Source of the DNA: Peptococcaceae bacterium
GTDB taxonomy: Bacteria; Bacillota; Peptococcia; DRI-13; PHAD01
Direction: 5' to 3'
Assembly: GCA_024655825.1 (NCBI GenBank)
Contig: JANLFJ010000014.1
Span: forward strand, 1 to 64,000
DNA: 64,000 nucleotides
A model generated the notes under the pieces. The model did not search any database. It had not been told where the DNA came from and was given only the letters and a program-made list of their open reading frames with translations. A program made the translations under genes and the position numbers. Shown here one piece after another: positions 1 to 64,000 of the stretch; position 1 is the stretch's first letter, and each line of letters begins with the position of its first letter.

Positions 1-1
1 G

Positions 2-547
2 CGAGGTCGCTCCGCACCACCTCTTTCTAAGGATGCGGCTTTTATGGGAATTATGCGCTGGGCGGTTTACAACAGGCTAAAGGCAATATATACAAATGTG
101 CAACTCACTTATGGTTATATCACCAAACACACCAGAATTGCCAATGGCTTAGAGAAAAACCACCGCACCGATGCTCGCTGCGTCAGCGGCAACCCGCACG
201 CAAAACCCGACGACACCTGGTATTTCTTCAAGCAGGTTCGCAGGCAGAACCGGCAACTACACAAAGCAAATCCCGTCAAGGGCGGCATCCGCAAGGCGAA
301 CAAGGCCCCAAGAACCTTGTTTGGATTCCAGCTATTCGATAAGGTACTGTACGAAGGCCAGGAGTGCTTTATCTTTGGACGCAGAACCAGCGGGTACTTC
401 GACCTGAGAAAACTGGACGGCACCAAGGTAAGCGCATCGGCCTATTGCAGGAGGCTGAAGTTGCTCGAAAGAGCAGACACATTCCTGGTCGAAAGGAGGG
501 TGAGCGGCTTCCTCCCAGGAATAAATTCCGGGGTTTCCGCCGCGTAG
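2..547 (+). CDS. iscB: IscB-like HNH endonuclease, C-terminal part (5' end outside window)
   Basis: The frame is open from base 2 to the TAG at 545-547, so this is the 3' end of a longer gene. The readable part, with segments KDAAFMGIMRW, TYGYITKHTRI, NGLEKNHRTDARC and LFDKVLYEGQECFIFGRR, matches my memory of the region after the HNH motif in RRXRR/IscB-type RNA-guided nucleases carried by IS200/IS605-like elements. The RuvC and HNH parts and any guide RNA would lie upstream, outside the window. The gene stops only 5 bases before the tadZ start, which suggests the element inserted directly at the pilus operon. The family call rests on recall of homologues, not a search. Confidence 0.75.
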   Translation, partial: RGRSAPPLSKDAAFMGIMRWAVYNRLKAIYTNVQLTYGYITKHTRIANGLEKNHRTDARCVSGNPHAKPDDTWYFFKQVRRQNRQLHKANPVKGGIRKANKAPRTLFGFQLFDKVLYEGQECFIFGRRTSGYFDLRKLDGTKVSASAYCRRLKLLERADTFLVERRVSGFLPGINSGVSAA

Positions 548-552
548 TTTTT

Positions 553-1869
553 ATGAGCGAAATAATCCGCCTTCTAATCTGCGATGACGACGCAGATTAC
601 CGCGAATATCTTAAAAGGGGCTTCGAGGGCCACCCCAGGATCAGGGTGGCCTACCTCACCCAGAGCGGCCAGGATGCCGTCAAGAGGGCCAGGGACGGAG
701 CGCCCGACGCCGCCCTGGTCGACCACGGCTTGATGGACATGAGCGGGTTGACCGCGGCCCAGGAGATAGCCAAGGTGTCCCCGGGCACGGTTACTTTCCT
801 GCTCGCCGACAACCCCTGGGCGGGGCTGGTGCAGCAAGCGACCGCCCTGGGGATCAGGGACGTTCTGGACAGAAGGCTTTCCCCGGCGGACATGGCCGAC
901 GGCATCGAGCGCTGGGTGGACAGCGCCCGGGAGGAGATGCAGCGCCGGGCCGCCTCTTTGCCTGAACGCGCCCCGGGGAGGGGGCCTTTCGGCAGCACCG
1001 CCTGGACCGAAACCCAGGCCCACACCGTGCGCCAGATGGTGGTTGCGGTCACATCGGGCACCAAGGGCGGGACCGGCAAGACCACCGTTTCGGTGAGCAT
1101 GGCCTGCGCTGCCGCGGCCCTGGCCAGGGAGTCGGGGAGGATAAGGGTGGCCCTGGTCGACCTCAACGAGTCGGGCAACGTGGCCCTGCAACTGAATTTG
1201 GGCGACGACGAGGCCCTGGCTCCGTACAACGTCAACAACTGGGCTTATCTCTCCGAGGACGCGCCGAGGGAGGAGGTCGACGAGATGCTGGTGAGGCACC
1301 GCGGGTCGGGCCTCCTGGTGGTTCCTTCCGTCGTGTCACCCGAGAGGCACGACGAGGTGGGCGAGGAGCTAATCCAGAAGATAATCAGGATACTGCGGAA
1401 GCACTGCACGCTGGTAATCTGCGACGTTCCGCCTTCGGCCAAAAGCCCGGCGACCTGGGCGACCGTGGATGCCGCAGACGCCGCCGTGGTGGTGGTCAAG
1501 CCCGACGTCCAGGACGTAAAGGACCTGTACTCCTTCCACGGCCTGATGGGGCAGCTGAGGCTCACGTCGAAATTGAACGGGGTGATGAACCTGGTGGGCG
1601 ACCCGCGATTCACCGACGCCGGGTACATAGAAGCGCAGGTGAGCAAATTGACCGGGCTTTCGTTCATCGGGCAGCTGCCCTACGACCCGGCGGTGTCGCA
1701 GGGGGTGCAGCGGGGGATGCCGCACGTCCTGACCAACCCCGAGAGCGCCTTCACCCAGGAGATAAAATCGGTCATCAACTACTTCACGCCCCTGTTCGTG
1801 GGCGGGTTAAAGCAGAGCCAGGACGAAAGGGTTTCTCTGTTCAAGAGTCTATTCGGGATAAGAAAGTAG
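553..1869 (+). CDS. tadZ: TadZ/CpaE-like pilus localisation ATPase
   Basis: This 438-residue protein has an N-terminal response-regulator-like domain (residues about 5-120, beginning with the acidic cluster LLICDDDADYREYL). It is followed by a MinD/ParA-type ATPase with a deviant Walker A, KGGTGKTT, near residue 176 and a DLNESGNVAL segment. Proteins of this architecture place Tad pilus machinery at the cell pole or membrane. The ATG at 553 gives the expected N-terminus; the frame stays open upstream, but that part overlaps the IscB gene and has no family match. There is no good Shine-Dalgarno sequence before 553, which is odd for this replicon. It begins a co-directional tad operon running to about 7700. 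Confidence 0.88.
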   Translation: MSEIIRLLICDDDADYREYLKRGFEGHPRIRVAYLTQSGQDAVKRARDGAPDAALVDHGLMDMSGLTAAQEIAKVSPGTVTFLLADNPWAGLVQQATALGIRDVLDRRLSPADMADGIERWVDSAREEMQRRAASLPERAPGRGPFGSTAWTETQAHTVRQMVVAVTSGTKGGTGKTTVSVSMACAAAALARESGRIRVALVDLNESGNVALQLNLGDDEALAPYNVNNWAYLSEDAPREEVDEMLVRHRGSGLLVVPSVVSPERHDEVGEELIQKIIRILRKHCTLVICDVPPSAKSPATWATVDAADAAVVVVKPDVQDVKDLYSFHGLMGQLRLTSKLNGVMNLVGDPRFTDAGYIEAQVSKLTGLSFIGQLPYDPAVSQGVQRGMPHVLTNPESAFTQEIKSVINYFTPLFVGGLKQSQDERVSLFKSLFGIRK

Positions 1870-1881
1870 GGAGGGTTTTCT

Positions 1882-2109
1882 TTGGATTTGAACGAGCTTA
1901 TCAGCACACTCAAGACGCTTTCAAAGTGCGGGTTCTCGGCGCACTTGCTGGAAGGAAAGTTCTTCGTCACGATGCCATCCGGGAAAATCGAAATCATGGA
2001 TGCCGGGCAGCTTTCGGAAATCCGCCAGGTACACAAGTCGCTGGGGGTGGACGGCATGGCGCTGGAGATGGCCTGGCAGCACAAGAGCAAACAGGACGTT
2101 TTGTGGTAG
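1882..2109 (+). CDS. small conserved-looking protein of unknown function in tad operon
   Basis: This is a 75-residue soluble, mixed-charge protein starting at TTG 1882, 9 bases after a GGGAGGG ribosome site that overlaps the end of tadZ. It has no signal peptide, membrane segment or motif I recognise. Its middle part (FFVTMPSGKIEIMDAGQL) alternates hydrophobic and polar residues like a small beta sheet. The tight spacing between tadZ and the secreted CAO-N gene makes co-expression with the pilus genes likely. Its role is unknown. Confidence 0.6.
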   Translation: MDLNELISTLKTLSKCGFSAHLLEGKFFVTMPSGKIEIMDAGQLSEIRQVHKSLGVDGMALEMAWQHKSKQDVLW

Positions 2110-2890
2110 ACGGGAGGCGAAATAGTGACCAGGCTGTGATAGAGCAAAGAGCCGAAAAACAAAACGCTAGAGGGGGTTAAACCAAATGCGTAAACGCAAA
2201 GCCCTGATCGCGTTCGTCGCGGTCGTAACGATCATAGCCTTCGCGCTGCCCTGCCTGGCCGACCAGGTAGAGGTGTACGAGAGGGAGAAGCTGGTCAAAT
2301 CCGTGGTGTTCGCCATCGGCGTAGACGAATACTGGGTGGACAACAAGACCCCGGGTATCAAGATGGACGCCGCGCCGTTCATTGAGAAAGACCGGACCTT
2401 CGTCCCGGTGCGATACCTGGCTTACGCCTTGGGCCTGACCGAGAACGACGTGGCCTGGGACCAGGAAGCCAAGAAAGTGACCCTCAAAGGCAAGGCTACC
2501 CTGGAGATGTGGGTAGGCAAACCCGAAATCGTATCGGACGGAGCGCCCAGGACTATAGACGTGGCCCCGGTCATCAAGTCCGAGCCGTCCTGGAGGACGT
2601 ACCTTCCCGCCCGGTTCGTGGCCGAGGGCCTGGGGTACGAGGTGGACTGGGACGCCGACACCAGGACGGTAATCTGCTGGCCGAAGGGTGAGCCTAAACC
2701 TGACGTGTCTGCGGCCGTTAAGGACGCGGTGGAGCGTAGGGAGGAGATGGAGAATCCGAAGCTGGAACACAGGGAGGTCGTGCCGGGGCATGTTGATGGG
2801 ATTGATGTAACGGACAAAGGCAAGATGATAGAGTCTAAGGGCCCTTCGCTGGCCGACATGCCCATTGGGGTATGGTACTAGGGGGGTGTT
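2104..2890 (+). repeat. long direct repeat, copy A (CAO-N gene plus flanks)
   Basis: The segment from the shared TGGTAGACGGGAGG to just past the CAO-N stop codon is repeated at about 10415-11258. The coding parts differ by about 12 amino acids out of 231. The 5' flanks match closely except that copy A lacks about 55-60 bases present in copy B, which removes most of a small upstream reading frame. This points to a segmental duplication of about 0.8 kb followed by a deletion in copy A. Confidence 0.9.
2186..2881 (+). CDS. secreted copper amine oxidase N-terminal (CAO-N) domain protein, copy A
   Basis: This 231-residue protein has a Sec signal peptide (MRKRKALIAFVAVVTIIAFA then ALPCLADQ). Two CAO-N/stalk-type beta modules follow, recognisable from DAAPFIEKDRTFVPVRYLA and VAEGLGYEVDWDADTRTV. 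This family (PF07833 type) is very common in secreted proteins of Peptococcaceae and is thought to serve as a surface or cell-wall stalk, not as an oxidase. The C-terminal third is charged and low in hydrophobics. The start is ATG 2186 behind GAGGGGGTT. It sits between tadZ and cpaF, so it may be a minor surface component of the pilus. A near-identical copy lies at 10555. Confidence 0.85.
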   Translation: MRKRKALIAFVAVVTIIAFALPCLADQVEVYEREKLVKSVVFAIGVDEYWVDNKTPGIKMDAAPFIEKDRTFVPVRYLAYALGLTENDVAWDQEAKKVTLKGKATLEMWVGKPEIVSDGAPRTIDVAPVIKSEPSWRTYLPARFVAEGLGYEVDWDADTRTVICWPKGEPKPDVSAAVKDAVERREEMENPKLEHREVVPGHVDGIDVTDKGKMIESKGPSLADMPIGVWY

Positions 2891-2892
2891 GT

Positions 2893-4230
2893 ATGCTCGG
2901 GCAGAGAAACGCTTCGGCGCTTCAGCGCAGGCTCGCCCAGGCGGAGGGCGACTTCTACCCGCGGCAGCCGGCCCCGGACTTCGACCGCGCAGCGGTCATG
3001 GGCGAACTCATGATCCTGGCCCAAAAGAGGGTGCAGGAGAAGATCAGCGCCGCCGACATCGCCGACCGTCACTCGACTGCGGCCAGGCAGAAGGTCGAGC
3101 GGGTGGTGGGGGAGGTGGTGGAGGAAAACCTTCCCGACAAGCCGCGCCCGACCCTCATCTCGATCACCAAGGAGATAGTGGACAACCTGATGGGGTACGG
3201 CCCGCTGGAACCGTTCTTCACCGGCCCGGAGGCCCACCTGATAACCGAAATCATCGTGCGGAAATACGACCACGTTATGGTAGAGAAGAACGGTAAAACC
3301 TCCCTGGCTGTCGACGAGCGGGGAGAGCCGGTGAGGTTCCAGAGCGAGCAGCACGTCCTGGACGTTTTGGAGAGGATGTTAACGCCCACCGGCCGCAGGG
3401 TGGACATATCCAACCCCGTCGTAGGGGCGAGGCTCCCCGACGGTTCGCGCCTTCAGGCGGCGATACCGCCGGTGGCGGTGGAGGGGACGCAGATCACGAT
3501 CCGGCGCTTCCGCCAGGACGCGAGCCGGGAGATGCTCCTTTCAAACGGCGCTTTGAACCGCGAGGTATTGGACTTTCTGGGGGCTTGCGTGAGGGCTAAA
3601 CTCAACATATTCGTAAGCGGCGGCACCGGTTCGGGCAAGACCACGTTGCTCAACGTCCTAAGCTCCTACATACCCGAGGACGAGAGCATCATCACCATCG
3701 AGGACCCGGCGGAATTGCAGCTGCAGCACGGCAACGTGAGGAGGCTGGAGGCCCGCCCGCCGAACGTGGAGGGCAAAGGCGAGATAACCCAGCGCGACCT
3801 GGTGGCGATGGCGCTCAGGATGGCCCCGAAAAGGATAATCGTGGGCGAGTGCCGGCGGGGGGAGACCTTCGATATGCTCCAGGCCATGAACACCGGGCAC
3901 GCCGGCTCCATGTCGACCGGCCACGCCAACTCCGCGGCCGACATGATCAACTCGCGGCTGCCGTCGATGGTGCAGCTGGCGGTGGAATTGCAGCGGGAAT
4001 CGGTGCTGGAGATGATCGCATCCGCCGTCGACCTGGTTATCCACATGCAGAAGGGCAGAGACGGTGTGCGGCGGGTGGACCACATCTGCGAGGTGGTCGG
4101 GCTGGAGAGGAGAGCGAGCGGAGACCTGGGGGTGGCGCTCAGGGAAACCTACGTCTACGACCGGGACAAGGGCTGGATTAGGACGGCCCACCCGTTCTCC
4201 CGACAGTACAAGCTGGACTATCCAGAATAG
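2893..4230 (+). CDS. cpaF: CpaF/TadA-family pilus assembly ATPase, set A
   Basis: This 445-residue type II/IV secretion ATPase has a Walker A (SGGTGSGKTTLLNVLSSY, residues about 245-262), an Asp box (ITIEDPAELQL), a Walker B-like MAPKRIIVGECRRGET and a His box (TGHAGSMSTGHANSAADM). The N-terminal domain (about 1-150) is typical of the TadA/CpaF class. It should form a cytoplasmic hexamer that powers Tad pilin polymerisation through TadB and TadC. ATG 2893 follows GGGGGGTG at good spacing. It differs clearly from the second CpaF at 18178, so the two are not a recent duplication. The matching tadB starts only at 5810, after an inserted segment. Confidence 0.93.
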   Translation: MLGQRNASALQRRLAQAEGDFYPRQPAPDFDRAAVMGELMILAQKRVQEKISAADIADRHSTAARQKVERVVGEVVEENLPDKPRPTLISITKEIVDNLMGYGPLEPFFTGPEAHLITEIIVRKYDHVMVEKNGKTSLAVDERGEPVRFQSEQHVLDVLERMLTPTGRRVDISNPVVGARLPDGSRLQAAIPPVAVEGTQITIRRFRQDASREMLLSNGALNREVLDFLGACVRAKLNIFVSGGTGSGKTTLLNVLSSYIPEDESIITIEDPAELQLQHGNVRRLEARPPNVEGKGEITQRDLVAMALRMAPKRIIVGECRRGETFDMLQAMNTGHAGSMSTGHANSAADMINSRLPSMVQLAVELQRESVLEMIASAVDLVIHMQKGRDGVRRVDHICEVVGLERRASGDLGVALRETYVYDRDKGWIRTAHPFSRQYKLDYPE

Positions 4231-4276
4231 TCAAACACAGGTAAAATGTTATCGCGGCTATTACCGCCGTCTGGTC

Positions 4277-4375
4277 GTCGCTCCCCGTGCGGGGGCGTGG
4301 ATTGAAACTTGTTTAAGTCGGGAGGAAAGTTGGGACCGGCATCGTCGCTCCCCGTGCGGGGGCGTGGATTGAAAC
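4277..4375 (+). CRISPR. minimal two-repeat, one-spacer type I-C-like CRISPR array
   Basis: Two identical 32-base repeats lie at 4277-4308 and 4344-4375. They begin GTCGCTCCCC, contain an inverted CCCCGTGCGGGG core and end with GTGGATTGAAAC. They enclose a 35-base spacer (4309-4343). The repeat length, internal hairpin and ATTGAAAC 3' end are characteristic of type I-C repeats, and 34-35 bases is the usual I-C spacer length. There are no cas genes in the window. The identity extends 2 bases 5' of the repeats. The array sits in the gap between cpaF and the next gene. Confidence 0.85.
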
Positions 4376-4398
4376 AGAGTAATTAAGGGGGGAAGGAA

Positions 4399-5325
4399 GT
4401 GGGGCAGAGCGCTGTTTTTGAGGTTGCCTACGAGGGGCCGGCGGTTGTCGACGGCACGATGGACGTGCGGGAGCTTGCCCCTTCCCTGTTGGCGCTCGGC
4501 AACCTGATTGAAAATGTTAACAGGGTTATTGGCGATCCCGAAGCTCAGGTGAAGGTCGTTGTCAAGTCGAGCTTTCAGAGGGGGTCTTTCCAGATCACCT
4601 TAGAGGTGATATATAAATGGGTTGAGCAGGTCAAACTGCTTTTCGATATAGGCAGAGCGGAAAACCTTGCGGAAACCTTGCTGTCGGCGACTGGCTTCGC
4701 CGCTTTCGCCGGAATATCTCTGATAGAGCTTTTGCAGCGCCTTCGCGGCAGGAAAGTAAAGAGCGCGACGATTCTCGAAAACGGGAACACCCGCCTTGAG
4801 CTAACCGGGGAGAACGGGCAGTTTGATTGCATAGGGGTTCAGGACAAGGTGATCAAACTTTACCGGGACCGCCTGGTGAGGGAAAACTTGCGACGCCTGC
4901 TAAAGCCCCTCGAAAGACAGGGCGTTGACGGTTTTTCGGTGCGGAAGGGAGAGAAAGTCGTCCACAGGATAACCAGGGACGAGGTTGGTTACTACGACGT
5001 GCCGGAGGTCCCGGAGCAGGAGCGGACGAATGTTGTCACTCGCAAGATGTACGTGAATCTAGTCGAGGTGGCTTTTGAAGAAGGGCTGAAGTGGAGGCTG
5101 TCAGACGGCGACAACAAATTCTACGCGACCATTGCCGACGAGTCGTTTTTAAGCCAAGTAGACGCGGGCAAGAGCTTCAAAAAAGGGGACGTCCTGGAGA
5201 TAGAAATGGAGACCACCCAGGTAGCAACCAGCAGGGGCGGAATAAAAAACGAGCATCGCGTCCTGAAGGTCGTCAAACACCTGTCCCGACCCGAACAGAT
5301 ACCTCTATTCGCGAATGAAAAATGA
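4399..5325 (+). CDS. uncharacterised protein, first gene of a three-gene cassette inside tad set A
   Basis: This 308-residue protein starts at GTG 4399 behind GGGGGGAAGGAA, 23 bases after the last CRISPR repeat. The N-terminus (FEVAYEGPAVVDGTMDVREL) and the segment SFQRGSFQITLEV resemble a hypothetical protein family I have seen across many bacteria without known function. One hydrophobic stretch (about 95-112, LLSATGFAAFAGISLIELL) could be a membrane hairpin. The C-terminal half is soluble and beta-rich. It overlaps the next gene by 4 bases (ATGA), so the three genes form a translationally coupled unit. A defence or stress role is possible from the CRISPR neighbour but is only a guess. Confidence 0.7.
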   Translation: MGQSAVFEVAYEGPAVVDGTMDVRELAPSLLALGNLIENVNRVIGDPEAQVKVVVKSSFQRGSFQITLEVIYKWVEQVKLLFDIGRAENLAETLLSATGFAAFAGISLIELLQRLRGRKVKSATILENGNTRLELTGENGQFDCIGVQDKVIKLYRDRLVRENLRRLLKPLERQGVDGFSVRKGEKVVHRITRDEVGYYDVPEVPEQERTNVVTRKMYVNLVEVAFEEGLKWRLSDGDNKFYATIADESFLSQVDAGKSFKKGDVLEIEMETTQVATSRGGIKNEHRVLKVVKHLSRPEQIPLFANEK

Positions 5326-5585
5326 GTGGTGTTGATCGGTTGACGAAGCTCTACAACGAACAAATCGAAGTTTCAAGGGACGAAAACGGAGGCCCGCGCT
5401 CCTTCATCTGGAGAAAGAACGTCTACCTGGTCACAGGCTATACCGTTGAGAAAGCGCCGGTGGACAGCTTCGTTTTCAAGCGGTACGCCGGGCCTGACCG
5501 TTATCGGTGCGAGACGAAACAGGGGCTTGTCTGCGAACTGGTGAAACAGGGGGACGAGTGGGCGCTGGAGAGGGTTTGGGACTGA
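5322..5585 (+). CDS. DUF6504-like small protein
   Basis: This 87-residue protein starts at an ATG that overlaps the upstream stop (ATGA). The pattern PRSFIWRKNVYLVTGY, then KRYAGPDRYRCET, then ELVKQGDEWALERVWD resembles the small SH3-like DUF6504 proteins, some of which sit beside ImuB/DnaE2 mutagenesis genes. No polymerase gene is present here. The compact beta-strand spacing and the C-terminal W-x-L-E-R-V-W-D are the main support. Function unknown. The assignment is from recall and needs a profile search. Confidence 0.6.
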   Translation: MSGVDRLTKLYNEQIEVSRDENGGPRSFIWRKNVYLVTGYTVEKAPVDSFVFKRYAGPDRYRCETKQGLVCELVKQGDEWALERVWD

Positions 5586-5758
5586 TGGAGCGAGAAAAGC
5601 TGAAGTTAGCCATCGACGAGACGAAGCAGGAAATTTTGCAGACGAAACAGCAGATAGCGAACGCGCCAGACCTTCGGGAAAGAAAAATACTGGAAAGAAG
5701 GCTGAAAAAACTCCAGTACCTACAGCTTTGGCAGATCGGCCAACTGGAACAAATCTAA
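5585..5758 (+). CDS. 57-residue coiled-coil protein
   Basis: The gene starts at ATG 5585 in a TGATG overlap with the upstream stop. The product is almost entirely helical and highly charged, with leucine/isoleucine heptads (KLKLAIDETKQEILQTKQQI, then LERRLKKLQYLQLWQIGQL). It is predicted to be a short coiled coil with no membrane segment. Its translational coupling to the two preceding genes suggests a shared complex. It does not resemble a Tad component. Confidence 0.6.
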   Translation: MEREKLKLAIDETKQEILQTKQQIANAPDLRERKILERRLKKLQYLQLWQIGQLEQI

Positions 5759-5809
5759 ACTGGAACCCGAACGCGGGTTCCAAATGTATTTTCGAGAGGG
5801 TGTCGGCTA

Positions 5810-6664
5810 TTGGCTTACGTCATACTATCGCTGAGTTTGATGTTTCTTATCCTGGGCATCCGGAAAAGAAAGATCGAGGGCCACTGGGCGACCATCCGCG
5901 AGCGGATGCGGGAGATACCCCAGGAAGCCAAAGAGGTCAGCGACCTCATAACAGCGGGCGTCGTCGTGACCTCCTCCCAGAAAGCGGCCGTTTTCGTCGT
6001 CGGGGCCGCGCTGGGGCTGGCCGCCGTGTACGTTCTGACCGGGCGGTACGACTTCGCCCTGCTCGGTCTTGCCGCGGGCGCGGTCGCGCCCCGCGCCTGG
6101 GTCAAGTGGAAACTGGACGGCCAGCGCAGGCTGTTTCTGTCCCAGCTCGAATCCGTGCTAAACGTGATGTCCTCCGCCTTAATCGCGGGGGCCAACGCGC
6201 AGCAGGCGTGGGAGCAGGCCGCGCTGGTTTCGCCGTACCCCGCGAGGAGGGTGCTTGAGCACGTGGTGAAGCTCACCCGTTCCGGGCACTCGCTGGCCAG
6301 GGCGCTGGAGATCACCGGGGGGCAGGTGGAATCCCGCGACCTCCAGGTTATCGCGGCGGCCACCACGCTCTGCACCCAGACCGGGGGCGACATCGCCTCC
6401 GTCTACAACAACATAGCCGAAACCATCAGGGACAAGCAGACCTTCAAGGCCCAGGCGGAGGCGGACCTGGCCCAGGGGAACCTCACGGCCAACCTGCTGG
6501 CGGCGATACCGTTCGCTTTCGTGGCCCTGTTCAGGTATCTTTCGCCTGAGTACATGGCCCCGCTGTTCAACACGGCCTCCGGGCTGGCGGTGTTTTTGGT
6601 CGGCTCGGCGCTGGTGGCGGTCGGGTGGGTGGTCGTCAGGAACATGATGCAGGTGGACTACTAG
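5810..6664 (+). CDS. tadB: TadB-like inner-membrane platform protein, set A
   Basis: This 284-residue T2SSF-domain protein has N-terminal membrane segments (residues 2-16 and about 52-88) and the cytoplasmic T2SSF helical bundle (about 105-215, with LNVMSSALIAGANAQQAWEQ). The C-terminal membrane helices are at about 224-275. TadB and TadC form the platform on which the CpaF ATPase acts. TTG 5810 is the chosen start, 8 bases after GAGAGGGTG. It is followed at once by tadC. An inserted CRISPR and three small genes separate it from its ATPase. Confidence 0.88.
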   Translation: MAYVILSLSLMFLILGIRKRKIEGHWATIRERMREIPQEAKEVSDLITAGVVVTSSQKAAVFVVGAALGLAAVYVLTGRYDFALLGLAAGAVAPRAWVKWKLDGQRRLFLSQLESVLNVMSSALIAGANAQQAWEQAALVSPYPARRVLEHVVKLTRSGHSLARALEITGGQVESRDLQVIAAATTLCTQTGGDIASVYNNIAETIRDKQTFKAQAEADLAQGNLTANLLAAIPFAFVALFRYLSPEYMAPLFNTASGLAVFLVGSALVAVGWVVVRNMMQVDY

Positions 6665-6671
6665 GAGGGGG

Positions 6672-7511
6672 GTGGCGAAGATAGCGGCGACAGCGAGCGT
6701 TTTTGGGGCGCTGGCGATGGGGCTCTTTTTTTACGCCCTATTTAAGCCGGCCGAAACGACGGTCAAGGAAAAGTTCGACGCGGGGATCAGGCTGGCCAGC
6801 GCCTTGGGACCCTGGACGACCGTGGTGTTTCCCGAGGCGGTGAGGGAGGAAACGGCGAAGAAGTTCCTTTGGGCGGGCAGAAGCGACATCACCCCGTCCG
6901 AGTTTCTGTCGCTAAAGCTGTTTCTGGGCGGGGCGATAGGGGCCTTCGGGGTGCTGATGACCCTGGCGGGCAAGAACGCACTGCCGGTGTTTCTGATCGC
7001 CTTTCTTGGGTACGTTTTCCCCGACCTGCAACTTAACCGGCAGATTCGGGAGAGGCAGAGGAAAATCCGGAGGGACACGCCGGAATTCGCCGTTCTTTTG
7101 GCTACCGTGCTGGAGGCCGGGGGCGGCAACATCATCAACGCCCTGGTGATGGTGGGGAGGACGCTGGGAGGTGAGATAGGAAAGGAGATCGAGATGGCCC
7201 TGCACGAGATGAACACGGGCAAGAGGCGTTCCCTGGCCTTAAAGGACATGGCCGCCCGCTGCGGGGTGGAGGAGTTCACCCAGCTGATGGACGCCATCGT
7301 CCAGGCAGAATACTACGGCGTGCCGCTGGCGAAGGCGGCGAGGGAGTTCGCCGGCAAGACCAGGGAGATAAGGCGGCGGGAAGCCGAGAAAAGGATCAAA
7401 CAGCAAACCGTGAAGATGATCTTCCCGATGGTGATATTCTTCATCCTGCCGATACTGGTGTTCGTGGGATATCCCGCCCTGCGGCAGTTTGCCGTAATTT
7501 TAGGACACTGA
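6672..7511 (+). CDS. tadC: TadC-like inner-membrane platform protein, set A
   Basis: This 279-residue protein starts at GTG 6672 behind AGGAGGGG. It has an N-terminal membrane helix (about 6-22), a hydrophobic pair (about 82-118), a T2SSF domain (about 130-225, FAVLLATVLEAGGGNIINAL) and two C-terminal hydrophobic segments (IFPMVIFFILPILVFVGY). It partners TadB in the Tad platform. It lies 7 bases after tadB and 21 bases before the flp pilin gene, so the three are one transcription unit. Confidence 0.88.
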   Translation: MAKIAATASVFGALAMGLFFYALFKPAETTVKEKFDAGIRLASALGPWTTVVFPEAVREETAKKFLWAGRSDITPSEFLSLKLFLGGAIGAFGVLMTLAGKNALPVFLIAFLGYVFPDLQLNRQIRERQRKIRRDTPEFAVLLATVLEAGGGNIINALVMVGRTLGGEIGKEIEMALHEMNTGKRRSLALKDMAARCGVEEFTQLMDAIVQAEYYGVPLAKAAREFAGKTREIRRREAEKRIKQQTVKMIFPMVIFFILPILVFVGYPALRQFAVILGH

Positions 7512-7532
7512 AAAAGAAAGGGGTCTAAAAAA

Positions 7533-7700
7533 ATGCTTGAGAAAGCCAAGAAACTTCTGTCCGACCAGAGAGGAATCGAATTGATGGAGTGGGCGGCCCT
7601 GGGGGTGCTGATCGTGCTGGCGATCTGGGGCGCTGTCACCCTGCTCGGGGGGAGCCTGGGCGGAGTGTTCGGCGACATAAGGGGAAGGTTGGGGCACTGA
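7533..7700 (+). CDS. flp: Flp-type major pilin, set A
   Basis: This 55-residue prepilin reads MLEKAKKLLSDQRG then IELMEWAALGVLIVLAIWG. It has a short positively charged leader ending in Gly, a predicted cleavage after RG, Glu at position +5 of the mature chain and a long hydrophobic helix. These are the defining features of Flp/Tad pilins. The ATG at 7533 follows AAAGGGG. As the last gene of set A it is probably the structural subunit. The candidate processing peptidases are at 16377 and 16940. Confidence 0.85.
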   Translation: MLEKAKKLLSDQRGIELMEWAALGVLIVLAIWGAVTLLGGSLGGVFGDIRGRLGH

Positions 7701-7758
7701 AACTGCCGACTTTCCGCCAAAACGCGCGGTAAACCTGGAAAATACGGGGATTTCCTGG

Positions 7759-7764
7759 TAGAAT
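7759..7764 (+). promoter_or_regulatory. -10-like element for the toxin-like transcript
   Basis: TAGAAT occurs in TGGTAGAATTTAGGTGTGGGTAG. A nearly mirrored element (TGGTAAAATATAAGTGGGTAG) lies on the minus strand at 8030-8050, so two converging transcripts would begin with related 5' ends. No convincing -35 box is visible on this side. Confidence 0.4.
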
Positions 7765-7852
7765 TTAGGTGTGGGTAGTTGTTAGGAGGCCCGCCTCGCC
7801 GCTTCGGGGGCATGGGTGAACCCATCCTTCGAGGAAAGGAGGTGGTGCCGGC

Positions 7853-7954
7853 GTGATGGATACCGATACGGCCCATTTGATGGTCCAGATGTTTGTCGCG
7901 ACGCTGCTGCTGATTGGAGTCATCCTCCAGCTCCAGCAGGGTTCAAAAAAGTAA
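7853..7954 (+). CDS. small hydrophobic peptide, type I toxin-like
   Basis: This 33-residue peptide begins at GTG 7853 (or ATG 7856) after a near-perfect AAAGGAGGTG. It consists of a short polar head, one hydrophobic helix (MVQMFVATLLLIGVILQL) and a basic tail (QGSKK). Size, single membrane span and lysine end match type I toxins and holin-like toxin peptides of Firmicutes. The stop codon is followed directly by a stem-loop (GAGCTTAGGTGCGGCTACACCTAAGC). A minus-strand promoter converges on it, as expected for an antisense antitoxin RNA. Exact family not established. Confidence 0.6.
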   Translation: MMDTDTAHLMVQMFVATLLLIGVILQLQQGSKK

Positions 7955-8040
7955 TGAGCTTAGGTGCGGCTACACCTAAGCCCGTTAACTTATAGCCCTC
8001 GGAGCAGCGAGGCCCCAATCGCGCCTAACTAACTACCCAC
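7955..8040 (-). ncRNA. candidate antisense (antitoxin) RNA of the toxin-like module
   Basis: A minus-strand promoter-like sequence, TTTACT then 16 bases then TAAAAT (-10 at 8045-8050), would start a transcript near 8038 heading towards the toxin 3' end. It crosses the stem-loop at 7957-7983, a shared structure where the two RNAs could pair. The 5' ends of the two converging transcripts are nearly identical (GTGGGTAGTTNGTTAGG). RNA boundaries are inferred. Confidence 0.45.
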
Positions 8041-8059
8041 TTATATTTTACCATATTTC

Positions 8060-8255
8060 ATCTCAAAGTAAAGGGCTGGGCGTTGCAGCGTCCAGCCCTT
8101 GTTGATTAAAAACCTCAGCCGGTGAGGCCGAGAGCTCTCAGCAACCTCCAGGCTAAAAGTAGCGAGCTTAGGTTCGGGCTGTAACCTAAGCTCATTGACC
8201 CTGGGGTGGCAAGGTTTCGGTAGATCAATTGCTATCACCTTTAGCTTATCATATT
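8060..8255. pseudogene. degenerate second copy of the type I toxin-antitoxin-like module
   Basis: About 200 bases downstream the module appears again in decayed form. It has CTCAGCAACCTCCAGGCTAAA like the toxin 3' coding end and GAGCTTAGGTTCGGGCTGTAACCTAAGCTC like the toxin stem-loop. A minus-strand TATGAT (-10 at 8248-8253) lies on the far side. The plus-strand coding part has no intact start or frame. The antisense promoter may still work. The two units look like a tandem duplication in which one toxin gene was lost. Confidence 0.45.
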
Positions 8256-8350
8256 TTTTGGTTTTTGCAAACAAACGAATTGTTCCTGCCCACCGTCCTC
8301 TGGCGGTTTTCTTTTTTTAAGAAGCTCTTTTGGGAGGAGGCAAAAAAACG

Positions 8351-9199
8351 ATGAATTGCCCCGCGTGCGGCAAGACCATAGTCGAGGCCGGCAATTCGTT
8401 CAGGTGCGACTGCGCGGTCGTCCCTAAGACCATGTTGGGGAAACGGGTAACGCCGGAAATTCTTCTCGAATTGCTGGCCAACAGGAGGACCGGTGTCCTG
8501 CACGGGTTCGTTTCCAGGAAGAACGGCAAGGAATTCAGTTCGTCGCTGATCATCGACGAAGAAGGGAAGGTAAGGTTCGAGTTTGACCGGAGACAGGGAG
8601 AAAACGGCGAGGCGAGGATCAGGATAATCTCCCGCAACTCCGGTTCCGCCCAGGTCACGATCGAAGGCGTCGTCCGCAGAGACTTCCACGTGGATTATGG
8701 CCACGTTTCTTCCAGGATGGCCGAGTGTCTAGCGCTGATCACCGCAGTATTCTTGATCAGGCACATCCTGAAGGACATAGCTTTTGTTAATCTGGATATA
8801 CGCCTGAACAACCTCGACTTCTCCCGGCACATACTGAAGGAGCGGGTTCCGCGCGAAATGGCGATGCGGGACGCCCTGGACACGCTGTTTGCCGTTCTTG
8901 ATAGGTTCAAAAACTGGACGGCCCAGTACACGCCGGAAAAAAGGGTCCGGTTGGCAGGGAGTCCCCACAGCGACCGGTTCCCGGAGGGGATATTCCCAGG
9001 TATCAACGTCGGGTTGAAGGAGGACGGCGACAAGCTGATAGTCACGTTCCCTCCCGACCGTCCCGACGTGCAGGAGCAATTCCTGGCGTCCATCAGGAAT
9101 TCAGCGCCCAAAGACCGCGTTTCCTGCTCTGTGCCGCTGTCGTCGAAGTCTGCTTGCCTTGCGTGGTTGAGCAGCGTTAAGAAGGACTCGTCAATATAG
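8351..9199 (+). CDS. zinc-ribbon plus topoisomerase C-terminal-repeat protein, paralogue 1
   Basis: This 282-residue protein has a start at ATG 8351 after GGGAGGAGG. Residues 3-22 form a Cys4 zinc ribbon (CPACGK, then FRCDC). Residues about 30-75 (LGKRVTPEILLELLANRRTG, then FSSSLIIDEEGKVRFEF) match the repeat found at the C-terminus of type IA topoisomerase III (Toprim_Crpt type). The remaining two thirds are not a domain I know, but they are shared with the protein at 44771, with FHVDYGHVSSRMAE and FPEGIFPGINVG as anchor motifs. No topoisomerase catalytic domain is present. A nucleic-acid-binding accessory role is plausible but not shown. Confidence 0.75.
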   Translation: MNCPACGKTIVEAGNSFRCDCAVVPKTMLGKRVTPEILLELLANRRTGVLHGFVSRKNGKEFSSSLIIDEEGKVRFEFDRRQGENGEARIRIISRNSGSAQVTIEGVVRRDFHVDYGHVSSRMAECLALITAVFLIRHILKDIAFVNLDIRLNNLDFSRHILKERVPREMAMRDALDTLFAVLDRFKNWTAQYTPEKRVRLAGSPHSDRFPEGIFPGINVGLKEDGDKLIVTFPPDRPDVQEQFLASIRNSAPKDRVSCSVPLSSKSACLAWLSSVKKDSSI

Positions 9200-9292
9200 T
9201 TCGTTTCTCTTGTATTCAATTGTGTTAATATAAATTCCAGTAAAATCAAGGCGTTAAAAATAGTCCGTGACAAAAATGTGACAAAAGTGAGA

Positions 9293-9322
9293 AAAAATCA
9301 GCGCCCTCAAGCGCTGATTTTT
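9293..9322. terminator. bidirectional intrinsic terminator
   Basis: A perfect 12-bp stem, AAAAATCAGCGC paired with GCGCTGATTTTT around a 6-base loop, is flanked by A and T runs, so it can stop transcription from either side. Two GTGACAAAA repeats precede it. Confidence 0.8.
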
Positions 9323-9371
9323 ACACAGTTAAAACGGAAACGGCCTTAGCTTGCGAAAGGAGGGCTTTATT

Positions 9372-10421
9372 ATGGCTGATAGGTTAATACTCAATTTCGG
9401 GGGAACCATCTACGAGCACGGGTACGGATTGTTAGCCAAAAAAGTCATGACCGATCCGAGTATCTCAATCAATGCGAAAGCACTATACGCATATATAATC
9501 AGCTTCGCGGGTACTACCGAAACGGCCTGGCCAGGCCGCACTAAAATCTGTAATGATTTAGGACTGTCAAAGGAGCGTTTTTCGAAGTGCCTCAAGGAGC
9601 TGGTTAGCGCCGGTTTTATTTTGGCTGAAAGGGAGCGAGGGGAAAAGGGTAGACTGGGAGGGTATATTTATACCGTTGTTGTTGTTGTTGAGAAGAACGT
9701 GGATAAATCCACATCTTCACCATGTCTGGGAAATCCAGACATGGATAATCAAGACCTGGTTCATCCAGACCTGGAAAAGCCAGACAACAATAATAATAAC
9801 AAGATATATAAAATTAACAGAATAAAAAATAACAACAACAACAGCAATCAGGAAATGGGCTATGTACCGGTAGGGAAAAGAGGAGGTGTTGTTGTCAGCC
9901 CTATCAGTAACAACCGGACCAATACCAACGAGGAGAGCCAAACTATAAGGAAAAGTCGGGAGGAGAATGGTAGTCACTTGAGTGGAGTACCGGAAAAAAG
10001 TGGTTGTGCCGGTGTTAATACTAATTCTTATCCCGACTTAAGAATTGATAAAACTGCTGGAGCGAGCAGAAGGTTCTCAGCGAATAACAGGAAACTTTCG
10101 GCCCTAGCGAAGCTGGATGAAGTGACCAAGGCTGAAGTCGAAAGGGTCAGGAATATTTTCAGTTCCAGAGGTATGCCTGTTGCCATAAACGGGTCCAGCG
10201 TGGAAGCCCTGGTGGAGTGGACCAAATGCACGGACGAGGAGCTAGTTTCGGTAATAGAACAAATCCAACAATTGGCGGAGGCAGGTGAGGTGGATAACCC
10301 TGCCGGGCTTCTGGTGGCAGGCCCCAACATCGTCGGGGATGTGTTAAAAGGGCGAAAGGTAGTGGGGAAAACGAAATCTAGAGCTGGAGTTTCGTTTGAG
10401 GACTGGGGCACGGGATGGTAG
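9372..10421 (+). CDS. replication-associated winged-helix protein
   Basis: This 349-residue protein starts at ATG 9372 behind AAAGGAGG. The N-terminal region (about 20-100) contains a helix-turn-helix (HTH_36 type: SINAKALYAYIISFAG, then KICNDLGLSKERFSKCLKEL), as in plasmid/phage replication initiators and DnaD-like proteins. The middle is an Asn-rich low-complexity linker (about 138-165, runs of N and K). The C-terminal domain (about 245-349) ends in FEDWGTGW. Base composition of the linker is much AT-richer than neighbouring genes. It could load or recruit the replication machinery of this replicon. No origin iterons are visible beside it. Confidence 0.65.
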   Translation: MADRLILNFGGTIYEHGYGLLAKKVMTDPSISINAKALYAYIISFAGTTETAWPGRTKICNDLGLSKERFSKCLKELVSAGFILAERERGEKGRLGGYIYTVVVVVEKNVDKSTSSPCLGNPDMDNQDLVHPDLEKPDNNNNNKIYKINRIKNNNNNSNQEMGYVPVGKRGGVVVSPISNNRTNTNEESQTIRKSREENGSHLSGVPEKSGCAGVNTNSYPDLRIDKTAGASRRFSANNRKLSALAKLDEVTKAEVERVRNIFSSRGMPVAINGSSVEALVEWTKCTDEELVSVIEQIQQLAEAGEVDNPAGLLVAGPNIVGDVLKGRKVVGKTKSRAGVSFEDWGTGW

Positions 10422-10436
10422 ACGGGAGGTGAAATA

Positions 10437-10549
10437 GTGACCAAGGTTTATAGTGTGTCAGGGGTGGCGTCCATATTGAGGACGCGCTAATCGAATACAT
10501 TTCTAAAAAAGAGCAAAGAGCCGAAAAACAAAACGCTAGAGGAGGTTAA
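10437..10549 (+). pseudogene. frameshifted small reading frame ahead of the CAO-N gene
   Basis: GTG 10437 follows GACGGGAGGTGAAATA and reads VTKVYSVSG before meeting a stop at 10488. A -1 shift within the GGGG at 10461-10464 joins it to a frame reading GVHIEDALIEYISKK and ending RGG before TAA 10547-10549. The intact product would be about 37 residues. The end of this frame supplies the AGAGGAGGTT ribosome site of the CAO-N gene, so the two were probably coupled. It is either a decayed gene, a sequencing slip in a G run, or programmed frameshifting. Confidence 0.4.
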
Positions 10550-10554
10550 ACCAA

Positions 10555-11250
10555 ATGCTTAAACGCAAAGCCCTGATCGCGTTCGTCGCGGTCGTAACGA
10601 TCATAGCCTTCGCGCTGCCCTGCCTGGCCGACCAGGTAGAGGTGTACGAGAGGGAGAAGCTGGTCAAATCCGTGGTGTTCGCCATCGGTGTAGACGAATA
10701 CTGGGTGGACAACAAGACCCCGGGTGTCAAGATGGACGCCGCGCCGTTCATCGAGAACGACCGGACTTTCGTCCCGGTGCGATACCTGGCTTACGCCCTG
10801 GGCCTGACCGAGAACGACGTGGCTTGGGACCAGGAAGCCAAGAAAGTGACCCTCAAGGGCAAAGCTACCCTGGAGATGTGGGTAGGCAAGCCTGAAATCG
10901 TATCGGACGGTGTTTCTAGGGTCATAGACGTGGCTCCGGTCATCAAGTCCGAGCCGTCCTGGAGGACGTACCTTCCCGCCCGGTTCGTGGCCGAGGGCCT
11001 GGGGTACGAAGTGGACTGGGACGCCGACACCAGGACGGTAATCTGCTGGCCGAAGGGCGAGGCGAAACCGGACGTGTCTGCGGCCGTTAAGGACGCGGTA
11101 CAAAGGCGGGAGGAGATGGAGAATCCGAAGCTGGAACCCAGGGAGGTTGTGCCGGGGCATGTTGATGGGATTGATGTAACGGACAAATTTCCGCTGATCG
11201 AATCTAAGGGGCCTTCGCTGGCCGACATGCCCATTGGGGTATGGTATTAA
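10555..11250 (+). CDS. secreted CAO-N domain protein, copy B
   Basis: This 231-residue protein is nearly identical to the one at 2186: the same signal peptide, the same two CAO-N modules (FIENDRTFVPVRYLAYALG; LPARFVAEGLGYEVDWDAD) and the same C-terminal tail. Differences cluster at residues near 120 (GVSRV for GAPRT) and 214-217 (FPL for GKM). ATG 10555 follows AGAGGAGGTT. It is followed 12 bases later by a secreted propeller protein, whereas copy A precedes cpaF, so the same stalk gene serves two operon contexts. Confidence 0.85.
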   Translation: MLKRKALIAFVAVVTIIAFALPCLADQVEVYEREKLVKSVVFAIGVDEYWVDNKTPGVKMDAAPFIENDRTFVPVRYLAYALGLTENDVAWDQEAKKVTLKGKATLEMWVGKPEIVSDGVSRVIDVAPVIKSEPSWRTYLPARFVAEGLGYEVDWDADTRTVICWPKGEAKPDVSAAVKDAVQRREEMENPKLEPREVVPGHVDGIDVTDKFPLIESKGPSLADMPIGVWY

Positions 11251-11262
11251 GGGGGTGTTCGC

Positions 11263-13269
11263 GTGAAAAGATTCATGGCGTTGGTCGTGCTTTTGATGAC
11301 GGTTTTGACTGCGCCCGCTTTCGCGAAGGACTGGACTGAGTTCGGTGGCTCTCCCGAGCGGTTGAGGTACTCCACCGAGGACATGGGGCCGCCGGTTTAC
11401 TTGGCCTGGACTCACCAGGCGGGGGCCAGCATGAGCCAGCCGGTAGTGGTCGGGGACAGAATCTACCACCTGGGCGGGGACAAGCTCTGGGTGTATGACG
11501 CAAAGGCTGATGGCCAATACGAGGTCGTCAAAGAAGTCAGAAACGGCGGTACACCTTCCCACTCCGACCCGACCTATGCCAACGGTGGGGTTTACTACGG
11601 CACGGGGGCCAATAAAAAAGGGGTTTTTTCTTTGGCGTTTTATGATCCAGAAACAAAAGACCCCGTATATGTTAATTTATCCAGCGAAATCGTGACCGCG
11701 CCCCTGGTTCTGGATGGGGATATTACTGTGGTCGCAACCTGTGACGGGAAAATCTATGCCGTGCGGGGCTTAAGCAGCGGGGCCGGGAAAAGAAAATCGT
11801 TCCAGGTAGGCACTGGCCGCATAACCTCCTCTGCTGGCCGTCTGAGCGGGGACTCCTTCGTCATGGGGTTTGACGCCGATCGGCGGGTGGCAGCGTTCAG
11901 GGTGGGTGTGGACCAGAGCGGGGGGCCAATGCTGGCAAAGTTGTGGGAATTCAAAACCACCTCCGGGGTTCCCGCCTCGATCTCGGTGGACGGTGACCGC
12001 ATTTACTTCTCCGACAAAGCCGCCCATTTCTACTGCCTCGACCGAAGCGGCAACCTGGTGTGGAAGAACTCCGACTTCAGCGGAGGGTTCATCAACGACT
12101 CTCCGGCGGTTTCCCCGACTGGGGTATTCTTCTCAATCCGCGACTACAAGGGCAAGGGCCGCCTGGTGAGAGTGGACAAAGCCACCGGCAAGTCGGTGTG
12201 GTCGGCGGGGCTGGAAGCCAAGGGAGCCAACAGCCCTATCATCTGGGCCAGAGCGGGCGCTGTGGTAGCAGGGGACACCAACGGCAAGATGTACGTGTTC
12301 AACGGGGCCAATGGCGACCCGTACCCGGCTTTCCTCAAGGACGGCAAAGTGTCTCCGACCTACCAGATGACCGGGGCCGAGATTGGGCCGGGTTACAGCC
12401 GGTTCTCCGGCTCGGGGGCGCAGATCGCCTTGTCCTCCGGGAGCATGGACGAAGGCGTCCTCCTGGGCGGGGCGAACGTGAGCGAAACCGAGGGAGCGCT
12501 CTACTGCTGGAGGCTGTCTAGGCCGGTAGACCTGGGCCTGGAGAACGCCCGTCTGGACAACGAGGAGGGCACTAAAGCCAGCGTGGACGCACGGTTCCTG
12601 TTGGGGAAAGACCCCCTGGACACTGATATTTCCTGGGAAATAATTTCTTTCGACAAACCTCTGTCCGACCTGGCGGCCATGACTCCCGAGCAGCTCCTCC
12701 AGCTTTTGCCCAACAAGGCCGAAATATCGGGGTTTGCTCCCGGGGAAACGCGCGTTTTCACGGTGGACGTACCGCCCGAGTCTGCCGGCAAGGTGGTGTT
12801 TGCCATCAACCCTTCCCGACAGAAACCCCTGGGGGAACTGGACTGGGGCAACAACTTCGCCGAGGTCAAGCTGCCGACCAGGTGCACCGATATATCGGTG
12901 GTCAACCCGTATTACAAATCTGGAAGCAATATTTACACGGGGATGAAGTTTGAATTAGGCGCTTATGTCAAGCGGGACAACCAGGGGCCGGACGGACCGG
13001 TGCCGGTTAAAGTGGTCTTTACCGGGCCAGATGGGTCCAGCCACACTACGACCGTGAATCTCAGCAAAGGCGAAACCAAAAGAGTGAGTATTACGCCTAC
13101 CGTCTACCGTCCGGGGACAGCGACCTTCACTATCACCGCTGAACCGGTGGGCGTCGAAGACTGCGCCCCGGGTAACAACAGGGCGCGTATATCTGTAAAC
13201 GTGCAGCAAGACCCCAGTATGCCGATCCCCGACAGCAAAATCTGGGTGGCGCTGGTTTCTTCGAGGTGA
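11263..13269 (+). CDS. secreted PQQ-type beta-propeller protein with CARDB-like C-terminus
   Basis: This 668-residue protein has a signal peptide (MKRFMALVVLLMTVLTAPAF). PQQ/BamB-like propeller blades span about 40-410, with repeats such as DRIYHLGGDKLWVYD, GKIYAVRG and DRIYFSDKAAHFYCLD. A linker follows, then a C-terminal Ig-like region (about 540-655, with TDISVVNPYY and GPVPVKVVFTG) resembling CARDB adhesion modules. GTG 11263 follows GGGGGTGTT. No sortase motif or C-terminal membrane anchor is visible. It is probably a surface-exposed or fibre-associated structural/adhesive protein co-transcribed with the CAO-N protein. Confidence 0.78.
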   Translation: MKRFMALVVLLMTVLTAPAFAKDWTEFGGSPERLRYSTEDMGPPVYLAWTHQAGASMSQPVVVGDRIYHLGGDKLWVYDAKADGQYEVVKEVRNGGTPSHSDPTYANGGVYYGTGANKKGVFSLAFYDPETKDPVYVNLSSEIVTAPLVLDGDITVVATCDGKIYAVRGLSSGAGKRKSFQVGTGRITSSAGRLSGDSFVMGFDADRRVAAFRVGVDQSGGPMLAKLWEFKTTSGVPASISVDGDRIYFSDKAAHFYCLDRSGNLVWKNSDFSGGFINDSPAVSPTGVFFSIRDYKGKGRLVRVDKATGKSVWSAGLEAKGANSPIIWARAGAVVAGDTNGKMYVFNGANGDPYPAFLKDGKVSPTYQMTGAEIGPGYSRFSGSGAQIALSSGSMDEGVLLGGANVSETEGALYCWRLSRPVDLGLENARLDNEEGTKASVDARFLLGKDPLDTDISWEIISFDKPLSDLAAMTPEQLLQLLPNKAEISGFAPGETRVFTVDVPPESAGKVVFAINPSRQKPLGELDWGNNFAEVKLPTRCTDISVVNPYYKSGSNIYTGMKFELGAYVKRDNQGPDGPVPVKVVFTGPDGSSHTTTVNLSKGETKRVSITPTVYRPGTATFTITAEPVGVEDCAPGNNRARISVNVQQDPSMPIPDSKIWVALVSSR

Positions 13270-13280
13270 TTCAAAAAAGG

Positions 13281-13317
13281 GGGGTGGTAAAGGTATTAAT
13301 GATGCCCAAACCACCCC
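13281..13317 (+). other. hairpin between propeller gene and tadE-like gene
   Basis: GGGGTGGT pairs with ACCACCCC across a 21-base loop. No T run follows, so it is more likely an RNA stability or partial-attenuation element than an intrinsic terminator. Confidence 0.45.
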
Positions 13318-13360
13318 TTGTACCAAAACCTCGCGCGTTTGAGGAGGGAGCTAATTTAAG

Positions 13361-13831
13361 GTGAGATGGATTGGAAACCAGAAAGGAACCTCTCTGTTGG
13401 AGTGCGCCCTGGTGCTGCCTATCTTCATTGCGATGGTGATTGGGTTCATAAACCTGGCCCTGCTGCTGAACAACAGCCTCGTCGCTAAATCAGCATCCAG
13501 GGACGCAGCCAACGCGGTGGCTGTCACCGGGAGCGTTTCCCAGGGTTTGGCCAGGGGAAACGAAACCATAGAAACCGGCGGCCTTGGGGGAAAGGCCAGC
13601 ATATCCGTCGAGCAGCCGAGGACCGGTATAGACCGAATAAAGAGCGTTGTAACCTACAAGGTTCCAATCCTTGCTCCTGGCCTGGGGGCCTTGCTGGGGG
13701 GAAAACTCTGGGACAGCGAGGTAACGCTTCAGGAGCAGACCGAATACTACGTCGAGTACCCGGTGAGAAGCGGCTATAAAAAGCCAGAGCCGAAATGCGT
13801 CGGGTATTCCTGCCGGGGTGGTGGGGATTGA
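13361..13831 (+). CDS. tadE: TadE-like pseudopilin
   Basis: This 156-residue protein has a type III-like leader and hydrophobic helix (QKGTSLLECALVLPIFIAMV). Cleavage is predicted after KG, with Glu at mature position +5, as in TadE/TadF pseudopilins. The rest is an extracytoplasmic beta-rich domain ending in a Cys pair (CVGYSC). The start is GTG 13361, with a purine-rich GAGGAGGGAG site upstream. It overlaps the next gene (TGATG). It probably seeds or caps the Tad fibre. Confidence 0.8.
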   Translation: MRWIGNQKGTSLLECALVLPIFIAMVIGFINLALLLNNSLVAKSASRDAANAVAVTGSVSQGLARGNETIETGGLGGKASISVEQPRTGIDRIKSVVTYKVPILAPGLGALLGGKLWDSEVTLQEQTEYYVEYPVRSGYKKPEPKCVGYSCRGGGD

Positions 13832-14505
13832 TGAAAAGGCTCCTCAAAAGCGAACGCGGAAACATCCTGTTGATGACCGCTGTGCTGTTAGTCGTCCTCC
13901 TGCTGTTCGCAGGCGTCGCGGTGGACCTGGCCCGCGCCTGGGTAGCGAGGGAAGAACTCCAGGGGGCGGTAGATTCGGCGGCCTTGGCTGGTTCAATGAG
14001 CGCGGTGCGGATGGTGGAAGTTACCGTCCAGTACGGCCATACCTACGAGTGCTGCTTCGAGGACAGCTGCTCTAGCTGCTGTGCGACTGACCCGCCGGTA
14101 AGACTGGTCGGCACCGAGAAAAAACTCGTCGACCAGGGCGGCTGGAGAAGGGGAACCTGCGGCGACAAGTTTCTGGGCATAGAGCGAAGGTGGATCGAAT
14201 ACCCTTCTGATGCCAAGTCCATAGCCAACCAGATACTGGACATGAACTGGCCCGGCCTCTTGACCCCGGAGGGGGGCGGCGCTAAGGAAGGTTCCAACGT
14301 GACCGTGTACGACGCCAAAAGCGCTTACGGGCCTTCTGTAAAGGTCGATGCCAGGGGGAACGTCAAGACGGCGCTGCTAAATATCATAGGAATCAACGAT
14401 CTGTCCTTCAAGCGCTGCGGTCAATCTGCCACCTTCTACGACGTGGTGGTGAACGGCTGGCTGCTGGGCAGGAACGACCCGCCGCAGGACGCCTGCAAGG
14501 ACTAG
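13831..14505 (+). CDS. TadG-like pilus-associated protein
   Basis: This 224-residue protein starts at ATG 13831 in a TGATG overlap with tadE. Its N-terminus (KSERGNILLMTAVLLVVLLL) is the TadG-like helix, without Glu at +5. Next comes the conserved Tad segment LARAWVAREELQGAVDSAAL. Residues about 75-88 hold a dense cysteine cluster (CCFEDSCSSCC), unusual for this family. Such a cluster could be disulfide-bonded, consistent with the VKOR-like protein at 28639. The usual C-terminal VWA domain of long TadG proteins is absent. Confidence 0.75.
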   Translation: MKRLLKSERGNILLMTAVLLVVLLLFAGVAVDLARAWVAREELQGAVDSAALAGSMSAVRMVEVTVQYGHTYECCFEDSCSSCCATDPPVRLVGTEKKLVDQGGWRRGTCGDKFLGIERRWIEYPSDAKSIANQILDMNWPGLLTPEGGGAKEGSNVTVYDAKSAYGPSVKVDARGNVKTALLNIIGINDLSFKRCGQSATFYDVVVNGWLLGRNDPPQDACKD

Positions 14506-14521
14506 AGGGGAGGCGCGGCTG

Positions 14522-14923
14522 GTGAAAAACAAACAGAAAGGCACTGTCCTCCTGGAATTCGTCCTGTCCACGTTTGTCCTGGTTATGGTGTTCGCGATGC
14601 TTTGCAACTGCGCCTTCCTGCTGCGGGAGAAGATTGCCGTCGCGTCTGCGGCCAGGGAAGCCGGCCGCCAGGCGGCGGTAACGAAGGATATGCGTTTGGG
14701 GATCGAGGTGGGCGAGCGGGTGATGGTATCTTCGGGCGTTCCCGAGAGCAGGTTCACGGTGCGGGTCTACCAGGCGGCTCAGAACCTTATTGCCTCCGAA
14801 GTAACTTGCGACTCGCCGCTGCTGCTGCCGATGATCGGGGGGCTGCTGGGGGACGAATGGTCGCCTTACCTGACCTTTCACAAGGTTTTGTACTTCCGGT
14901 ACGAGGAAACGCCACAAAACTGA
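14522..14923 (+). CDS. second TadE-like pseudopilin
   Basis: This 133-residue protein starts at GTG 14522 after GAGGGGAGG. The leader KNKQKG is followed by TVLLEFVLSTFVLVMVFAM with Glu at +5, the prepilin signature. The soluble domain is short and contains the sequence AREAGRQAAVTKD, common in TadE proteins. With the two preceding genes it makes a three-member pseudopilin operon. The strong promoter of the toxin-antitoxin pair lies 24 bases after its stop. Confidence 0.78.
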   Translation: MKNKQKGTVLLEFVLSTFVLVMVFAMLCNCAFLLREKIAVASAAREAGRQAAVTKDMRLGIEVGERVMVSSGVPESRFTVRVYQAAQNLIASEVTCDSPLLLPMIGGLLGDEWSPYLTFHKVLYFRYEETPQN

Positions 14924-14946
14924 AAAACCCCAAATACGCGAATTTG

Positions 14947-14990
14947 TTGACCAATCGCCCGCCGCATCGTACAATATGTAGTACAACAAA
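14947..14990 (+). promoter_or_regulatory. sigma-A promoter with palindromic operator for yefM-yoeB
   Basis: TTGACC (14947-14952), a 17-base spacer and TACAAT (14970-14975) make a near-consensus promoter. The -10 lies within GTACAATATGTAGTAC, an imperfect palindrome of the TGTACA type bound by YefM/Phd repressors. This fits conditional autoregulation by the toxin-antitoxin complex. Confidence 0.75.
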
Positions 14991-15016
14991 ACGCTTTTTG
15001 GAAAGGCGGCAAACCC

Positions 15017-15262
15017 ATGTCCGTGAATGTCTCGTCTGCTCGCCAGAACCTGTTCGGCCTCATTAAGAAGGCAATAACCGAGCACGAGCCGATAACCATT
15101 ACTTCAAAGCAGGGAAACGTGGTCATCATTTCCGAGGAGGACTACAAGGCCATGCAGGAAACGCTTTACCTTTTGAGCGTGCCCGGTATGAGGGAATCCA
15201 TAATTGAAGGCATGAAGGCGTCTCCCGAAGAATGCGTGAAGGCCGAGGAGATCGGCTGGTGA
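15017..15262 (+). CDS. yefM: YefM/Phd-family antitoxin
   Basis: This 81-residue protein starts at ATG 15017, after GGAAAGG. The N-terminal DNA-binding Phd/YefM fold is recognisable from VSSARQNLFGLIKKA and EHEPITITSKQGNVVIISEEDY. The C-terminal part (SPEECVKAEEIGW) is the toxin-binding tail. It should bind the upstream palindrome and neutralise the toxin encoded by the overlapping next gene (TGATG). Confidence 0.88.
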   Translation: MSVNVSSARQNLFGLIKKAITEHEPITITSKQGNVVIISEEDYKAMQETLYLLSVPGMRESIIEGMKASPEECVKAEEIGW

Positions 15263-15525
15263 TGTGGGAGATCGAATTCACCAGACGCGCGGTAAAAGAC
15301 GTCGAACTAATCAAGCGTGCAGGATTAAAGGAAAATGTCCTTGGGTTGCTCGAAATCTTAAAGGTAAACCCTTACCAGACTCCGCCGCCTTACGAAAAGC
15401 TGGTAGGCGACCTGGAGGGCGCTTATTCCCGAAGGATAAACATAAAGCACCGTTTGGTATATTCTGTCGACAAGGACAGGCGTTGCGTTAGGATTCTGCG
15501 GCTTTGGACGCACTACGAAGAATGA
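15262..15525 (+). CDS. yoeB: YoeB/Txe-family mRNA-interferase toxin
   Basis: This 87-residue protein starts at ATG 15262, which overlaps the antitoxin stop. The RelE/YoeB fold is recognisable from PYEKLVGDLEGAYSRRINIK, HRLVYSVDKD and the C-terminal LWTHYEE. The family cleaves mRNA in the ribosome, with catalytic Glu, Arg and His (the E/R pair and terminal HY are present). All hallmarks of an intact toxin are visible. Confidence 0.88.
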   Translation: MWEIEFTRRAVKDVELIKRAGLKENVLGLLEILKVNPYQTPPPYEKLVGDLEGAYSRRINIKHRLVYSVDKDRRCVRILRLWTHYEE

Positions 15526-15543
15526 ATCTCGCGAGGTAGAGAA

Positions 15544-16296
15544 GTGGCAGCCAGGGAGAAGCTGAAAATAATCGACGGCTTAAAAAGCAGGCTTGACGCG
15601 CTGCGCCCACTTCCGCCACCGGCGGCGGCCAGGCTCCGCGAATACTACCTGGTGGAGTGGACGCACCACTCCACGGCGCTCGAAGGCAACACGCTGAACC
15701 TCCGGGAAACCAAAGTCGTGCTGGAAGGCATCACCGTCGGCGGCAAGTCGCTGAAGGAACACCTGGAGATCATCGACCACCGGGACGCTATAGACTATCT
15801 TGAGGATTATCTGGCTCAAAAACGCCCGCTGACCGAGGTGTTCATCCGCGACCTCCACCGCCTGGTCACCAAAAACACCCTGCCGCCGAAGGAGTCGGGG
15901 GCTTACCGGGAGGTCGAGGTGGCCATCTCGGGAACCAGGTATAAACCTCCGCCTCACTTCGCGGTCAATCACCTGGTGAAGGAGATGGTCGATGAATACA
16001 ACAGCCTGGCCAAAGTGATGCACCCGGTCGACCGGGCGGCGTGGCTCCACCTGAAGTTCGTTACCATCCACCCCTTCATCGACGGCAACGGCCGCACCGG
16101 GAGGCTGCTCCTCAATTTTTCGCTGATGAAAGACGGCTACCCGCCGGCGATCATCGAGCGGGGGATGCGCGATCGGTATCTCGAAGCGATCGAGGCGTAC
16201 CAGGCCGACAATTCGGTGGAAATGTTCTCCGACCTGGTGGCCGACTGCGTGGAGATAAGCCTCAAGGTACACCTGGCCTCAGCCAAAGACAAATAA
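15544..16296 (+). CDS. fic: Fic-family AMP transferase with N-terminal inhibitory motif
   Basis: This 250-residue protein has GTG 15544 as its start, 18 bases after yoeB. The catalytic Fic motif HPFIDGNGRTGR (residues about 178-189) is complete. Residues about 41-47 read STALEGN, matching the class II inhibitory helix [ST]xxxE[GN], so the enzyme should be auto-inhibited. Fic proteins transfer AMP or other nucleotides to target-protein hydroxyls. Its position directly behind a toxin-antitoxin pair and before a terminator suggests an accessory stress gene in that operon. Confidence 0.88.
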   Translation: MAAREKLKIIDGLKSRLDALRPLPPPAAARLREYYLVEWTHHSTALEGNTLNLRETKVVLEGITVGGKSLKEHLEIIDHRDAIDYLEDYLAQKRPLTEVFIRDLHRLVTKNTLPPKESGAYREVEVAISGTRYKPPPHFAVNHLVKEMVDEYNSLAKVMHPVDRAAWLHLKFVTIHPFIDGNGRTGRLLLNFSLMKDGYPPAIIERGMRDRYLEAIEAYQADNSVEMFSDLVADCVEISLKVHLASAKDK

Positions 16297-16312
16297 CGCT
16301 TGCGAGAACCCG

Positions 16313-16347
16313 ACGCGGGAGACGAAACCCCGCGTTTTTTCTTTTTT
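16313..16347 (+). terminator. intrinsic terminator after fic
   Basis: A 7-bp stem (ACGCGGG/CCCGCGT) is followed by TTTTTTCTTTTTT. It separates the toxin-antitoxin/Fic unit from tad set B. Confidence 0.85.
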
Positions 16348-16376
16348 ACAGAAAAGATTTTTCGGAGGTGGGAAAC

Positions 16377-16922
16377 ATTCTTGAGCGCACGTTTTTCTTT
16401 TTCGGCTGTATAGCGCCCGCTCTGGCGATAGCCTGCGTTGACGTCAAGAAACAAATCATTCCCGACAAGATAACCTGCCCCATGATCGCGCTGGGGCTTT
16501 TGTATGCCCTGGCGACCGGGAAGATAATGGACGCCCTGGCGGGAGCCGCAATCTGCTTCGGGCTGTTCTTCTTCGTCGGGCTGCTGGGCGGCGTCGGGGG
16601 AGGGGACTTGAAGTTCGCGACCGCCCTCGGGACCTGGTTCGGTTTCTACGGCTCCTTAACCGTAATCTTCCTGGCCTCGGTCCTCGGTCTGGCCTGGGGA
16701 GTGGTCAAGATGCTCAGGGCCAGGGGGCTGGGGGAAACGCTGGGGTGGTTCAAAGGGACGCTGTTCGGTTTCTGGTTGATGGCGCGCGGCCAGAGGGACA
16801 ACCCTTTCCTGCCGCGACTTCCCGAAGACGACGACGAACCCGCCCCCGACACCGCCCTACCCTTCGGCGCGTTTCTGGCGGCGGCGGTGCTGTTGGTGTG
16901 GCTCGGTTCGCCAAAAATTTAG
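16377..16922 (+). CDS. A24 prepilin peptidase 1 (apparent ATT start)
   Basis: This 181-residue polytopic protein carries the two catalytic Asp motifs of type IV/Tad prepilin peptidases. The first is in ACVDVKKQIIPDKI (about residues 20-33) and the second in GVGGGDLKFA (about 72-81). The N-terminal methylase domain of full PilD is absent, as in the Tad-specific TadV/CpaA class. No ATG, GTG or TTG gives the first helix at a sensible distance. ATT 16377 lies 8 bases after GGAGG and is the best start. The C-terminal part has a final membrane helix. Confidence 0.78.
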   Translation: MLERTFFFFGCIAPALAIACVDVKKQIIPDKITCPMIALGLLYALATGKIMDALAGAAICFGLFFFVGLLGGVGGGDLKFATALGTWFGFYGSLTVIFLASVLGLAWGVVKMLRARGLGETLGWFKGTLFGFWLMARGQRDNPFLPRLPEDDDEPAPDTALPFGAFLAAAVLLVWLGSPKI

Positions 16923-16939
16923 AGAGAAAGGGGTGACCT

Positions 16940-17464
16940 ATCCTGGTAACGCTGTTCGGCTTTCTAATCCCTAGCCTTGCGCTGGTCTACACCGACGCGA
17001 GACACTACCGTCTGCCCAACCTGATAGTGTACCCTCTCTGGCTGGGCGGCCTGGCTTGGTCCGCGTACCAGCGCGATCTTCTGTTTTCGCTCTCCGGTTC
17101 TCTCGTGGGGTTCGGCCTGCTGTTTTTGGTCAGGCTCCTGTTCGCGTTCTATTCCGATCAGGGAGAAAGCAGGGTGCAGCCGATGGGCGGCGGCGACATC
17201 AAGTGCGCCGGGATGATCGGGGCCTGGCTGGGGCCGCAGGGCGTCCTGCTGGTCGTCCTCATCGGCTCGCTTTTAGGGATAGCCTGGGGGATGGGCAGGT
17301 TGTGGCTTTCCAAGTCGCTAGGCGTCTGGATTCTCACGTTCGGCATTAAAAAAGACGCGCCGGATACCTTCGACGATCCCCGGGTGGTTCCCGCCGGGGC
17401 CTGCCTGGTGGTCGCCGCGTGGACAGTGTGGATGATGGGAGGCGGAATTAGTGCGGTTTTTTAG
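16940..17464 (+). CDS. A24 prepilin peptidase 2 (apparent ATC or CTG start)
   Basis: This 174-residue polytopic protein has catalytic Asp motifs in LVYTDARHYRLPN (about residues 16-28) and GGGDIKCAGM (about 85-94). The frame opens after a TGA at 16934-16936. The only start-like codons before the first catalytic motif are ATC 16940 and CTG 16943, just behind AAAGGGGTG. It is a diverged homologue of the preceding gene, so the locus has two peptidases, perhaps for Flp pilins and pseudopilins. The end overlaps cpaB by 14 bases. Confidence 0.75.
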   Translation: MLVTLFGFLIPSLALVYTDARHYRLPNLIVYPLWLGGLAWSAYQRDLLFSLSGSLVGFGLLFLVRLLFAFYSDQGESRVQPMGGGDIKCAGMIGAWLGPQGVLLVVLIGSLLGIAWGMGRLWLSKSLGVWILTFGIKKDAPDTFDDPRVVPAGACLVVAAWTVWMMGGGISAVF

Positions 17465-18200
17465 CAGAACCGAACGAGTCATCGTCGGTTCGGAAAAAAA
17501 GACCCCCTGGGCCTTGATCGCCGCGGGGGTAACCGCCGCCGCGATCTGCGGCGGAACCATATTCTTCTTGCAGCAGCAGGTGAAAGCGCAGACCCGGCTG
17601 TATCTCGCTCCGGTGGCCAAAGTCACCATCCCCGCCGGGGCTTTGATAACCGAAAGGGACGTAGCCGACGAGCAGGTGAAGTACGTCCTTGAGAACGTGG
17701 CGGCGAGCGCCACGGAGGTAGTCGGGAAAAGGGCTGCCTCCACCATCTACCAGGGCGAGCAGATACGGCGCGAGCGATTGACCGATACCGCCGCCGACCG
17801 CCAGGAGGTGGCCATCAACATCGACCTGGCCCGTTCCGGGCTGGTGTCTCCGGGCGACCTGGTGGACGTATACTTCCTGCGGCAGGACACAAGCTGGACG
17901 CCCCAGGGGGAGCTGGTGGCCCAGAACGCGGTGGTCAAATCCCTGCGCGGGGCTGACGGCAGCCTGGCCAGGGAGGGAGTGCCGCCGGCCATCGCCCTTT
18001 TGCTGGTAAAACCCGAGGAAGCGTCCAAGGTGGTCTACGGCTCTATGAAGGAGAAGATATACTACGCCCTGGTCAAGAAGTACAAGGAAACCGAGCAGAC
18101 AGTGGCCCCGACGCCTCCGCCGGCGGGAACGGGACTTATGCAGACGGCCCAAGACCTGTTAAAGGGGGTCGGTAGCGTTGTTCAACCGACGGCCCGTTAA
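17451..18200 (+). CDS. cpaB: CpaB/RcpC-like pilus assembly protein
   Basis: This 249-residue protein has an N-terminal membrane anchor (about 20-42). An SAF domain follows (about 55-120, APVAKVTIPAGALITERDV), then a RcpC/CpaB domain (about 120-215, LARSGLVSPGDLVDVYFL). In Gram-negatives CpaB works with the secretin. Here no secretin is present, as in monoderm Tad loci, so it probably acts at the cell wall. GTG 17451 follows GGGAGGCGG. It overlaps genes on both sides, indicating tight translational coupling. Confidence 0.85.
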   Translation: MRFFSRTERVIVGSEKKTPWALIAAGVTAAAICGGTIFFLQQQVKAQTRLYLAPVAKVTIPAGALITERDVADEQVKYVLENVAASATEVVGKRAASTIYQGEQIRRERLTDTAADRQEVAINIDLARSGLVSPGDLVDVYFLRQDTSWTPQGELVAQNAVVKSLRGADGSLAREGVPPAIALLLVKPEEASKVVYGSMKEKIYYALVKKYKETEQTVAPTPPPAGTGLMQTAQDLLKGVGSVVQPTAR

Positions 18201-19530
18201 ACCCGAGCGCGAAAGCACCTTCGAGGAGATCGAAGCCTACATCCAGGACGTGATAACCGGCGAGCAATACTGGTCCGAGGAGGAAGTGTCGGAAAGACAG
18301 GGCCTCCTGCAGAACGTGCTGGCCGGTATGCCGACCGCCCACCTGAAGCTGATAAACCTCATAAAGGACCTGCTGTTAAACGAGGAGCTTAAGCTCCTAA
18401 AGGGAGTGAACCTGGCCGGCAGGGACATAGACTCCCTTGCCGAGGAAATCTACCGGCGGAACTGGGGTCTGGGAATCCTGGAGGAATACTACCGCGACAA
18501 AAGTATAGACGAAATCCGGGTGAACGGTCCAGGGCCGGGGCAGGTATACCTGGTGAGGCGCGGAGTGAGCGAGCCGGCCGAGAGGTATTTCGAGGACGAG
18601 CAGGAGATAAAGGTCATAGCCCGGCGGCTTTTGATGCACGACATAGCGGTCGGGCTTGACCAGTCCCAACCCCTGGCGGAGAGCATGAGGAAGGACGGCA
18701 CGCGCGTAACCGCGACCTGCCCGCCGGTGACCGAATACTGGACGTTCGTGCTGAGGAAGCACGACACCTTCGAGATGACGCCGGAGAACCTTGAGCGGCA
18801 CGGCACCATAAGCCGCCGCGCCTGGGATATGCTGGCGGCGTTCGCCAGGTACGGGGTCAACCTGCTAATCGCCGGGGGCACCAACACCGGCAAGACCCAC
18901 CTGTTAAGACGCCTGGTAGCCGAGAGCAGCCCCAAGAGGAGGATAATCGCCATCGAAACTGACCGTGAATTGAACCTAAAAAGGCACTATCCCGAACGGG
19001 ACTGTGTGGAGTTCGAGGAGCATTCCAACGTCCAGGCGACGATGGAACGGATATTCCGCCACGTGCTGCGCTACTCCGCCGACATCCTGATCGTGGGCGA
19101 ATTTAGGGGCCACGGCGAGGCTAGGGAGGCGGTCAACGCCTGCACCCGGGGCTGCGAGGGTTCGATGGCCACGGCTCACTTCTCGACCGTCGAGGGGGCC
19201 ATCGAGGGGGCCGCCAAGCTCCTGATCACCGAGGGCGCGAACATACCCCTGGAGATGGCCAAGACGATGGTGGCGGCCGCCTTCAACGTGGTAATACACA
19301 TGGCCGCCAGCCGCGACCTGGGAATAAAGAAGGTCGTGCGGATAGCGGAGATAACCCCGGTGGGAGACCAGGTGGTGTGCCGCGACCTGGTGGTATGGAG
19401 ACCGTCGGGCGAGGATTACTACGAAGGCGACTGGGAGTTCGTGAACCCGCCTTCGCCGGGGCTGATCTCGCGTATGCGCCAGAACGGGCTGCCCCAGAGC
19501 GTGGCGAGGGAGTGGGGGTGGGAGGGATAA
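18178..19530 (+). CDS. cpaF: CpaF/TadA-family ATPase, set B
   Basis: This 450-residue secretion ATPase has a Walker A GGTNTGKTHLLRRL (about 240-253), an acidic box IAIETDRELNLKR, a Walker B-like SADILIVGEFRGHGEA and a His box (SMATAHFSTVEGA). The Asn and His in GGTNTGKTH replace the usual Ser and Thr, an unusual Walker A that deserves attention. TTG 18178 follows AAGGGGGTC, overlapping cpaB. It is well diverged from the set A enzyme at 2893. It is followed directly by its own TadB and TadC. Confidence 0.88.
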   Translation: MFNRRPVKPERESTFEEIEAYIQDVITGEQYWSEEEVSERQGLLQNVLAGMPTAHLKLINLIKDLLLNEELKLLKGVNLAGRDIDSLAEEIYRRNWGLGILEEYYRDKSIDEIRVNGPGPGQVYLVRRGVSEPAERYFEDEQEIKVIARRLLMHDIAVGLDQSQPLAESMRKDGTRVTATCPPVTEYWTFVLRKHDTFEMTPENLERHGTISRRAWDMLAAFARYGVNLLIAGGTNTGKTHLLRRLVAESSPKRRIIAIETDRELNLKRHYPERDCVEFEEHSNVQATMERIFRHVLRYSADILIVGEFRGHGEAREAVNACTRGCEGSMATAHFSTVEGAIEGAAKLLITEGANIPLEMAKTMVAAAFNVVIHMAASRDLGIKKVVRIAEITPVGDQVVCRDLVVWRPSGEDYYEGDWEFVNPPSPGLISRMRQNGLPQSVAREWGWEG

Positions 19531-19531
19531 G

Positions 19532-20443
19532 ATGGAAACCGCGATGATGGTCCTGGCCGGTATAAGCGCCGCCGCGTCCTTCCTGTTTCTAATCAGGGCC
19601 GGCCAGGTGAAGGCCGAAACCCTCAAAACACCATCTGCCCTGAAGAAAATCCAGAAACAGTTTCAGCGGCGGCTGGAGGGCGGCCTGCCTCCCTGGATGG
19701 AACAGTGGATGGAGCAGGCCGAGAAAAGGTCGAGAAGGGGCCAGATAAGATTCAAGCCCGTCCACTACCTGCTCATGGCGGCGGCGATGATGGCGCTGGC
19801 GGTGTTCGTGGGGTTCGTCCTGTTAAAGAACGTGGTCGCTTTCGGGATACTGGCGGCCACGGCGTTCATTCTGCCGGAACACTTCATCCGCAGCCAGGTC
19901 GAATCAAGAAGGAACCAGCTTTTGCTCCAGCTCGGGCCGGCGGTGAGGGTGCTGGCGGCCGAACACTCCGGCACCGGGCAGGTGAGCCGGGCGGTGATAA
20001 GGGTCGCGGACAAGCTCGACCCGCCGCTTAGGGACGTGTTCGCCAGGGCTGCCCGGGGATTCCTGGCGGGGCGTACCCACGACCAGATTTTCCTTCAGAT
20101 GCTCGACGACCTGGATTTCGAGTACGGCCAGATATTCGTGTACTCGCTGCGGATACTGGCCGACGACGCCCAAAAGCGGGATTTGCTCTGGTGGCTGGCG
20201 GAGCAGATCGCCTCCCAGGTGGACGACATACTCGAAGAAAAAAAGACCGTGGTTCAGGAGAGGCTGTACTCGGCGGCGGCGGTGCTGATGATGTTCCCGG
20301 TCCTGCTCGTCATGCTGGGGATATTCCCCGAGACGAAGGTTTTTCTGGTGGAGAACCCGGTGGGCCGGGCGGTGGCCTGCATCTGCCTGGCTTCGCCACT
20401 GGCCAACATTCTGTTCGACCGCATGGTCAACCGGGGAATCTGA
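19532..20443 (+). CDS. tadB: TadB-like platform protein, set B
   Basis: This 303-residue protein starts at ATG 19532, right after the cpaF stop and behind GGGAGGGATAAG. Membrane segments are at about 3-22, 75-118, 240-262 and 275-295. The cytoplasmic T2SSF bundle (about 130-225) contains GPAVRVLAAEHSGTGQVSRA. It should pair with the TadC at 20460 and the ATPase at 18178. Confidence 0.82.
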   Translation: METAMMVLAGISAAASFLFLIRAGQVKAETLKTPSALKKIQKQFQRRLEGGLPPWMEQWMEQAEKRSRRGQIRFKPVHYLLMAAAMMALAVFVGFVLLKNVVAFGILAATAFILPEHFIRSQVESRRNQLLLQLGPAVRVLAAEHSGTGQVSRAVIRVADKLDPPLRDVFARAARGFLAGRTHDQIFLQMLDDLDFEYGQIFVYSLRILADDAQKRDLLWWLAEQIASQVDDILEEKKTVVQERLYSAAAVLMMFPVLLVMLGIFPETKVFLVENPVGRAVACICLASPLANILFDRMVNRGI

Positions 20444-20459
20444 GAGGAGGTGAAGGTTC

Positions 20460-21230
20460 ATCCTAGCGGTATTGGCGGCAGGGGTGTCGGCGGGGCTGGC
20501 GGCGTTCGTCGCCGTATACCTGCTCGTCCGCGACAGACGGTTTTCCCTGCCCAGAAACGACGTCCAGAGATTGATCGAGAACATGCAGAGGAAATCCCTG
20601 AAACGAAAAGATGACCGGAACAGGGTATACCTCAACGGCGGGTGCGCCGGGGCGCTGGCGGTTATTCTGATCGCCCAGGGAAAGGTTTCGCCCGGGGGTC
20701 TTGTTCTCGGGGCGATTTTCGGGGCAGGCGCGGCCCACGTGTACCAGATGGTTGCCGGCTACTCCGCCCGGGCCAGGAGGATGCGCGAGGCGGCGCTCTT
20801 GTACCTGCTGGTGGAGATGGGGCTGAAGTCAGGCTACTCTCTGCCGCAGAGCCTGCGCAGCGCGTCGGTCATGGTTCCAGGTCTTTCCGCTCACCTGGAG
20901 AGGTGCCTGGAGGTGTGGCCGAAGAATCCTATCGAGGCGCTGGAGTATCTCAGGCTGGCGATCAACCTGCCCGAAGCCGACGCTTTCGTGACCGTGCTGA
21001 TGCAGGTGCAGGACATGGGGGCGGGGAGGCTACACGGAGCGCTCGAAGAAGGATCGCGACAGTTGAACAATCTCATGCGGGCGCTGGTTCGCAGCCAGGC
21101 GGCGGGCAAGCCGCTGGCGTTCTCGATTTTTCGGCTGCTGCCGCTGGTGGGCTGCCTGGGGATCGTGCTGGGTCCTCTGGTATACCAGATTATCGACATG
21201 GTTAAGGTTATCTTCGATGTGTTCAGTTGA
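20460..21230 (+). CDS. tadC: TadC-like platform protein, set B (apparent ATC start)
   Basis: This 256-residue protein has a hydrophobic N-terminus that begins LAVLAAGVSAGLAAFVAVYL, central membrane segments at about 58-95, a T2SSF domain (about 105-210) and a C-terminal helix (FRLLPLVGCLGIVLGPLVY). ATC 20460 lies 9 bases after AGGAGG, whereas the next conventional in-frame codon, TTG 20472, is 21 bases away. It completes the set B motor with the ATPase and TadB. Confidence 0.8.
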   Translation: MLAVLAAGVSAGLAAFVAVYLLVRDRRFSLPRNDVQRLIENMQRKSLKRKDDRNRVYLNGGCAGALAVILIAQGKVSPGGLVLGAIFGAGAAHVYQMVAGYSARARRMREAALLYLLVEMGLKSGYSLPQSLRSASVMVPGLSAHLERCLEVWPKNPIEALEYLRLAINLPEADAFVTVLMQVQDMGAGRLHGALEEGSRQLNNLMRALVRSQAAGKPLAFSIFRLLPLVGCLGIVLGPLVYQIIDMVKVIFDVFS

Positions 21231-21246
21231 GAGGGGGTGAGAATCA

Positions 21247-21444
21247 ATGCGGAAGGTCATTGAGGAACTCAAGAAGGTCTGGAAAGAAGAATCGGGAGTG
21301 ACCATCATCGAGGCGCTGCTCTACGGCGCGGTCATAGCGACCATAGCCTATGTGAGCGTTAACGCCGTGGGGACCTACGTCAAGGGCGGTGCCAGCAACC
21401 TGGGTTCCAGTGTGAGCGGCAAACTGACTCCCACCTGGAGCTAA
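21247..21444 (+). CDS. flp: Flp-type pilin, set B
   Basis: This 65-residue prepilin has a charged leader ending EESG, cleaved before VTIIEALLYGAVIATIAYV, with Glu at mature position +5. The mature C-terminus is short and polar (KGGASNLGSSVSG). ATG 21247 follows GAGAGGGGGTGAG. A terminator follows at once, so this is the last gene of the set B motor operon. Its helix resembles that of the prepilin part at 23759. Confidence 0.82.
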   Translation: MRKVIEELKKVWKEESGVTIIEALLYGAVIATIAYVSVNAVGTYVKGGASNLGSSVSGKLTPTWS

Positions 21445-21462
21445 ATCTGCCCAACTATTTTT

Positions 21463-21500
21463 AAAGCGGCTGAGGGGTGAACCCTTCGGCCGCTTTTGCT
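21463..21500 (+). terminator. intrinsic terminator after set B flp
   Basis: AAAGCGGC pairs with GCCGCTTT, with an inner AGGGGT/ACCCTT extension and a short T run. It ends the motor-pilin unit before the antisense toxin-antitoxin island. Confidence 0.75.
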
Positions 21501-21878
21501 TTATATGGGAGGATAGTTTGCCTCTCTTTCTCTTATTCTAATCCTTCTCTCGTTGACAATCCAGAGCTGCCCTGGCGCAAAATGGTCGGATAGCTTTGGC
21601 AGCAGATCGCTGACTATTTTTAGAACAGCTTCTTTGCCTTGGCTTTTAGGGCGCAACACAATAAGTCCCATGTTTTTATCTGGAGGGTACGCGATTATGT
21701 TCGAGAAATCGTTGTCAAGCGTAATAAGGATTCTGCCTTCCTCCTGACATTTGCCTATCAGGAAGCTGTCGGCACAACCCTGGAGCTTTTCAGAATAAAC
21801 CGACTCAGCGTTGTAACCAGCTACATTGAGCATTGTCGCGACATCCAGGGGAAGGTTTTCGTCTGTTTTGAATTTCAA
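21501..21878 (-). CDS. DUF5615 PIN-like toxin candidate
   Basis: This 125-residue protein matches the DUF5615 Mut7-C/PIN-like group: KTDENLPLDVATMLNVAGYN at the start (Asp/Glu of the active site) and RILITLDNDFSN in the middle (conserved T-x-D-x-D-F). In genomes these are paired with small DUF433 proteins, as here, and considered toxin-antitoxin systems with a nuclease toxin. The frame ends at 21501 close to the flp terminator. It is transcribed against the pilus genes. Confidence 0.82.
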   Translation of the reverse strand: MKFKTDENLPLDVATMLNVAGYNAESVYSEKLQGCADSFLIGKCQEEGRILITLDNDFSNIIAYPPDKNMGLIVLRPKSQGKEAVLKIVSDLLPKLSDHFAPGQLWIVNERRIRIREREANYPPI

Positions 21879-21889
21879 GAGCCTTCCTC

Positions 21890-22114
<225 letters not shown>

Positions 22115-22153
22115 TTACCCTGCTTTCCAAATGTCTTTTGGTATTCTTAACAG

Positions 22154-22207
22154 TATCACGCTAAGCAAATGTTCGTCAAGGAAGAAGGAAGCAATATGCT
22201 ATCGCTT
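22154..22207. repeat. direct repeat R1 flanking hicBA
   Basis: About 54 bases from TATCACGCTAAGCAAATG to ATATGCTATCGCTT. They recur with about 8 differences at 22895-22948, on the other side of the HicBA pair and in the same orientation. Confidence 0.75.
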
Positions 22208-22221
22208 GCCTTCCGACTTTA

Positions 22222-22608
22222 TCACTCCAAGCCGAGCTCATGTTTCAAAGACTTCTGAAGGACTTGTGAAAAGTTGATGCCGGCTTTTTCAGCCCGGTCG
22301 TTCAGCCAACTCGGTATGGTTAGATTTTTGCGGACGGTGCGGTTGTCGTGTGCCCGGCGGTAAGCATCGAAGTCGATGTCAACCAGGGCGACGATTTCGT
22401 CGTCGGCGTGATCAGGAATTTTTATAGAAGGGGCGGGAATTGTCCTGCCGGCGTCCACTTCGCTGATACCCCACATGCCGATAGCGTCGCGCGCCATTTC
22501 GATTGCGTCCACAATATCAGCGCCCTGGGTATTGATCTCAAGATCGGGGACATAGACCACGTAACCGGTTTTGCTGGGGGTTAATATCACGGGATATGCC
22601 CTTTTCAA
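22222..22608 (-). CDS. hicB: HicB-family antitoxin
   Basis: This 128-residue protein has an N-terminal HicB fold (YPVILTPSKTGYVVYVPDLE, then IEMARDAIGMWG) and a C-terminal ribbon-helix-helix (LTIPSWLNDRAEKAGINFSQ). It would bind its promoter and mask the HicA toxin encoded just upstream on the same strand. Spacing between hicA stop and hicB start is about 30 bases. Confidence 0.88.
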   Translation of the reverse strand: MKRAYPVILTPSKTGYVVYVPDLEINTQGADIVDAIEMARDAIGMWGISEVDAGRTIPAPSIKIPDHADDEIVALVDIDFDAYRRAHDNRTVRKNLTIPSWLNDRAEKAGINFSQVLQKSLKHELGLE

Positions 22609-22640
22609 GGATATTACACCTCCATTTTTTAGTAGAGGGC

Positions 22641-22814
22641 TTATTTCAGTCCCTGTCTTTTTATGATTGCCGCGGCCAACATTTCGTCGATTTCGTTATG
22701 GCAAGGGATGGATTTTCTTTTAATGCCGTTGGTGTATATGTCGTGCTTCTTGCCCCTTCTTTCTAACCACCAGCCGTTTGTTTCCAGTTTCCGTATTAGG
22801 TCCTTCCGTTTCAT
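22641..22814 (-). CDS. hicA: HicA-family mRNA-interferase toxin
   Basis: This 57-residue protein, read on the minus strand from ATG 22814, begins MKRKDLIRKLETNGWWLER, then RRGKKHDIYTNG and SIPCHNEIDEMLA. The double-stranded-RNA-binding-like HicA fold with catalytic His in KKHD is complete. A GAGGGGATGGAACA ribosome site precedes it. Order hicA-hicB is typical. Confidence 0.85.
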   Translation of the reverse strand: MKRKDLIRKLETNGWWLERRGKKHDIYTNGIKRKSIPCHNEIDEMLAAAIIKRQGLK

Positions 22815-22894
22815 TGTTCCATCCCCTCAATCAATATTATACGCATAAATGCGTATAGCTCAAGAAAAATCCCAGAATTGCAAAGAGACGCGAT

Positions 22895-22948
22895 TATCAC
22901 GTCAAGCAAATGTACGTCAGGGAAGTAAGGATGCAACATGCTATCGCT
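22895..22948. repeat. direct repeat R2 flanking hicBA
   Basis: This is the partner of 22154-22207, from TATCACGTCAAGCAAATG to ACATGCTATCGCTT. A further short match (CGACTTT) follows both copies. The pair brackets about 690 bases that contain hicA and hicB only. Confidence 0.75.
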
Positions 22949-22987
22949 TTTTGTTTAGCGTGCGACTTTTCGAGAGGAGATGACGCC

Positions 22988-23947
22988 GTGGACAAGCGCC
23001 TGGTGGCCATCGTGCTGCCCATGTATAACGAGGAGGAATCCATACCGTCCCTGCGGGCGATGTTCGACGGGAACCTCGCCCTGCCCGAGGGCTGCGACTA
23101 CCGCATAATAGCGGTCAACGACGGCAGCGACGACCGAACGCTGGAGCTTGTCACCCGCTGGGCCAGGGATAACTGGAGAGTGTCGGCGGTTTCCCACGTC
23201 CAGAACATGGGGCTGGGGCAGGCCATCCTGACCGGGATCGGCGAGGCGGTTCGGATGCGTTCGGACGTGGTGGTGACGATGGACGCCGACGCTTCCCACC
23301 CGGGGGAGGTCATCCGCCGGCTGGTCGATGAGGTGCTGAACGAGGCGGACATAGCCATCGCTTCCCGGTTCGTAGCCGGGAGCAGGCAGGTGGGCGTTCC
23401 GCTGTATCGAAGGGCTTTGAGCGCGGGCGCGAAACTGGCGCTGCGGGCGGCGTTCCCCCTGGAAGGGGTTAGCGACTACACCATCGGTTTTCGCGCCTAC
23501 AGCGCCAGGGTGTCGGCGAAAATCATCTGCGAAGACTGGCGGTTCGCGAAGTCCCGCAGCTTCGCCTTCACCGCGGAGATGCTGCTCGGGGCGGCCGCGC
23601 ACGCGCGGAGGATAGCCGAGGTTCCGGTCTGCCTGCGCTACGACCTGAAAAAGAGCAGGAGCAAGCTGCGGCTCGCCGCGACTCTGCTCGACTACGCGAA
23701 ACTTTTCATGCGGCCCGGGCACATCCGGGCGATCAATCCGGAAGGGGGGAGGAGTGTTTTGAGATGCCTGTTGCTGGAGTTCCGAAAGGTTTTAAGAGAA
23801 GAAACCGGAGCTGGGGTGATCGACTACCTGGTGGCGACCGCGGTCATAGCGACCGTAGCCTACGTCTGCCGCAATATACTGGTAAATTCCCTGAAGGCGG
23901 CGCACAACTCTATGGTCAACAGCGTTACCAACATCACCGGAAACTGA
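22988..23947 (+). CDS. GT2 glycosyltransferase joined in frame to a Flp-like prepilin
   Basis: This 319-residue product starts at GTG 22988 behind GAGAGGAGATG. Residues about 5-240 are a GT2 (dolichol-phosphate-mannosyltransferase-like) catalytic domain: AIVLPMYNEEESIPSL, VNDGSDD, VVTMDADASHP and SDYTIGFRAYS. No stop codon separates this from residues 258-319, which look like a complete Flp prepilin: REETGAGVIDYLVATAVIAT, hydrophobic helix, short polar tail. An internal TTG at 23759 with its own GGGGGGAGG suggests the pilin is also made alone. The GT could modify pilins. Whether the fusion form exists is unknown. Confidence 0.75.
   Translation: MDKRLVAIVLPMYNEEESIPSLRAMFDGNLALPEGCDYRIIAVNDGSDDRTLELVTRWARDNWRVSAVSHVQNMGLGQAILTGIGEAVRMRSDVVVTMDADASHPGEVIRRLVDEVLNEADIAIASRFVAGSRQVGVPLYRRALSAGAKLALRAAFPLEGVSDYTIGFRAYSARVSAKIICEDWRFAKSRSFAFTAEMLLGAAAHARRIAEVPVCLRYDLKKSRSKLRLAATLLDYAKLFMRPGHIRAINPEGGRSVLRCLLLEFRKVLREETGAGVIDYLVATAVIATVAYVCRNILVNSLKAAHNSMVNSVTNITGN
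23744..23761 (+). promoter_or_regulatory. internal ribosome site and TTG start for a free prepilin
   Basis: GGGGGGAGG is followed 6-7 bases later by TTG 23759, in frame with the glycosyltransferase. Translation from here gives a 62-residue prepilin (MRCLLLEFRKVLREETG, then the AGVIDYLVA helix) ending at 23947. A ribosome site this strong inside a gene is unlikely by chance. Confidence 0.65.
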
Positions 23948-24381
23948 TCTTCGGGCAAAGAGGGATGAGCCTGATCGAGTTCCTCCTCATCTTCGTCGTC
24001 ATCGCCTACCTTTCCTTCCAGGCGACCGACCTGGCGCTGATTCTGGGCCAGCACCAGGGCGCGAAGCACCTCCTCAAGCAGTATGCCGACCGGGTGAGGT
24101 TGAACGGCAGGCTCTCCAGTACCGACGAGACGGAATTCAGGAATAAGATGACCCAGCTGGGCCTGACCGTGGAGAGCATCGACACCCAGAAGGAGTCCGA
24201 GGGAGAGCCGCGGATACTGCGCTCGAACGACCCGGTGGCCAGCACCATACCGATTACGGTGGTTTGCAAGCCCGTTCAGCGCCCGTTCAAGGTAGGCGCT
24301 CTCATAGGAGGTGATTCGGTCGGTGACAGCTGGAGGATACGGTTGCAGATCACGGTTTTTTCCGAGCGGATCGACCCTTAA
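23947..24381 (+). CDS. prepilin-like protein (apparent ATC start overlapping upstream stop)
   Basis: The 144-residue frame beginning at ATC 23947 overlaps the previous stop as TGATC and gives a prepilin leader IFGQRG followed by MSLIEFLLIFVVIAYL, with Glu at mature +5. If ATG 23965 were used instead, the leader would vanish and the purine-rich site would abut the codon. The soluble part (about 40-140) is a TadE-like extracytoplasmic domain. It is coupled to the prepilin/GT gene upstream and overlaps the next gene. Confidence 0.68.
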   Translation: MFGQRGMSLIEFLLIFVVIAYLSFQATDLALILGQHQGAKHLLKQYADRVRLNGRLSSTDETEFRNKMTQLGLTVESIDTQKESEGEPRILRSNDPVASTIPITVVCKPVQRPFKVGALIGGDSVGDSWRIRLQITVFSERIDP

Positions 24382-24985
24382 CCAGAGGGGGAGCGCCCTC
24401 ATCTTCGCGCTGATGATGATTCCGGTTATCGTCATGGCAATTGTATTTTTGGGTGACACCATCCAGGCGGTAACCGGGAGCGACTACGACGTGAGGGACA
24501 CCATCGACCTGGCGGCACGGGCGGCCAACTACCAGGCGGAAAGGAGTTCGCAGGCGGCCGGGGACGCCCGCGTGCTGGTCGACCAGGCCCACAGCGCTTT
24601 CAGAAGTTCAATAGCGTACACTCTGCGGTTAGACCCCAATACCCTGGCCCCGCTGTCCAATTCTCCTCTCAAGTCGGCCCCGCAGTACATCCTGGTCGTC
24701 TACAACGGCGACAACGCCTACTCCGCCCAGGGAGCGCCGGCCGGCAGGATATACCGTTTTAACGGGGTGAGCGTCACCACGATCGACCTGTCCGCGTTGG
24801 GGTTCCCCAGCACGTTCGCGGTGTACGCCGACGACATCATCCAGGGGGGGTTCGGGGGAGTGGCCAGGGTCACTTTGCAGAGGCCGGGCTGCGTGGTCTG
24901 GATGAAAGCCGAGAGCAGAAAAGCCGCCGGGAAAGAAAGCGTAATATCGACCAGGTGGACGGCATCCCAGATTCACTACTGGTAG
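24323..24985 (+). CDS. TadG-like pilus protein
   Basis: This 220-residue protein starts at GTG 24323, about 11 bases after AGGAGG (GTG 24311 is also in frame but overlaps that site). After an N-terminal leader, NQRG precedes SALIFALMMIPVIVMAIVFL, a TadG-like helix lacking Glu +5, and then VRDTIDLAARAANYQAER, the conserved Tad segment. The C-terminal domain is beta-rich. It overlaps the end of the preceding prepilin gene in another frame by about 59 bases, an unusually long overlap. Confidence 0.68.
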   Translation: MTAGGYGCRSRFFPSGSTLNQRGSALIFALMMIPVIVMAIVFLGDTIQAVTGSDYDVRDTIDLAARAANYQAERSSQAAGDARVLVDQAHSAFRSSIAYTLRLDPNTLAPLSNSPLKSAPQYILVVYNGDNAYSAQGAPAGRIYRFNGVSVTTIDLSALGFPSTFAVYADDIIQGGFGGVARVTLQRPGCVVWMKAESRKAAGKESVISTRWTASQIHYW

Positions 24986-24998
24986 GGAGGTGGGGGCG

Positions 24999-27164
24999 GT
25001 GAAGAAAATAGTTCTAATCCTGACGCTGCTGGTCGTCTTTTCATCCCGGCCGGCGCTGGGTGCGGTGTGGGATTACGGCATAGGCGTCGCCGACACGCCA
25101 GCGACAATCGATTCTTCGGCTACCGGCGCGGCTATCGACACCGCGGCCCGGGAGATAAAACTGCCTTCCACCCTGGGCAACCTGGTTTCCTTCTGGGAGT
25201 CGGGCGATCTGGAGTATGTGGTCTTGACCAGCAGCGGCGCGAGGCACTACTCGTTCAACGGCTCGTCGATGGTGGAGAACCAGCTCCTAAACGCGAGCGT
25301 TTCAAACCCGGTATCGCTGGCCGCGTCTAATCCCTTTCCCGACGTCATCGTAGCCGACGGCACCGGGATCAGGCACTTCTCCTTCGGCGGTTCCGGTATG
25401 CTGGAGAACCCGGCCCTGTCCGTGGCCGGTCTTACCGGGGTGGTGACGGTGGGGGCTACGGGAACCAACGAGGTGGCCGCCCTGGTCGGGAACGCCGTCC
25501 AGCACTACAGCTTCAACGGAGCCAGCATGGTGAGAAACAGCCTTTTGGAACCCGCTTTATCGGCCAACCCGCTTTCCCTGGCGCTCGGCAGCGGCGGGTA
25601 CGACGTGGCCGTCCTGGAGGCCAACCAGGTGAGGTGGTACTGCTTCACCGGTTCGGGCATGGCCGAAAACCCCGCCCTGGCCGTGACCGGGCTCAACAAC
25701 CCGGTGGCCCTGGCGGTCGCCGATCCCGTCTCGGGCTACGACCTGTCGGTGGTGGAAGGGAACCAGGTAAAGAGCTACAGCTACACCGGGGGATCAATGG
25801 CGTACAACTCGGCCCTGTCGGTGACGTCCGGGCTTACCAGCCCGAAAGCGGTCGCTATCAGGCCGGGGAGCTTCGACCGCCTGATAGTCGACGGGAACGA
25901 AGTGAAGTATTACTCCTGGACCGGTTCGGCGCTGGTATTAAACCCCAGCCTGTCGGTCACGGTGAGCGACATAATAAGCGGCGGAAACTACGCGGCGTCC
26001 GCGGCGGCGCAGTCTTTGGCCTTCGACCCGGGTTACAACGTGAGCTACGTCCGGGTGAGGTCGGCCCACGAGCTGCCCGACCAGACCTCAGTGACCTACT
26101 CGGTGACCGCCGACGGGGTGAACTGGGTAGAGCGGTGGAGGGTGCGGGGAACGCCGACCGGCACGGTTCTGGAGGTGTTTTCGGGGGGTTCGTGGTTGCC
26201 GATAGGGAGCGCCAGCGACGCCCTGCCTTCGGCGGACAACGCCCAACTGTGGGCGAACGTCCAGAGCGGCCGCGCGGTCAAGTGGAAAGCGGTGCTGGCC
26301 ACCACCAACCCCGCCGTGACGCCCAGGATAGCTACCAATCCCAGGGGAGGGGTGGCGGTGCGGTGGGACACCAACAGCGCTCCCAACCCGCCGGGCGTGT
26401 CGTCCAGCGGAGGGTGTTATCTAACCACCACACCGACCTTCACCTGGACCTACAGCGACCCCGACGGCGATTCCCAGGGATCTTGCCAGGTGCAGGTGAG
26501 GACGATCGGAGGAATTCTGGTGTATGACAGCGGGCGGGTGTATAACAGCAGCCACTCGTTCACCCTGCCGACCAGCGCCCAGCCCGACGTGGCCGGTCCG
26601 CTCTGGAGTTCGGGGGAGTACCAGTTCACCGTGCGGGTGAAGGTCTGGGACAGCAACGGTTTCGAGTCCGCGTGGTCGGGAGACGTCGGTTTCTGCGTGG
26701 TGGGTTTCGAGCGACCGCGCGTGGCGGAGATCGTAAGCCCGCCGGCGGGACAGCCCGCGCCCGACCCTTTAACCCCTTCGACGCACGTCGTGATCGCGCC
26801 AGGGACGGATGCTTCCAGCCTGCCCAGGGCGAAGGCCGGCGCGCGGGTAAAGGTGATCGTAGACAGCGTGGGGCCGCTCAATTCGGTTGCCGTGGAGTTC
26901 CCCTACGGGGCTTATCAGTCGTTCAAAGGGGACATCAGTCAACTGAACCCGGCCGGCAGCAAGGTCAACCGCTGGACGGTGGACTTCTGGACCGACGCCA
27001 GCGTGGAGCGCTGCCCGTCCGGTACGGCGGTGGGCATGGACTGGCAGGGTGTATCGGGCGCTGGCAACCCGCGGCTGAAAACGCCCGACTACGCTGCCGG
27101 GGTAATCCAGATACAGGGGACGGTGCTTGAGGATTGGTTCGTGATCTTGAAAGGGAAGGATTGA
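24999..27164 (+). CDS. secreted repeat propeller-like protein
   Basis: This 721-residue protein has a signal peptide (VKKIVLILTLLVVFSSRPAL). About seven near-repeats of 45-50 residues span 60-330, each centred on a Y-S/C-F-x-G-S-x-M-x-x-N-P-x-L pattern (for example HYSFNGSSMVENQLL and HFSFGGSGMLENPAL), suggesting a beta-propeller. Ig/FN3-like domains (about 450-590) and a final beta domain follow. GTG 24999 sits 8 bases after TAGGGAGG. It overlaps the next gene (TTGA), so it is part of the pilus operon. An adhesive or tip role is possible. Confidence 0.72.
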   Translation: MKKIVLILTLLVVFSSRPALGAVWDYGIGVADTPATIDSSATGAAIDTAAREIKLPSTLGNLVSFWESGDLEYVVLTSSGARHYSFNGSSMVENQLLNASVSNPVSLAASNPFPDVIVADGTGIRHFSFGGSGMLENPALSVAGLTGVVTVGATGTNEVAALVGNAVQHYSFNGASMVRNSLLEPALSANPLSLALGSGGYDVAVLEANQVRWYCFTGSGMAENPALAVTGLNNPVALAVADPVSGYDLSVVEGNQVKSYSYTGGSMAYNSALSVTSGLTSPKAVAIRPGSFDRLIVDGNEVKYYSWTGSALVLNPSLSVTVSDIISGGNYAASAAAQSLAFDPGYNVSYVRVRSAHELPDQTSVTYSVTADGVNWVERWRVRGTPTGTVLEVFSGGSWLPIGSASDALPSADNAQLWANVQSGRAVKWKAVLATTNPAVTPRIATNPRGGVAVRWDTNSAPNPPGVSSSGGCYLTTTPTFTWTYSDPDGDSQGSCQVQVRTIGGILVYDSGRVYNSSHSFTLPTSAQPDVAGPLWSSGEYQFTVRVKVWDSNGFESAWSGDVGFCVVGFERPRVAEIVSPPAGQPAPDPLTPSTHVVIAPGTDASSLPRAKAGARVKVIVDSVGPLNSVAVEFPYGAYQSFKGDISQLNPAGSKVNRWTVDFWTDASVERCPSGTAVGMDWQGVSGAGNPRLKTPDYAAGVIQIQGTVLEDWFVILKGKD

Positions 27165-28624
27165 AGGACCTGCTTTTCCTGGCGGTGGCTTTCGCGGCGC
27201 TCCTTTTTCCCTGGCTCCTGCAGGTGGCCCTGACGCCGAAGGGGTGCGTTCCGAACGGCCACCTCATGGGCTACGAGGACTATGTGACCTTCATCGCCAA
27301 GATGGAGTGGGGGAGACTTGGGCATTGGAGCTACATCGACCGGTACACCCCCGAAATAACCGAGCCTGCCCCGATATACTTCTTCTACCTGTCGCTGGGG
27401 CACCTGGCCAAACTGAGTGGCCTTTCCACTCTGTGGGTGTTCCACCTGGCCCGCAGCCTTCTGGGGAGCCTCGCCGCCTGGGGGTGGTGGAGGTTCTGCA
27501 GGAAGCGCAGCAAATACCCTCTGCCCGCGTTCCTGCTGGGTATATGGGCGTCTTTCGGGCTTTTTGCGCTGTTCGGGCCTGATATGCGGATATACGAAAC
27601 CTACGTTCAGGGACACGCCGCCAACTTCGGGATGATCGGGTTCCCGCACTACCTGGTGGACTTCCTGGCGATCCTGGCGTTCCTGGAGGCGTACCTGGAC
27701 GGCGGGAAGAAGGCCCCTGTCCTTTCGCTGCTGGTCGGTGCGGGGCTGGGGATGGTTCACCCGTTCCTGCTGGCCCTGTTCCCGACCGTCATAATCGCGC
27801 ACGCTGCGCTTTTCGATAAGGACAGGCTAAGGGACGCCTTCCTTGTAGCTGCGTGCGCGGCGCTGGGTTCTTTGCCGTTTATTATCTCGATGTGGGCGGC
27901 CTACCAGAAGTTTGAGTGGCTGAGAATCTGGAGGAGCCAGACGGCGCACGAGACCGGTTTGCTTGGGGACGGTTTCCGGCTGGCTGTCACCTTCGGCCTG
28001 GGCGGGGCGGTAGCATGGTTTAGAATCCCGGGGGTTGTCCGCAGCGGCGAAGCGCTGGAGAGGCTGTCGGCGGTGTGGCTCGTATTGGCTGGTGTTCTCC
28101 TGGTTTTCGCTCCTATCCCCAACAGCCGGGAGTTCGGGTTCTTCCTCACAATCCCGGTGGCGATGCTCGCCGCACCCTGGCTGGTCGAATTCTCGCGGCG
28201 GGTGAATACCCTGAAAGTCAACCTGATGCTGCCGGCGCTGGTGATCGCCTGCTGCGCCTGCGGGTTCCTCATGTTCGCCGAGATGTACCGGGTGACTCCC
28301 GACTCCTACCACCCGCAGGGGCTGGTGGAGGGTCTAAGGTGGCTTGAGGAAAACAGCGGCGAGAACGACGCGGCGGCCTGTACCTGGGCGACCGGCAGCG
28401 TTCTCCCGATGTATGTGACCCACCCGCGACCCTGGGTGGGTCACCAGTCCGAGACGCTGGGCTTTCTGGAGAAGGAGAAACAGGTCCTGCCGTTCTTTCG
28501 GGGCGAAATAAAGCTGCCGGTCCAGTGGGCGGTGGTCGGGAAAGGGGTTGACAGAGACATTCCGCGGCTGCCGGGGGAACCGGTCTACGAGAACGATTCG
28601 GTTGTAATATGGAGAGTGGACTGA
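27161..28624 (+). CDS. polytopic membrane protein, GT-C glycosyltransferase-like
   Basis: This 487-residue protein starts at TTG 27161, overlapping the previous stop. About ten to twelve hydrophobic segments alternate with short loops. The first extracytoplasmic loop holds GYEDYVTFIAKMEWG, an acidic/aromatic motif as in GT-C-fold lipid-linked sugar transferases. The C-terminal 100 residues are a soluble domain. With the GT2 enzyme at 22988 it could form a pilin- or surface-protein glycosylation route. The GT-C assignment is from topology and context, not a certain match. Confidence 0.6.
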   Translation: MKDLLFLAVAFAALLFPWLLQVALTPKGCVPNGHLMGYEDYVTFIAKMEWGRLGHWSYIDRYTPEITEPAPIYFFYLSLGHLAKLSGLSTLWVFHLARSLLGSLAAWGWWRFCRKRSKYPLPAFLLGIWASFGLFALFGPDMRIYETYVQGHAANFGMIGFPHYLVDFLAILAFLEAYLDGGKKAPVLSLLVGAGLGMVHPFLLALFPTVIIAHAALFDKDRLRDAFLVAACAALGSLPFIISMWAAYQKFEWLRIWRSQTAHETGLLGDGFRLAVTFGLGGAVAWFRIPGVVRSGEALERLSAVWLVLAGVLLVFAPIPNSREFGFFLTIPVAMLAAPWLVEFSRRVNTLKVNLMLPALVIACCACGFLMFAEMYRVTPDSYHPQGLVEGLRWLEENSGENDAAACTWATGSVLPMYVTHPRPWVGHQSETLGFLEKEKQVLPFFRGEIKLPVQWAVVGKGVDRDIPRLPGEPVYENDSVVIWRVD

Positions 28625-28638
28625 AAGGGGGCAATGCC

Positions 28639-29511
28639 GTGCCCGGCGTGCTGTTTTTAGTTATGGCCGTCATTTCGGCGCTGGTCTGGTTCAACGACCC
28701 GGCCGCTTTCTGTTCGGCGGACGCCTGCCGGGAGATCCCGGGGTTTCTCGGCCGGTCGTGGTATCTGTGGGCGGCGCTTTATTATTCGGTCGCCGCCGCG
28801 GTGATCCTGGCAGCGAGGAGAAATAAACTCGTTCTGCTGTTTCTGGCGGGCGGGGTGGCGTTTCACGCCGCCCTGGTAGTCGTTGGGTACGCCCTAACCC
28901 GGTCGGTGTGCGTCCTGTGTCTTAAATTCTTCGCGCTGGAGGTCTGTTTGACTGTCCTTTACGGCCTGGGGTATCTGCTCGACTTCTACCGGCCGGCCAA
29001 AACCGCCCTGGCGGGGGTGTCGTCTGCGTTCGTTCTTGCGGCGCTGGCCTTGCTCGTGGCGAACCCGGCTCCCTGGCCGGCGGTCGTTCTGGCCCAGTAC
29101 CAGGGCGTTTCTCTGGCGGAATTGAACCGCGAGGAACCGGCCCCCAGGCCGGAGGCCGATGCGAGAAACGCATCAGCGGCCGCTGACAGGAAACCCGCGA
29201 AAACAGAGGGGGTTAAACATCGCTACCTTCAGGTTTTGACTCCCGAAGGGCAATCTTGCAGCCTGGACATTTCCTGCAGGGAGGCCCTGCTCTTTGCGAC
29301 CTGGTGTTCCCACTGTGACGACGCGCTGAAGGAGGCGGCCAAAAAACCGCCGGAGGAGAGGCCCTACCTGGTGGTGACGTATCTGAGGGACAACGAGGAG
29401 GAAAACGCCAGGGAGAAGCTGTCCAGGTTCGGGCTTGAAGGGGAAAGGTTCTATTTTTTGCTCGAGCCGCCAGCTGAAGTTAAAAAGGTTCCATCAATCT
29501 TGCAAGGATAA
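28639..29511 (+). CDS. VKOR-like membrane protein with thioredoxin-like domain
   Basis: The 290-residue protein starts at GTG 28639 after GAAAGGGGG. It has four membrane segments in the first 150 residues. They carry a loop Cys pair (FCSADACREIPG) and an in-membrane CVLC motif (SVCVLCLKFF), the layout of vitamin K epoxide reductase (VKOR) homologues. A linker leads to an extracytoplasmic thioredoxin-like domain with CSHC (FATWCSHCDDAL, about 220-231). Such fusions make disulfide bonds in secreted proteins. Likely substrates nearby include the Cys-rich TadG-like protein at 13831. Confidence 0.82.
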   Translation: MPGVLFLVMAVISALVWFNDPAAFCSADACREIPGFLGRSWYLWAALYYSVAAAVILAARRNKLVLLFLAGGVAFHAALVVVGYALTRSVCVLCLKFFALEVCLTVLYGLGYLLDFYRPAKTALAGVSSAFVLAALALLVANPAPWPAVVLAQYQGVSLAELNREEPAPRPEADARNASAAADRKPAKTEGVKHRYLQVLTPEGQSCSLDISCREALLFATWCSHCDDALKEAAKKPPEERPYLVVTYLRDNEEENAREKLSRFGLEGERFYFLLEPPAEVKKVPSILQG

Positions 29512-29533
29512 AAAAGGGAAAGGAGAGAAATAA

Positions 29534-32389
29534 ATGAAAGCCAGAAAAATCATAAGCATCATTTTGGCTGTCCTGGCATTCGCAGCGATTTCAGCGTTCG
29601 CGCAGAATAAGGCTTATGCGGGTACATGGGTGGATGTCGGGTCGTCGCCGGCATCGCGTGGGCCAGCAGCCCCGTTGCCCGATGGGTCGGGGTTTGTTGT
29701 GGCTAAGTACACCAGCGGCGAAGTGTTCAGGTACAGTGGAGGAAGTTATACCTCACTGGGAGTACCTTACTCTGGCAACGCTGATTCTATGATAGTCGAT
29801 TTGAACAATAACATTTATGTAATGTATTATAACGGCGTTTGGAAATATAATGGTTCTTCGTGGAGCAATACGGGACGTATTGGCAGTAGCGGCTGTTACG
29901 GTATTGGAGGTCTCACGCTACACCCGGACGGTACTGTGTGGGCTACAGACGGCGATTACGTGGCTTACTACAACGGTTCTTCCTGGGTTTCTACGCTATT
30001 AACAGTTCCTTCCGGCTACGACTTCTTTACTATTGCTTCTGATCGAAACGGCAATATTTATGTAGGCTCAAACAAGCCCGGTTATTTTTATTACAAACCC
30101 AATGGTGGAAGCTGGACGCAATGGAGCGATTTTACCTGTATTTTTGATGGAGCAATTTCCGGGACTGACGGCAAGGCTTATTTTATTGGTAGATATGGTG
30201 AATTATATCAACTTTACAACGGAACCAGGACATTATTAGGCAATGTGAGTGGTAGTCTTGGTAACTTTAATTTATTAGGTGCTACACCTGACGGCGCTGT
30301 TTTTGTGCGCTCTTTTAATGACCCTAATAACAATATATACCGTTATAACCCGTCTAATAGAGCCATAGAGCTTTCTCTCAGCGGACAAATGGCCGGAGGC
30401 GGGGCTGTCTTGCCCGGTGGGGAAGTGTGGATAAGCACGAATACCTCAAGAACGTATAAATACGTGCCCACTTATTCATTCAGCGCGACTTCAGCCACCC
30501 AGACGTCGGTGTCTCTTTCCGTGTCTTTCGACGGCAATCCACTGGTCAATGCCGACCTATGGTACAAGAAAAGCGGCGACGCGACATACACCTTCTGTAC
30601 GACTTTCAGCGGAACGTCCGTAACCGTAAACTCTCTTACACCTGGCACTCTTTACTACTTCAAGATCACCCACAAGTGCGGCGGCATCACCGTCGACATG
30701 CCCAGCGCCATGATAGTAAACCGCTGGACGATACCCCCGCCGCCTTCGACTCCGACCGCGACGACCGGGGCTTTAACGTGGTCGACCAGCGAAGGCCGCG
30801 GCTACGTCGTTCTGTCCTGGCCGGCGGTATCCGGAGCAACTGGCTATAAAATATTTGTTTGGGACGGCAACGCCTACCGTTCCTGGGATGTCGGCAACGT
30901 CACCACCTGGGATTCCAGGACGGCGAGGATATACCCGAGCGAGTCTTGGCTTGACTCCCAGGCAGACAACACTGTTTCAAGCGACCCTTTCAACCATGTC
31001 CAGGGTGGCCTGGATTTAAGGGATACACCTAATAAACTATACCGCAAGACCGTAGGCTCGACGTATGATTCCGCCAACAACTACTGGTTCGGGGTTTCCG
31101 CCTACAATTCGTCGGGTGAATCCCCGCAGAGCAACGCGGCTCAACCGACGCTTCCCAACCGGACGGACAGCGCAGCGCCGACGATATCTTCACTCATGCT
31201 CAACAACGGCGACACCAAGACCAGCAGCAACGGCGTAACGGTTCAGGTGTCTGCCAGCGACCCGCTGGTGGCGAACTACACCTCCGACACCGCCGACGAC
31301 GCCTCCGGCCTGTACCAGCTGGGCCTGTCCAACGACAACGTGACCTGGACGTGGGTTACTTATTCAGCGAGCGTGAACTGGAACATCACCTCTGGCCCTG
31401 GCCAGAAGACCGTCTACGCAAAGGTCAAGGACAACGCCGGCAACGTCGGCGAAACTCAATCGGCGACCATCTTCCTGGTGGACGACGTGGAAGGCCCGCA
31501 GGGGACGCTGCTTATCAACAACGGGGATATGACCACCGACTCGACGAGCGTTTCGCTCACCCTGTCGGTGTCGGACAATTTCACCCAGCCTTCCCAGATA
31601 CAAATGCGTTTCAGCAATGACGGCACCAGCTGGTCGGCCTGGGAGACCTTCAACGCTTCAAAGAGCTGGACGCTATCCAGCGGTGACGGCTGGAAAGCCG
31701 TGTTCTGCCAGCTGAAGGACGCGCAATCCAACTACAGCACCATATCGGCTCACATAGCCCTGTCGACCTCCAGCACTGCTCCCAGCGGGACGGCAGCGCC
31801 CAGTAGCCCGCCGCCGACCGTGACCTTTAGCGGGTTAAGCGGGGTGTACTCCTCCAGGCTCCAGCAGGCGACCATCACCGCCAGCAGCCTTAGCAACGTC
31901 CGCAAGGTGTCCTATTCGCTGGACGGCATCACCTGGTCGCCCGAGGAGGACGTGAGCGGCAGCAGCTACGACAAGCAGATCGCCTTCACGGGCAGCGACG
32001 GCCTCAAGGCGGTGTACGTTAAGTTCCAGAACGCCTACGGCAAGTGGAGCCAGCCGGTGGCGAAATACTTCCTGGTGGACACCACGCCGCCGGAGATAAA
32101 GCAGGTAAGCGTGAGGAACAGGGCGACCGCGGTGTCGGGGTCGAGCGTTAACCTCAACGTCATGGTCAAAGACAACTTCTCGCAGGTGACGAGCGACTCC
32201 AGCGCTCCCCGCATCCAGTACCGCTATAGCGTCAACGGCGGTTCCTGGTCGAGCTATACCGCGATGACCGGCCCTTCGATAACGGCGTCCGGCCTGGTGG
32301 TGGGAGCCAACGACATCGGGGTCCAGGTCAAGGATTCCGCCGGCAACGAAAGCGAGGTGCAGTATGCTCAGGTATTCAGGGTTTCTTAG
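29534..32389 (+). CDS. large secreted propeller and Ig/FN3-repeat surface protein
   Basis: This 951-residue protein has ATG 29534 behind AAAGGAGAG and a signal peptide ending near AFAQNKAYAG. Residues about 30-320 form a propeller-like region with repeated G-x-x-W and Y-x-G-x-x-W/Y motifs (YYNGVWKYNGSSW, YYNGSSWVST). Two FN3-like domains (about 320-540) and three to four Ig-like repeats (about 550-951; D-x-x-G and V-D-D-V/T-x-P-x motifs) follow. The propeller part (29,700-30,500) is visibly AT-richer than the rest, suggesting a mosaic origin. Probably an adhesin or tip protein. No membrane anchor is seen. Confidence 0.72.
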   Translation: MKARKIISIILAVLAFAAISAFAQNKAYAGTWVDVGSSPASRGPAAPLPDGSGFVVAKYTSGEVFRYSGGSYTSLGVPYSGNADSMIVDLNNNIYVMYYNGVWKYNGSSWSNTGRIGSSGCYGIGGLTLHPDGTVWATDGDYVAYYNGSSWVSTLLTVPSGYDFFTIASDRNGNIYVGSNKPGYFYYKPNGGSWTQWSDFTCIFDGAISGTDGKAYFIGRYGELYQLYNGTRTLLGNVSGSLGNFNLLGATPDGAVFVRSFNDPNNNIYRYNPSNRAIELSLSGQMAGGGAVLPGGEVWISTNTSRTYKYVPTYSFSATSATQTSVSLSVSFDGNPLVNADLWYKKSGDATYTFCTTFSGTSVTVNSLTPGTLYYFKITHKCGGITVDMPSAMIVNRWTIPPPPSTPTATTGALTWSTSEGRGYVVLSWPAVSGATGYKIFVWDGNAYRSWDVGNVTTWDSRTARIYPSESWLDSQADNTVSSDPFNHVQGGLDLRDTPNKLYRKTVGSTYDSANNYWFGVSAYNSSGESPQSNAAQPTLPNRTDSAAPTISSLMLNNGDTKTSSNGVTVQVSASDPLVANYTSDTADDASGLYQLGLSNDNVTWTWVTYSASVNWNITSGPGQKTVYAKVKDNAGNVGETQSATIFLVDDVEGPQGTLLINNGDMTTDSTSVSLTLSVSDNFTQPSQIQMRFSNDGTSWSAWETFNASKSWTLSSGDGWKAVFCQLKDAQSNYSTISAHIALSTSSTAPSGTAAPSSPPPTVTFSGLSGVYSSRLQQATITASSLSNVRKVSYSLDGITWSPEEDVSGSSYDKQIAFTGSDGLKAVYVKFQNAYGKWSQPVAKYFLVDTTPPEIKQVSVRNRATAVSGSSVNLNVMVKDNFSQVTSDSSAPRIQYRYSVNGGSWSSYTAMTGPSITASGLVVGANDIGVQVKDSAGNESEVQYAQVFRVS

Positions 32390-32864
32390 CCTTGTCCTGG
32401 CGGCGCTGATGGTCGTCGCGCCGACTGTTAAAGCCGTAGAGGTGTACGTCAACCAGAACCAGCTCGTCTGCCAGCCCGCGCCGTTCATCGTGAACGGCAC
32501 CACGCTCGTCCCTCTGCGGGCGATATTCGAGGCCCTGGGAGCGCAGGTCGGGTGGGACGAGGAGACCAGAACCGTCACCGCGTTCAAAAACGACCGGGCA
32601 ATCGTCCTTTCGATCGGCAGCAGGACCGGGTACGTTAACAACCAGCCGGTGGCCCTGGCCGAACCCGCCAGGATAGAGGAAGGTAGGACGTTCGTGCCGC
32701 TGAGGTTTGTTTCGGAATCCCTGGGGGCGGACGTGAAGTGGGTGCCGGAGACCAGACAGGTCATAGTGACTTCGCAGGAGGTCAGTCAGGTTTACCCGGG
32801 TGAACCCGGTGAAGATAACCCGACCGCGGTAGTCATCGGCCCGGAAGAAATCAGGTTTGAATAA
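32364..32864 (+). CDS. secreted CAO-N domain protein, third and diverged copy
   Basis: This 166-residue protein starts at ATG 32364, inside the last 26 bases of the preceding gene. Signal peptide LSLVLAALMVVAPTVKA is followed by two CAO-N modules (FIVNGTTLVPLRAIFEALGA; EEGRTFVPLRFVSESLGA). It is only distantly similar to the copies at 2186 and 10555. The close coupling with a large surface protein fits a cell-surface stalk or anchoring partner. Confidence 0.85.
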   Translation: MLRYSGFLSLVLAALMVVAPTVKAVEVYVNQNQLVCQPAPFIVNGTTLVPLRAIFEALGAQVGWDEETRTVTAFKNDRAIVLSIGSRTGYVNNQPVALAEPARIEEGRTFVPLRFVSESLGADVKWVPETRQVIVTSQEVSQVYPGEPGEDNPTAVVIGPEEIRFE

Positions 32865-32872
32865 AACGTCCT

Positions 32873-32899
32873 AACGGGCAGCCGGCGGCTGCCCGTTTT
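32873..32899 (+). terminator. intrinsic terminator
   Basis: An 11-bp perfect stem, AACGGGCAGCC with GGCTGCCCGTT, is followed by TTT. It closes the surface-protein operon. Confidence 0.8.
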
Positions 32900-32935
32900 G
32901 GCTTATTAACTATTTGCAGGGAGGTGTTTTTGCTT

Positions 32936-33223
32936 ATGAATCAGAAGGTTTTAATAGATAGGAGGAAAAAGACCGGAGCTGGATTCTGGGCGAGAAGCGA
33001 GATTTTTGATATTGATGGTCTAAATTGGCACGATATTTCCGTTTATCTATTTCTTTGTTCTGCGTCTGACGAAAACGGTCAAAGCTGTCTCGGCAAAGAA
33101 GAAATAGCAGCCAAATGCAAAATAAGCGTTGGTGTCGTTGAATTATCTCTTAAAAATTTGGAGAGAAAAGGGCTGTTGGAAAAAACAGCCGAAAATCCTT
33201 CGTTAAGGAGGCTTTTGTTTTGA
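32936..33223 (+). CDS. helix-turn-helix protein (HTH_36 type)
   Basis: This 95-residue AT-rich gene starts at ATG 32936 after GGGAGGTG. The single winged-helix domain reads GLNWHDISVYLFLCSAS, CLGKEEIAAKCKISVGV and LSLKNLERKGLLEK, a fold common in phage and plasmid replication or regulation proteins. Translation is coupled to the next gene through a TTGATAG overlap. Confidence 0.7.
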   Translation: MNQKVLIDRRKKTGAGFWARSEIFDIDGLNWHDISVYLFLCSASDENGQSCLGKEEIAAKCKISVGVVELSLKNLERKGLLEKTAENPSLRRLLF

Positions 33224-33594
33224 TAGGCATCGAGATTCTATACAACAAAAAACCGCTGTTTATAAATATGGATTTAGCGCAATTCCTTGGCCTCCATGAA
33301 GCTGTTGTCCTTCAGCAAATACACTATTGGCTAAAGGAGAACCAAGAAGAAAACAGGGGGTACCGAGACGGACACTACTGGATTAACGACACGATAACTC
33401 AGTTAGAATCGCAGTTTCCGTTCTGGAGCAAACCAACTATAGTCCGCATACTTGGTCGACTTGAAAAGAAAGGCGTTTTGGTTAAGGACAAGCTGGACAA
33501 AAACCGCTTCGATCATGCCCTGTCGTACCGGATAAATTATGTTCGACTTGAAGAAATTGTTAAGGCTGCCACCGAGATAACCCGATTGCGGTAG
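33220..33594 (+). CDS. replication-organiser-like winged-helix protein
   Basis: This 124-residue protein starts at TTG 33220 overlapping the upstream stop. It reads FINMDLAQFLGLHEAVVLQQ, then GHYWINDTITQLESQFPFWS and TIVRILGRLEKKGVLVK, the typical N-terminal module of phage replisome-organiser proteins. It lacks any C-terminal DnaD domain, so it may be a truncated or regulatory form. A terminator follows. Confidence 0.65.
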   Translation: MIGIEILYNKKPLFINMDLAQFLGLHEAVVLQQIHYWLKENQEENRGYRDGHYWINDTITQLESQFPFWSKPTIVRILGRLEKKGVLVKDKLDKNRFDHALSYRINYVRLEEIVKAATEITRLR

Positions 33595-33623
33595 TTATCG
33601 GGCTGGTTTAACTAAGATACAAG

Positions 33624-33664
33624 CCTTCCGAGCTTTTAACGGCCCGGAAGGTTTTTCTTTTTTT
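33624..33664 (+). terminator. intrinsic terminator
   Basis: CCTTCCG pairs with CGGAAGG around a 14-base loop and is followed by TTTTTCTTTTTTT. Confidence 0.85.
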
Positions 33665-33682
33665 AGAGGGGGGAATAGCAGA

Positions 33683-33763
33683 GTGCGTATAAAAGTTTTG
33701 ATTTTCATGTTGCTGGTGGTTTCTATGGCGGCTCTCGTTTCCTGGTGTCTGTACGCTACTTGA
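33683..33763 (+). CDS. 26-residue membrane peptide
   Basis: GTG 33683 follows AGAGGGGGG at usable spacing. The peptide starts with a basic head (RIKV), has one hydrophobic helix (LIFMLLVVSMAALVSW) and ends CLYAT. It could be a small membrane regulator or toxin. No antisense promoter is obvious. The call rests only on the ribosome site and hydrophobicity. Confidence 0.4.
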   Translation: MRIKVLIFMLLVVSMAALVSWCLYAT

Positions 33764-34004
33764 TTCTTCTGAAAAAGCGGTTTGTCGACTAATTCGCGCA
33801 GGATTGATCTTTTGCGATTTCGGAGGAGCTGGCCCCGGTTGCTGCTGTCTGCCTTGAGGGAAAGGACGCGGGGGCAACGGGCGGTTCTTATTCTACGGCA
33901 GGAATTTCTAAAGAAGGGGTAATATGGTAGAATAAGGAAAATATCCATATATGGTGTCGAAGTTTCTTTTGGCACTTCCAAATCCTGCTGAGGGAGGAAC
34001 TGCT
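33764..34004. other. intergenic region upstream of the chemoreceptor gene
   Basis: About 240 bases without a credible gene. GGTAATATGGTAGAATAAGG near 33,920-33,940 holds a TAGAAT -10-like box that could start the chemoreceptor transcript. No clear -35 is seen. Confidence 0.35.
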
Positions 34005-35147
34005 GTGGTTAATGTGGCGGAGGCGTTTAAAACCCTGGCCGACTTTCTGGTGCAGACCTACGGCAAGGAAGGAGTCATCTATTTCACCACCGACCGGGAG
34101 CGCTACGATTTTGTGAAAAGCCACAATCTGGATATTGCCGGCATCCGGGTGGGGGAAAGGATAACCAGGGGAGGTGACATCGAGAGGTGCATCCGGAGCG
34201 GACAGGCGGTGACCGGGACGATCGACCGCAGCGTCTATGGAATAAGGCTGCATCTGTGGGCGGCGCCGCTGTTCGACGATGGCTCAGGGGAGGTCAGGGG
34301 CAGCTACGGGGTGTTTGTGCCCAGGCTGCATGTGGTGGCCCGGGCCTTCGACATTTTTGCCCCGATTGTGGCCGAGTCCCAGCCGGAGGGGGCCTGGGTG
34401 GGGGTGACTGACCTGCAGAAGATAGCCTACCGCTATGGCTCGGCAAAGTTCGACCTGCCCGAGTTTACGGTGGGAACCCCGATAAGAGAGGGGGATACGG
34501 CCTGGAGGACGCTGAAGGAGAACAAGAAGGTGGTGGTGGACTTTACCACCAAGAAGTACGGGAATATCAGGATGATTGGGATTCCTCTCTATGACGAGGA
34601 GACGGGGCAGACGGTCGGGACTTTTGGCATCACGGTACCCCGCAATATGGCCAAGAACCTGCAGGAGATGGCCGCCAGGCTGAGCGCCAACACGCAGGAG
34701 ATAGCGAGCGTGATGCAGGAGATGGCCGCCTCGGCGGGGGAGATCACCCTTACCGAGGGGAAGCTCTCGGAGCAGATCCGGGAGGTTCAGGAGAGTTCGG
34801 CCCAGATTAATGAGATTCTCGACTTTATCAAGAACGTTGCCGACCAGACCAAGATGCTGGGGCTGAACGCGGCCATCGAGGCGGCCCGGGCAGGAGAGCA
34901 CGGGCGGGGGTTCGGTGTGGTGGCAGAGGAAATCCGGAAGCTCTCCGACCAGTCCAAAGAAACAGCGGAGCAAATTCGCAAGCTAATTAGGGAAATCGAC
35001 AGCAAGATAACCGCTGTTACCCAAGCCTCCGAGGGAACGGTCAAGCAGAGCCAGGAGCAGGCAGCTGCCACCGAGGAGGTTACCGCATCGGTGTCGGAGA
35101 TGGCGCAGCTGGCGGAAAGGCTGGCGGAGGTGGCGAAGGGGCTGTAG
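34005..35147 (+). CDS. soluble methyl-accepting chemotaxis-like receptor
   Basis: This 380-residue protein starts at GTG 34005 behind GAGGGAGGAA. It has no membrane segments. Two related sensor modules (about 15-115 and 130-220, each ending in a GxYGVFVPR or GTFGITVPR motif) are followed by an MCP signalling domain. The conserved tip reads [19 protein letters not shown], then [18 protein letters not shown]. It is therefore a cytoplasmic chemoreceptor-like protein. It may sense an internal signal for motility or pilus behaviour. No other chemotaxis genes are in the window. Confidence 0.85.
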
Positions 35148-35152
35148 GGCGG

Positions 35153-35368
35153 TCAGGAGAGGCGGTTGATCATCTCATCCCGGTCGACGCCCCGGGGGAG
35201 CTCTTCGTACCAGCCGCTGTCAATCATGAGGCTGATGCCGTCCTGGGCGTAGCCTGCGACCTCGGCGAACGCCCGGGTGAAGGCGGCCGACAAGCCGTGC
35301 CGCAGACTGGTAGCAAATTTGATGACCGAGATAAACAAGGGCTGTTGCCGGTTGAAAGGTCTGGACAA
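35153..35368 (-). pseudogene. DUF3231-like C-terminal fragment
   Basis: The 71-residue minus-strand frame reads FATSLRHGLSAAFTRAFAEV, then GYAQDGISLMIDSGWYEELP and GVDRDEMI, close to my memory of the C-terminal part of DUF3231 proteins, which are normally 170 or more residues. The N-terminal part is missing and an intrinsic terminator of the converging chemoreceptor gene lies across its start. It is best seen as a remnant carried along with the chemoreceptor. Confidence 0.5.
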
Positions 35369-35384
35369 AAAGCCCTGTTTTTTT
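35338..35384 (+). terminator. intrinsic terminator after the chemoreceptor gene
   Basis: AAGGGCT pairs with AGCCCT across a long inner region and is followed by GTTTTTTTA. Confidence 0.6.
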
Positions 35385-35444
35385 ATGTTTTAAGTTTTTA
35401 AGCAGAATCCATACGGAATCCATTTCGTAGAGGAGGGGAACAAA

Positions 35445-35684
35445 ATGCTAAATTGGCAAGACGTTTTGAACGACGGTTCCGAATATCACGAAGACACCCT
35501 GGGCAACAGGTTTCGGAAACACATGGCCAAACAGGAGTGCCTGAACGCCGGGCGCTGCCTCTGGCCCACCTTTCCCGACTGTGAGCTTTATCCCCTGGGG
35601 ACGGGCTGGTGCGTTGAGAGGAATCCGGTTGAGAAAAACTCTTGGCGCGAGCAGAATCTGGCGAAAAGGAGGGGGTCCCGATAA
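35445..35684 (+). CDS. small Cys-containing protein of unknown function
   Basis: This 79-residue soluble protein starts at ATG 35445 after GAGGAGGGG. Four cysteines in the middle (QECLNAGRCLW, FPDCELYP, GWCVER) could bind zinc. It has no other feature I recognise. It is the first gene of a coupled run leading into the partition genes, and its stop overlaps the next start (ATAA). Confidence 0.6.
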   Translation: MLNWQDVLNDGSEYHEDTLGNRFRKHMAKQECLNAGRCLWPTFPDCELYPLGTGWCVERNPVEKNSWREQNLAKRRGSR

Positions 35685-36397
35685 GGGCGGCAAAAATTCT
35701 CCTGTTGGTGGGCGTTTTGATCGGTGCGTTCCTGGGCGCTTGCTGGAGGACGGTTCACCTGCCGGCGGTGAGCGCAGCTGAATCGTATATAAGGGCCGTG
35801 GCGGAACAGGACCGGGATACCGCCCTGAAAATCTCCTCCGGGAAAGCCGCCTATATAGCGAACGGTCTGGGGGAGGGGAGGACGAAAGCCAACGTCGCAG
35901 GCATGAGGAGCTGTGTCGAGGCCGCGTCGTCCGACTGGGCCAAGGTGGTGGTCGAACCCGAGCTTGTCCTGGAGGACGGGACGAGGGACATCGGCTGGTA
36001 CGAGGCGGAGGTAATCAAAAAGGACGGGTGGAAGGTAATCGACCTCAAAGAGGCCGCGATACCCCTGTCTGGAACGCGCGTTGCCAAGGACGTCAAGCAT
36101 CTTCCGGCGATAAACGAGGCGTTTGAAGGGTATCTCAAGGCCCTGACCGCCGGCGACCTGAAAGGGGCGTCCAGGTATCTGGTCGGTCCGGCCAGAAAGA
36201 GCCATGAGGCGGGCGAGTCGTACCTGGGCAAGGGCGCGATAGTTGCGAGCTACTCGGGGCTTCAGTCAAAGGTGCTATGGAGCGACGGCGACCTGTGCAG
36301 GTGTCTTATGAGCTACCGGGTCAACGGGCGGGACGTGGAAGTTTCATTGGTCTTTGCCCGATTAAAAAACGGCGACTGGAAGATAGCGAGCATCTAG
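35681..36397 (+). CDS. membrane-anchored or secreted NTF2-like protein (apparent ATA start)
   Basis: This 238-residue product has ATA 35681 as its best start, 6 bases after AAAAGGAGGGGG and overlapping the upstream stop. It has an N-terminal signal/anchor helix (AAKILLLVGVLIGAFLGACW) and two similar alpha-beta modules of about 100 residues (AESYIRAVAEQDRDTALKIS and FEGYLKALTAGDLKGASRYL), a pattern of tandem NTF2/SnoaL-like domains as in Tra/VirB8-like proteins. Extracytoplasmic location is likely. Function unknown, though a conjugation-channel role is conceivable. Confidence 0.6.
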   Translation: MRAAKILLLVGVLIGAFLGACWRTVHLPAVSAAESYIRAVAEQDRDTALKISSGKAAYIANGLGEGRTKANVAGMRSCVEAASSDWAKVVVEPELVLEDGTRDIGWYEAEVIKKDGWKVIDLKEAAIPLSGTRVAKDVKHLPAINEAFEGYLKALTAGDLKGASRYLVGPARKSHEAGESYLGKGAIVASYSGLQSKVLWSDGDLCRCLMSYRVNGRDVEVSLVFARLKNGDWKIASI

Positions 36398-36418
36398 TTC
36401 AGGGGGGAGGGTCGGCAG

Positions 36419-37159
36419 ATCAAGCCGCAACAAGCAGTTAACTACGTCGTGTGTCTGAAGGACGAGTACCTGATAGTCCATCAGGAGAATGTAGCGCAGA
36501 TCGCGTGGGGGATCGCAAAACAGGTATGCCCGTGGTTGGCCAAATCGGTCTACATTGCCGGCCTGAACCACGACATCGGGAAGATCGTGGTTCCAGACAG
36601 CATCCTTTTCAAGGCCGGGGAACTTTCGGCTGAGGAGTGGGAGGTCGTCAGACTGCACCCGGTCGTCAGCGAGGAACTGGTCACTCGAATCGCGATGCTG
36701 TTCACATTGAGCGACGCCGACTGGGAAACGGTACGACTTGCGATAAGATTCCACCACGAGCGCTGGAACGGGAAGGGCTACCCTTACGGCTTAAAGAAAA
36801 GCCAGATACCCGTTGCGGCCAGGATTATCGCGGTGGCGGATTCCTACCACGCGATGATCACCGACCGGGCGTACCGAAAGGGCCTGAGCGTACAGAAAGC
36901 CCTGGGCGAGATCGAGAGGGGGGCCGGGGTGCTGTACGACCCGGCCGTAGTCGATGCGGCCGTCGAATATATCATCAAGAAGGAGGAAGACAATGCTCTA
37001 CGGATTGGCTATCGACCTCGGATTTGGTTATGTGAAGGGGCTAAACCAGGACAACAAAGCGTTTATCGCCCCGTCCCTGGTGGGTTCGGCCAGGAAGATG
37101 TACCTGGGCGAGATATTCGGCCCCAGCGGGGACGACAGAGACTTGCACGTGAGAGTTGA
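36419..37159 (+). CDS. HD-GYP-like phosphohydrolase domain protein (apparent ATC start)
   Basis: The 246-residue frame starts best at ATC 36419, 8 bases after GGGGGGAGGG. GTG 36449 is the first conventional codon but lies 37 bases away. Residues about 15-180 form an HD domain: H at LIVHQENVAQIAW, NHDIGKIVVP, RLHPVVSEEL, FHHERWNGKGYPYGL and VADSYHAMITDR. HD-GYP proteins degrade cyclic di-GMP, and the GYP motif is present. The last 55 residues overlap parM in another frame and look like read-through. It may link second-messenger signalling to pilus behaviour. Confidence 0.7.
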   Translation: MKPQQAVNYVVCLKDEYLIVHQENVAQIAWGIAKQVCPWLAKSVYIAGLNHDIGKIVVPDSILFKAGELSAEEWEVVRLHPVVSEELVTRIAMLFTLSDADWETVRLAIRFHHERWNGKGYPYGLKKSQIPVAARIIAVADSYHAMITDRAYRKGLSVQKALGEIERGAGVLYDPAVVDAAVEYIIKKEEDNALRIGYRPRIWLCEGAKPGQQSVYRPVPGGFGQEDVPGRDIRPQRGRQRLARES

Positions 37160-38054
37160 GAGCGCCGGAAGGTCGGCGGAATACTTCGTGGGCGACCTGG
37201 CCCGACGGGAGTGCCGGGACGTATCCCAGGCTTTCGACACCAACAAGATATTCCACCCGAATACCCAGGTTTTGCTGGCTACTGCCGCCGGGAAACTGCT
37301 GCCCCGGGAAAACCGCAAGGTCCACCTGGTGAGCGGCCTGCCGCTGGAGGAGTTCTACCGCCAGAAGGACGAATTCCAGAGATACCTGGAAAACTTCGAC
37401 GCGACAGTCACCTTCGTCAAGGACGGCAAGGACGCATACAGCAAACAGGTTCAATTCGACCAGGTGACGGTATTCCCGCAGGGGGCTGGCGCGGTGTACC
37501 ACGCCTTCAGGACGCACAAGCCGTTTTTCCAGAAGGGATACCTGATCGGCCTGGTCGATGTCGGGACGAAAACCACGGACGTGATCGTGTTCGAGACGGC
37601 TGACCGGTTCGTCATACGGCACCAGCTGAGCGCCACTTTGGAGATCGGGACGATGGCGCTTTACCAGGAGATACTGAAGATGGCCAGCGAGGAGGTCGGC
37701 TCAACGCTCGAAGACAACAGGATACCGGTTATCATGGCCAACGCCAATGCTTTCTACCACCGGGGCAGGAATTACGACCTGACCGGCATAATCGAGGACG
37801 CCCGCGCCAGTATCGCCCAGGCGATCAGGGACCGGCTTTCCAGTCTTTGGGGCTCAGAGGTCGACCTTTTCCGGGTGGTGTTCCTGGGCGGCGGAGGCAG
37901 CGCGGAATTGAGCGGCGGGCTGAGGGACATCCACCCTGCCACCGTGCTGTTGGAGAACTGCCAGTTCGCGAACGTGTACGGGTTCATGCACGTCCACGAC
38001 ATGGTGAACAAGAAGCTGCTGGTCACCAGGGAACCGCAGTTAAGGGTAATGTGA
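36993..38054 (+). CDS. parM: ParM-like actin-family plasmid segregation ATPase
   Basis: This 353-residue protein starts at ATG 36993 behind AAGGAGGAAG. Actin-fold signatures are present: phosphate-1 loop AIDLGFGYVKGL, phosphate-2 VDVGTKTTDVIVF and the adenosine motif VVFLGGGGSAEL. It belongs to the ParM/Alp group that polymerises to push plasmid copies apart. It is followed by a repeat-rich parC-like region and a small ribbon-helix-helix gene, giving a complete type II partition system in the order parM-parC-parR. Confidence 0.85.
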   Translation: MLYGLAIDLGFGYVKGLNQDNKAFIAPSLVGSARKMYLGEIFGPSGDDRDLHVRVESAGRSAEYFVGDLARRECRDVSQAFDTNKIFHPNTQVLLATAAGKLLPRENRKVHLVSGLPLEEFYRQKDEFQRYLENFDATVTFVKDGKDAYSKQVQFDQVTVFPQGAGAVYHAFRTHKPFFQKGYLIGLVDVGTKTTDVIVFETADRFVIRHQLSATLEIGTMALYQEILKMASEEVGSTLEDNRIPVIMANANAFYHRGRNYDLTGIIEDARASIAQAIRDRLSSLWGSEVDLFRVVFLGGGGSAELSGGLRDIHPATVLLENCQFANVYGFMHVHDMVNKKLLVTREPQLRVM

Positions 38055-38057
38055 GGC

Positions 38058-38352
38058 GTAGACAACCTCAAGCCCAGCATTGACAAGCATTAGAGCCTCA
38101 AAAAACAAAATTTTGTCTACGACATGTTGTCTACAGGCTGAAAGCCTTTAGCGGCAAGGCTTTGAGTGGTAAAAATACGGAGTGTCGTAGACAAATTTTT
38201 AGCTGTTTTCCTGTAGGGCGTAGACAGATTTCAAAAAAACAGGGCTTAAAGCCTTGGGAATATTGGGTTTAGGGTTGTCAACGGTGGATATAGACAAAAA
38301 TCCAAAAAATAAGGCGCAAAGCCTTGATAATGCTGACTTAACGTTTGTCAAC
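38058..38352. repeat. parC-like centromere with GTAGACAA repeats
   Basis: Eight copies of GTAGACAA or close variants occur in both orientations: 38058 (+), 38113 (-), 38127 (-), 38187 (+), 38220 (+), 38275 (- variant), 38290 (+ variant) and 38345 (- variant). Three AAAGCCTT blocks lie between them. The last copy abuts the parR ribosome site. This is what a ParR-binding centromere/operator looks like. Confidence 0.75.
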
Positions 38353-38368
38353 GGGAGGTGGTATTGCC

Positions 38369-38668
38369 TTGGAAAAGCCTTATTGGTTCCGATTGAACGA
38401 AAAAATCCCGGATGACCTGAAGAAATACCTGGAATCACTTAGCGGTAAAGAAAGGTCAAACTATATCAGAACCGCCATCCTGTGGTACTGGTGTTTCGGG
38501 GAACGCCTGGCTTCGATCGAGCAAAAGTTAGATCGTGCGCTGGAAGGAGCAAGTTCCATTCCTGCTCCTTTGCCCGAAATGGCAAAGAACGACCTTGAGA
38601 TCGATGACAGTTACTTGGAAGAAGCAGCGATGGCGATAATCAACGGAAAAATGTTTACTGGGAGATAG
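38369..38668 (+). CDS. parR: ParR-like ribbon-helix-helix partition adaptor
   Basis: This 99-residue protein starts at TTG 38369 after GGGAGGTGG. The N-terminal RHH-like segment (YWFRLNEKIPDDLKKYLESL, then NYIRTAILWY) would bind the GTAGACAA repeats, and the acidic/helical C-terminus (LEEAAMAIINGKMFTG) would contact ParM filaments. Identification rests on position behind parM and the repeats, and on the RHH pattern. Confidence 0.7.
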   Translation: MEKPYWFRLNEKIPDDLKKYLESLSGKERSNYIRTAILWYWCFGERLASIEQKLDRALEGASSIPAPLPEMAKNDLEIDDSYLEEAAMAIINGKMFTGR

Positions 38669-38747
38669 CGCAAAATTACCGCAAGCAATCAACGCGATTG
38701 CCAAAAGATATCGCAGCGATTGCTCTTGGTAATTAAAGGGGGTAAAT

Positions 38748-39512
38748 ATGTCACACATCGGAGAAAAAATCAAAGAGGCTAGAAAAAGCATGGGGTTGTC
38801 GCAAAGAGAGGCAGCCAGGGCAATAAGCAGGAGATACGGTGTCCGGCTAAACCAGCCGTACCTTTGTTTGATTGAGCAAGGAGAAAGAACCAACTACTCT
38901 GCCAAGCTGGAGCACGCGCTAAAAGACTTCTTCAATATAGACAAGCCTTTCTTCGGCGACTTGGGCAACGACACGGACGTTCAATGGCTCAAAGAGCTTG
39001 TGTCCAAAAAACTGCAACGCGCCTATATCAACACTTTGAACGCCTACAACCTGTTGGGCGATTTGATGAATTTGAGCAAGATTCCCGACCCGAACGTGCC
39101 GGGGGTTCCCGGAGCAACGGCGGTTTACGAGAACTGCGTGCTAAAGTTTACCGTGCCCGAGCTACTGCCTCGCGGCAGAATATACACCGCCGAGAGCAGG
39201 GACCACTGGATGGGACTGATTATCCACGCCTATTCCAGCCTGAAAATGGAGGTGAAGATGAAGCACGCGCTTTGCGTGGTTAGAACTCTTACCCCCCAAA
39301 GCGAGATGTGGGACAACGACAACCGGGCGGCCGTTAGCCACGTGATCAACGCCATCCGCCACCTGGGGATAGTTGAGGATGACACCTACGAGAACATCTC
39401 GCTGCTTCAGGTGGGAGGGGTGGACAACCTGTATCCGAGAACAGAGATTTACCTTCTGGAGAAGGAGTGCCCGGAATCTTTGCTCAAAGAGGCGGGGATT
39501 TTTCCCATGTAA
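38748..39512 (+). CDS. XRE-type HTH protein with RusA-like C-terminal domain
   Basis: This 254-residue protein starts at ATG 38748 after AAAGGGGGT. Residues 5-70 are an XRE helix-turn-helix (IKEARKSMGLSQREAARAIS, LNQPYLCLIEQGER). Residues about 135-245 resemble a RusA-type Holliday-junction resolvase fold: acidic/Asn motif WDNDNRAAVSHVINAIRHLG, IVEDDTYENISLL and PRTEIYLLE. A repressor-like domain joined to a resolvase-like domain is unusual. The second assignment is inferred from motif order. It may control or process the replicon. Confidence 0.6.
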   Translation: MSHIGEKIKEARKSMGLSQREAARAISRRYGVRLNQPYLCLIEQGERTNYSAKLEHALKDFFNIDKPFFGDLGNDTDVQWLKELVSKKLQRAYINTLNAYNLLGDLMNLSKIPDPNVPGVPGATAVYENCVLKFTVPELLPRGRIYTAESRDHWMGLIIHAYSSLKMEVKMKHALCVVRTLTPQSEMWDNDNRAAVSHVINAIRHLGIVEDDTYENISLLQVGGVDNLYPRTEIYLLEKECPESLLKEAGIFPM

Positions 39513-39559
39513 TAGAAGGAATTTTGTTTTGACATTAACATAGGAAGGAAATGTCTCCA

Positions 39560-39660
39560 TAAGTCCGTAAAAACCCCCCTAAAACGGCATTTTTACTCCG
39601 TAAAAAACCCCCTTTTTTCGAGGATAGAAATACGGAGTAAAACCCCACTTTTTTACTGAG
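39560..39660. repeat. iteron-like CCGTAAAAACCCCC repeats
   Basis: TCCGTAAAAACCCCCCT (39564), TCCGTAAAAAACCCCCTT (39597, within the palindrome TTTTACTCCGTAAAA) and TACGGAGTAAAACCCCACTT (39631) form three related units. They could be binding sites for the upstream XRE-type protein, or part of an origin. Confidence 0.5.
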
Positions 39661-39706
39661 TTGTAGTGCCCTCAAGTTCTTATTAGTCAAGAATTAGAAC
39701 GCTTTA

Positions 39707-39818
39707 CCCGAGACCATGATTACGGGACCGAAGTACAGAGGCATGGTCTCGGGGGTCATGAGCCAAACATTGAGGCAGAAAAAGCACACAAAAACATACC
39801 AAGTCCATGCCTCTGTAC
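39707..39818. repeat. two overlapping perfect inverted repeats (oriT- or origin-like)
   Basis: CCCGAGACCATG (39707-39718) pairs with CATGGTCTCGGG (39742-39753). GTACAGAGGCATGG (39733-39746) pairs with CCATGCCTCTGTAC (39805-39818). The two hairpins share bases 39742-39746, so only one can form at a time. The 435-base interval 39513-39947 has no credible gene. The position in front of the conjugation operon suggests an oriT, a single-strand origin or a regulatory switch. Confidence 0.7.
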
Positions 39819-39947
39819 CATAACCCTGACACAACGAAAAAAACCAAAAACGACAACCAAGAAAGCAGGCAACAGCGGGCAGAAAGGCGGGAAGCCTTTT
39901 TGTTTTTCTAGGGATTCTGGCGGAAAGGTGGTGTTGAGCAGAGGCAT

Positions 39948-40997
39948 ATGCGGACAAGGCAAACGACCGATGCGAAAAAAACCAGCGAAAAGACCAAGAG
40001 GGTGAAGCTGACCGAAAGAGACAGAAAACTGCTTGAAGACATCCTGCGTCTGCGGACGCTCACCTCCAAACAGATCAGGAGGCTGTACTTCAACGGCACT
40101 GGCTCAACCGGCGTCAACCGCATCTCCGAGCTAAAGCGGGCGGGCTTGATCAGGCCCAGCAAGGTGATCCGAGACGGCCGCAAGGTCGACACCTGTTTTT
40201 TCATCACCCCCGAGGGGGCGCGGGCCATCGGCCACGATGCCGTCCGGGCCAAAAAGAACCAGGCGAGCGTGTTCAAGTACAAAGACGAGGAAAGCTCCCT
40301 CAAGCTGCAGGACTACTACATCATGCGGAGCGAGATTTACGCGACCCTCTCCCCCGAGTGGCACTGGGAGGACAGCCGCGAGGTGAAAGCCAGGCTCAGG
40401 ATGAACCGCGCCACCCCGATAGCGGGCGTTCTACGAAGCGGGGAAAACGCTTACGCCGTGTACCTCCTGTCCAAAAACCCCGAGGACGAGACCTTGAAAA
40501 AAGTCCAGGAGAGCGTCTCTTTTGTCCGCACGGCGAGGAACCTTCCCAAGTCTATAGTCCTCTGCGAGAACCTGGAGACCGTGGACAGGATCATCGAGAA
40601 GTACCGCCCCGGGCAGGTGTACGTCATGCCCTTCGAGCTGGGGCTGAAGATGCTGGCGCTGAACGAGTCGCCCTACTCCCTGCTGGCCAGAGTCTACGGC
40701 GAGCACCCGATATTAAACACCGCGCGGCGCTACGCCCACTACGAGACGGTCATTAACGGCGAGCGCTTTTTGGTCAACGAGCTGCTCTACAACAACCTGG
40801 AGACCATCTCGGCCCTGAGATACTACACCCGCGATGTTTACGCCGGCGAAAGGCTGCGGCTGATCGCGCTGACCGAACAGAGTCGGCTCGACTACTACGC
40901 CCGGCTGTTCGACCGGCTAAACTACCCCCACTTCGTCTGGCAGACGGTGGACATCGAAAAACTGTTCGAGGAAAAAAGGAGGTCGATGCCGTCTTGA
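39948..40997 (+). CDS. replication-relaxation family protein 1
   Basis: This 349-residue protein starts at ATG 39948. After a basic tail, a winged helix spans about 25-95 (LTERDRKLLEDILRLRTLTS, KQIRRLYF, RISELKRAGLIRPS), followed by FFITPEGARAIG and an alpha-beta domain, as in the Replic_Relax (PF13814) family found in conjugative elements. It opens the operon that includes the coupling ATPase. A diverged relative lies at 46472. It may act with the relaxase or as an operon regulator. Confidence 0.78.
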   Translation: MRTRQTTDAKKTSEKTKRVKLTERDRKLLEDILRLRTLTSKQIRRLYFNGTGSTGVNRISELKRAGLIRPSKVIRDGRKVDTCFFITPEGARAIGHDAVRAKKNQASVFKYKDEESSLKLQDYYIMRSEIYATLSPEWHWEDSREVKARLRMNRATPIAGVLRSGENAYAVYLLSKNPEDETLKKVQESVSFVRTARNLPKSIVLCENLETVDRIIEKYRPGQVYVMPFELGLKMLALNESPYSLLARVYGEHPILNTARRYAHYETVINGERFLVNELLYNNLETISALRYYTRDVYAGERLRLIALTEQSRLDYYARLFDRLNYPHFVWQTVDIEKLFEEKRRSMPS

Positions 40998-41347
40998 AAG
41001 TCGTCCGCTTAAAAACGAGCAAAGACAAACAGGAATTGGCCGACGAACTTAGGCAGAAGCAGTACGAGGAGTCGGTCAAGAACCTGGCCCGGGGGAGCCT
41101 CCCGACCTTAATCGAGTCGGAATCCCCCGAGTACACCTTCAACCTCTGTTTCCTGGAGATACAGCAGACGCTCTCCGACCAGAGAGCGTTTAAGTCCTTC
41201 CTCCTTGAGATGATCAACACCCTGCCGCCAGGAACCCACGTTCGGGTGGGCAACCGCACCATGTCCGTCGAGGAGGCGCTGGCGGAGATACTGCGGCAGC
41301 CTTTTTACCGTGCGCTGATGGAGCTAAAAGACGAGCTAAAACTCTGA
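40994..41347 (+). CDS. conserved-context small protein, unknown
   Basis: This 117-residue soluble protein starts at TTG 40994 in a TTGA overlap with the previous stop. It is mostly helical and charged (KDKQELADELRQKQYEESVK; HVRVGNRTMSVEEALAEILR). I recognise no domain. Its location between the replication-relaxation protein and the coupling ATPase suggests an accessory conjugation role. Confidence 0.6.
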   Translation: MKVVRLKTSKDKQELADELRQKQYEESVKNLARGSLPTLIESESPEYTFNLCFLEIQQTLSDQRAFKSFLLEMINTLPPGTHVRVGNRTMSVEEALAEILRQPFYRALMELKDELKL

Positions 41348-41363
41348 GAAGGGAGGAGATAGG

Positions 41364-43223
41364 TTGGCATTCCCGATTGCACTGACGTCTGCGTCCGTTC
41401 TGGGTTTCGCGGCGGCCATGTTTTCCCTGCCGACTCCGTTCGCCCCTTTGCCGTTGACCCTGCTCTTGACGTTAATTTCGGCGGTCGGCTTAAACCGCGA
41501 CCGCGACCGGAGAGAGGGCTTGCTCTACTACATCTCGCTCCTGTTCGGCGCAGCCTGGAGTATAGGGAGCTTTTCCCCCGAGATCAGCCGGTACGTGATC
41601 TCGACCTCGAGGGTGATCGAGATGAGGCCCGGGCCGATAATCCAGATGCTCATGCTGCTTCCCCTGATAGCCGGCATGTTCGGCCTGCCCCGGATGATCG
41701 AGCAGGCGGGGAGAAACCTTCCGAGGCAGGAGACCTTGATCGACCGGGTGTTAAAAACCGCGCTCGACTACGTGAAACTGAAAAGCGGGGTAGAGAGGGC
41801 CCCCCTCTCCGACGTCGGCGCGATGGTGGGCTACATCATCAAGAACACCACGCCGCCCGAGAATCTTGACCTGGAGTTCTGCATCGACGTCAAACATAAG
41901 CGCCCGGTGATCCTTGAGGGAGTCTACCGCTACCGCAATACCCTGGTGGTCGGGCCTCCTGGTTCCGGCAAAACGGTAACGCTAAAGAGCCACATATTTC
42001 AGGACCTAAACCGGATAAAGGACTCCCTGCGGGCAGGCCGTCCGATGGGGCTGACTGTTTTGGAGCCTAAAGGCGACCTGGTGGACGAGGTGGCCGCCCG
42101 CTGTCAGGAGCTTGGGATACCGTTTCATTACATCAACCCGTTAAGCCCCTTCACCGCGCATTTCAACCCGATGATGGGGCCGGCCGACATCTGCGCCGAG
42201 TCCACGCGGACGGTTTTAAAGAACATCTTCGGCAAACAGGAGGCGTTCTTCTCCATCAACCAGGAGCTTGCCGCCCGCAACACCATACTGCTCTTGAAAA
42301 GGCTGAAAGGCGACGACCTGGACATGCTGGACGTCTTAAAGTGCCTGCGCGACTACGAGGAGATGGACAGGACCGTGACCGGGGTAGAGACCAAGTGCGG
42401 CGAGGACGACTTGACCGAATTCTTCAGGAAAGAGTTGATGGGCAAGAACCGGGACAAGTACCGCGAGTTCATTATCGGCCTGCGGGTGCAGCTTGAAGAT
42501 CTTTGCGGCAGCGATCTGCTGCGGAAAATCCTCCTGGGCAAAAACTCCATCGACTTGGACAAGCACCTCTCCGAGGGCGGGGTACTTTTGGTCAATACCG
42601 CTATGGGCCGCCTGGGGAAACTGGGCGACACCCTGGGGAAATTTTTCTCCATGCACCTGATGAACGCCGTCTTCCGCCGCCCGGGAACCGAGAGCGACCG
42701 GCCGCCCCACTTCCTGTACGTGGACGAATTCCCGCGCTACATGAACGAGGGGTTCGAGGTGCTGTTAAACATCTCGCGAAGCTACTGCTGCGCTACCACC
42801 TTGGCGATCCAGGGTTTTTCCCAGATGGAGTTCAGCATGAACGAAGCCTTCAGGAAGGTCGTGCTAAACAGCTGCCAGAACAAGATATTCTTCGGCGGTA
42901 TGGACCACGCGGACGCGAAGCTGGCCGAGGCCGAAATGGGCTTTAGGATGACCGAGGTCAAGGAGCCCACCTACGACTACCGCCCGCTGATACCCCGGAT
43001 TTTCCCGCAGCGCTACAGCGTCAGGGAGAAGAAGGAGCCGAGGTACGAATATACCCAGCTGATGGAGCTGCCGCCGCACACGTTTGTCTACCGGATAGTT
43101 CAGTTCGGCAACCTCCAGGAACCCAGCATTGGGAAGTCGAGGTACATAAAGAGCGAAACCGTGTTCAACCCGAAACCCGATACGGTGCCTCTGACAGCCG
43201 GGGAACCCGGGAGGTTCTTCTAA
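41364..43223 (+). CDS. VirD4/TraG-type coupling ATPase
   Basis: This 619-residue protein starts at TTG 41364 behind GGGAGGAG. Two N-terminal membrane segments (about 1-45) and a third near 88-108 precede a TraG/TraD ATPase domain. It has Walker A VVGPPGSGKTVTLKSH (about 194-209), LEPKGDLVDEVA and Walker B PPHFLYVDEFPRYMN. Coupling proteins deliver the relaxase-DNA complex to the conjugation channel. No relaxase or VirB4 is in the window, so the rest of the machinery would lie elsewhere. Confidence 0.85.
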   Translation: MAFPIALTSASVLGFAAAMFSLPTPFAPLPLTLLLTLISAVGLNRDRDRREGLLYYISLLFGAAWSIGSFSPEISRYVISTSRVIEMRPGPIIQMLMLLPLIAGMFGLPRMIEQAGRNLPRQETLIDRVLKTALDYVKLKSGVERAPLSDVGAMVGYIIKNTTPPENLDLEFCIDVKHKRPVILEGVYRYRNTLVVGPPGSGKTVTLKSHIFQDLNRIKDSLRAGRPMGLTVLEPKGDLVDEVAARCQELGIPFHYINPLSPFTAHFNPMMGPADICAESTRTVLKNIFGKQEAFFSINQELAARNTILLLKRLKGDDLDMLDVLKCLRDYEEMDRTVTGVETKCGEDDLTEFFRKELMGKNRDKYREFIIGLRVQLEDLCGSDLLRKILLGKNSIDLDKHLSEGGVLLVNTAMGRLGKLGDTLGKFFSMHLMNAVFRRPGTESDRPPHFLYVDEFPRYMNEGFEVLLNISRSYCCATTLAIQGFSQMEFSMNEAFRKVVLNSCQNKIFFGGMDHADAKLAEAEMGFRMTEVKEPTYDYRPLIPRIFPQRYSVREKKEPRYEYTQLMELPPHTFVYRIVQFGNLQEPSIGKSRYIKSETVFNPKPDTVPLTAGEPGRFF

Positions 43224-43268
43224 AACCATCGCCGTCCGGCGAACCACTAAAAAACAGGAGGTGTCTTA

Positions 43269-44135
43269 ATGAGTATCGTTCAGCCGTTTCTGCCCGAAGG
43301 ACTAAAAGAGGATAAGATCAAGAAGTTCGACCGCACCGACGAGATAATTAAAGAGCTGCACGACGCCTGGCGGACCGGGGCCATCCTGGAGGGGCGCATC
43401 GTCGGTTCCGGGGTGAACTCTATGGGCAGGATCGTCAAGGTCGTCTACGAGGGCATGGAGTTCATCATGCCCGAGGAGGAGCTCGACCCGCTGCCGAGGT
43501 CGAGGGTGGAGCGCTTCCTCGGCCGCGAGGTCTACTTCAAGGTCGTAGGCGTCGACCTCAAGGAGAAGAAGGCGGTGTTATCCAGGAAGGCCGCCATCGA
43601 GGAGCGCAGCAACGCCACCCTGGAGGCAATCAGGATCGGCCAGGTCTGGACCGGCAAGGCCGTGATCGTCGACCAGCGCCACGCCGTGCTGGACATCGGC
43701 GGCGGGATAACCGCCATCCTGGCGAGGGAGGATTTCTCCTACAACCCGGTCAAGGACCTCCGCGAGCACTTAAAGCTCGGCGAAGGGCTGGACGTGAAGA
43801 TAATCGACATCGACTACGCCAGGACCGACCGTTTAAAGAAGCAGCCGCACATCCGGGTATCCCTGAAGGAGGTTCTCGAAGATCCGTGGGAAATGATCCA
43901 GAGGAACGTCACCCTCGACGACCTGCGCGTCGGTGTTGTCGCCGGTTTCTACGTCAAGCGGGGGAACCCGCTGGTTTTTGTGGCGATCGACCCGGGCGGG
44001 GTGACCGTCGCCTGCCCGGCAAACAACCGGGCGCTGCCCGCCAAGGGCCAGGAGGTGGTGGTCAAGATCAAGAAGATCGACTCCGAGCGCAGGCGCATCT
44101 ACGGGGTCTACGTCTCGGACGTGACCGCCATCTGA
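43269..44135 (+). CDS. three-module S1-domain RNA-binding protein
   Basis: This 288-residue protein starts at ATG 43269 after ACAGGAGGTG. It has two clear S1/OB modules (about 38-110, AILEGRIVGSGVNSMGRIVK; 120-195, IGQVWTGKAVIVDQRHAVLD) and a third diverged one (about 215-285, ending KIDSERRRIYGVYV). It resembles a shortened ribosomal S1/RPS1-like protein. It may bind RNA of the element or act on translation. The third module is similar to those of the next gene. Confidence 0.78.
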   Translation: MSIVQPFLPEGLKEDKIKKFDRTDEIIKELHDAWRTGAILEGRIVGSGVNSMGRIVKVVYEGMEFIMPEEELDPLPRSRVERFLGREVYFKVVGVDLKEKKAVLSRKAAIEERSNATLEAIRIGQVWTGKAVIVDQRHAVLDIGGGITAILAREDFSYNPVKDLREHLKLGEGLDVKIIDIDYARTDRLKKQPHIRVSLKEVLEDPWEMIQRNVTLDDLRVGVVAGFYVKRGNPLVFVAIDPGGVTVACPANNRALPAKGQEVVVKIKKIDSERRRIYGVYVSDVTAI

Positions 44136-44169
44136 TTCCATCGCGACTCACAAAGAAAGGAGTGAGTTT

Positions 44170-44778
44170 TTGCACTGTCCTCTGTGCGGCGGCAGCATGT
44201 CGCTACCCGAAACAAACCGCGTCGAGCGCGCTAAGTGCTCTGAGTGGAAAGCGATCGAAAAGAGCGTTTCCGTTGGCGACGAATACTCCGGCACGGTCAC
44301 CGGCTACTACCACCTGGACAGCGATGCCCCGATGATGTTTGTTCTCGTCGAGGCGGGGCCGCTGTTATTCGCCCTGGCGGCGAGGGTTAGACCTCCTCTC
44401 CCGAAGCTGGGCGAGGAGGTATCCGTCAGGATCATCAGGATCAATCAGGAGAGAAAACAAATCTTCGGGCGCTACCTGGGGTTAGCCAAGCCCTGGAGCG
44501 AGCTTACAGAAAACCTTGCCGTGGGCGACGTCATCGGCGGGGTGGTGATCGGCCACCACCGAAACCTCACGTTCGTCAGGGCCATGCCCGAGGGCTACGT
44601 GGTGGCCGTTCCGTGCAACGGCGGGACGATGCCGGCCCGGGGCAGGTACATGGCGGTCAGCGTCAAGAGGGTTGACCGTGAAAGAAGGCGCGTTTTCGGC
44701 GCTTTCTGGTCGCCCCGGGCAACGGAAAAAAACAAAGAAAAAAATAATACCGTAGGAGGTGAAAAAATCGATGATTAA
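44170..44778 (+). CDS. Cys-motif plus two S1-like modules
   Basis: This 202-residue protein starts at TTG 44170 after AAAGGAGTGAG. The N-terminal CPLCGG could be half a zinc ribbon; a lone CERAKC-like Cys follows near residue 25. Two OB/S1-like modules (about 35-105 and 115-190) end in the same pattern, INQERKQIFGRYLG and VDRERRRVFGAFWS. It overlaps the next start in another frame. An RNA-binding role is inferred. Confidence 0.6.
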   Translation: MHCPLCGGSMSLPETNRVERAKCSEWKAIEKSVSVGDEYSGTVTGYYHLDSDAPMMFVLVEAGPLLFALAARVRPPLPKLGEEVSVRIIRINQERKQIFGRYLGLAKPWSELTENLAVGDVIGGVVIGHHRNLTFVRAMPEGYVVAVPCNGGTMPARGRYMAVSVKRVDRERRRVFGAFWSPRATEKNKEKNNTVGGEKIDD

Positions 44779-45649
44779 GGCCAAATGCCCTTTCTGTAAT
44801 GAAAATGTGAGCAATCTGCCCGTGTTCTACCTGTGCGAGGGCTGTGGAAAAACGAAGATTGGCAAGCTATTCTGCGGTAAGCCGATAACCCCGGATATAG
44901 TCGAGGAGCTGCTGACCAACGGGCGCACCGGCATCCTGGACGGGTTCGTCAGCAAAGCCTGTAAGCGGTACAAGGCAATACTGGCCTTAAAGGACGGCAA
45001 ATTGAAACTGGAGTATCTGTCTCCGGTACAGAAAGAATTTCGCATCCGCGTGGAGTCGGGTTCGTTCGGCGTCGCGTTGGTGTCGGTCGAGAACTGTTTC
45101 AGTGAGTTTGTCGACTACGGCGATGTGCCGCCCCGCATGGCCGAGATGCTGGGGGTTCAAACCGCGGTAAACTTTATATGGTATCAGGTTTCCAACGTGG
45201 CAAAGACATCCCTGCATATCTCGCTGAGCGACGATTGCGGCCGCCTTTACCTGTCGGGAGCGAGAGAGCCTAGCCGGAAGGACCACAAAAGAGCCTTGGG
45301 GTGCCTCAAGGATTCCCTGAAGCGTTTCGACGCCTTCAGTCTGGAGGTATACCGCGATTCAGCGAGACGCTCCGAGCTTGAAAAGCATTATCGGAACCGG
45401 GAGTTTCCACGGGGGATATTTCCGTGGGTCGAGCCAAAAATCAGGCTGGCCGAAAACGAGGTCTTTGTAACGCTTCCCGATTCTCCGGACGTGCTTTGCC
45501 AGTTTAAAGCGTCCTTCAACGACTGCCGGAAAGTGGGTAATTGCGAGTTTTCGATTCCCATAAACAAAAAGAATACTCTCCACGCCTGGCTCTACAAGGT
45601 CCGGGGCGAACTAAAGGCCGAAAGGAGTGGTTACGTTGTATCTTATTGA
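44771..45649 (+). CDS. zinc-ribbon plus topoisomerase C-terminal-repeat protein, paralogue 2
   Basis: This 292-residue protein starts at ATG 44771, 11 bases after TAGGAGG. It has zinc ribbon cysteines (CPFCNE, then LCEGCGK) and a topoisomerase-III-type C-terminal repeat (GKPITPDIVEELLTNGRTG, then ILALKDGKLKLEY). The long C-terminal region is shared with the protein at 8351 (FVDYGDVPPRMAE; FPRGIFPWVEPKI; VTLPDSPDVLCQFKAS). Sequence similarity is moderate, so the duplication is old. It sits between S1-domain and M48 protease genes in the conjugation-type operon. Function unknown. Confidence 0.72.
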   Translation: MIKAKCPFCNENVSNLPVFYLCEGCGKTKIGKLFCGKPITPDIVEELLTNGRTGILDGFVSKACKRYKAILALKDGKLKLEYLSPVQKEFRIRVESGSFGVALVSVENCFSEFVDYGDVPPRMAEMLGVQTAVNFIWYQVSNVAKTSLHISLSDDCGRLYLSGAREPSRKDHKRALGCLKDSLKRFDAFSLEVYRDSARRSELEKHYRNREFPRGIFPWVEPKIRLAENEVFVTLPDSPDVLCQFKASFNDCRKVGNCEFSIPINKKNTLHAWLYKVRGELKAERSGYVVSY

Positions 45650-46466
45650 GATACTCCTCAACTGGGCCATTCTTTTCGTGATCTGCGGGGCCGACTCCAG
45701 CGCCGTCCTTCCGTCCGCGCTGATCATGGCCGCCTTCGTGGGGGCCGGTTTCACCCCCATCGGCGAATACTTCTTCCGTTTAGCCGCTGGCGGCCGCCCG
45801 ATGACCAAAGACGAGAAGGCCCGTATAGCGCCCGTTGTCGAATCGGTTCTCGGCAAGCTGAATCTCAACTGGGTTCCCGAGTTCTGGGCGAGCGACCACC
45901 CGTACCCCAACGGCCTGGCCACCGGCCGGCGCACGATAGTCCTCACCAGGCCGCTTGTGAACGACGCTTCTCCCGACGAGCTGGCGGGGGTGATAGCCCA
46001 CGAGATCGGCCACATCCGAAACGGGGACACCAGGTGGAAGGTGGCGGCTTACATGGCCAATGCCGTGGGTCTGGTTTCCGCCTGGCTGCTCACCGCGGCC
46101 GTGGCCGTGGCCGGGTTCTTCGCTTCCCTGGCCGGTTTCGAGGCCCTCGAAGGCACCAGCCGGGGTAGCGGCTTAAGTTTCATGTTCATCGTCGGGTTCT
46201 TCGCTATGCTTGCGGTGTGGTTTCTGCGGGCGCTCATAAGTTTCCTGAAGTGGCTTTCCCGGCTGGGGATGCTGGCCGCCGATCGGGGGAACGAGTTTCG
46301 CGCCGACCGGTTCGCCGCCGAGTCGGGGTACGGGGCTGGCCTGGTTTCGTTCCTGTCCCGCACCGCCCAGCCGGCGCATGAAGGTTTCTGGTCGAACGTC
46401 TACGCCACCCACCCGCCCGCGGCGCAGCGGATAGAGAAAATCAAGCAGATCGTCGAAGGGAGGTAA
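45636..46466 (+). CDS. M48-family membrane metalloprotease (HtpX-like)
   Basis: This 276-residue protein starts at TTG 45636 after GAAAGGAG, overlapping the end of the previous gene. Two membrane segments open it (about 2-20 and 24-45). The zinc site HEIGHIRNGD (about 128-137) is complete, and the third-ligand region RGNEFRADRFAAESG is present. Two further membrane segments lie between. HtpX proteases handle misfolded membrane proteins. Inside a conjugation-like operon it could process channel proteins. Confidence 0.85.
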   Translation: MYLIEILLNWAILFVICGADSSAVLPSALIMAAFVGAGFTPIGEYFFRLAAGGRPMTKDEKARIAPVVESVLGKLNLNWVPEFWASDHPYPNGLATGRRTIVLTRPLVNDASPDELAGVIAHEIGHIRNGDTRWKVAAYMANAVGLVSAWLLTAAVAVAGFFASLAGFEALEGTSRGSGLSFMFIVGFFAMLAVWFLRALISFLKWLSRLGMLAADRGNEFRADRFAAESGYGAGLVSFLSRTAQPAHEGFWSNVYATHPPAAQRIEKIKQIVEGR

Positions 46467-46471
46467 TCCGT

Positions 46472-47308
46472 CTGAGCAAGTTCGTGATCCGCGACGACGA
46501 CGCGCAGGTGCTGTTCCGTCCGCGCCCGCAGCTGACCCAGCGCGAGGCGGAACGCGGGATGGCCCTTTTGGGGGAGAGGGACTATCGCCTGCTTTCTTTT
46601 CTCCGCCGACACCGTTTTATGACCAGGTATCAAGCCGAGAGGCTGTTTTTTGATTCCCCGGTGCAGAGCAAGCGGAGGTTGAAATTCCTGGACAAGATCA
46701 GGGCGATAAACCGCCTGGCGGTGAAGTGTTCCACTTATTTCCCGCCCGTTTACATGCTGGATATTACTGGTGCCCGTTTGGTTGGCCTGAGAAACTGTTG
46801 GGCGGACGTGCAGGACGTAAACGCGATCTGCAAATACCTCCAGCTGACGGAAATCTACATCATGCTCTCTCCGGGAATAGTATCCTATCGCGTCCGGCCG
46901 AGGTTTAACACCCATAAGGGATTTTATATGCCGATGGCCGAGTTCGATTACGCCGGGGTGGGAGGCCGCGAAAGGAAGCTGATAGTCGATATTCTAAGAC
47001 CCGGCGATGACGACCTGGACCGCAAGCTCGGCCACCTCTGCGCCCTGCTCGACGAACCTTCGTCGCACTTCGAGGAGTTCCCCGCGTTCGTTTTGAACTG
47101 CTGCGACGAGCGCCAGATCAGGGTTGCTGCGCGGTGTCTCTACGAACACGCCAGGAAGGTCGCCTTCACCACCGACGACCTCCTCTATGAGGGAGACTTG
47201 AATAAAGCCTTTCTCATGTGGAACGGGGGGAACATCGAGCCGATACCAGACCAGGAATTCTTCCTTCCCAAGAAAAATTCCACGAATAGGGTATTGACAG
47301 ATTCCTAG
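46472..47308 (+). CDS. replication-relaxation-like winged-helix protein 2 (possible CTG start)
   Basis: The 278-residue product from CTG 46472 has GGGAGG 8 bases upstream. GTG 46484 is the first conventional start but is 20 bases from it. Residues about 25-110 form a winged helix (LLGERDYRLLSFLRRHRFMT, RYQAERLFF), then an alpha-beta domain with EFDYAGVGGRERKLIVDILR. It is a diverged relative of the protein at 39948. The last codons contain the TTGACA of a downstream RNA promoter. Confidence 0.65.
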   Translation: MSKFVIRDDDAQVLFRPRPQLTQREAERGMALLGERDYRLLSFLRRHRFMTRYQAERLFFDSPVQSKRRLKFLDKIRAINRLAVKCSTYFPPVYMLDITGARLVGLRNCWADVQDVNAICKYLQLTEIYIMLSPGIVSYRVRPRFNTHKGFYMPMAEFDYAGVGGRERKLIVDILRPGDDDLDRKLGHLCALLDEPSSHFEEFPAFVLNCCDERQIRVAARCLYEHARKVAFTTDDLLYEGDLNKAFLMWNGGNIEPIPDQEFFLPKKNSTNRVLTDS

Positions 47309-47321
47309 TCTTTGGTAAAAT
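47294..47321 (+). promoter_or_regulatory. strong sigma-A promoter
   Basis: TTGACA (47294-47299), a 16-base spacer and TAAAAT (47316-47321) lie across the end of the preceding gene. Transcription should start near 47328. No coding gene follows before a terminator. Confidence 0.8.
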
Positions 47322-47327
47322 GTATGT

Positions 47328-47520
47328 GACGGTTTTTGCCGTCGCCCTGCTGGACCGCACGGTCTGTAACCTTCTCACAGGCTTTAAGCCTGTAAAACAA
47401 GCAGCCCGCGAGACGGGACGCGAGAACCTTCGACTCCAAAGGTCTTAGTTTGTCTTTCTACAACCTAACGACCTTAACCCATTAAAACCTCCGATTCGCC
47501 TCGGAGGTTTTTGTCTTTTT
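47328..47520 (+). ncRNA. candidate structured small RNA of about 190 nt
   Basis: Between a strong promoter and an intrinsic terminator lie successive short hairpins: GACGG/CCGTC, GACCG/CGGTC, ACAGGC/GCCTGT, CCCG/CGGG and ACCTT/AAGGT. CTGCT (47347-47351) can pair with AGCAG (47400-47404), closing a two-hairpin multiloop. There is no ribosome site or reading frame of note. I do not recognise the family. Confidence 0.6.
47486..47520 (+). terminator. intrinsic terminator of the small RNA
   Basis: A 9-bp stem, AACCTCCGA with TCGGAGGTT, is followed by TTTGTCTTTTT. Confidence 0.9.
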
Positions 47521-47568
47521 CCAGGTTTTTTCTGAGTCGAACATATGTTCCTGGCGCAAGCCGGGAAA

Positions 47569-47666
47569 CCAAGCGGCCGGAAAATCCAGCCGTAAGAAAC
47601 AGCGGGGCTTCGACGAGAACGATAGTCCCAGAACCAAGCGGCCTGCGGGACGGGCCGTGAGAAACA
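47569..47666. repeat. two 33-base repeat units in a non-coding segment
   Basis: Units at 47569-47601 and 47634-47666 share CCAAGCGGCC at one end and GCCGTRAGAAACA at the other, with variable middle bases. The 65-base period and conserved ends suggest a structured RNA or protein-binding repeat. Confidence 0.6.
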
Positions 47667-47680
47667 ATTTTTTCCTGGTG

Positions 47681-47711
47681 GTCGGCGCAGGTTCGACTCC
47701 TGCACCCCGAA
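47681..47711 (+). other. tRNA 3'-end-like fragment (T-arm and acceptor strand)
   Basis: GCAGG, TTCGACT and CCTGC (47687-47703) form a canonical T-arm, followed by ACCCCGA and A as in a tRNA acceptor strand. No 5' half with a matching acceptor is present upstream. Such fragments are left as attachment sites when an element integrates at a tRNA gene, or may be chance. Confidence 0.4.
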
Positions 47712-47944
47712 TAGGGTGGGCTTGAAACCGGACTGTGAAACGGCGTGTTGGTCACACGAAACGCCACAGCGAGGCGATGCCTGCCGGGGATCCTGAGCAG
47801 GTTCTGCGATGGGGGCCACCATCGCGCCACCAGGGAATTTCCCCCTACGGGGACAAATCAAAACAGCCGCACCCGGGCGGCTGCGCCTTCTCAATAATTT
47901 TTAGGGAGGTGAAAGCAGCCATCGCCGGGAGGCGGCTGCATCAA

Positions 47945-48319
47945 ATGTCAAAAAGTTTCTTTGTAGACGGGGTTGAGATCGTCAACACCACCCCGCACCT
48001 CATCAACTTCCTGGATTCTTCTGGGGATGTCCTGGTAATTCCATGCTCGGGCGTCGTCATAAACGCTCGGGCGGTGGAATCTGACGCAGGAGAAAGGGGA
48101 TTGGCCAAGCTGGTGAAAACCAGCTTCATTGCCGATCCCGAGTCGGAAAAAGCCCTTTCTCTTTTAGAGGCGGAGCACCCGGGGGCCATAATCGTCGGCA
48201 GCATCATCGCTGCCCAGGCGTTCCCCGGGCGGGTATTCGCTATGACCCCCGCGCCGGGGTTTGAGCGGGTCCCCCCGCAAGAAAAGAGAATGAACCCCCG
48301 GAAGTTCACCACCTTCTAG
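47945..48319 (+). CDS. phage-type small protein of unknown function
   Basis: This 124-residue protein starts at ATG 47945, 12 bases after GGGAGG. The opening VNTTPHLINFLDSSGDVLVI followed by a Pro/Ser-Gly-Val motif resembles the vNLTPH-type proteins common in phages. The middle (GAIIVGSIIAAQAFPGRVFA) has the conserved ending of that group. The frame is open further upstream but that region looks structured and non-coding. Function is unknown. Confidence 0.6.
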   Translation: MSKSFFVDGVEIVNTTPHLINFLDSSGDVLVIPCSGVVINARAVESDAGERGLAKLVKTSFIADPESEKALSLLEAEHPGAIIVGSIIAAQAFPGRVFAMTPAPGFERVPPQEKRMNPRKFTTF

Positions 48320-48602
48320 GGGGGCAAAATTCACGGTGGCATGGCATTTTGGGCACCGCACACGAGAGCCTTTCTGCGGCCGGGGTGCGCAACCGCAGGA
48401 CGCCGAAAGCCGGGCAACGAACCAGTTGTCGACCCGGATGCGTGTGGCACATCAACTGGCGGCGAAAGGACGGCAACCCACCCGCCGGGGACCGTCTCCG
48501 TTTGGAACAACGATGGGCGCAGACACCGCGCGTGAGAGAGGCCGAGGCCCAGCCGGGGGTGTGCAGGCTGGGCTACCTTCCACCGAACCCTCAAAAACTT
48601 TA
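48320..48602. other. GC-rich structured region without a convincing gene
   Basis: Several overlapping frames stay open on both strands, but none has a ribosome site or recognisable product. Repeated GCCGAAAGCCGGGCAACGAA- and GGCGAAAGGACGGCAACCC-like segments and the inverted pair CAGTTG/CAACTG suggest an RNA with internal symmetry. It ends in an intrinsic terminator, so a non-coding transcript is plausible. Confidence 0.4.
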
Positions 48603-48638
48603 AGCGGGCGGGATTGAAACCCCGTCCGCTCGGTTTTT
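48603..48638 (+). terminator. intrinsic terminator
   Basis: AGCGGGCGGG pairs with CCCGTCCGCT (one G-T) around GATTGAAAC and is followed by CGGTTTTT. Confidence 0.85.
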
Positions 48639-48705
48639 AATCTTGGGTGGCCGCCAGGAGCCTCACCGACCAGGGGTTTTCTCCTTAAAGGAGGTGAGGC
48701 GGGAT

Positions 48706-48813
48706 ATGGCGCCAACGAAAGATTTTCAAGTCGCAAGACTTGTGATCCAGGTTGTTACCGCCATTCTTCTTATGGTGGAAGTCGTCATCGCCATTGTAGC
48801 TCTCGGTAAATAG
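48706..48813 (+). CDS. small hydrophobic peptide, type I toxin-like, second locus
   Basis: This 35-residue peptide starts at ATG 48706 after AAAGGAGGTG. A basic/polar head (MAPTKDFQVARL) leads into a hydrophobic helix (VIQVVTAILLMVEVVIAIVA) ending LGK. Like the 7853 locus it is followed by a stem-loop (CCAGGCAAACGCCTGG) and faces a converging minus-strand promoter, here with consensus boxes. The arrangement fits a type I toxin-antitoxin module. Confidence 0.6.
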   Translation: MAPTKDFQVARLVIQVVTAILLMVEVVIAIVALGK

Positions 48814-48897
48814 TAGTAGACCAGGCAAACGCCTGGCCTGCTACCTGATTTACTTAAAGCCCCTGGTCGATGAGGCACTCCCCCCTGGTAGCTATCC
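48814..48897 (-). ncRNA. candidate antisense antitoxin RNA, second locus
   Basis: It would start near 48897 on the minus strand and run across the stem-loop into the 3' end of the toxin-like gene. It is driven by the TTGAAA/TATAAT promoter at 48904-48931. The 3' end is not determined. Confidence 0.5.
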
Positions 48898-48903
48898 ACT
48901 CAT

Positions 48904-48931
48904 ATTATAACCGAACGCAAAAAAATTTCAA
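48904..48931 (-). promoter_or_regulatory. consensus minus-strand promoter
   Basis: Read on the minus strand: TTGAAA (48931-48926), 16 bases, TATAAT (48909-48904). It is the clearest antisense promoter in the window. Confidence 0.75.
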
Positions 48932-48948
48932 CTGAAAGGAGGGCAGAT

Positions 48949-48975
48949 TTGTCTTTCTGCAGTAAACGGGCCTGA
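48949..48975 (+). CDS. 8-residue leader peptide candidate
   Basis: TTG 48949 lies 5-6 bases after GAAAGGAGGG and reads MSFCSKRA before TGA. A terminator hairpin follows 14 bases later and then the Erf-like gene, the layout of a translational attenuator. The peptide itself has no run of one amino acid. Confidence 0.35.
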   Translation: MSFCSKRA

Positions 48976-48989
48976 CCCCCAAAACACTA

Positions 48990-49019
48990 CGAGCAGCTTT
49001 CGGCTGCTCGAATTTTTTT
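48990..49019 (+). terminator. terminator/attenuator ahead of the Erf-like gene
   Basis: An 8-bp stem, CGAGCAGC with GCTGCTCG, has loop TTTCG-like bases and is followed by AATTTTTTT. It lies 20 bases upstream of the next gene, so it can act as an attenuator. Confidence 0.8.
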
Positions 49020-49039
49020 CAAAAAGGAGTGGTTCCTTG

Positions 49040-50677
49040 ATGGACTTCGTTGAAAAACGGATCAGAGAGGAAAAAGAAAAAGAAACAAAAAGAATAGACC
49101 AGGCTCTTGCCAGGACCCCAAGGGAGTATCATGAGTTCATCCTGTTGTTAAAAGAAAACAAGAAGTTGTTTTCTTTTGAAGCAAAACTAAACGATGAGCT
49201 AAAGGATCTCGGGGCGTGGGCAAACAAAGAAGGAACCTTCCTCACTCTACAGCAGCCCTATATGTCCACCGCCGGGCGCACCCTGTGGTGGATGAAGGAG
49301 CACCAGAAAGAGGACGGCTCCTTCTATAAATTCGAAATTACGTCCAACCTGGACGACCTCTGCCGGATCATCGCGGAGAAGGGCAGCGCTCCTGCCCAGT
49401 TCCCGCTGGTGGTGAGGGTCAATTCCGAGAAGTTCGGCGTCCTGGAGGATGTTTCGGCCATCTTCTGGGGCGGTTCTGGGGCGAACAAAACCAACCCCGT
49501 CGAGAACGCCTACACCAGCGCCCTCGGCAGGATTTACGGCAGAGTGGGCATCGGGTTGCTCGGCACCGGCGTCGCCAGCGCCGAGGAAGTCGAAAACGCT
49601 CTCCGGCAGCAGGGCCTTCTGGCAGGTTCCGAGCCGGCATCCAATGCGCTCCCTAAAGCGGTCGGGGGAGAAGATGCCCCGCTAGATCGGTCGGAAGGGG
49701 GCAAGGTGCTGCAAATGCCGCAGCGCGACACCTTCACGGTGATCGGCGAAACGCGCCTGGTCAAACCTTACCGCATGGCAAGGGCAGTCAATTCCGCGGG
49801 CGAAGAAGTCGCGATCGCCGTGAACGTGAATAAAGGAGAGTTCTCCAAAGGCAGCGTCATCACCGGCACCTACCAGGTGAGCGAACCGCCGCGGGGCGAC
49901 CAACCCGCCAGGCTGATAGTCGTCCCGACCAGCATCGAGAACCCAAAAGAAAAGGCTGTCGAAGAAGCACCGGCTACGGATGCGTCAGCTGAAGCACCGG
50001 CTGCTGCTGAAAAACCCTCGGCGGACGCTGAAATAACGGTCGTCATCACCAGCGACCCCAAAATCAGCGGCAAGTACCGTACCGCCTACGGCCGGACCGA
50101 GGACGGCCAGACCGTGAAGATAGTAGCGCTCGCTGACGCCCAGGAGTTCAAAAACGGTGACCGGCTTACGGCTCCATACGAATCCAAGAACGGCAAAACA
50201 TTCCTGAATCTGCCCGTTCCGAAGAAGGCCGCCGAGAGCGGTGAGGCCCAAAATGCCAAAGCTGCCGAGGAAGCGCCGCTAGCCGCGTACACTCCAACTG
50301 CGGACACACCGGCTGAAGAAGCTGCGGATGCACCGGTTGAAGCCTCTCCTGCCGAAGAAACTTCGGGCAAGCCATCAGCGGACGCTGAGAAAAAGTCCGA
50401 ACCGGCCAGGACACGCCGCGAGCTCGTCCTGACCGCTGCCTCTGACGCGAAAATCCGCCAGATGGAGCCAAATCCTCCGGCGTGCTACTTCGATGCCCGG
50501 GAGGGCGACCACGAAGGCGTCTGCCTCGTGTATATGGAACCCGGGGCCGCCGAGGTTTTCGGCCACCTCAAGACCGTGCAGCCGGGCGACCGGGTGAAGG
50601 GCATCTTCGAGGAAGTCGTCGGGATCAAAGGTTACAACTGGAATGTCGTGGAGTTCCACGGCATTACCAGGGGATAA
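49040..50677 (+). CDS. Erf-like single-strand annealing protein with extended repeat tail
   Basis: This 545-residue protein starts at ATG 49040 (TTG 49037 possible) after AAAAAGGAG. Residues about 60-185 resemble ERF-type annealing proteins, with WWMKEHQKEDGS and especially NPVENAYTSALGRIYGRVGI followed by GVASAEEVENAL. Then come two related beta modules (about 230-310 and 335-405) joined by Ala/Glu/Pro-rich linkers, and a final OB-like domain (about 455-545). It opens a DNA-recombination operon with SSB, nuclease and helicase genes. The long tail is unusual for the family. Confidence 0.62.
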   Translation: MDFVEKRIREEKEKETKRIDQALARTPREYHEFILLLKENKKLFSFEAKLNDELKDLGAWANKEGTFLTLQQPYMSTAGRTLWWMKEHQKEDGSFYKFEITSNLDDLCRIIAEKGSAPAQFPLVVRVNSEKFGVLEDVSAIFWGGSGANKTNPVENAYTSALGRIYGRVGIGLLGTGVASAEEVENALRQQGLLAGSEPASNALPKAVGGEDAPLDRSEGGKVLQMPQRDTFTVIGETRLVKPYRMARAVNSAGEEVAIAVNVNKGEFSKGSVITGTYQVSEPPRGDQPARLIVVPTSIENPKEKAVEEAPATDASAEAPAAAEKPSADAEITVVITSDPKISGKYRTAYGRTEDGQTVKIVALADAQEFKNGDRLTAPYESKNGKTFLNLPVPKKAAESGEAQNAKAAEEAPLAAYTPTADTPAEEAADAPVEASPAEETSGKPSADAEKKSEPARTRRELVLTAASDAKIRQMEPNPPACYFDAREGDHEGVCLVYMEPGAAEVFGHLKTVQPGDRVKGIFEEVVGIKGYNWNVVEFHGITRG

Positions 50678-50701
50678 AATTCAACGAACGTCCTGTTCGT
50701 A

Positions 50702-50741
50702 AGGGGAGATCGAAACCGTGCGTTTTGGTCTCCCTTTTTTT
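50702..50741 (+). terminator. intrinsic terminator
   Basis: GGGAGA pairs with TCTCCC across a 19-base loop and is followed by TTTTTTT. Confidence 0.75.
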
Positions 50742-50774
50742 GCTTTAAAAAACCTCTAACGGGAGGTGCGGGCA

Positions 50775-52175
50775 ATGCCCGAACTCGTAAAAATACTGAG
50801 CGGCAACAGCATTAAGAAGGCAGACGAGGATTTCGCGAGCGGCAAGGTGACCGGTGTGGGAATAAACGCCGACCCCATGTACTACGTCATCGAGTACGTG
50901 AGCAGCTCGGGCGAAAACCGGCTCCTGAAGTATATCCCCGGGGAAATCCCCCGCGTGGAGCACTTCTGCGAGGCGCTGAAAAACCCGTCCACGACCTGCC
51001 GCCATCTGGCCTACGGCTACATGGTGGAGAAACACCTGGAGGGTAAGCCCCCGAATCAGGTCATCTCGGTCGCCCAGGAGCCTTCTGGTCTGACCTACAC
51101 CCAGGATATATCTCCGCGGACCATCCGGCGACCTGGCGACTTCAAGAAGGCCGTGTTCGCCGGGGCCAAAAGCGAACCGAAAGAACCCGAGAAACCCGTG
51201 AAGCCCGAGAAACCCGTGAAACCCGCAATGCTGTATTTCGACTTCACCGACCCCGACATCTTCGATGTCTACGAATACTTAAAGCGCGAGGGTATACCCG
51301 GGGAAATCATCTCGAAGGTGCTGGCCAACCGGAGAAAGGACTGTCCTCCGAAGCCCGAGCGGCTCTACCGCGGCCGCCAGACCGTCCAGTTCGGCCTGGT
51401 GGCGGCGCTGCTCCAGAAGAACATCGTTTTCTGGGGGCACAAGAGCACTGGTAAAGATACCCTCGTGAGCACTCTCTGCTGGTGTCTCGGGGCCGTTCCG
51501 CTGATGATCTCCGGCTACTCGGAGATCGCGGGCAAGGACGACCTTTTGTACTCCAGGGAGGCCGAGGGGAAGGGCGACGGGTCCTTCAAGACCTACCGGG
51601 AACTGGGCGTTCTGCCCCGGGCGATGATGGAGGGAAGAATTCTCGTCATCAACGAGGCCGCCGCCATCAAGCCGGAGGTGCTGGTCAGCATAAACCCGGC
51701 CACCGACAGCCGGCGCTCCATCTACATCCCGGGGCACGGGACGATAAAAGCCAGAGACGGGTTCATGGTGATCTACCTGACCAACACCGGGTACGAGGGC
51801 CTTTTTGGGACCAACGAGTCCACCTTCGACCGCACGGTGGCCTGGGAGACCACCTACGACCCCGAAGCGTTAAAAGAAATTCTCGACGAGATGCTCCCCG
51901 AGGACAAGGTTCTCGTGAAACAGTTATGCAAGGTGTTCGGCGACCTCATGGAAGCGGTCGGGAACCGGCGGCTCGACAGTTCCCGGGGGATTTCCTTCCG
52001 CGGCATCATCGACGCCGTAGACCTGTATATAATGAGCGGCGGTGCGATCCCAATCGAGGTTTGCCTCCGCGCCGGGATTTCCAACAAAATCCTGGAGTCG
52101 AAGGAGCTTTCCGAGGACCGAAAGACCATCGACGACTTGATCGACGGGGTCTTTAAGGAAAAGGGCGGTGATTGA
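50775..52175 (+). CDS. MoxR-type AAA+ ATPase with SWIM-like N-terminus
   Basis: This 466-residue protein starts at ATG 50775 after GGGAGGTG. Residues about 50-75 (EHFCEALKNPSTTCRHLAYG) resemble a SWIM zinc motif. A KPEKPVKP linker precedes the AAA+ domain, with Walker A FWGHKSTGKDTLVS (about 222-235), Walker B RILVINEAAAIKPEVL and sensor region FMVIYLTNTGYEG. MoxR ATPases work with VWA proteins as chaperone/metal-insertion or remodelling pairs. The VWA partner is the overlapping next gene (TGATG). Asn replaces the usual Asp in the Walker B. Confidence 0.8.
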   Translation: MPELVKILSGNSIKKADEDFASGKVTGVGINADPMYYVIEYVSSSGENRLLKYIPGEIPRVEHFCEALKNPSTTCRHLAYGYMVEKHLEGKPPNQVISVAQEPSGLTYTQDISPRTIRRPGDFKKAVFAGAKSEPKEPEKPVKPEKPVKPAMLYFDFTDPDIFDVYEYLKREGIPGEIISKVLANRRKDCPPKPERLYRGRQTVQFGLVAALLQKNIVFWGHKSTGKDTLVSTLCWCLGAVPLMISGYSEIAGKDDLLYSREAEGKGDGSFKTYRELGVLPRAMMEGRILVINEAAAIKPEVLVSINPATDSRRSIYIPGHGTIKARDGFMVIYLTNTGYEGLFGTNESTFDRTVAWETTYDPEALKEILDEMLPEDKVLVKQLCKVFGDLMEAVGNRRLDSSRGISFRGIIDAVDLYIMSGGAIPIEVCLRAGISNKILESKELSEDRKTIDDLIDGVFKEKGGD

Positions 52176-54169
52176 TGGTGAGGGACATATTCTCCGCCGA
52201 AACCGTCCGCTTGAGGCTCCAGCGGCTGGCCCAGATCATCACCCGTTCCAACTGCGTGGTGAAGATCGCGTCAGACGGGGCGGCGCACACCGACGGCAAA
52301 ACCATCTCCATCGACCCCAGGCTCGCCGGGAACGACTCTCCCGCGAAAATCTGGGTGAGGCTGCTGGCCCTCCTGCACCACGAGGTCTACCACTGCCTCT
52401 GGTCGGATTTCAGGGCCAGAGAGAAGATGATCAAGTCCCTGCCGCCGGGCCTTCAAAGCCTTGGGGCGATTGTCAGCAACATCCTGGAGGACGGTAGAAT
52501 CGAGCTTCTGGGGACTCTCGACCGCCCTGGCACCAGGAAGTGGATAGGGTTCGTCAACGAGGAGAACTGGCAGCGGCAGGAGGCCAGCGGCGACATAAAA
52601 AAAGACCTGCTGGCGTCCCTAATCTCCAGGGCCACGCTCGGGAAAGACATAAAGGGCTTAAAGCCGGAGCACGCTGAGATTTTAGACGGCGTGCAGGAAC
52701 TCCTCGACCGGGGGGTAACTTCCGGGTCCTGCAGGGAGTGCATGGAGTGCGCTGCGGAAATTACGCGCGTAATCTCCAAGCACCTCATAGACCCGAAGGA
52801 TATTGATTTCGGCAAGCCCGACTTCCCCAAAACCGAGGGGAAGGATGCTCCCGGGGAGCTTGCGGAGCAGGCCCGGGAACTCAGGGCGAAGAAGCCCGAG
52901 AAAAAAGGCTCGGGAGATAAGAAACAGGCTGAATCCACCGTTGAGCGCACGAAGAAATCTTCCGACGAGAAAAAGGACGGCTCAGCGGAGGATAAACGGG
53001 CGGACGGGGATGACGATTCCGATGGTTCCTCTCCGGGAGATTCCGAGGGGGACGCTGACGAATCTTCGGGCATCTCCGGCGATCCTTCGGATGATGACGG
53101 GGACGGCTTCGGCGATTCCGACGACTCCTCTGCAGGTGATGAAGGGAGTACCGGCTTCGGCGAACCCCCGAGAGCCGAAAAAGGCCCCGGGTCGGACAAA
53201 GATAAACCCGATTCGGCCGCCTGTTCTCCCGACACCCTGACCGAAGAAGAAATGACGGAGCTGCTGGCGGGCGCGGAGAAAGAAATCTCCGGGCTGCTGG
53301 CGCTTGAGAAAGACAAAAACAAATACGAGGAAATCCCGCTGGGGGATGTAAACCTCGGGATAAGGCTCGTAGAAACCCCTGGCAAATCTATGCCAAGCAA
53401 GTATCAGAGCGAAATCCAGGCTAAAATCATGCCCCTCGCGCGAAGGCTGGCCAGACTATTAAAACCCCTGTTCACCCCGCGGCGCGAGGATACGATGTCG
53501 GGTTTGCGGCGCGGTTCGCTCGACCCGTCGGAGGTCTGGCGGCTGCCCAAACTCGGTGACGACGCGGTGTTCGAGCGGAGAAACCAGCCTTCGCACAGGC
53601 TGGACGTGGCGGTGTTCTTCCTCATCGACCAGAGTGGGTCGATGAGTCATGTGGGAAAATATCTCCACGCTCAAAAAGCCACCGCCATACTCGCAGAAGC
53701 GTTCTCGCTGCTCAGGGTGCCGTTCGCGGCGGTTTCCTTCTCCGCCTTGTTGTACGGCCCGCAAGTCTCCCACCGCCGCATTGTCGACTGGGGCAGCAGC
53801 GACTTCAGCCGCATCCCATCGATCTTTCCCGACGGGGACAACCGCGACGGGTACAGCATAAGGGTCGCAGCCAATGAACTCCTCCGCCGAAGGGAAAAAG
53901 TCCGCATCCTTTTCGTGCTGAGCGACGGCTATCCGGCCCACGCCTACGACAGCTATAAGCACAGTCGCGGTGTCAACGACACCCGCCCGGCGGTCAAGGA
54001 GGCGACCAAACGCGGGCTGATCGTCCAGGGCGTGCTGGTGAGCAAGGATGGTTCCGACCAGGAGGCGGCCATGTTCATCTACCCGAACCTCCTGATAGTG
54101 GAGGATTTCGACCGCCTGCCCGACCAGATCGCGTACAAAATGCGCCAGCTGCTGTCGCGTTTCAAGTGA
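52175..54169 (+). CDS. CobT/CoxE-like VWA protein with HExxH motif
   Basis: This 664-residue protein starts at ATG 52175. Residues about 1-210 contain a zinc-peptidase-like helix, LALLHHEVYHCLWSDF, including HEVYH. Residues about 225-350 are highly acidic and low-complexity (Ser/Asp/Glu/Gly), as in CobT. The VWA domain (about 470-650) has an intact MIDAS, FFLIDQSGSMSHVG. It is coupled to the MoxR ATPase. Such pairs remodel protein complexes. The HExxH module at the front suggests a regulated peptidase or degenerate protease. The substrate is unknown. Confidence 0.8.
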   Translation: MVRDIFSAETVRLRLQRLAQIITRSNCVVKIASDGAAHTDGKTISIDPRLAGNDSPAKIWVRLLALLHHEVYHCLWSDFRAREKMIKSLPPGLQSLGAIVSNILEDGRIELLGTLDRPGTRKWIGFVNEENWQRQEASGDIKKDLLASLISRATLGKDIKGLKPEHAEILDGVQELLDRGVTSGSCRECMECAAEITRVISKHLIDPKDIDFGKPDFPKTEGKDAPGELAEQARELRAKKPEKKGSGDKKQAESTVERTKKSSDEKKDGSAEDKRADGDDDSDGSSPGDSEGDADESSGISGDPSDDDGDGFGDSDDSSAGDEGSTGFGEPPRAEKGPGSDKDKPDSAACSPDTLTEEEMTELLAGAEKEISGLLALEKDKNKYEEIPLGDVNLGIRLVETPGKSMPSKYQSEIQAKIMPLARRLARLLKPLFTPRREDTMSGLRRGSLDPSEVWRLPKLGDDAVFERRNQPSHRLDVAVFFLIDQSGSMSHVGKYLHAQKATAILAEAFSLLRVPFAAVSFSALLYGPQVSHRRIVDWGSSDFSRIPSIFPDGDNRDGYSIRVAANELLRRREKVRILFVLSDGYPAHAYDSYKHSRGVNDTRPAVKEATKRGLIVQGVLVSKDGSDQEAAMFIYPNLLIVEDFDRLPDQIAYKMRQLLSRFK

Positions 54170-54183
54170 GAGGGGGGATGACG

Positions 54184-55155
54184 ATGCCGCCAAGGAGAAA
54201 CGGATGGTACGAAGTGGACCGGAACTCCCGCTGTCCCTGCTGCGGGCAGGATCACTGGTGCGGGTACAACGAGCGCGGCGTGGTCTGTATGCGGACGGAG
54301 AACGGCAAACCCACCTCAAACGGCGGTTGGTTCACGTCCTGGGCCTCGCTTCAGGTGGTTCCGCCAATTCAAACAGCGCCCGCTGACAGCGAAACCTTTC
54401 CCCAGACCGTGGGCCTGGCCAGACCGGAGAGGCTCAACCGGGTGTACTCGACCTGGTTGAAACTTCTCCCCTGGAAGCACCAGGAGCACATGCTGGGGAG
54501 GGGCATGGGTCAGGAGGACCAGGAGCGGCGCGGATACCGGTCTTACTTGCTCGACCCGCTGGGAGCCTGCGAGCTGGTGCGGGAACTGGTCGCCAGGGTG
54601 GGGGAGCCGGAGGGGGTGCCCGGGTTCTACCCCGTGAAAAGGGGCTGGTCGTTCTACGCTCCCCGGGGCATCCTGATACCCGTTAAAGACCGGGAGGGCA
54701 GGATCGTCGCCTTAAAGGTCAGAAGGGACGACCCGAACGCCCGCGGGCGCTACCAGTTGGTCTCCAGCGTCCGAAGGCGTGGCGGCGCATCGCCAGGACT
54801 GCCAGCGCACTGGGCTTTCCCGAAAACCCTGAAACGGCAGGACATCCTCGGCATAACCGAGGGCGAAATCAAGGCCGACATCGCCGCCGACCGGCTGGGG
54901 ATCGTGTTCGTGTCGGCTCCCGGGGTCTCGAACTGGCGGTCGATCCTTCCCGTCCCGACCGAGAAGGTCGTGATCTTCTACGACCAGGACGAGAAGGCGG
55001 GGGTGCGCCGCATCGTCGAGCGGCACAAGAAGATGCTCGCCGACGAGCTTAAAAGAAGCGGCGTCAAGGTCTGCCTGGCCGAGTGGAACCCCAGCTACAA
55101 GGGCATCGACGACGCCCTGGTAGCCGGAGAAAAAATAAAGCTGATTCCAGCTTAA
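54184..55155 (+). CDS. TOPRIM-like (DUF3854-type) protein with zinc finger
   Basis: This 323-residue protein starts best at ATG 54184 after GAGGGGGG. The N-terminus has a zinc finger resembling that of primases (SRCPCCGQDHWCGYNERGVV, with a further Cys). The C-terminal half carries a TOPRIM-like site: GITEGEIKADIAADRLG (Glu) and VVIFYDQDEKAG (Asp-x-Asp). The middle contains ILIPVKDREGRIVALKVRR. It fits primase-like or DUF3854 proteins of phages and plasmids. It could prime replication of the element. Confidence 0.72.
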   Translation: MPPRRNGWYEVDRNSRCPCCGQDHWCGYNERGVVCMRTENGKPTSNGGWFTSWASLQVVPPIQTAPADSETFPQTVGLARPERLNRVYSTWLKLLPWKHQEHMLGRGMGQEDQERRGYRSYLLDPLGACELVRELVARVGEPEGVPGFYPVKRGWSFYAPRGILIPVKDREGRIVALKVRRDDPNARGRYQLVSSVRRRGGASPGLPAHWAFPKTLKRQDILGITEGEIKADIAADRLGIVFVSAPGVSNWRSILPVPTEKVVIFYDQDEKAGVRRIVERHKKMLADELKRSGVKVCLAEWNPSYKGIDDALVAGEKIKLIPA

Positions 55156-55156
55156 C

Positions 55157-55230
55157 TTAAAAAGGGGAGGTGAATCCCCCTACCAGCAGGCGGGGGGAGA
55201 ACCCTCCCGCCCCTGGCAAGGGGAGCCTAA
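55157..55230 (+). promoter_or_regulatory. structured leader with sequestered ribosome site
   Basis: GGGGAGGTGAATCCCCCT can fold so that GGGGAGG is paired with CCCCC, and GGCGGGGGGAGAACCCTCCCGCC forms a second hairpin in front of ATG 55231. A similar layout precedes the small gene at 58684. Confidence 0.45.
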
Positions 55231-56343
55231 ATGTCTGAAACAATTTCCGCCGGGTTATCCGCCCGGGAGATCGTCGAGAAGGTTCTGGAGAACGAGGGCA
55301 AGGGGGTATCCTTCTCCCGACTCACCCTGGCCGACTGCCTGCACGCTTTCCGCGAGAGGTACGTGCTGGAACGGCCGGAGGAGGAGACCGAGGCCGCCCA
55401 GTTCGGGGGGTTCGTCCACGAGCTGGCCGAGCGGAGCATCATGGAGGAGATCGACCCGTCGAGGTTCGCCGACGCGATCGCGGAGAAGTACCCGCTGGTG
55501 CCGGGATACCGCATCGGCGAGGCGGTCTACATGGCCCGAAACGCCCTGGCCAGGGTGGAAAAGCGCTTCGAGGTTGAGGTCGAAAAGACCTTCGTGAGGG
55601 AACTTCTCGAAATCGACGGCCACGTTGTCCGTATGAACGGGCGCGTAGACCGTCTGGAGATGAACCCCTTCGACCCGAAGGTGGTTGACCTAAAGACCGG
55701 GGTCTACTTCAACCCCGCCAGGACTCACCAGCTGCCGCTTTACTTCTGGGGCCTGGGGCTTGACGAGGGGACAGGCGTGCTGCACTTCCTGCGGTTCGAC
55801 GAGTGGGCGGAGACGCCCATCGATCGCGGCCGCATCGAGGCGGCCCTGGAGTGGGCGCGAAAGCAGGTCAAAAGGATTTACGACGCCGCCCTAAAAAATG
55901 AGTGGCCGGCGGCGGAGTGCGAACACTGCAAATACTGCGGGTTCCGCGACACCTGCCCCATCGAGGGCAAGCGCTGCCCGCGCTCCCTCAAAGAAGCGAC
56001 CCGGCTGGCCAGCGAAGCCTTCCAGATGAAAGAGCGGGTTTCCGAGCTTGAGATGCTATTAAGGGCCTACGTCGAAGCGACCGGCGCTCCGGTGCCGATC
56101 GAGGCGGAAGGCGGGGAGGGGAAGGTGTACGACTTTTCCCCGTCCAACGAGTACGAGTTCGACGTGGCCAGGGTCCTGGACTTCTGCATCGAGAACGGCC
56201 TTCCGCTGGCGGAAGTGCTTTCGATCAACTACCGGGGAGTGAAGAAACACCTTTCCCGCGGCCTTGACGCCGTGGTGAAGGTCAAGCCTTCGACCCCCCG
56301 TTTCGGGGTGAAGTCGAAGTTCTCCCGGAACGGGAAAGGCTGA
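55231..56343 (+). CDS. PD-(D/E)XK nuclease of Cas4/RecB type
   Basis: This 370-residue protein starts at ATG 55231 behind AAGGGGAGCC. Nuclease motifs are in order: FGGFVHELAERSIM (His), MNGRVDRLEMNPFDPK (Asp) and VVDLKTGVYFN (Asp-x-Lys), with Gln in RTHQLPLY. A Cys cluster follows (CEHCKYCGFRDTCPIEGKRC), probably an iron-sulfur site as in Cas4/AddB. The last 100 residues are an extra domain. It probably acts with the annealing protein, SSB and RecD2 helicase in DNA end processing. Confidence 0.82.
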   Translation: MSETISAGLSAREIVEKVLENEGKGVSFSRLTLADCLHAFRERYVLERPEEETEAAQFGGFVHELAERSIMEEIDPSRFADAIAEKYPLVPGYRIGEAVYMARNALARVEKRFEVEVEKTFVRELLEIDGHVVRMNGRVDRLEMNPFDPKVVDLKTGVYFNPARTHQLPLYFWGLGLDEGTGVLHFLRFDEWAETPIDRGRIEAALEWARKQVKRIYDAALKNEWPAAECEHCKYCGFRDTCPIEGKRCPRSLKEATRLASEAFQMKERVSELEMLLRAYVEATGAPVPIEAEGGEGKVYDFSPSNEYEFDVARVLDFCIENGLPLAEVLSINYRGVKKHLSRGLDAVVKVKPSTPRFGVKSKFSRNGKG

Positions 56344-56350
56344 CTTTTAA

Positions 56351-56574
56351 AACGCCCAGCCTGGTCTGGGCGTTCCCTGACCGCCTGATTGGTCGGGCGG
56401 TGAGGAAACGTCCAATTCCAGGGTTCCTGGTAAATAAATTCATTAAACGCGCCAGGAGCGCGAACCAAGCCGACTCAAAAACAGGAGGTGAAAAACGGGA
56501 GCGAAAGCTCCGCACGCCTTCGGGCGAACCAAACGTCTCGCTTGGACGGGACGCGAAAAAAGGAGGTCTGAAAA
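56351..56574 (+). other. structured leader region upstream of 56575 gene
   Basis: Hairpins AACGCCCAG/CTGGGCGTT (56351-56374) and CCGCC/GGCGG are followed, after AACAGGAGGTG, by CGGGAGCGAAAGCTCCG, CGCCTTCGGGCG and CGTCTCGCTTGGACGGGACG just before AAAGGAGG. No gene of its own is likely. Multiple stable hairpins suggest a regulatory leader. Confidence 0.5.
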
Positions 56575-57468
56575 ATGGCTGGTGGAATCGATTTCACCGC
56601 TCTGCTCGCCGAGCCGTCCACCCTGGGCGCTCTCGTTTGGTTCAACGCCGACGAGCACAAGCGCTACCACCGGGAGGACATCCGGCGGGCGCTCGAAAAG
56701 CACGGCTTCTCCGTCGACTTATATCTCCCTCCGCCGCCGAGCAGGGTGGACATCTTCAAAACCGCCTGCTCCAGCGTGGAGAGGAAGAAGCAGAAAGACG
56801 GGGGAGAGGACGGGGTGTACGTCGACATCCTGGTATCCGGCACCAGGAACGACGCCAAGGTCTGCGTTCGCCACATCACTCGTCGGGAAAGGGACGCGAA
56901 AAACGTGGAGCTCCGGCACCCGGAGATCGCCCGGGCGGTCTACGACAAGGACTATGGCAAGCTCACCTTCGAGGGGGAGAACGAGAGCCTGTCCGGCATC
57001 TGCGAAACCATCCGCAGGAACTTTTTAGAGTGGCAGGACACCTATTCCGTGGGCGTCGTGCGGGATATGTTCCGCACCATCGCCAAAAACGAGTGCCACG
57101 GGCAGAAGTTCCGCAAGAACGGCGGGTTCTTCGTCCCCCTGGGGAAGATGGAGGTGTGCGCCAGGCTGGAGGGCCTCATGCGCGACCTCGGCTGCGAACC
57201 AGACGTCCTGGAGGTCGCCAGCAAACCCAAAGCCCGCGCCTCTTTGAGAGAAAAGATGGCGGCGGCGCTTATGGAGGAGGCGGATGCCCTGGTTGCAGCT
57301 CTCGGGGACGCAAAGAACGTGGCCGAAGTCATGGCCCTCTCGTCGAGGGTGAACGCTCTCCGAGAAAGCGCCCGCATCAACGGCGAGGCGCTGCTCACCG
57401 AGTTTACCGAAGTCTTGGTGAGGGTAGAAAAAGTAGGCCAGTTGGTCAAGAAGAAACTGGCCGCATAA
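56575..57468 (+). CDS. uncharacterised phage-like protein
   Basis: This 297-residue protein starts at ATG 56575 behind AAAAAAGGAGG. It has no signal or membrane segment. The N-terminal half (HREDIRRALEKHGFSVDLYL; DGVYVDILVSGTRNDAKVCV) is alpha-beta, and the C-terminal third is a long helical region (ASLREKMAAALMEEADALVA). It resembles DUF6744-type proteins in phage operons, but I am not sure. Its position before ssb suggests DNA metabolism. Confidence 0.55.
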   Translation: MAGGIDFTALLAEPSTLGALVWFNADEHKRYHREDIRRALEKHGFSVDLYLPPPPSRVDIFKTACSSVERKKQKDGGEDGVYVDILVSGTRNDAKVCVRHITRRERDAKNVELRHPEIARAVYDKDYGKLTFEGENESLSGICETIRRNFLEWQDTYSVGVVRDMFRTIAKNECHGQKFRKNGGFFVPLGKMEVCARLEGLMRDLGCEPDVLEVASKPKARASLREKMAAALMEEADALVAALGDAKNVAEVMALSSRVNALRESARINGEALLTEFTEVLVRVEKVGQLVKKKLAA

Positions 57469-57496
57469 AACAAAACGCTTGAAAGGAGCGAAACGA

Positions 57497-57946
57497 ATGA
57501 CAGAAAAACAGACGGCGGAAAACAACGGCAAAAAGAAGGGTGGCCTTTACCTGAACGAGGTGATCCGCCTGGGGAACCTGACCAAAGACCCGGAGGTGAG
57601 GGTTTTCCCTGGCAAAGATGGCGGCGAACTCGTCAAGTGCACCTTCACCATCGCCACCAACATTCCTCACCCGACGAAGGACCTGGTTCTTTTCACCGAC
57701 GTCGTGGCCTGGGGAAAGCTCGCCGAAACCTGCGGCAGTTTCTTGAAAAAAGGCCGCTTGGTACTCGTGGTGGGACAGGAAATTCCCGAATACTACGAGA
57801 AGGACGGCCAGAAGCGAGTCAAAAAGCACGTCCAGGCCGAGAAGGTACGCTTCGGCCCCAGCCCCAAGAAGGAAAACGGTTCTGCGCCTGATTCTTCGCC
57901 CGCTGAGGACGAAGGCCCGATCGACTGGGACCAGGTTCCTTTCTAG
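57497..57946 (+). CDS. ssb: single-stranded DNA-binding protein
   Basis: This 149-residue protein starts at ATG 57497 after GAAAGGAGCG. The OB fold is recognisable (LNEVIRLGNLTKDPEVRVF, VKCTFTIATN, LFTDVVAWGKLAETCGSFLK, GRLVLVVGQE). After an acidic linker the C-terminus is IDWDQVPF, close to the DDDIPF tip that recruits replication proteins. It would coat single-stranded DNA during replication, transfer or recombination of the element. Confidence 0.93.
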   Translation: MTEKQTAENNGKKKGGLYLNEVIRLGNLTKDPEVRVFPGKDGGELVKCTFTIATNIPHPTKDLVLFTDVVAWGKLAETCGSFLKKGRLVLVVGQEIPEYYEKDGQKRVKKHVQAEKVRFGPSPKKENGSAPDSSPAEDEGPIDWDQVPF

Positions 57947-57967
57947 ACGCTGAATACTTTGCAAAAC

Positions 57968-58017
57968 GAGGAGGTCCCAAAGGGGATTTTAAGGCCCCGG
58001 GGATCTCCTTTGTTTTT
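57968..58017 (+). terminator. intrinsic terminator after ssb
   Basis: GAGGAGGTCCC pairs imperfectly with GGGGATCTCCTTT, with an inner GGGGATTTTAAGGCCCC region, and is followed by GTTTTTG. Confidence 0.6.
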
Positions 58018-58050
58018 GCAAAACTTTTAACTCCAAAGGAGGTAACGGAT

Positions 58051-58278
58051 ATGAAATTGGTGGCCATCGTCGGCATAGGCGGCCGGCTGGTGCCGGTCGA
58101 GCACAACCTGCCGGACGGCAGGGCCTACGCTAAATTGGCGCTCTACAAATCCTCCGGCATCAGGGCCATTCTCGTTGACCAGGATGGGGAACACCGGTCC
58201 GGGAGCTTCGTCTCCTGCGACTGTTCTGAGTGTCGGGTTGCCTTGAAGAAGGCGTTCCCTGCTCGCCGCGCCTCGTGA
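58051..58278 (+). CDS. small protein with C-terminal Cys motif
   Basis: This 75-residue protein starts at ATG 58051 after AAAGGAGGTAA. It opens with a small beta region (KLVAIVGIGGRLVPVEH). The C-terminus has CDCSECRVALKKAF, which could bind a metal. No family is recognised. It lies in the small-gene run between ssb and the HAD gene. Confidence 0.6.
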   Translation: MKLVAIVGIGGRLVPVEHNLPDGRAYAKLALYKSSGIRAILVDQDGEHRSGSFVSCDCSECRVALKKAFPARRAS

Positions 58279-58291
58279 GGAGGGGGTTTAG

Positions 58292-58507
58292 ATGGGCGCA
58301 CAATCGCTGAAAATCTTCTCCCGGGTGGAAGTTTCCTTTACTGCCCAGGATGTCCTCCGCTTAAAGCCCGATATGTCGGAGGAGCAGGCGGCCCGTTTTC
58401 TGGAGGCCAACCGCACCTTCATCGAGAAGGAGATGGCGCAGGTCGGGGAGCTGGCCATACTGGGGTGTCTTGCCTACTCGAAACTTAAACAGGTAAGGAG
58501 GGGTTGA
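58292..58507 (+). CDS. small helical protein, unknown
   Basis: This 71-residue protein starts at ATG 58292 after AGGAGGGGG. The segment VSFTAQDVLRLKPDMSEEQA, then FLEANRTFIEKEMAQVG is typical of short phage proteins that pair with the C-terminal sequence of SSB-operon genes. I assign no function. It is followed after 4 bases by another small gene. Confidence 0.55.
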   Translation: MGAQSLKIFSRVEVSFTAQDVLRLKPDMSEEQAARFLEANRTFIEKEMAQVGELAILGCLAYSKLKQVRRG

Positions 58508-58511
58508 ACAA

Positions 58512-58616
58512 ATGTTAATATCCATAATACTTCACCTGCTTCCCTTCCTGATAATGCTGGGATTGTGCGCTGAATTCATCAGCAACTACCAGCCACAAGA
58601 GGAAACCGAAAAATAA
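58512..58616 (+). CDS. 34-residue membrane peptide
   Basis: ATG 58512 follows AGGAGGGG at good spacing. The peptide has one hydrophobic stretch (LISIILHLLPFLIMLGLC) and an acidic tail (QEETEK). It is probably a small membrane protein of the operon. No antisense features are seen, so a toxin role is not favoured. Confidence 0.5.
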   Translation: MLISIILHLLPFLIMLGLCAEFISNYQPQEETEK

Positions 58617-58683
58617 TCGAGGAGGTGAAGCCTCCCTCGGACGGCTGAGGGGGGCTAACCCCCGCCGTTCGCGGGGGGACTCC

Positions 58684-58857
58684 ATGAAGCAGTTTTGCAT
58701 GGATTACCTCCTGGTTCTGTGGGTGATCGTCCCTTACGCCATCGCTGCCTGTCTGCTGTTTCTCGGCCCTGGTTTAATCAGCGAGTCGAGGGAGAAGGCG
58801 GTGAGGCTTGAGAGGAGGATCGGCGCCCGCAGGGCCAGGCGTAAAAAAGCGGCCTGA
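58684..58857 (+). CDS. 57-residue membrane-anchored basic protein
   Basis: ATG 58684 follows GCGGGGGGAC. One membrane helix (YLLVLWVIVPYAIAACLLFL) precedes a strongly basic cytoplasmic tail (ARRARRKKAA). It is preceded by a GGAGGTGAAGCCTCC hairpin much like the leader at 55157. Function unknown. Confidence 0.5.
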   Translation: MKQFCMDYLLVLWVIVPYAIAACLLFLGPGLISESREKAVRLERRIGARRARRKKAA

Positions 58858-58936
58858 ATACGGCCATACGGGCACGGCCCGTAACTTAAAAAAGCCCCGT
58901 GATTAAGCACTCAAGACTCGAGAGGGGGATGATTCC

Positions 58937-59449
58937 ATGATCTGCTTCGACATATGCAACACCGTCGCCAACGTCAACCCGCTGGTCAAAGCGCGGTTCG
59001 GCGGCGACAGGTATAGGATACTTCCGATTCCCGAGGATTTTTGGACATCAGCGGAAGGGTTGTCTATCTTCCGCGATGCCGAGCCTCTTGACCACGCGGC
59101 CCAGACCGTCAACCGGCTCGCGGCGGTGTACGGCGGCGTCACCTACGTCACCAGCCGGCCCAAGCGGTCGGAGCTGGTGACCCGCTCGTGGCTCAAGTGC
59201 CACGGGTTCCCGAAGGGAGAGGTGATCTTCTGCTCACGGGAGGAGAAAATTAGGGTCCTCCAGGAGAAGAAACCTTCTCTCATTGCGGAGGACGACCCCG
59301 TGGTGGTAAAGGGTTTGAAGTCTCTCGGCGTCCCGATCCTGGTCTACCAGTGGGAATACAACGAAGGCATCCGGGGAGATCGGATCATACCTGTCCGGAA
59401 CTGGAAAAACTTCGGCTCGCTCGGGGGGGAAATTTATGGGGCGGTGTAA
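58937..59449 (+). CDS. HAD-superfamily protein, 5'-nucleotidase-like, with altered motif I
   Basis: This 170-residue protein starts at ATG 58937 after AGAGGGGGAT. The HAD-type order is motif I FDICNTVANV, motif II YVTSRPKR, a Lys region and motif IV LIAEDDPVVV. It resembles the small NT5C/phage deoxynucleotidase group. Motif I normally reads DxD; here the second Asp is Cys, which should weaken phosphatase chemistry. It overlaps the next gene by 14 bases. Confidence 0.7.
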   Translation: MICFDICNTVANVNPLVKARFGGDRYRILPIPEDFWTSAEGLSIFRDAEPLDHAAQTVNRLAAVYGGVTYVTSRPKRSELVTRSWLKCHGFPKGEVIFCSREEKIRVLQEKKPSLIAEDDPVVVKGLKSLGVPILVYQWEYNEGIRGDRIIPVRNWKNFGSLGGEIYGAV

Positions 59450-59732
59450 GCAGATTCTCCCCCTATTGCAAGAAGCGATTAGTAAAACTGGCGGGGTTGC
59501 CAAAAACATTGGCTCGGTTCTATTCGGCGAGCTATTTGCTCCAGAGATGCGTGTGTTCCTCATCGCCTTTGAGTTAGAAGGCAGACTCATTATAGAGGAA
59601 TATATGGGTTCAAAAACGAGTGTCTTCTTTTTTGACGCTTTCGGTGCCAGGAGAGCGGTTATCGTCGTCCTGGACCCGGAGGCGTTCCTGGCAGAGGCCA
59701 AGGTATGGGGAAGGAGGGAAACATGCGAATAG
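59436..59732 (+). CDS. small protein of unknown function
   Basis: This 98-residue protein starts at ATG 59436, overlapping the HAD gene. Its sequence (QEAISKTGGVAKNIGSVLFG; LFAPEMRVFLIAFELEG) is mixed alpha/beta with no known motif. It overlaps the nrdG start by 10 bases. It may be a partner of the nucleotide-metabolism genes around it. Confidence 0.5.
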   Translation: MGRCKQILPLLQEAISKTGGVAKNIGSVLFGELFAPEMRVFLIAFELEGRLIIEEYMGSKTSVFFFDAFGARRAVIVVLDPEAFLAEAKVWGRRETCE

Positions 59733-60301
59733 CTGGCATATCGAAGGGAAGCATCGTTGACGGGCCTGGCATCAGGGCGGTCGTGTACTTCCAAGGGTGC
59801 AAGCACAAATGTCCTGGCTGCCACAACCCCGAGACTCATCCTATGGACGGCGGGGTGGAGATGATGGTTGACGAGATCGTTTCCTATCTCGACTTTTCCC
59901 ACCTGCGGGGGGTGACTCTCTCCGGCGGTGATCCGTTCTTCCAGGCTGCCGAGGCGGCAACGCTGGCCAGGAAGATAAACAGTATGGGCTTCGACGTTGT
60001 AACCTATACGGGCTTCACCTGGGAGCAGCTCGTCAGAATCGCCGAAAGCGATCAGGGGTTTAAAGCTCTGATCGAAGCCAGCTGGCTTATTGTCGATGGC
60101 CCGTACATCGAGGCGCAGCGCCACTTGAACCTGGCGCACCGCGGTTCCAAAAACCAGCGGATAATCGACGTCAAGCGCTCCCTGGAAGCTAACGCTGCGG
60201 TTCTGTGGGAACCGCCAAGCTACGGCCCGCCACTGCCTACAAAGGCGATTACGGCCCTGGAGGAGGCTATGGGCAAAACCCTTGAAATGAGTACGGTTTA
60301 A
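59723..60301 (+). CDS. nrdG: NrdG-like anaerobic ribonucleotide reductase activase
   Basis: This 192-residue radical-SAM protein starts at ATG 59723 after GGAAGGAGGG. The iron-sulfur motif CKHKCPGC (CX3CX2C) follows GSIVDGPGIRAVVYFQG, and VTLSGGDPFFQAAE carries the SAM-binding GGD. It resembles the activases that generate the glycyl radical on NrdD under anaerobic conditions. No NrdD gene is in the window, so its partner is elsewhere or it serves the host enzyme. It fits an anaerobic host. Confidence 0.85.
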   Translation: MRIAGISKGSIVDGPGIRAVVYFQGCKHKCPGCHNPETHPMDGGVEMMVDEIVSYLDFSHLRGVTLSGGDPFFQAAEAATLARKINSMGFDVVTYTGFTWEQLVRIAESDQGFKALIEASWLIVDGPYIEAQRHLNLAHRGSKNQRIIDVKRSLEANAAVLWEPPSYGPPLPTKAITALEEAMGKTLEMSTV

Positions 60302-60401
60302 AACCGAAAGACGGCCGCGCGGCAGGCCCCTAAAACAACACCAGGAGGTGGAAGGGATAGTGGGTCGGGCCGCGAGGCCCACTGTCCTGCAAAACGATAA
60401 G

Positions 60402-60794
60402 CTACCCTTTTTTTCTCGTAATGTTCCCATCCTCTTTTTTTTCCTCTAAAACTAGCCTGCCAAGCGAGATTAACACTCTCTGGAGTCCCCGTGGCATTTC
60501 ATCAAAACTTACTTCCTTGTCTACGACTATTTTTTTGGGGTCTTGAATTGGCCTCGGCTCATCTATAATACCGAGGATGTAGTCTGCGCTTACGTTTAGC
60601 AATTTACAATACTCTACAAAGACATCAAAATCTATTGCTCTCTTTGCAGTTTCGTAGAGAGACATAACCGCCCGCTGTTTACCCAACAGCGAACCAACCT
60701 CATCCAGACTGAGGTTCTGCGCCACCCTCATACCGCGTAATCTGCGGCCCATCAATTTTCTCCTCTCCAGGCTCCTTTCTTTACGCTCTCCCAT
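60402..60794 (-). CDS. XRE-family repressor
   Basis: This 130-residue protein, read on the minus strand, has an HTH domain (about 18-75: LRGMRVAQNLSLDEVGSLLG, AVMSLYETAKRAIDF, DYILGI) as in phage repressors. The first Met at 60794 follows GGAGGTGC. Met 60749 is an alternative. The C-terminal part is short with no peptidase domain. It is divergent from the HTH-NusG gene across a 158-base promoter region and probably controls it. Confidence 0.85.
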   Translation of the reverse strand: MGERKERSLERRKLMGRRLRGMRVAQNLSLDEVGSLLGKQRAVMSLYETAKRAIDFDVFVEYCKLLNVSADYILGIIDEPRPIQDPKKIVVDKEVSFDEMPRGLQRVLISLGRLVLEEKKEDGNITRKKG

Positions 60795-60866
60795 GTTGCA
60801 CCTCCATCTGCGAAAACATTATGTAACTATCAGTTGTCAAAAAAGGAAAATACCTAAATTAAAATA

Positions 60867-60900
60867 TTGACACTCCGGAAGCCTTAAGTATATTATATAC
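60867..60900 (+). promoter_or_regulatory. promoter with palindromic operator for the HTH-NusG gene
   Basis: TTGACA (60867-60872) and TATTAT (60891-60896) are 18 bases apart. The -10 lies in the palindrome GTATATTATATAC (60888-60900), followed by GTAAAGACGTAATTAC. These are good candidate sites for the divergent XRE repressor. Confidence 0.65.
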
Positions 60901-60952
60901 GTAAAGACGTAATTACAAACACTTACATAACAAAAAATTTTAAGCATCAAAA

Positions 60953-61921
60953 ATGTTCTATTGTGAGGACGCTCGAATGACCTTTTTGGAGGTTCTCGCA
61001 CAACTCAAGCAAGCGAGAAGATCGGCCTGTCATTACAGGAAGCAAATTCTTGGCCGAACCGATCTGTTTCGCGAGAATAGGCGGATGTACTTTGAGGCCA
61101 GGCATTTGTCCTCCTTAGTCAACAATGCTCGTTATGCGGAGTCCCAGCTTAGTGTTGCAGGCGGGGAGCCCCTGCTCCCTGGATGGCTCGATGGGTTGAC
61201 CTCCTTCGAAAAGATTGTATTCAATCGAGTGTACGATAAAGGGATGGGTTTTTTCAGCATCGCAAAGGATTTTGGTGTAACCGCGTGCGATGTAAAGAAA
61301 AGCTGGCACTCGGCACTCAGAAAGGTGCTTGCTGCCATCACTCCGCCTTCTAAGGCTAAATTAAACATAACTCTCAACCCTCGGTGCAAGCCAGCGGTTC
61401 CGGGAAAGGGCGACTGGTATGTCGTCCAGGTGCTAACGGGCAGGGAAGAAGAAGTTGCTCACTACATACGCCAGGAGTTGCCCGATTTCCTCACCGGGGC
61501 GATAGCCGCGACCGCCAGAGTGGTAACGATGTCCAAAGACGGTTTCAAGGAGAGCTACGAAACCGCCATCAAAGGTTACATATTCGTCCAGGCTTACTCC
61601 ATGACCCCCGAAATATACCACTGGCTCAAGGGCCGCCCGGGGGTAATTGGCGTATTGAGCATGAAACCATTGTCCAGGAAGGAGGTTAAAAACCTCCTTC
61701 GCCTTTGTAACATAAAGCCCCAGGCACGAGTCAAATGTTCAGACCGAATCCGCGCGTTCCTTGAGGAGAAGCGTGCGCCCGTCGTCGAGGTCATCACAAG
61801 GGGGCAGCGCTTCTTCCAGTTCCCTTTGGACCTACTACGCGTGAAGGGAGGCCCAAAAGAAAATCGGGCTGGACCTGCGCCGCCTCTCATAGAAGGAGTT
61901 GTTGCGTTTGCTATTACATAG
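60953..61921 (+). CDS. sigma4/ArpU-like HTH fused to a NusG N-terminal domain
   Basis: This 322-residue protein starts at ATG 60953 (ATG 60977 is also possible). Residues about 80-130 form a sigma-region-4/ArpU-like HTH (TSFEKIVFNRVYDKGMGFFS, IAKDFGVTACDVKKSW). Residues about 150-260 match the NusG/RfaH/LoaP NGN domain: DWYVVQVLTGREEEVAHYIR, AIKGYIFVQAYSMTPEIY and LKGRPGVIGVLSMKPLSRKE. A short KOW-like end follows. NusG paralogues bind RNA polymerase and alter termination. The gene lies upstream of a terminator and the RecD2 gene. The joining of these two domains is unusual. Confidence 0.75.
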   Translation: MFYCEDARMTFLEVLAQLKQARRSACHYRKQILGRTDLFRENRRMYFEARHLSSLVNNARYAESQLSVAGGEPLLPGWLDGLTSFEKIVFNRVYDKGMGFFSIAKDFGVTACDVKKSWHSALRKVLAAITPPSKAKLNITLNPRCKPAVPGKGDWYVVQVLTGREEEVAHYIRQELPDFLTGAIAATARVVTMSKDGFKESYETAIKGYIFVQAYSMTPEIYHWLKGRPGVIGVLSMKPLSRKEVKNLLRLCNIKPQARVKCSDRIRAFLEEKRAPVVEVITRGQRFFQFPLDLLRVKGGPKENRAGPAPPLIEGVVAFAIT

Positions 61922-62181
61922 CCTTTTCGGGGGCCAAAGGTAACGTGGAACGCGGGCGCGATACAAGAAAAGATTAAGTTGTAAAACCCAAGATGCGCAA
62001 GGCGCTGGAAATCTCAACAGGGGCGCTACGCGCTGGGAGACAAACAAATAGGAAACCTGGGGGGTGGGCGTAGCCCAACCTTTTTTTACGTGTTGATAAT
62101 CATTTTAAACCCTTTTTAGCGTATCCGGCAAATTAAAAGTTACGCGCGTAACCCAAATTAAAGAAAGAGAGGTGGCAGTAG
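61922..62181 (+). promoter_or_regulatory. 260-base leader with internal terminator before RecD2
   Basis: No gene is seen. CGCAAGGCGCTGGAAATCTCAACAG and GGGGCGCTACGCGCTGGGAG form local hairpins. An intrinsic terminator at 62059-62088 follows. AGAGAGGTGG is the RecD2 ribosome site. The leader is placed where a NusG/LoaP-type antiterminator could act. Confidence 0.5.
62059..62088 (+). terminator. intrinsic terminator between HTH-NusG gene and recD2
   Basis: GGGTGGGC pairs (one bulge) with GCCCAACC and is followed by TTTTTTT. Confidence 0.75.
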
Positions 62182-64000
62182 GTGGAGATCAACGGGCAAG
62201 TGACCAAAATAATCTACTCCGGCGACAACTTCATGGTCGCCAACTTCAAGACTCGCGGCGAAACAATCAGGATAACCGGCCCAATGTTCGGCATAAGCGA
62301 AAAAGAGGAGATAACCGTCCGCGGTCAGTGGGTCGTTCACCCCATCTACGGCCGCCAGTTCAAGGTGGAGACCTGGGAGAAGGTCATCCCCACCCAGCGC
62401 ACGGAGGTAATCCGATACCTGGGGAACCTCGTGGGCAAAGTGACCGCCCAAAACATCGTCGACTGCCTCGGGGAAAACTGCATCTCCACCATACTGGAGC
62501 AGGGGCCTGGCTGCCTGCTCCCCATTTCTGGGATAGCCGAAAAGCGGGCGCAGAGAATCTGCCGTAAGATAAACGACAACTTCGAGTCCTACCGAGTGGT
62601 GGCCAGGCTTTTGACCTACGGCCTCACCGCGCATACGGCGATGAAGGCTTACCGTCACTTCGGCCCCAACGCCGCCAACCTGATAGGGTTCAACCCTTAC
62701 CTGCTGACCGAGCTTTCGATGGTCGGGTTCGAGGCGGCGGACAAAATCGCCATAAAAATCGGTATCGAGAAAGACTCTCCTTTTAGGATCAAGGCCGCGA
62801 TATGCTACGTCTTGAGCGAGGCGATGGCAGGCGGCCACTGTTTTTTGTTTGAGGGGGAGCTGGCAAAGAAGGTAGTCGCCCTGCTGAAGTGCGACGTAGA
62901 CGATGACGTGGTAAAGAAGCTCATCCCCGAGACCGAGGGAATAACCGTCGAGGCCGGCGCTGTGTATTTCAAAACCGTCTACCACGCCGAGCGCAACCTG
63001 GCGGATTGCATCAGACGCCTGGCCATTAAGAGGAAAGCTCCTGACGTTTCTCGACTAATCAAGGAGTACGAGAGCAGAACGGGTATGACGCTGGCCGCCG
63101 AGCAGAGGCAGGCCGTGCGGGAGATCGTGGGCAACGACCTTCTGCTCCTGGTGGGCGGGCCGGGCACCGGCAAGACCGAGACCCTGCGGGCGATATATCA
63201 CGTCTTTTCCCGACTTCACCCTGGCGGCAGGATAGGGGCTGCCGCCCTGTCGGGGAGAGCGGCCGGGCGTATCCGGGAGGCGACCGGGATAAACGCGGTC
63301 ACGCTTCACTCCCTGCTGGGTATGAAACCGGACGGGCCGCCCGAGTACAGCTCCATAAACCCGTTGCCCCACGACCTGCTGATCGTGGACGAGGCATCCA
63401 TGATCGACCTGAACCTGGCGTACAACTTCTTCACCGCCGTCAAGAAGGGGGCCAAGGTGCTCCTAGTAGGAGATAATAACCAGCTTCCCAGCGTGGGGCC
63501 GGGCAGAATCCTGGCCGACCTGATCAGCGCCGGGCTGCCCAGGGTGGAGTTGAAGTACAACTTCCGCCAGGCTGAAGGTTCATCCATAGTGTCCAACGCT
63601 CACCTGGTGGTAAACGGCAGAATGCCGGAGTTCAACAACCGCGACTGCGTTTTCCTCCACCGCGACTCGTACCAGGAGGCGGCCGCGACCGCCGTCGAGG
63701 TCGTGAGAAAGCTGATCGAGCGCGGGTATGACCGGGATGACATTCAGGTTATATCGCCGGGCAAGAAGCACGAGTCCGGCACCAGGAACCTCAACCTCCT
63801 CCTCCAGGATGCCTTAAACAGGGACGGTCGAGTCATCGAGGGCACGAAGTTCAGGATAGGCGACCGGGTGATCCAGACGAAGAACAACTACGCCAAGGGG
63901 GTCGCCAACGGCGACGTGGGGGTCATCGTCGGGGAGGAGGACGGGGAGGTAACGGTCAAATACTTCGACCGCGAGGTAATTTACGACCAGGACGAGCTGG
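62182..64000 (+). CDS. recD2: RecD2-type DNA helicase (3' end outside window)
   Basis: The frame is open from GTG 62182 (after AGAGAGGTGG) to the window edge, 606 codons. The N-terminal OB-like region (KIIYSGDNFMVANFKTRGE) and HhH region (LPISGIAEKRAQRICRKI) are those of the long RecD2/TraA-like subfamily. The helicase core has Walker A LVGGPGTGKTETLRAI (63150-63200) and Walker B LLIVDEASMIDLNL. It is a 5'-3' helicase for repair or conjugative DNA processing. The C-terminal motifs are outside the window. It lies behind an intrinsic terminator. Confidence 0.9.
   Translation, partial: MEINGQVTKIIYSGDNFMVANFKTRGETIRITGPMFGISEKEEITVRGQWVVHPIYGRQFKVETWEKVIPTQRTEVIRYLGNLVGKVTAQNIVDCLGENCISTILEQGPGCLLPISGIAEKRAQRICRKINDNFESYRVVARLLTYGLTAHTAMKAYRHFGPNAANLIGFNPYLLTELSMVGFEAADKIAIKIGIEKDSPFRIKAAICYVLSEAMAGGHCFLFEGELAKKVVALLKCDVDDDVVKKLIPETEGITVEAGAVYFKTVYHAERNLADCIRRLAIKRKAPDVSRLIKEYESRTGMTLAAEQRQAVREIVGNDLLLLVGGPGTGKTETLRAIYHVFSRLHPGGRIGAAALSGRAAGRIREATGINAVTLHSLLGMKPDGPPEYSSINPLPHDLLIVDEASMIDLNLAYNFFTAVKKGAKVLLVGDNNQLPSVGPGRILADLISAGLPRVELKYNFRQAEGSSIVSNAHLVVNGRMPEFNNRDCVFLHRDSYQEAAATAVEVVRKLIERGYDRDDIQVISPGKKHESGTRNLNLLLQDALNRDGRVIEGTKFRIGDRVIQTKNNYAKGVANGDVGVIVGEEDGEVTVKYFDREVIYDQDEL

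Follow-up and report, generated by a model that had tools for sequence, protein, structure and literature searches.

In a Tad cluster of a Peptococcaceae bacterium, a GT2 glycosyltransferase (GT) and a full Flp-like prepilin were found to be encoded in one uninterrupted frame. We give an even chance to the account in which these were an ordinary GT2 gene and an ordinary gene for a minor Flp-type prepilin, and the stop of the GT was lost in this lineage. The join probably comes from an isolated loss of the stop or from one wrong letter in the sequence, and not from a new kind of machine.

Anatomy of the joined frame

The window, that is, the whole stretch of 64,000 nucleotides that was analysed, contains on its forward strand a single open frame from GTG 22988 to the stop at 23945-23947, which encodes 319 aa with zero internal stops (Table 1). 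Upstream this frame is also open as far as ATG 22910, but it is GTG 22988 that has a Shine-Dalgarno sequence, GAGAGGAG, before it. An earlier reading of this DNA made from the sequence alone (hereafter the sequence-only reading) had described a GT2 domain and a full Flp-like prepilin in an uninterrupted frame at 22988-23947, and this was confirmed, as were its coordinates and its lengths of 319 and 62 residues. It had also placed a ribosome site and TTG 23759 at the junction, and these are indeed there, as GGAGG and a 6-nt spacer at 23748-23761. What it had missed was that six G stand in a row at the boundary and that the next frame has a TGA at 23760. Nothing like a dedicated linker was seen: the last GT position that is invariant among the homologues is L239, and residue 258 is where the pilin begins. 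When the fusion was modelled with AlphaFold without alignments the mean pLDDT was 41, which is too poor for a fold search.

Table 1. Coordinates in the window of the joined frame, of its junction and of the neighbouring Tad features
Feature	Position	Strand
GT2 glycosyltransferase part, polyprenyl-phosphate sugar synthase type; 257 codons; catalytic D99xD101 present	22988..23758	+
Flp-like prepilin, 62 aa; expected cut after Gly 17 (free prepilin) = 274 (fusion)	23759..23947	+
GGAGG Shine-Dalgarno, 6-nt spacer and prepilin TTG start	23748..23761	+
Six-G run at gene boundary	23744..23749	+
+1-frame TGA that overlaps the prepilin TTG as TTGA; may be the original GT stop	23760..23762	+
Other Flp-like prepilin (pilin 1), 65 aa, separate gene	21247..21444	+
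Terminator-like stem, 15 pairs, closing the tadABC-pilin unit ahead of the GT	21463..21496	+
Short TadE-like membrane protein, next gene downstream; assigned by position and sequence, without a Pfam match	23965..24381	+
Peptidase_A24 prepilin peptidase that may cut the fusion	16041..16922	+
Second Peptidase_A24 protein	17027..17464	+
Polytopic membrane protein, putative GT-C partner of the GT2	27134..28624	+

The glycosyltransferase part

Pfam Glycos_transf_2 (PF00535) matches residues 8-176 with an E of 1.8e-22, the DxD is kept, with D99 and D101 invariant in the homologue alignment, and other conserved GT positions are also intact. The nearest PDB match of the GT part is the dolichol monophosphate mannose synthase 5mlz (phmmer E 4.3e-25). 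By sequence comparison the GT2 part groups with the polyprenyl-phosphate (dolichol/undecaprenyl) sugar synthases. It resembles these synthases (5mlz; PpgS, NF058614; ArnC, NF007986) in the GT2 domain at residues 6-175, in the catalytic DxD and in a total length of about 255 aa if the window GT were separate. Unlike them, it shows no membrane helix within the GT in a hydropathy analysis, the pilin helix being the only one in the 319-aa frame, it runs on into a prepilin, and it falls under every NCBIfam equivalog cut-off, with 56.9 bits against 370 for PpgS and 60.4 against 529 for ArnC.

Synthases of this type charge a lipid carrier, their acceptor being a lipid. The sequence-only reading had proposed that the fusion tethers the GT to its substrate. 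Because the acceptor of this class is a lipid and because a cleavage site separates the two parts, such tethering is unlikely, and of that interpretation it is the anatomy and the read-through after stop loss that are supported.

The prepilin part and its ribosome site

The C-terminal 62 aa open with the basic leader RCLLLEFRKVLREETG, which is 17 aa when counted from the TTG and ends in Gly, and it is thus inside the range of 6-26 aa described for prepilin leaders (PMC4471445). When the piece was aligned with five other pilins from Tad loci, this Gly was the sole column without variation. The fused prepilin has one hydrophobic helix (residues 273-291), Tyr at +6 and Asp at +5, where Glu is usual in prepilins but not obligatory (PMC10191384). 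Identity between the fused piece and the separate pilin at 21247-21444 is 35-39%, and neither of the two matched Pfam Flp_Fap (PF04964), which is why we call the fused pilin Flp-like and not a member of PF04964. Like a Flp-type (Tad) prepilin, it is short and has a leader that ends in Gly and a single hydrophobic helix of about 20 residues, and it lies in a Tad cluster where it adjoins a TadE-like gene; it departs from that type in its Asp at +5, in the missing Flp_Fap match and in that it can also be read as the C-terminal end of a frame of 319 aa.

Sites of the form GGAGG, 5-8 nucleotides and DTG occurred 56 times in the window compared to 35.6 expected, and they are also found before the starts of the cpaB-like, tadB and 24990 genes. 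At this background rate, a site of this kind on the correct strand and no more than about 20 nt from the junction would be met by chance with a probability of roughly 0.6%.

Homologues of the two parts

When 34 homologues of the GT were examined, 33 had a readable stop and in all 33 it lay at positions 244-265 of the alignment to the window GT, with a median of 255. All 33 end before any pilin, and a motif search of the 450 nt after the stop found a prepilin-like frame in none of them (0/33). The sequence-only reading had held that homologues always split, with this one a lone exception, would refute its claim, and this is essentially what was found; the 34th homologue (L178, G404) shares its frame with membrane proteins next to it and not with a pilin. 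That homologue lies on the reverse strand within an open frame of at least 1238 aa, where a flippase-like membrane part precedes the GT2, a PMT-like membrane part comes after it and an internal ATG is present at the join. It is another in-frame join in the same GT family with a different partner.

The nearest relatives of the GT, at 57-58% identity, come from one other family, where four genomes have them in open frames of 263-267 aa. The two that were read in detail are stand-alone genes beside a small DMT-type transporter. For the pilin part, a Pfam Flp_Fap search of 398 genomes of the phylum gave about 150 Flp pilins among the matches listed, a neighbouring sample since the pilin-2 type itself does not match Flp_Fap; the longest frame among these listed matches was 195 aa and none was in a frame of 200 aa or more. 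A GT2-pilin fusion was thus found in no second lineage, neither among the 34 GT homologues nor among the approximately 150 listed Flp pilins. Searches for similar DNA in plasmids found none, viral contigs gave no relatives and no match to the exact junction pattern, a scan of genome contigs returned distant GTs only, and no GT-pilin fusion was found in the literature searched.

The join therefore sits where the homologues end, and this supports the other proposal of the sequence-only reading, that read-through evolved after the loss of a stop codon.

The missing stop

The junction has six G at 23744-23749 followed by AGGAGTGTTTTGAGATG. With one G fewer, the GT would read GGG GGA GGA GTG TTT TGA and would end after 257 aa at TGA 23760, which would overlap the start of the pilin as TTGA. 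A single substitution, TAA to GAA at 23741, is the alternative, before which the GT would have ended at 251 aa. The data thus indicate that a stop has disappeared close to where the GT would naturally end, and an indel in the G run and the TAA-to-GAA substitution explain the join equally well. The arrangement is like that of coupled genes with an overlapping stop and start (TTGA/ATGA type) in that the second gene has its own Shine-Dalgarno sequence and start at the end of the first, and a TGA that overlaps the TTG is present here too in the next frame. It differs from coupled genes in that here the first gene shares the frame of the second and that TGA is not used.

This raises the question whether the organism has five G, or some other small difference, so that the GT ends at TGA 23760 and the two genes are a normal TTGA-coupled pair. 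We regard such an error of sequencing or assembly as a serious possibility but one that falls well short of an even chance. A change of one base in the G6 run would restore a typical overlapping pair, with a 257-aa GT that matches the ends of the homologues, and the join is unique to this draft assembly of 98 contigs. The overlap is weak evidence, however, because any A after a TTG makes a TTGA and because the chance of meeting a stop near the expected end of the GT in one of the two other frames is sizeable. A survey of frameshifts also argues against an error. In this survey, which covered 864 kb of the 3.16 Mb and in which 295 kb of conserved coding sequence were aligned to proteins from two relatives, none of the 58 G/C runs of six or more had a frameshift, so that the rate per G/C run is at most about 5% (95% upper bound), and the approximately 447 A/T runs of six or more gave no clear case. 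Since no frameshift was seen at the 58 G/C runs in 295 kb, a real base is favoured. An error is therefore not the default explanation, but it would be a rare event, as would a true loss of the stop.

The frame breaks that the survey did find were one interrupted gene in L209 and two cases in L082; in a reading by eye, a further break was an ABC ATPase pair matched by a two-domain query and another, in L073, looks like a non-coding RNA. The interrupted gene (L209:15229-15676, in the same genome) matches long relatives on both sides and shifts frame at about 15,430-15,480, where there is no G/C run, and it may be a pseudogene or an assembly fault.

The position of the G run is exactly that of the boundary, and a few codons on the +1 frame stops at TGA 23760, which would be suitable for a switch in which fused and separate products alternate by a change in the length of G6 (phase variation) or by ribosomal slippage. 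Six G are short for a contingency tract, however, runs of six G/C are common in this genome, with 194 of exactly six in 864 kb, and a test for stable RNA structure at the junction gave no signal (z -0.07). We consider a switch very improbable indeed.

The Tad cluster around the join

By profile the Tad locus has RcpC/CpaB, a TadA-type ATPase and two A24 peptidases, and TadB- and TadC-like proteins were assigned by position and sequence (genes within 17451-21230). The two Peptidase_A24 genes adjoin in the one cluster (16041-17464, forward strand), and a Fic/DOC gene (15544-16296, forward strand) lies directly before them, its end overlapping the long open frame of the first. Pilin 1 is followed by a strong terminator-like stem (21463-21496) and then, ahead of the GT, by four genes of toxin-antitoxin type, DUF5615 (PIN-like), DUF433, HicB and HicA, on the reverse strand at 21501-22814, and the GC of this block is 0.478 compared to about 0.62 in the Tad genes. 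The unit after the block consists of the GT2, pilin 2, the TadE-like protein and further secreted and membrane proteins. Downstream, 27134-28624 encodes a polytopic membrane protein with no Pfam or PDB match and with a mean pLDDT of 43 from AlphaFold without alignments, too poor for a fold search; it is possibly a GT-C glycosyltransferase that uses the product of the GT2. In the Tad locus of another genome of the same order (G002, L057), tadC is followed by pilins and a TadE-like gene, with no GT, and the GT is therefore probably an addition to the Tad cluster of the window.

A probable tolerated loss of the stop

In a probable course of events, the Tad cluster would at first have had a stand-alone GT2 synthase gene with the gene of a minor Flp-type prepilin immediately after it. 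Either an indel of one base in the G6 run or a single substitution (e.g. TAA to GAA at 23741) would have removed the stop of the GT. The pilin would still be initiated independently from TTG 23759 with its own ribosome site, and ribosomes that finish the GT would continue to give the 319-aa fusion. The active site of prepilin peptidase is cytoplasmic, as is the leader side of the prepilin (PMC10191384), and for this reason the fusion would be expected to insert its helix with the GT in the cytoplasm, where it would act as an oversized leader. Prepilin peptidase would then cut after Gly274 and release a GT with a 17-residue tail and a mature pilin. The GT would load sugar on a lipid carrier and, with the membrane protein of 27134-28624, may perhaps serve the glycosylation of the pilus or of surface proteins. 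Because cleavage after Gly274 would give an almost normal GT and a normal pilin, loss of the stop would be nearly neutral, and because it would be nearly harmless the join can be explained without a special function.

The sequence comparisons are consistent with this stop loss in that the join falls at the ends of the homologues (33/33, 244-265) while the nearest relatives are separate, and in that the pilin has retained a strong Shine-Dalgarno sequence and start in a cluster with two A24 peptidases. Against it are the length of the leader that would have to be cut, which at 274 residues is beyond the described 6-26 aa (PMC4471445), and the Asp at +5, which departs from the usual Glu.

The same anatomy may also be viewed as a fusion kept by selection, with the GT as a giant prepilin leader made one to one with the pilin and brought in by the same insertion step, and with extra pilin from the internal start. 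The open frame, the strong internal Shine-Dalgarno sequence and the cleavage motif are all intact and the catalytic residues of the GT are kept, as this would require. It is, however, absent from every one of the 34 GT homologues and from the approximately 150 listed Flp pilins, it has no dedicated linker, and there is no evident reason why an enzyme that charges a lipid carrier should be made in a fixed ratio to the pilin; a selected fusion thus appears improbable. That the enzyme is a working 274-residue leader, prepilin peptidase serving as a polyprotein protease that frees GT and pilin while extra pilin is internally started, seems to us quite improbable as well.

Should the join prove to be an error or a stop loss of neutral effect, it calls for caution in naming fusions from single drafts at homopolymers. 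If it is real, the leaders that prepilin peptidases accept would include a folded domain of nearly 30 kDa, which would widen the 6-26 aa range, and pilin genes would be easy acceptors for read-through from upstream.
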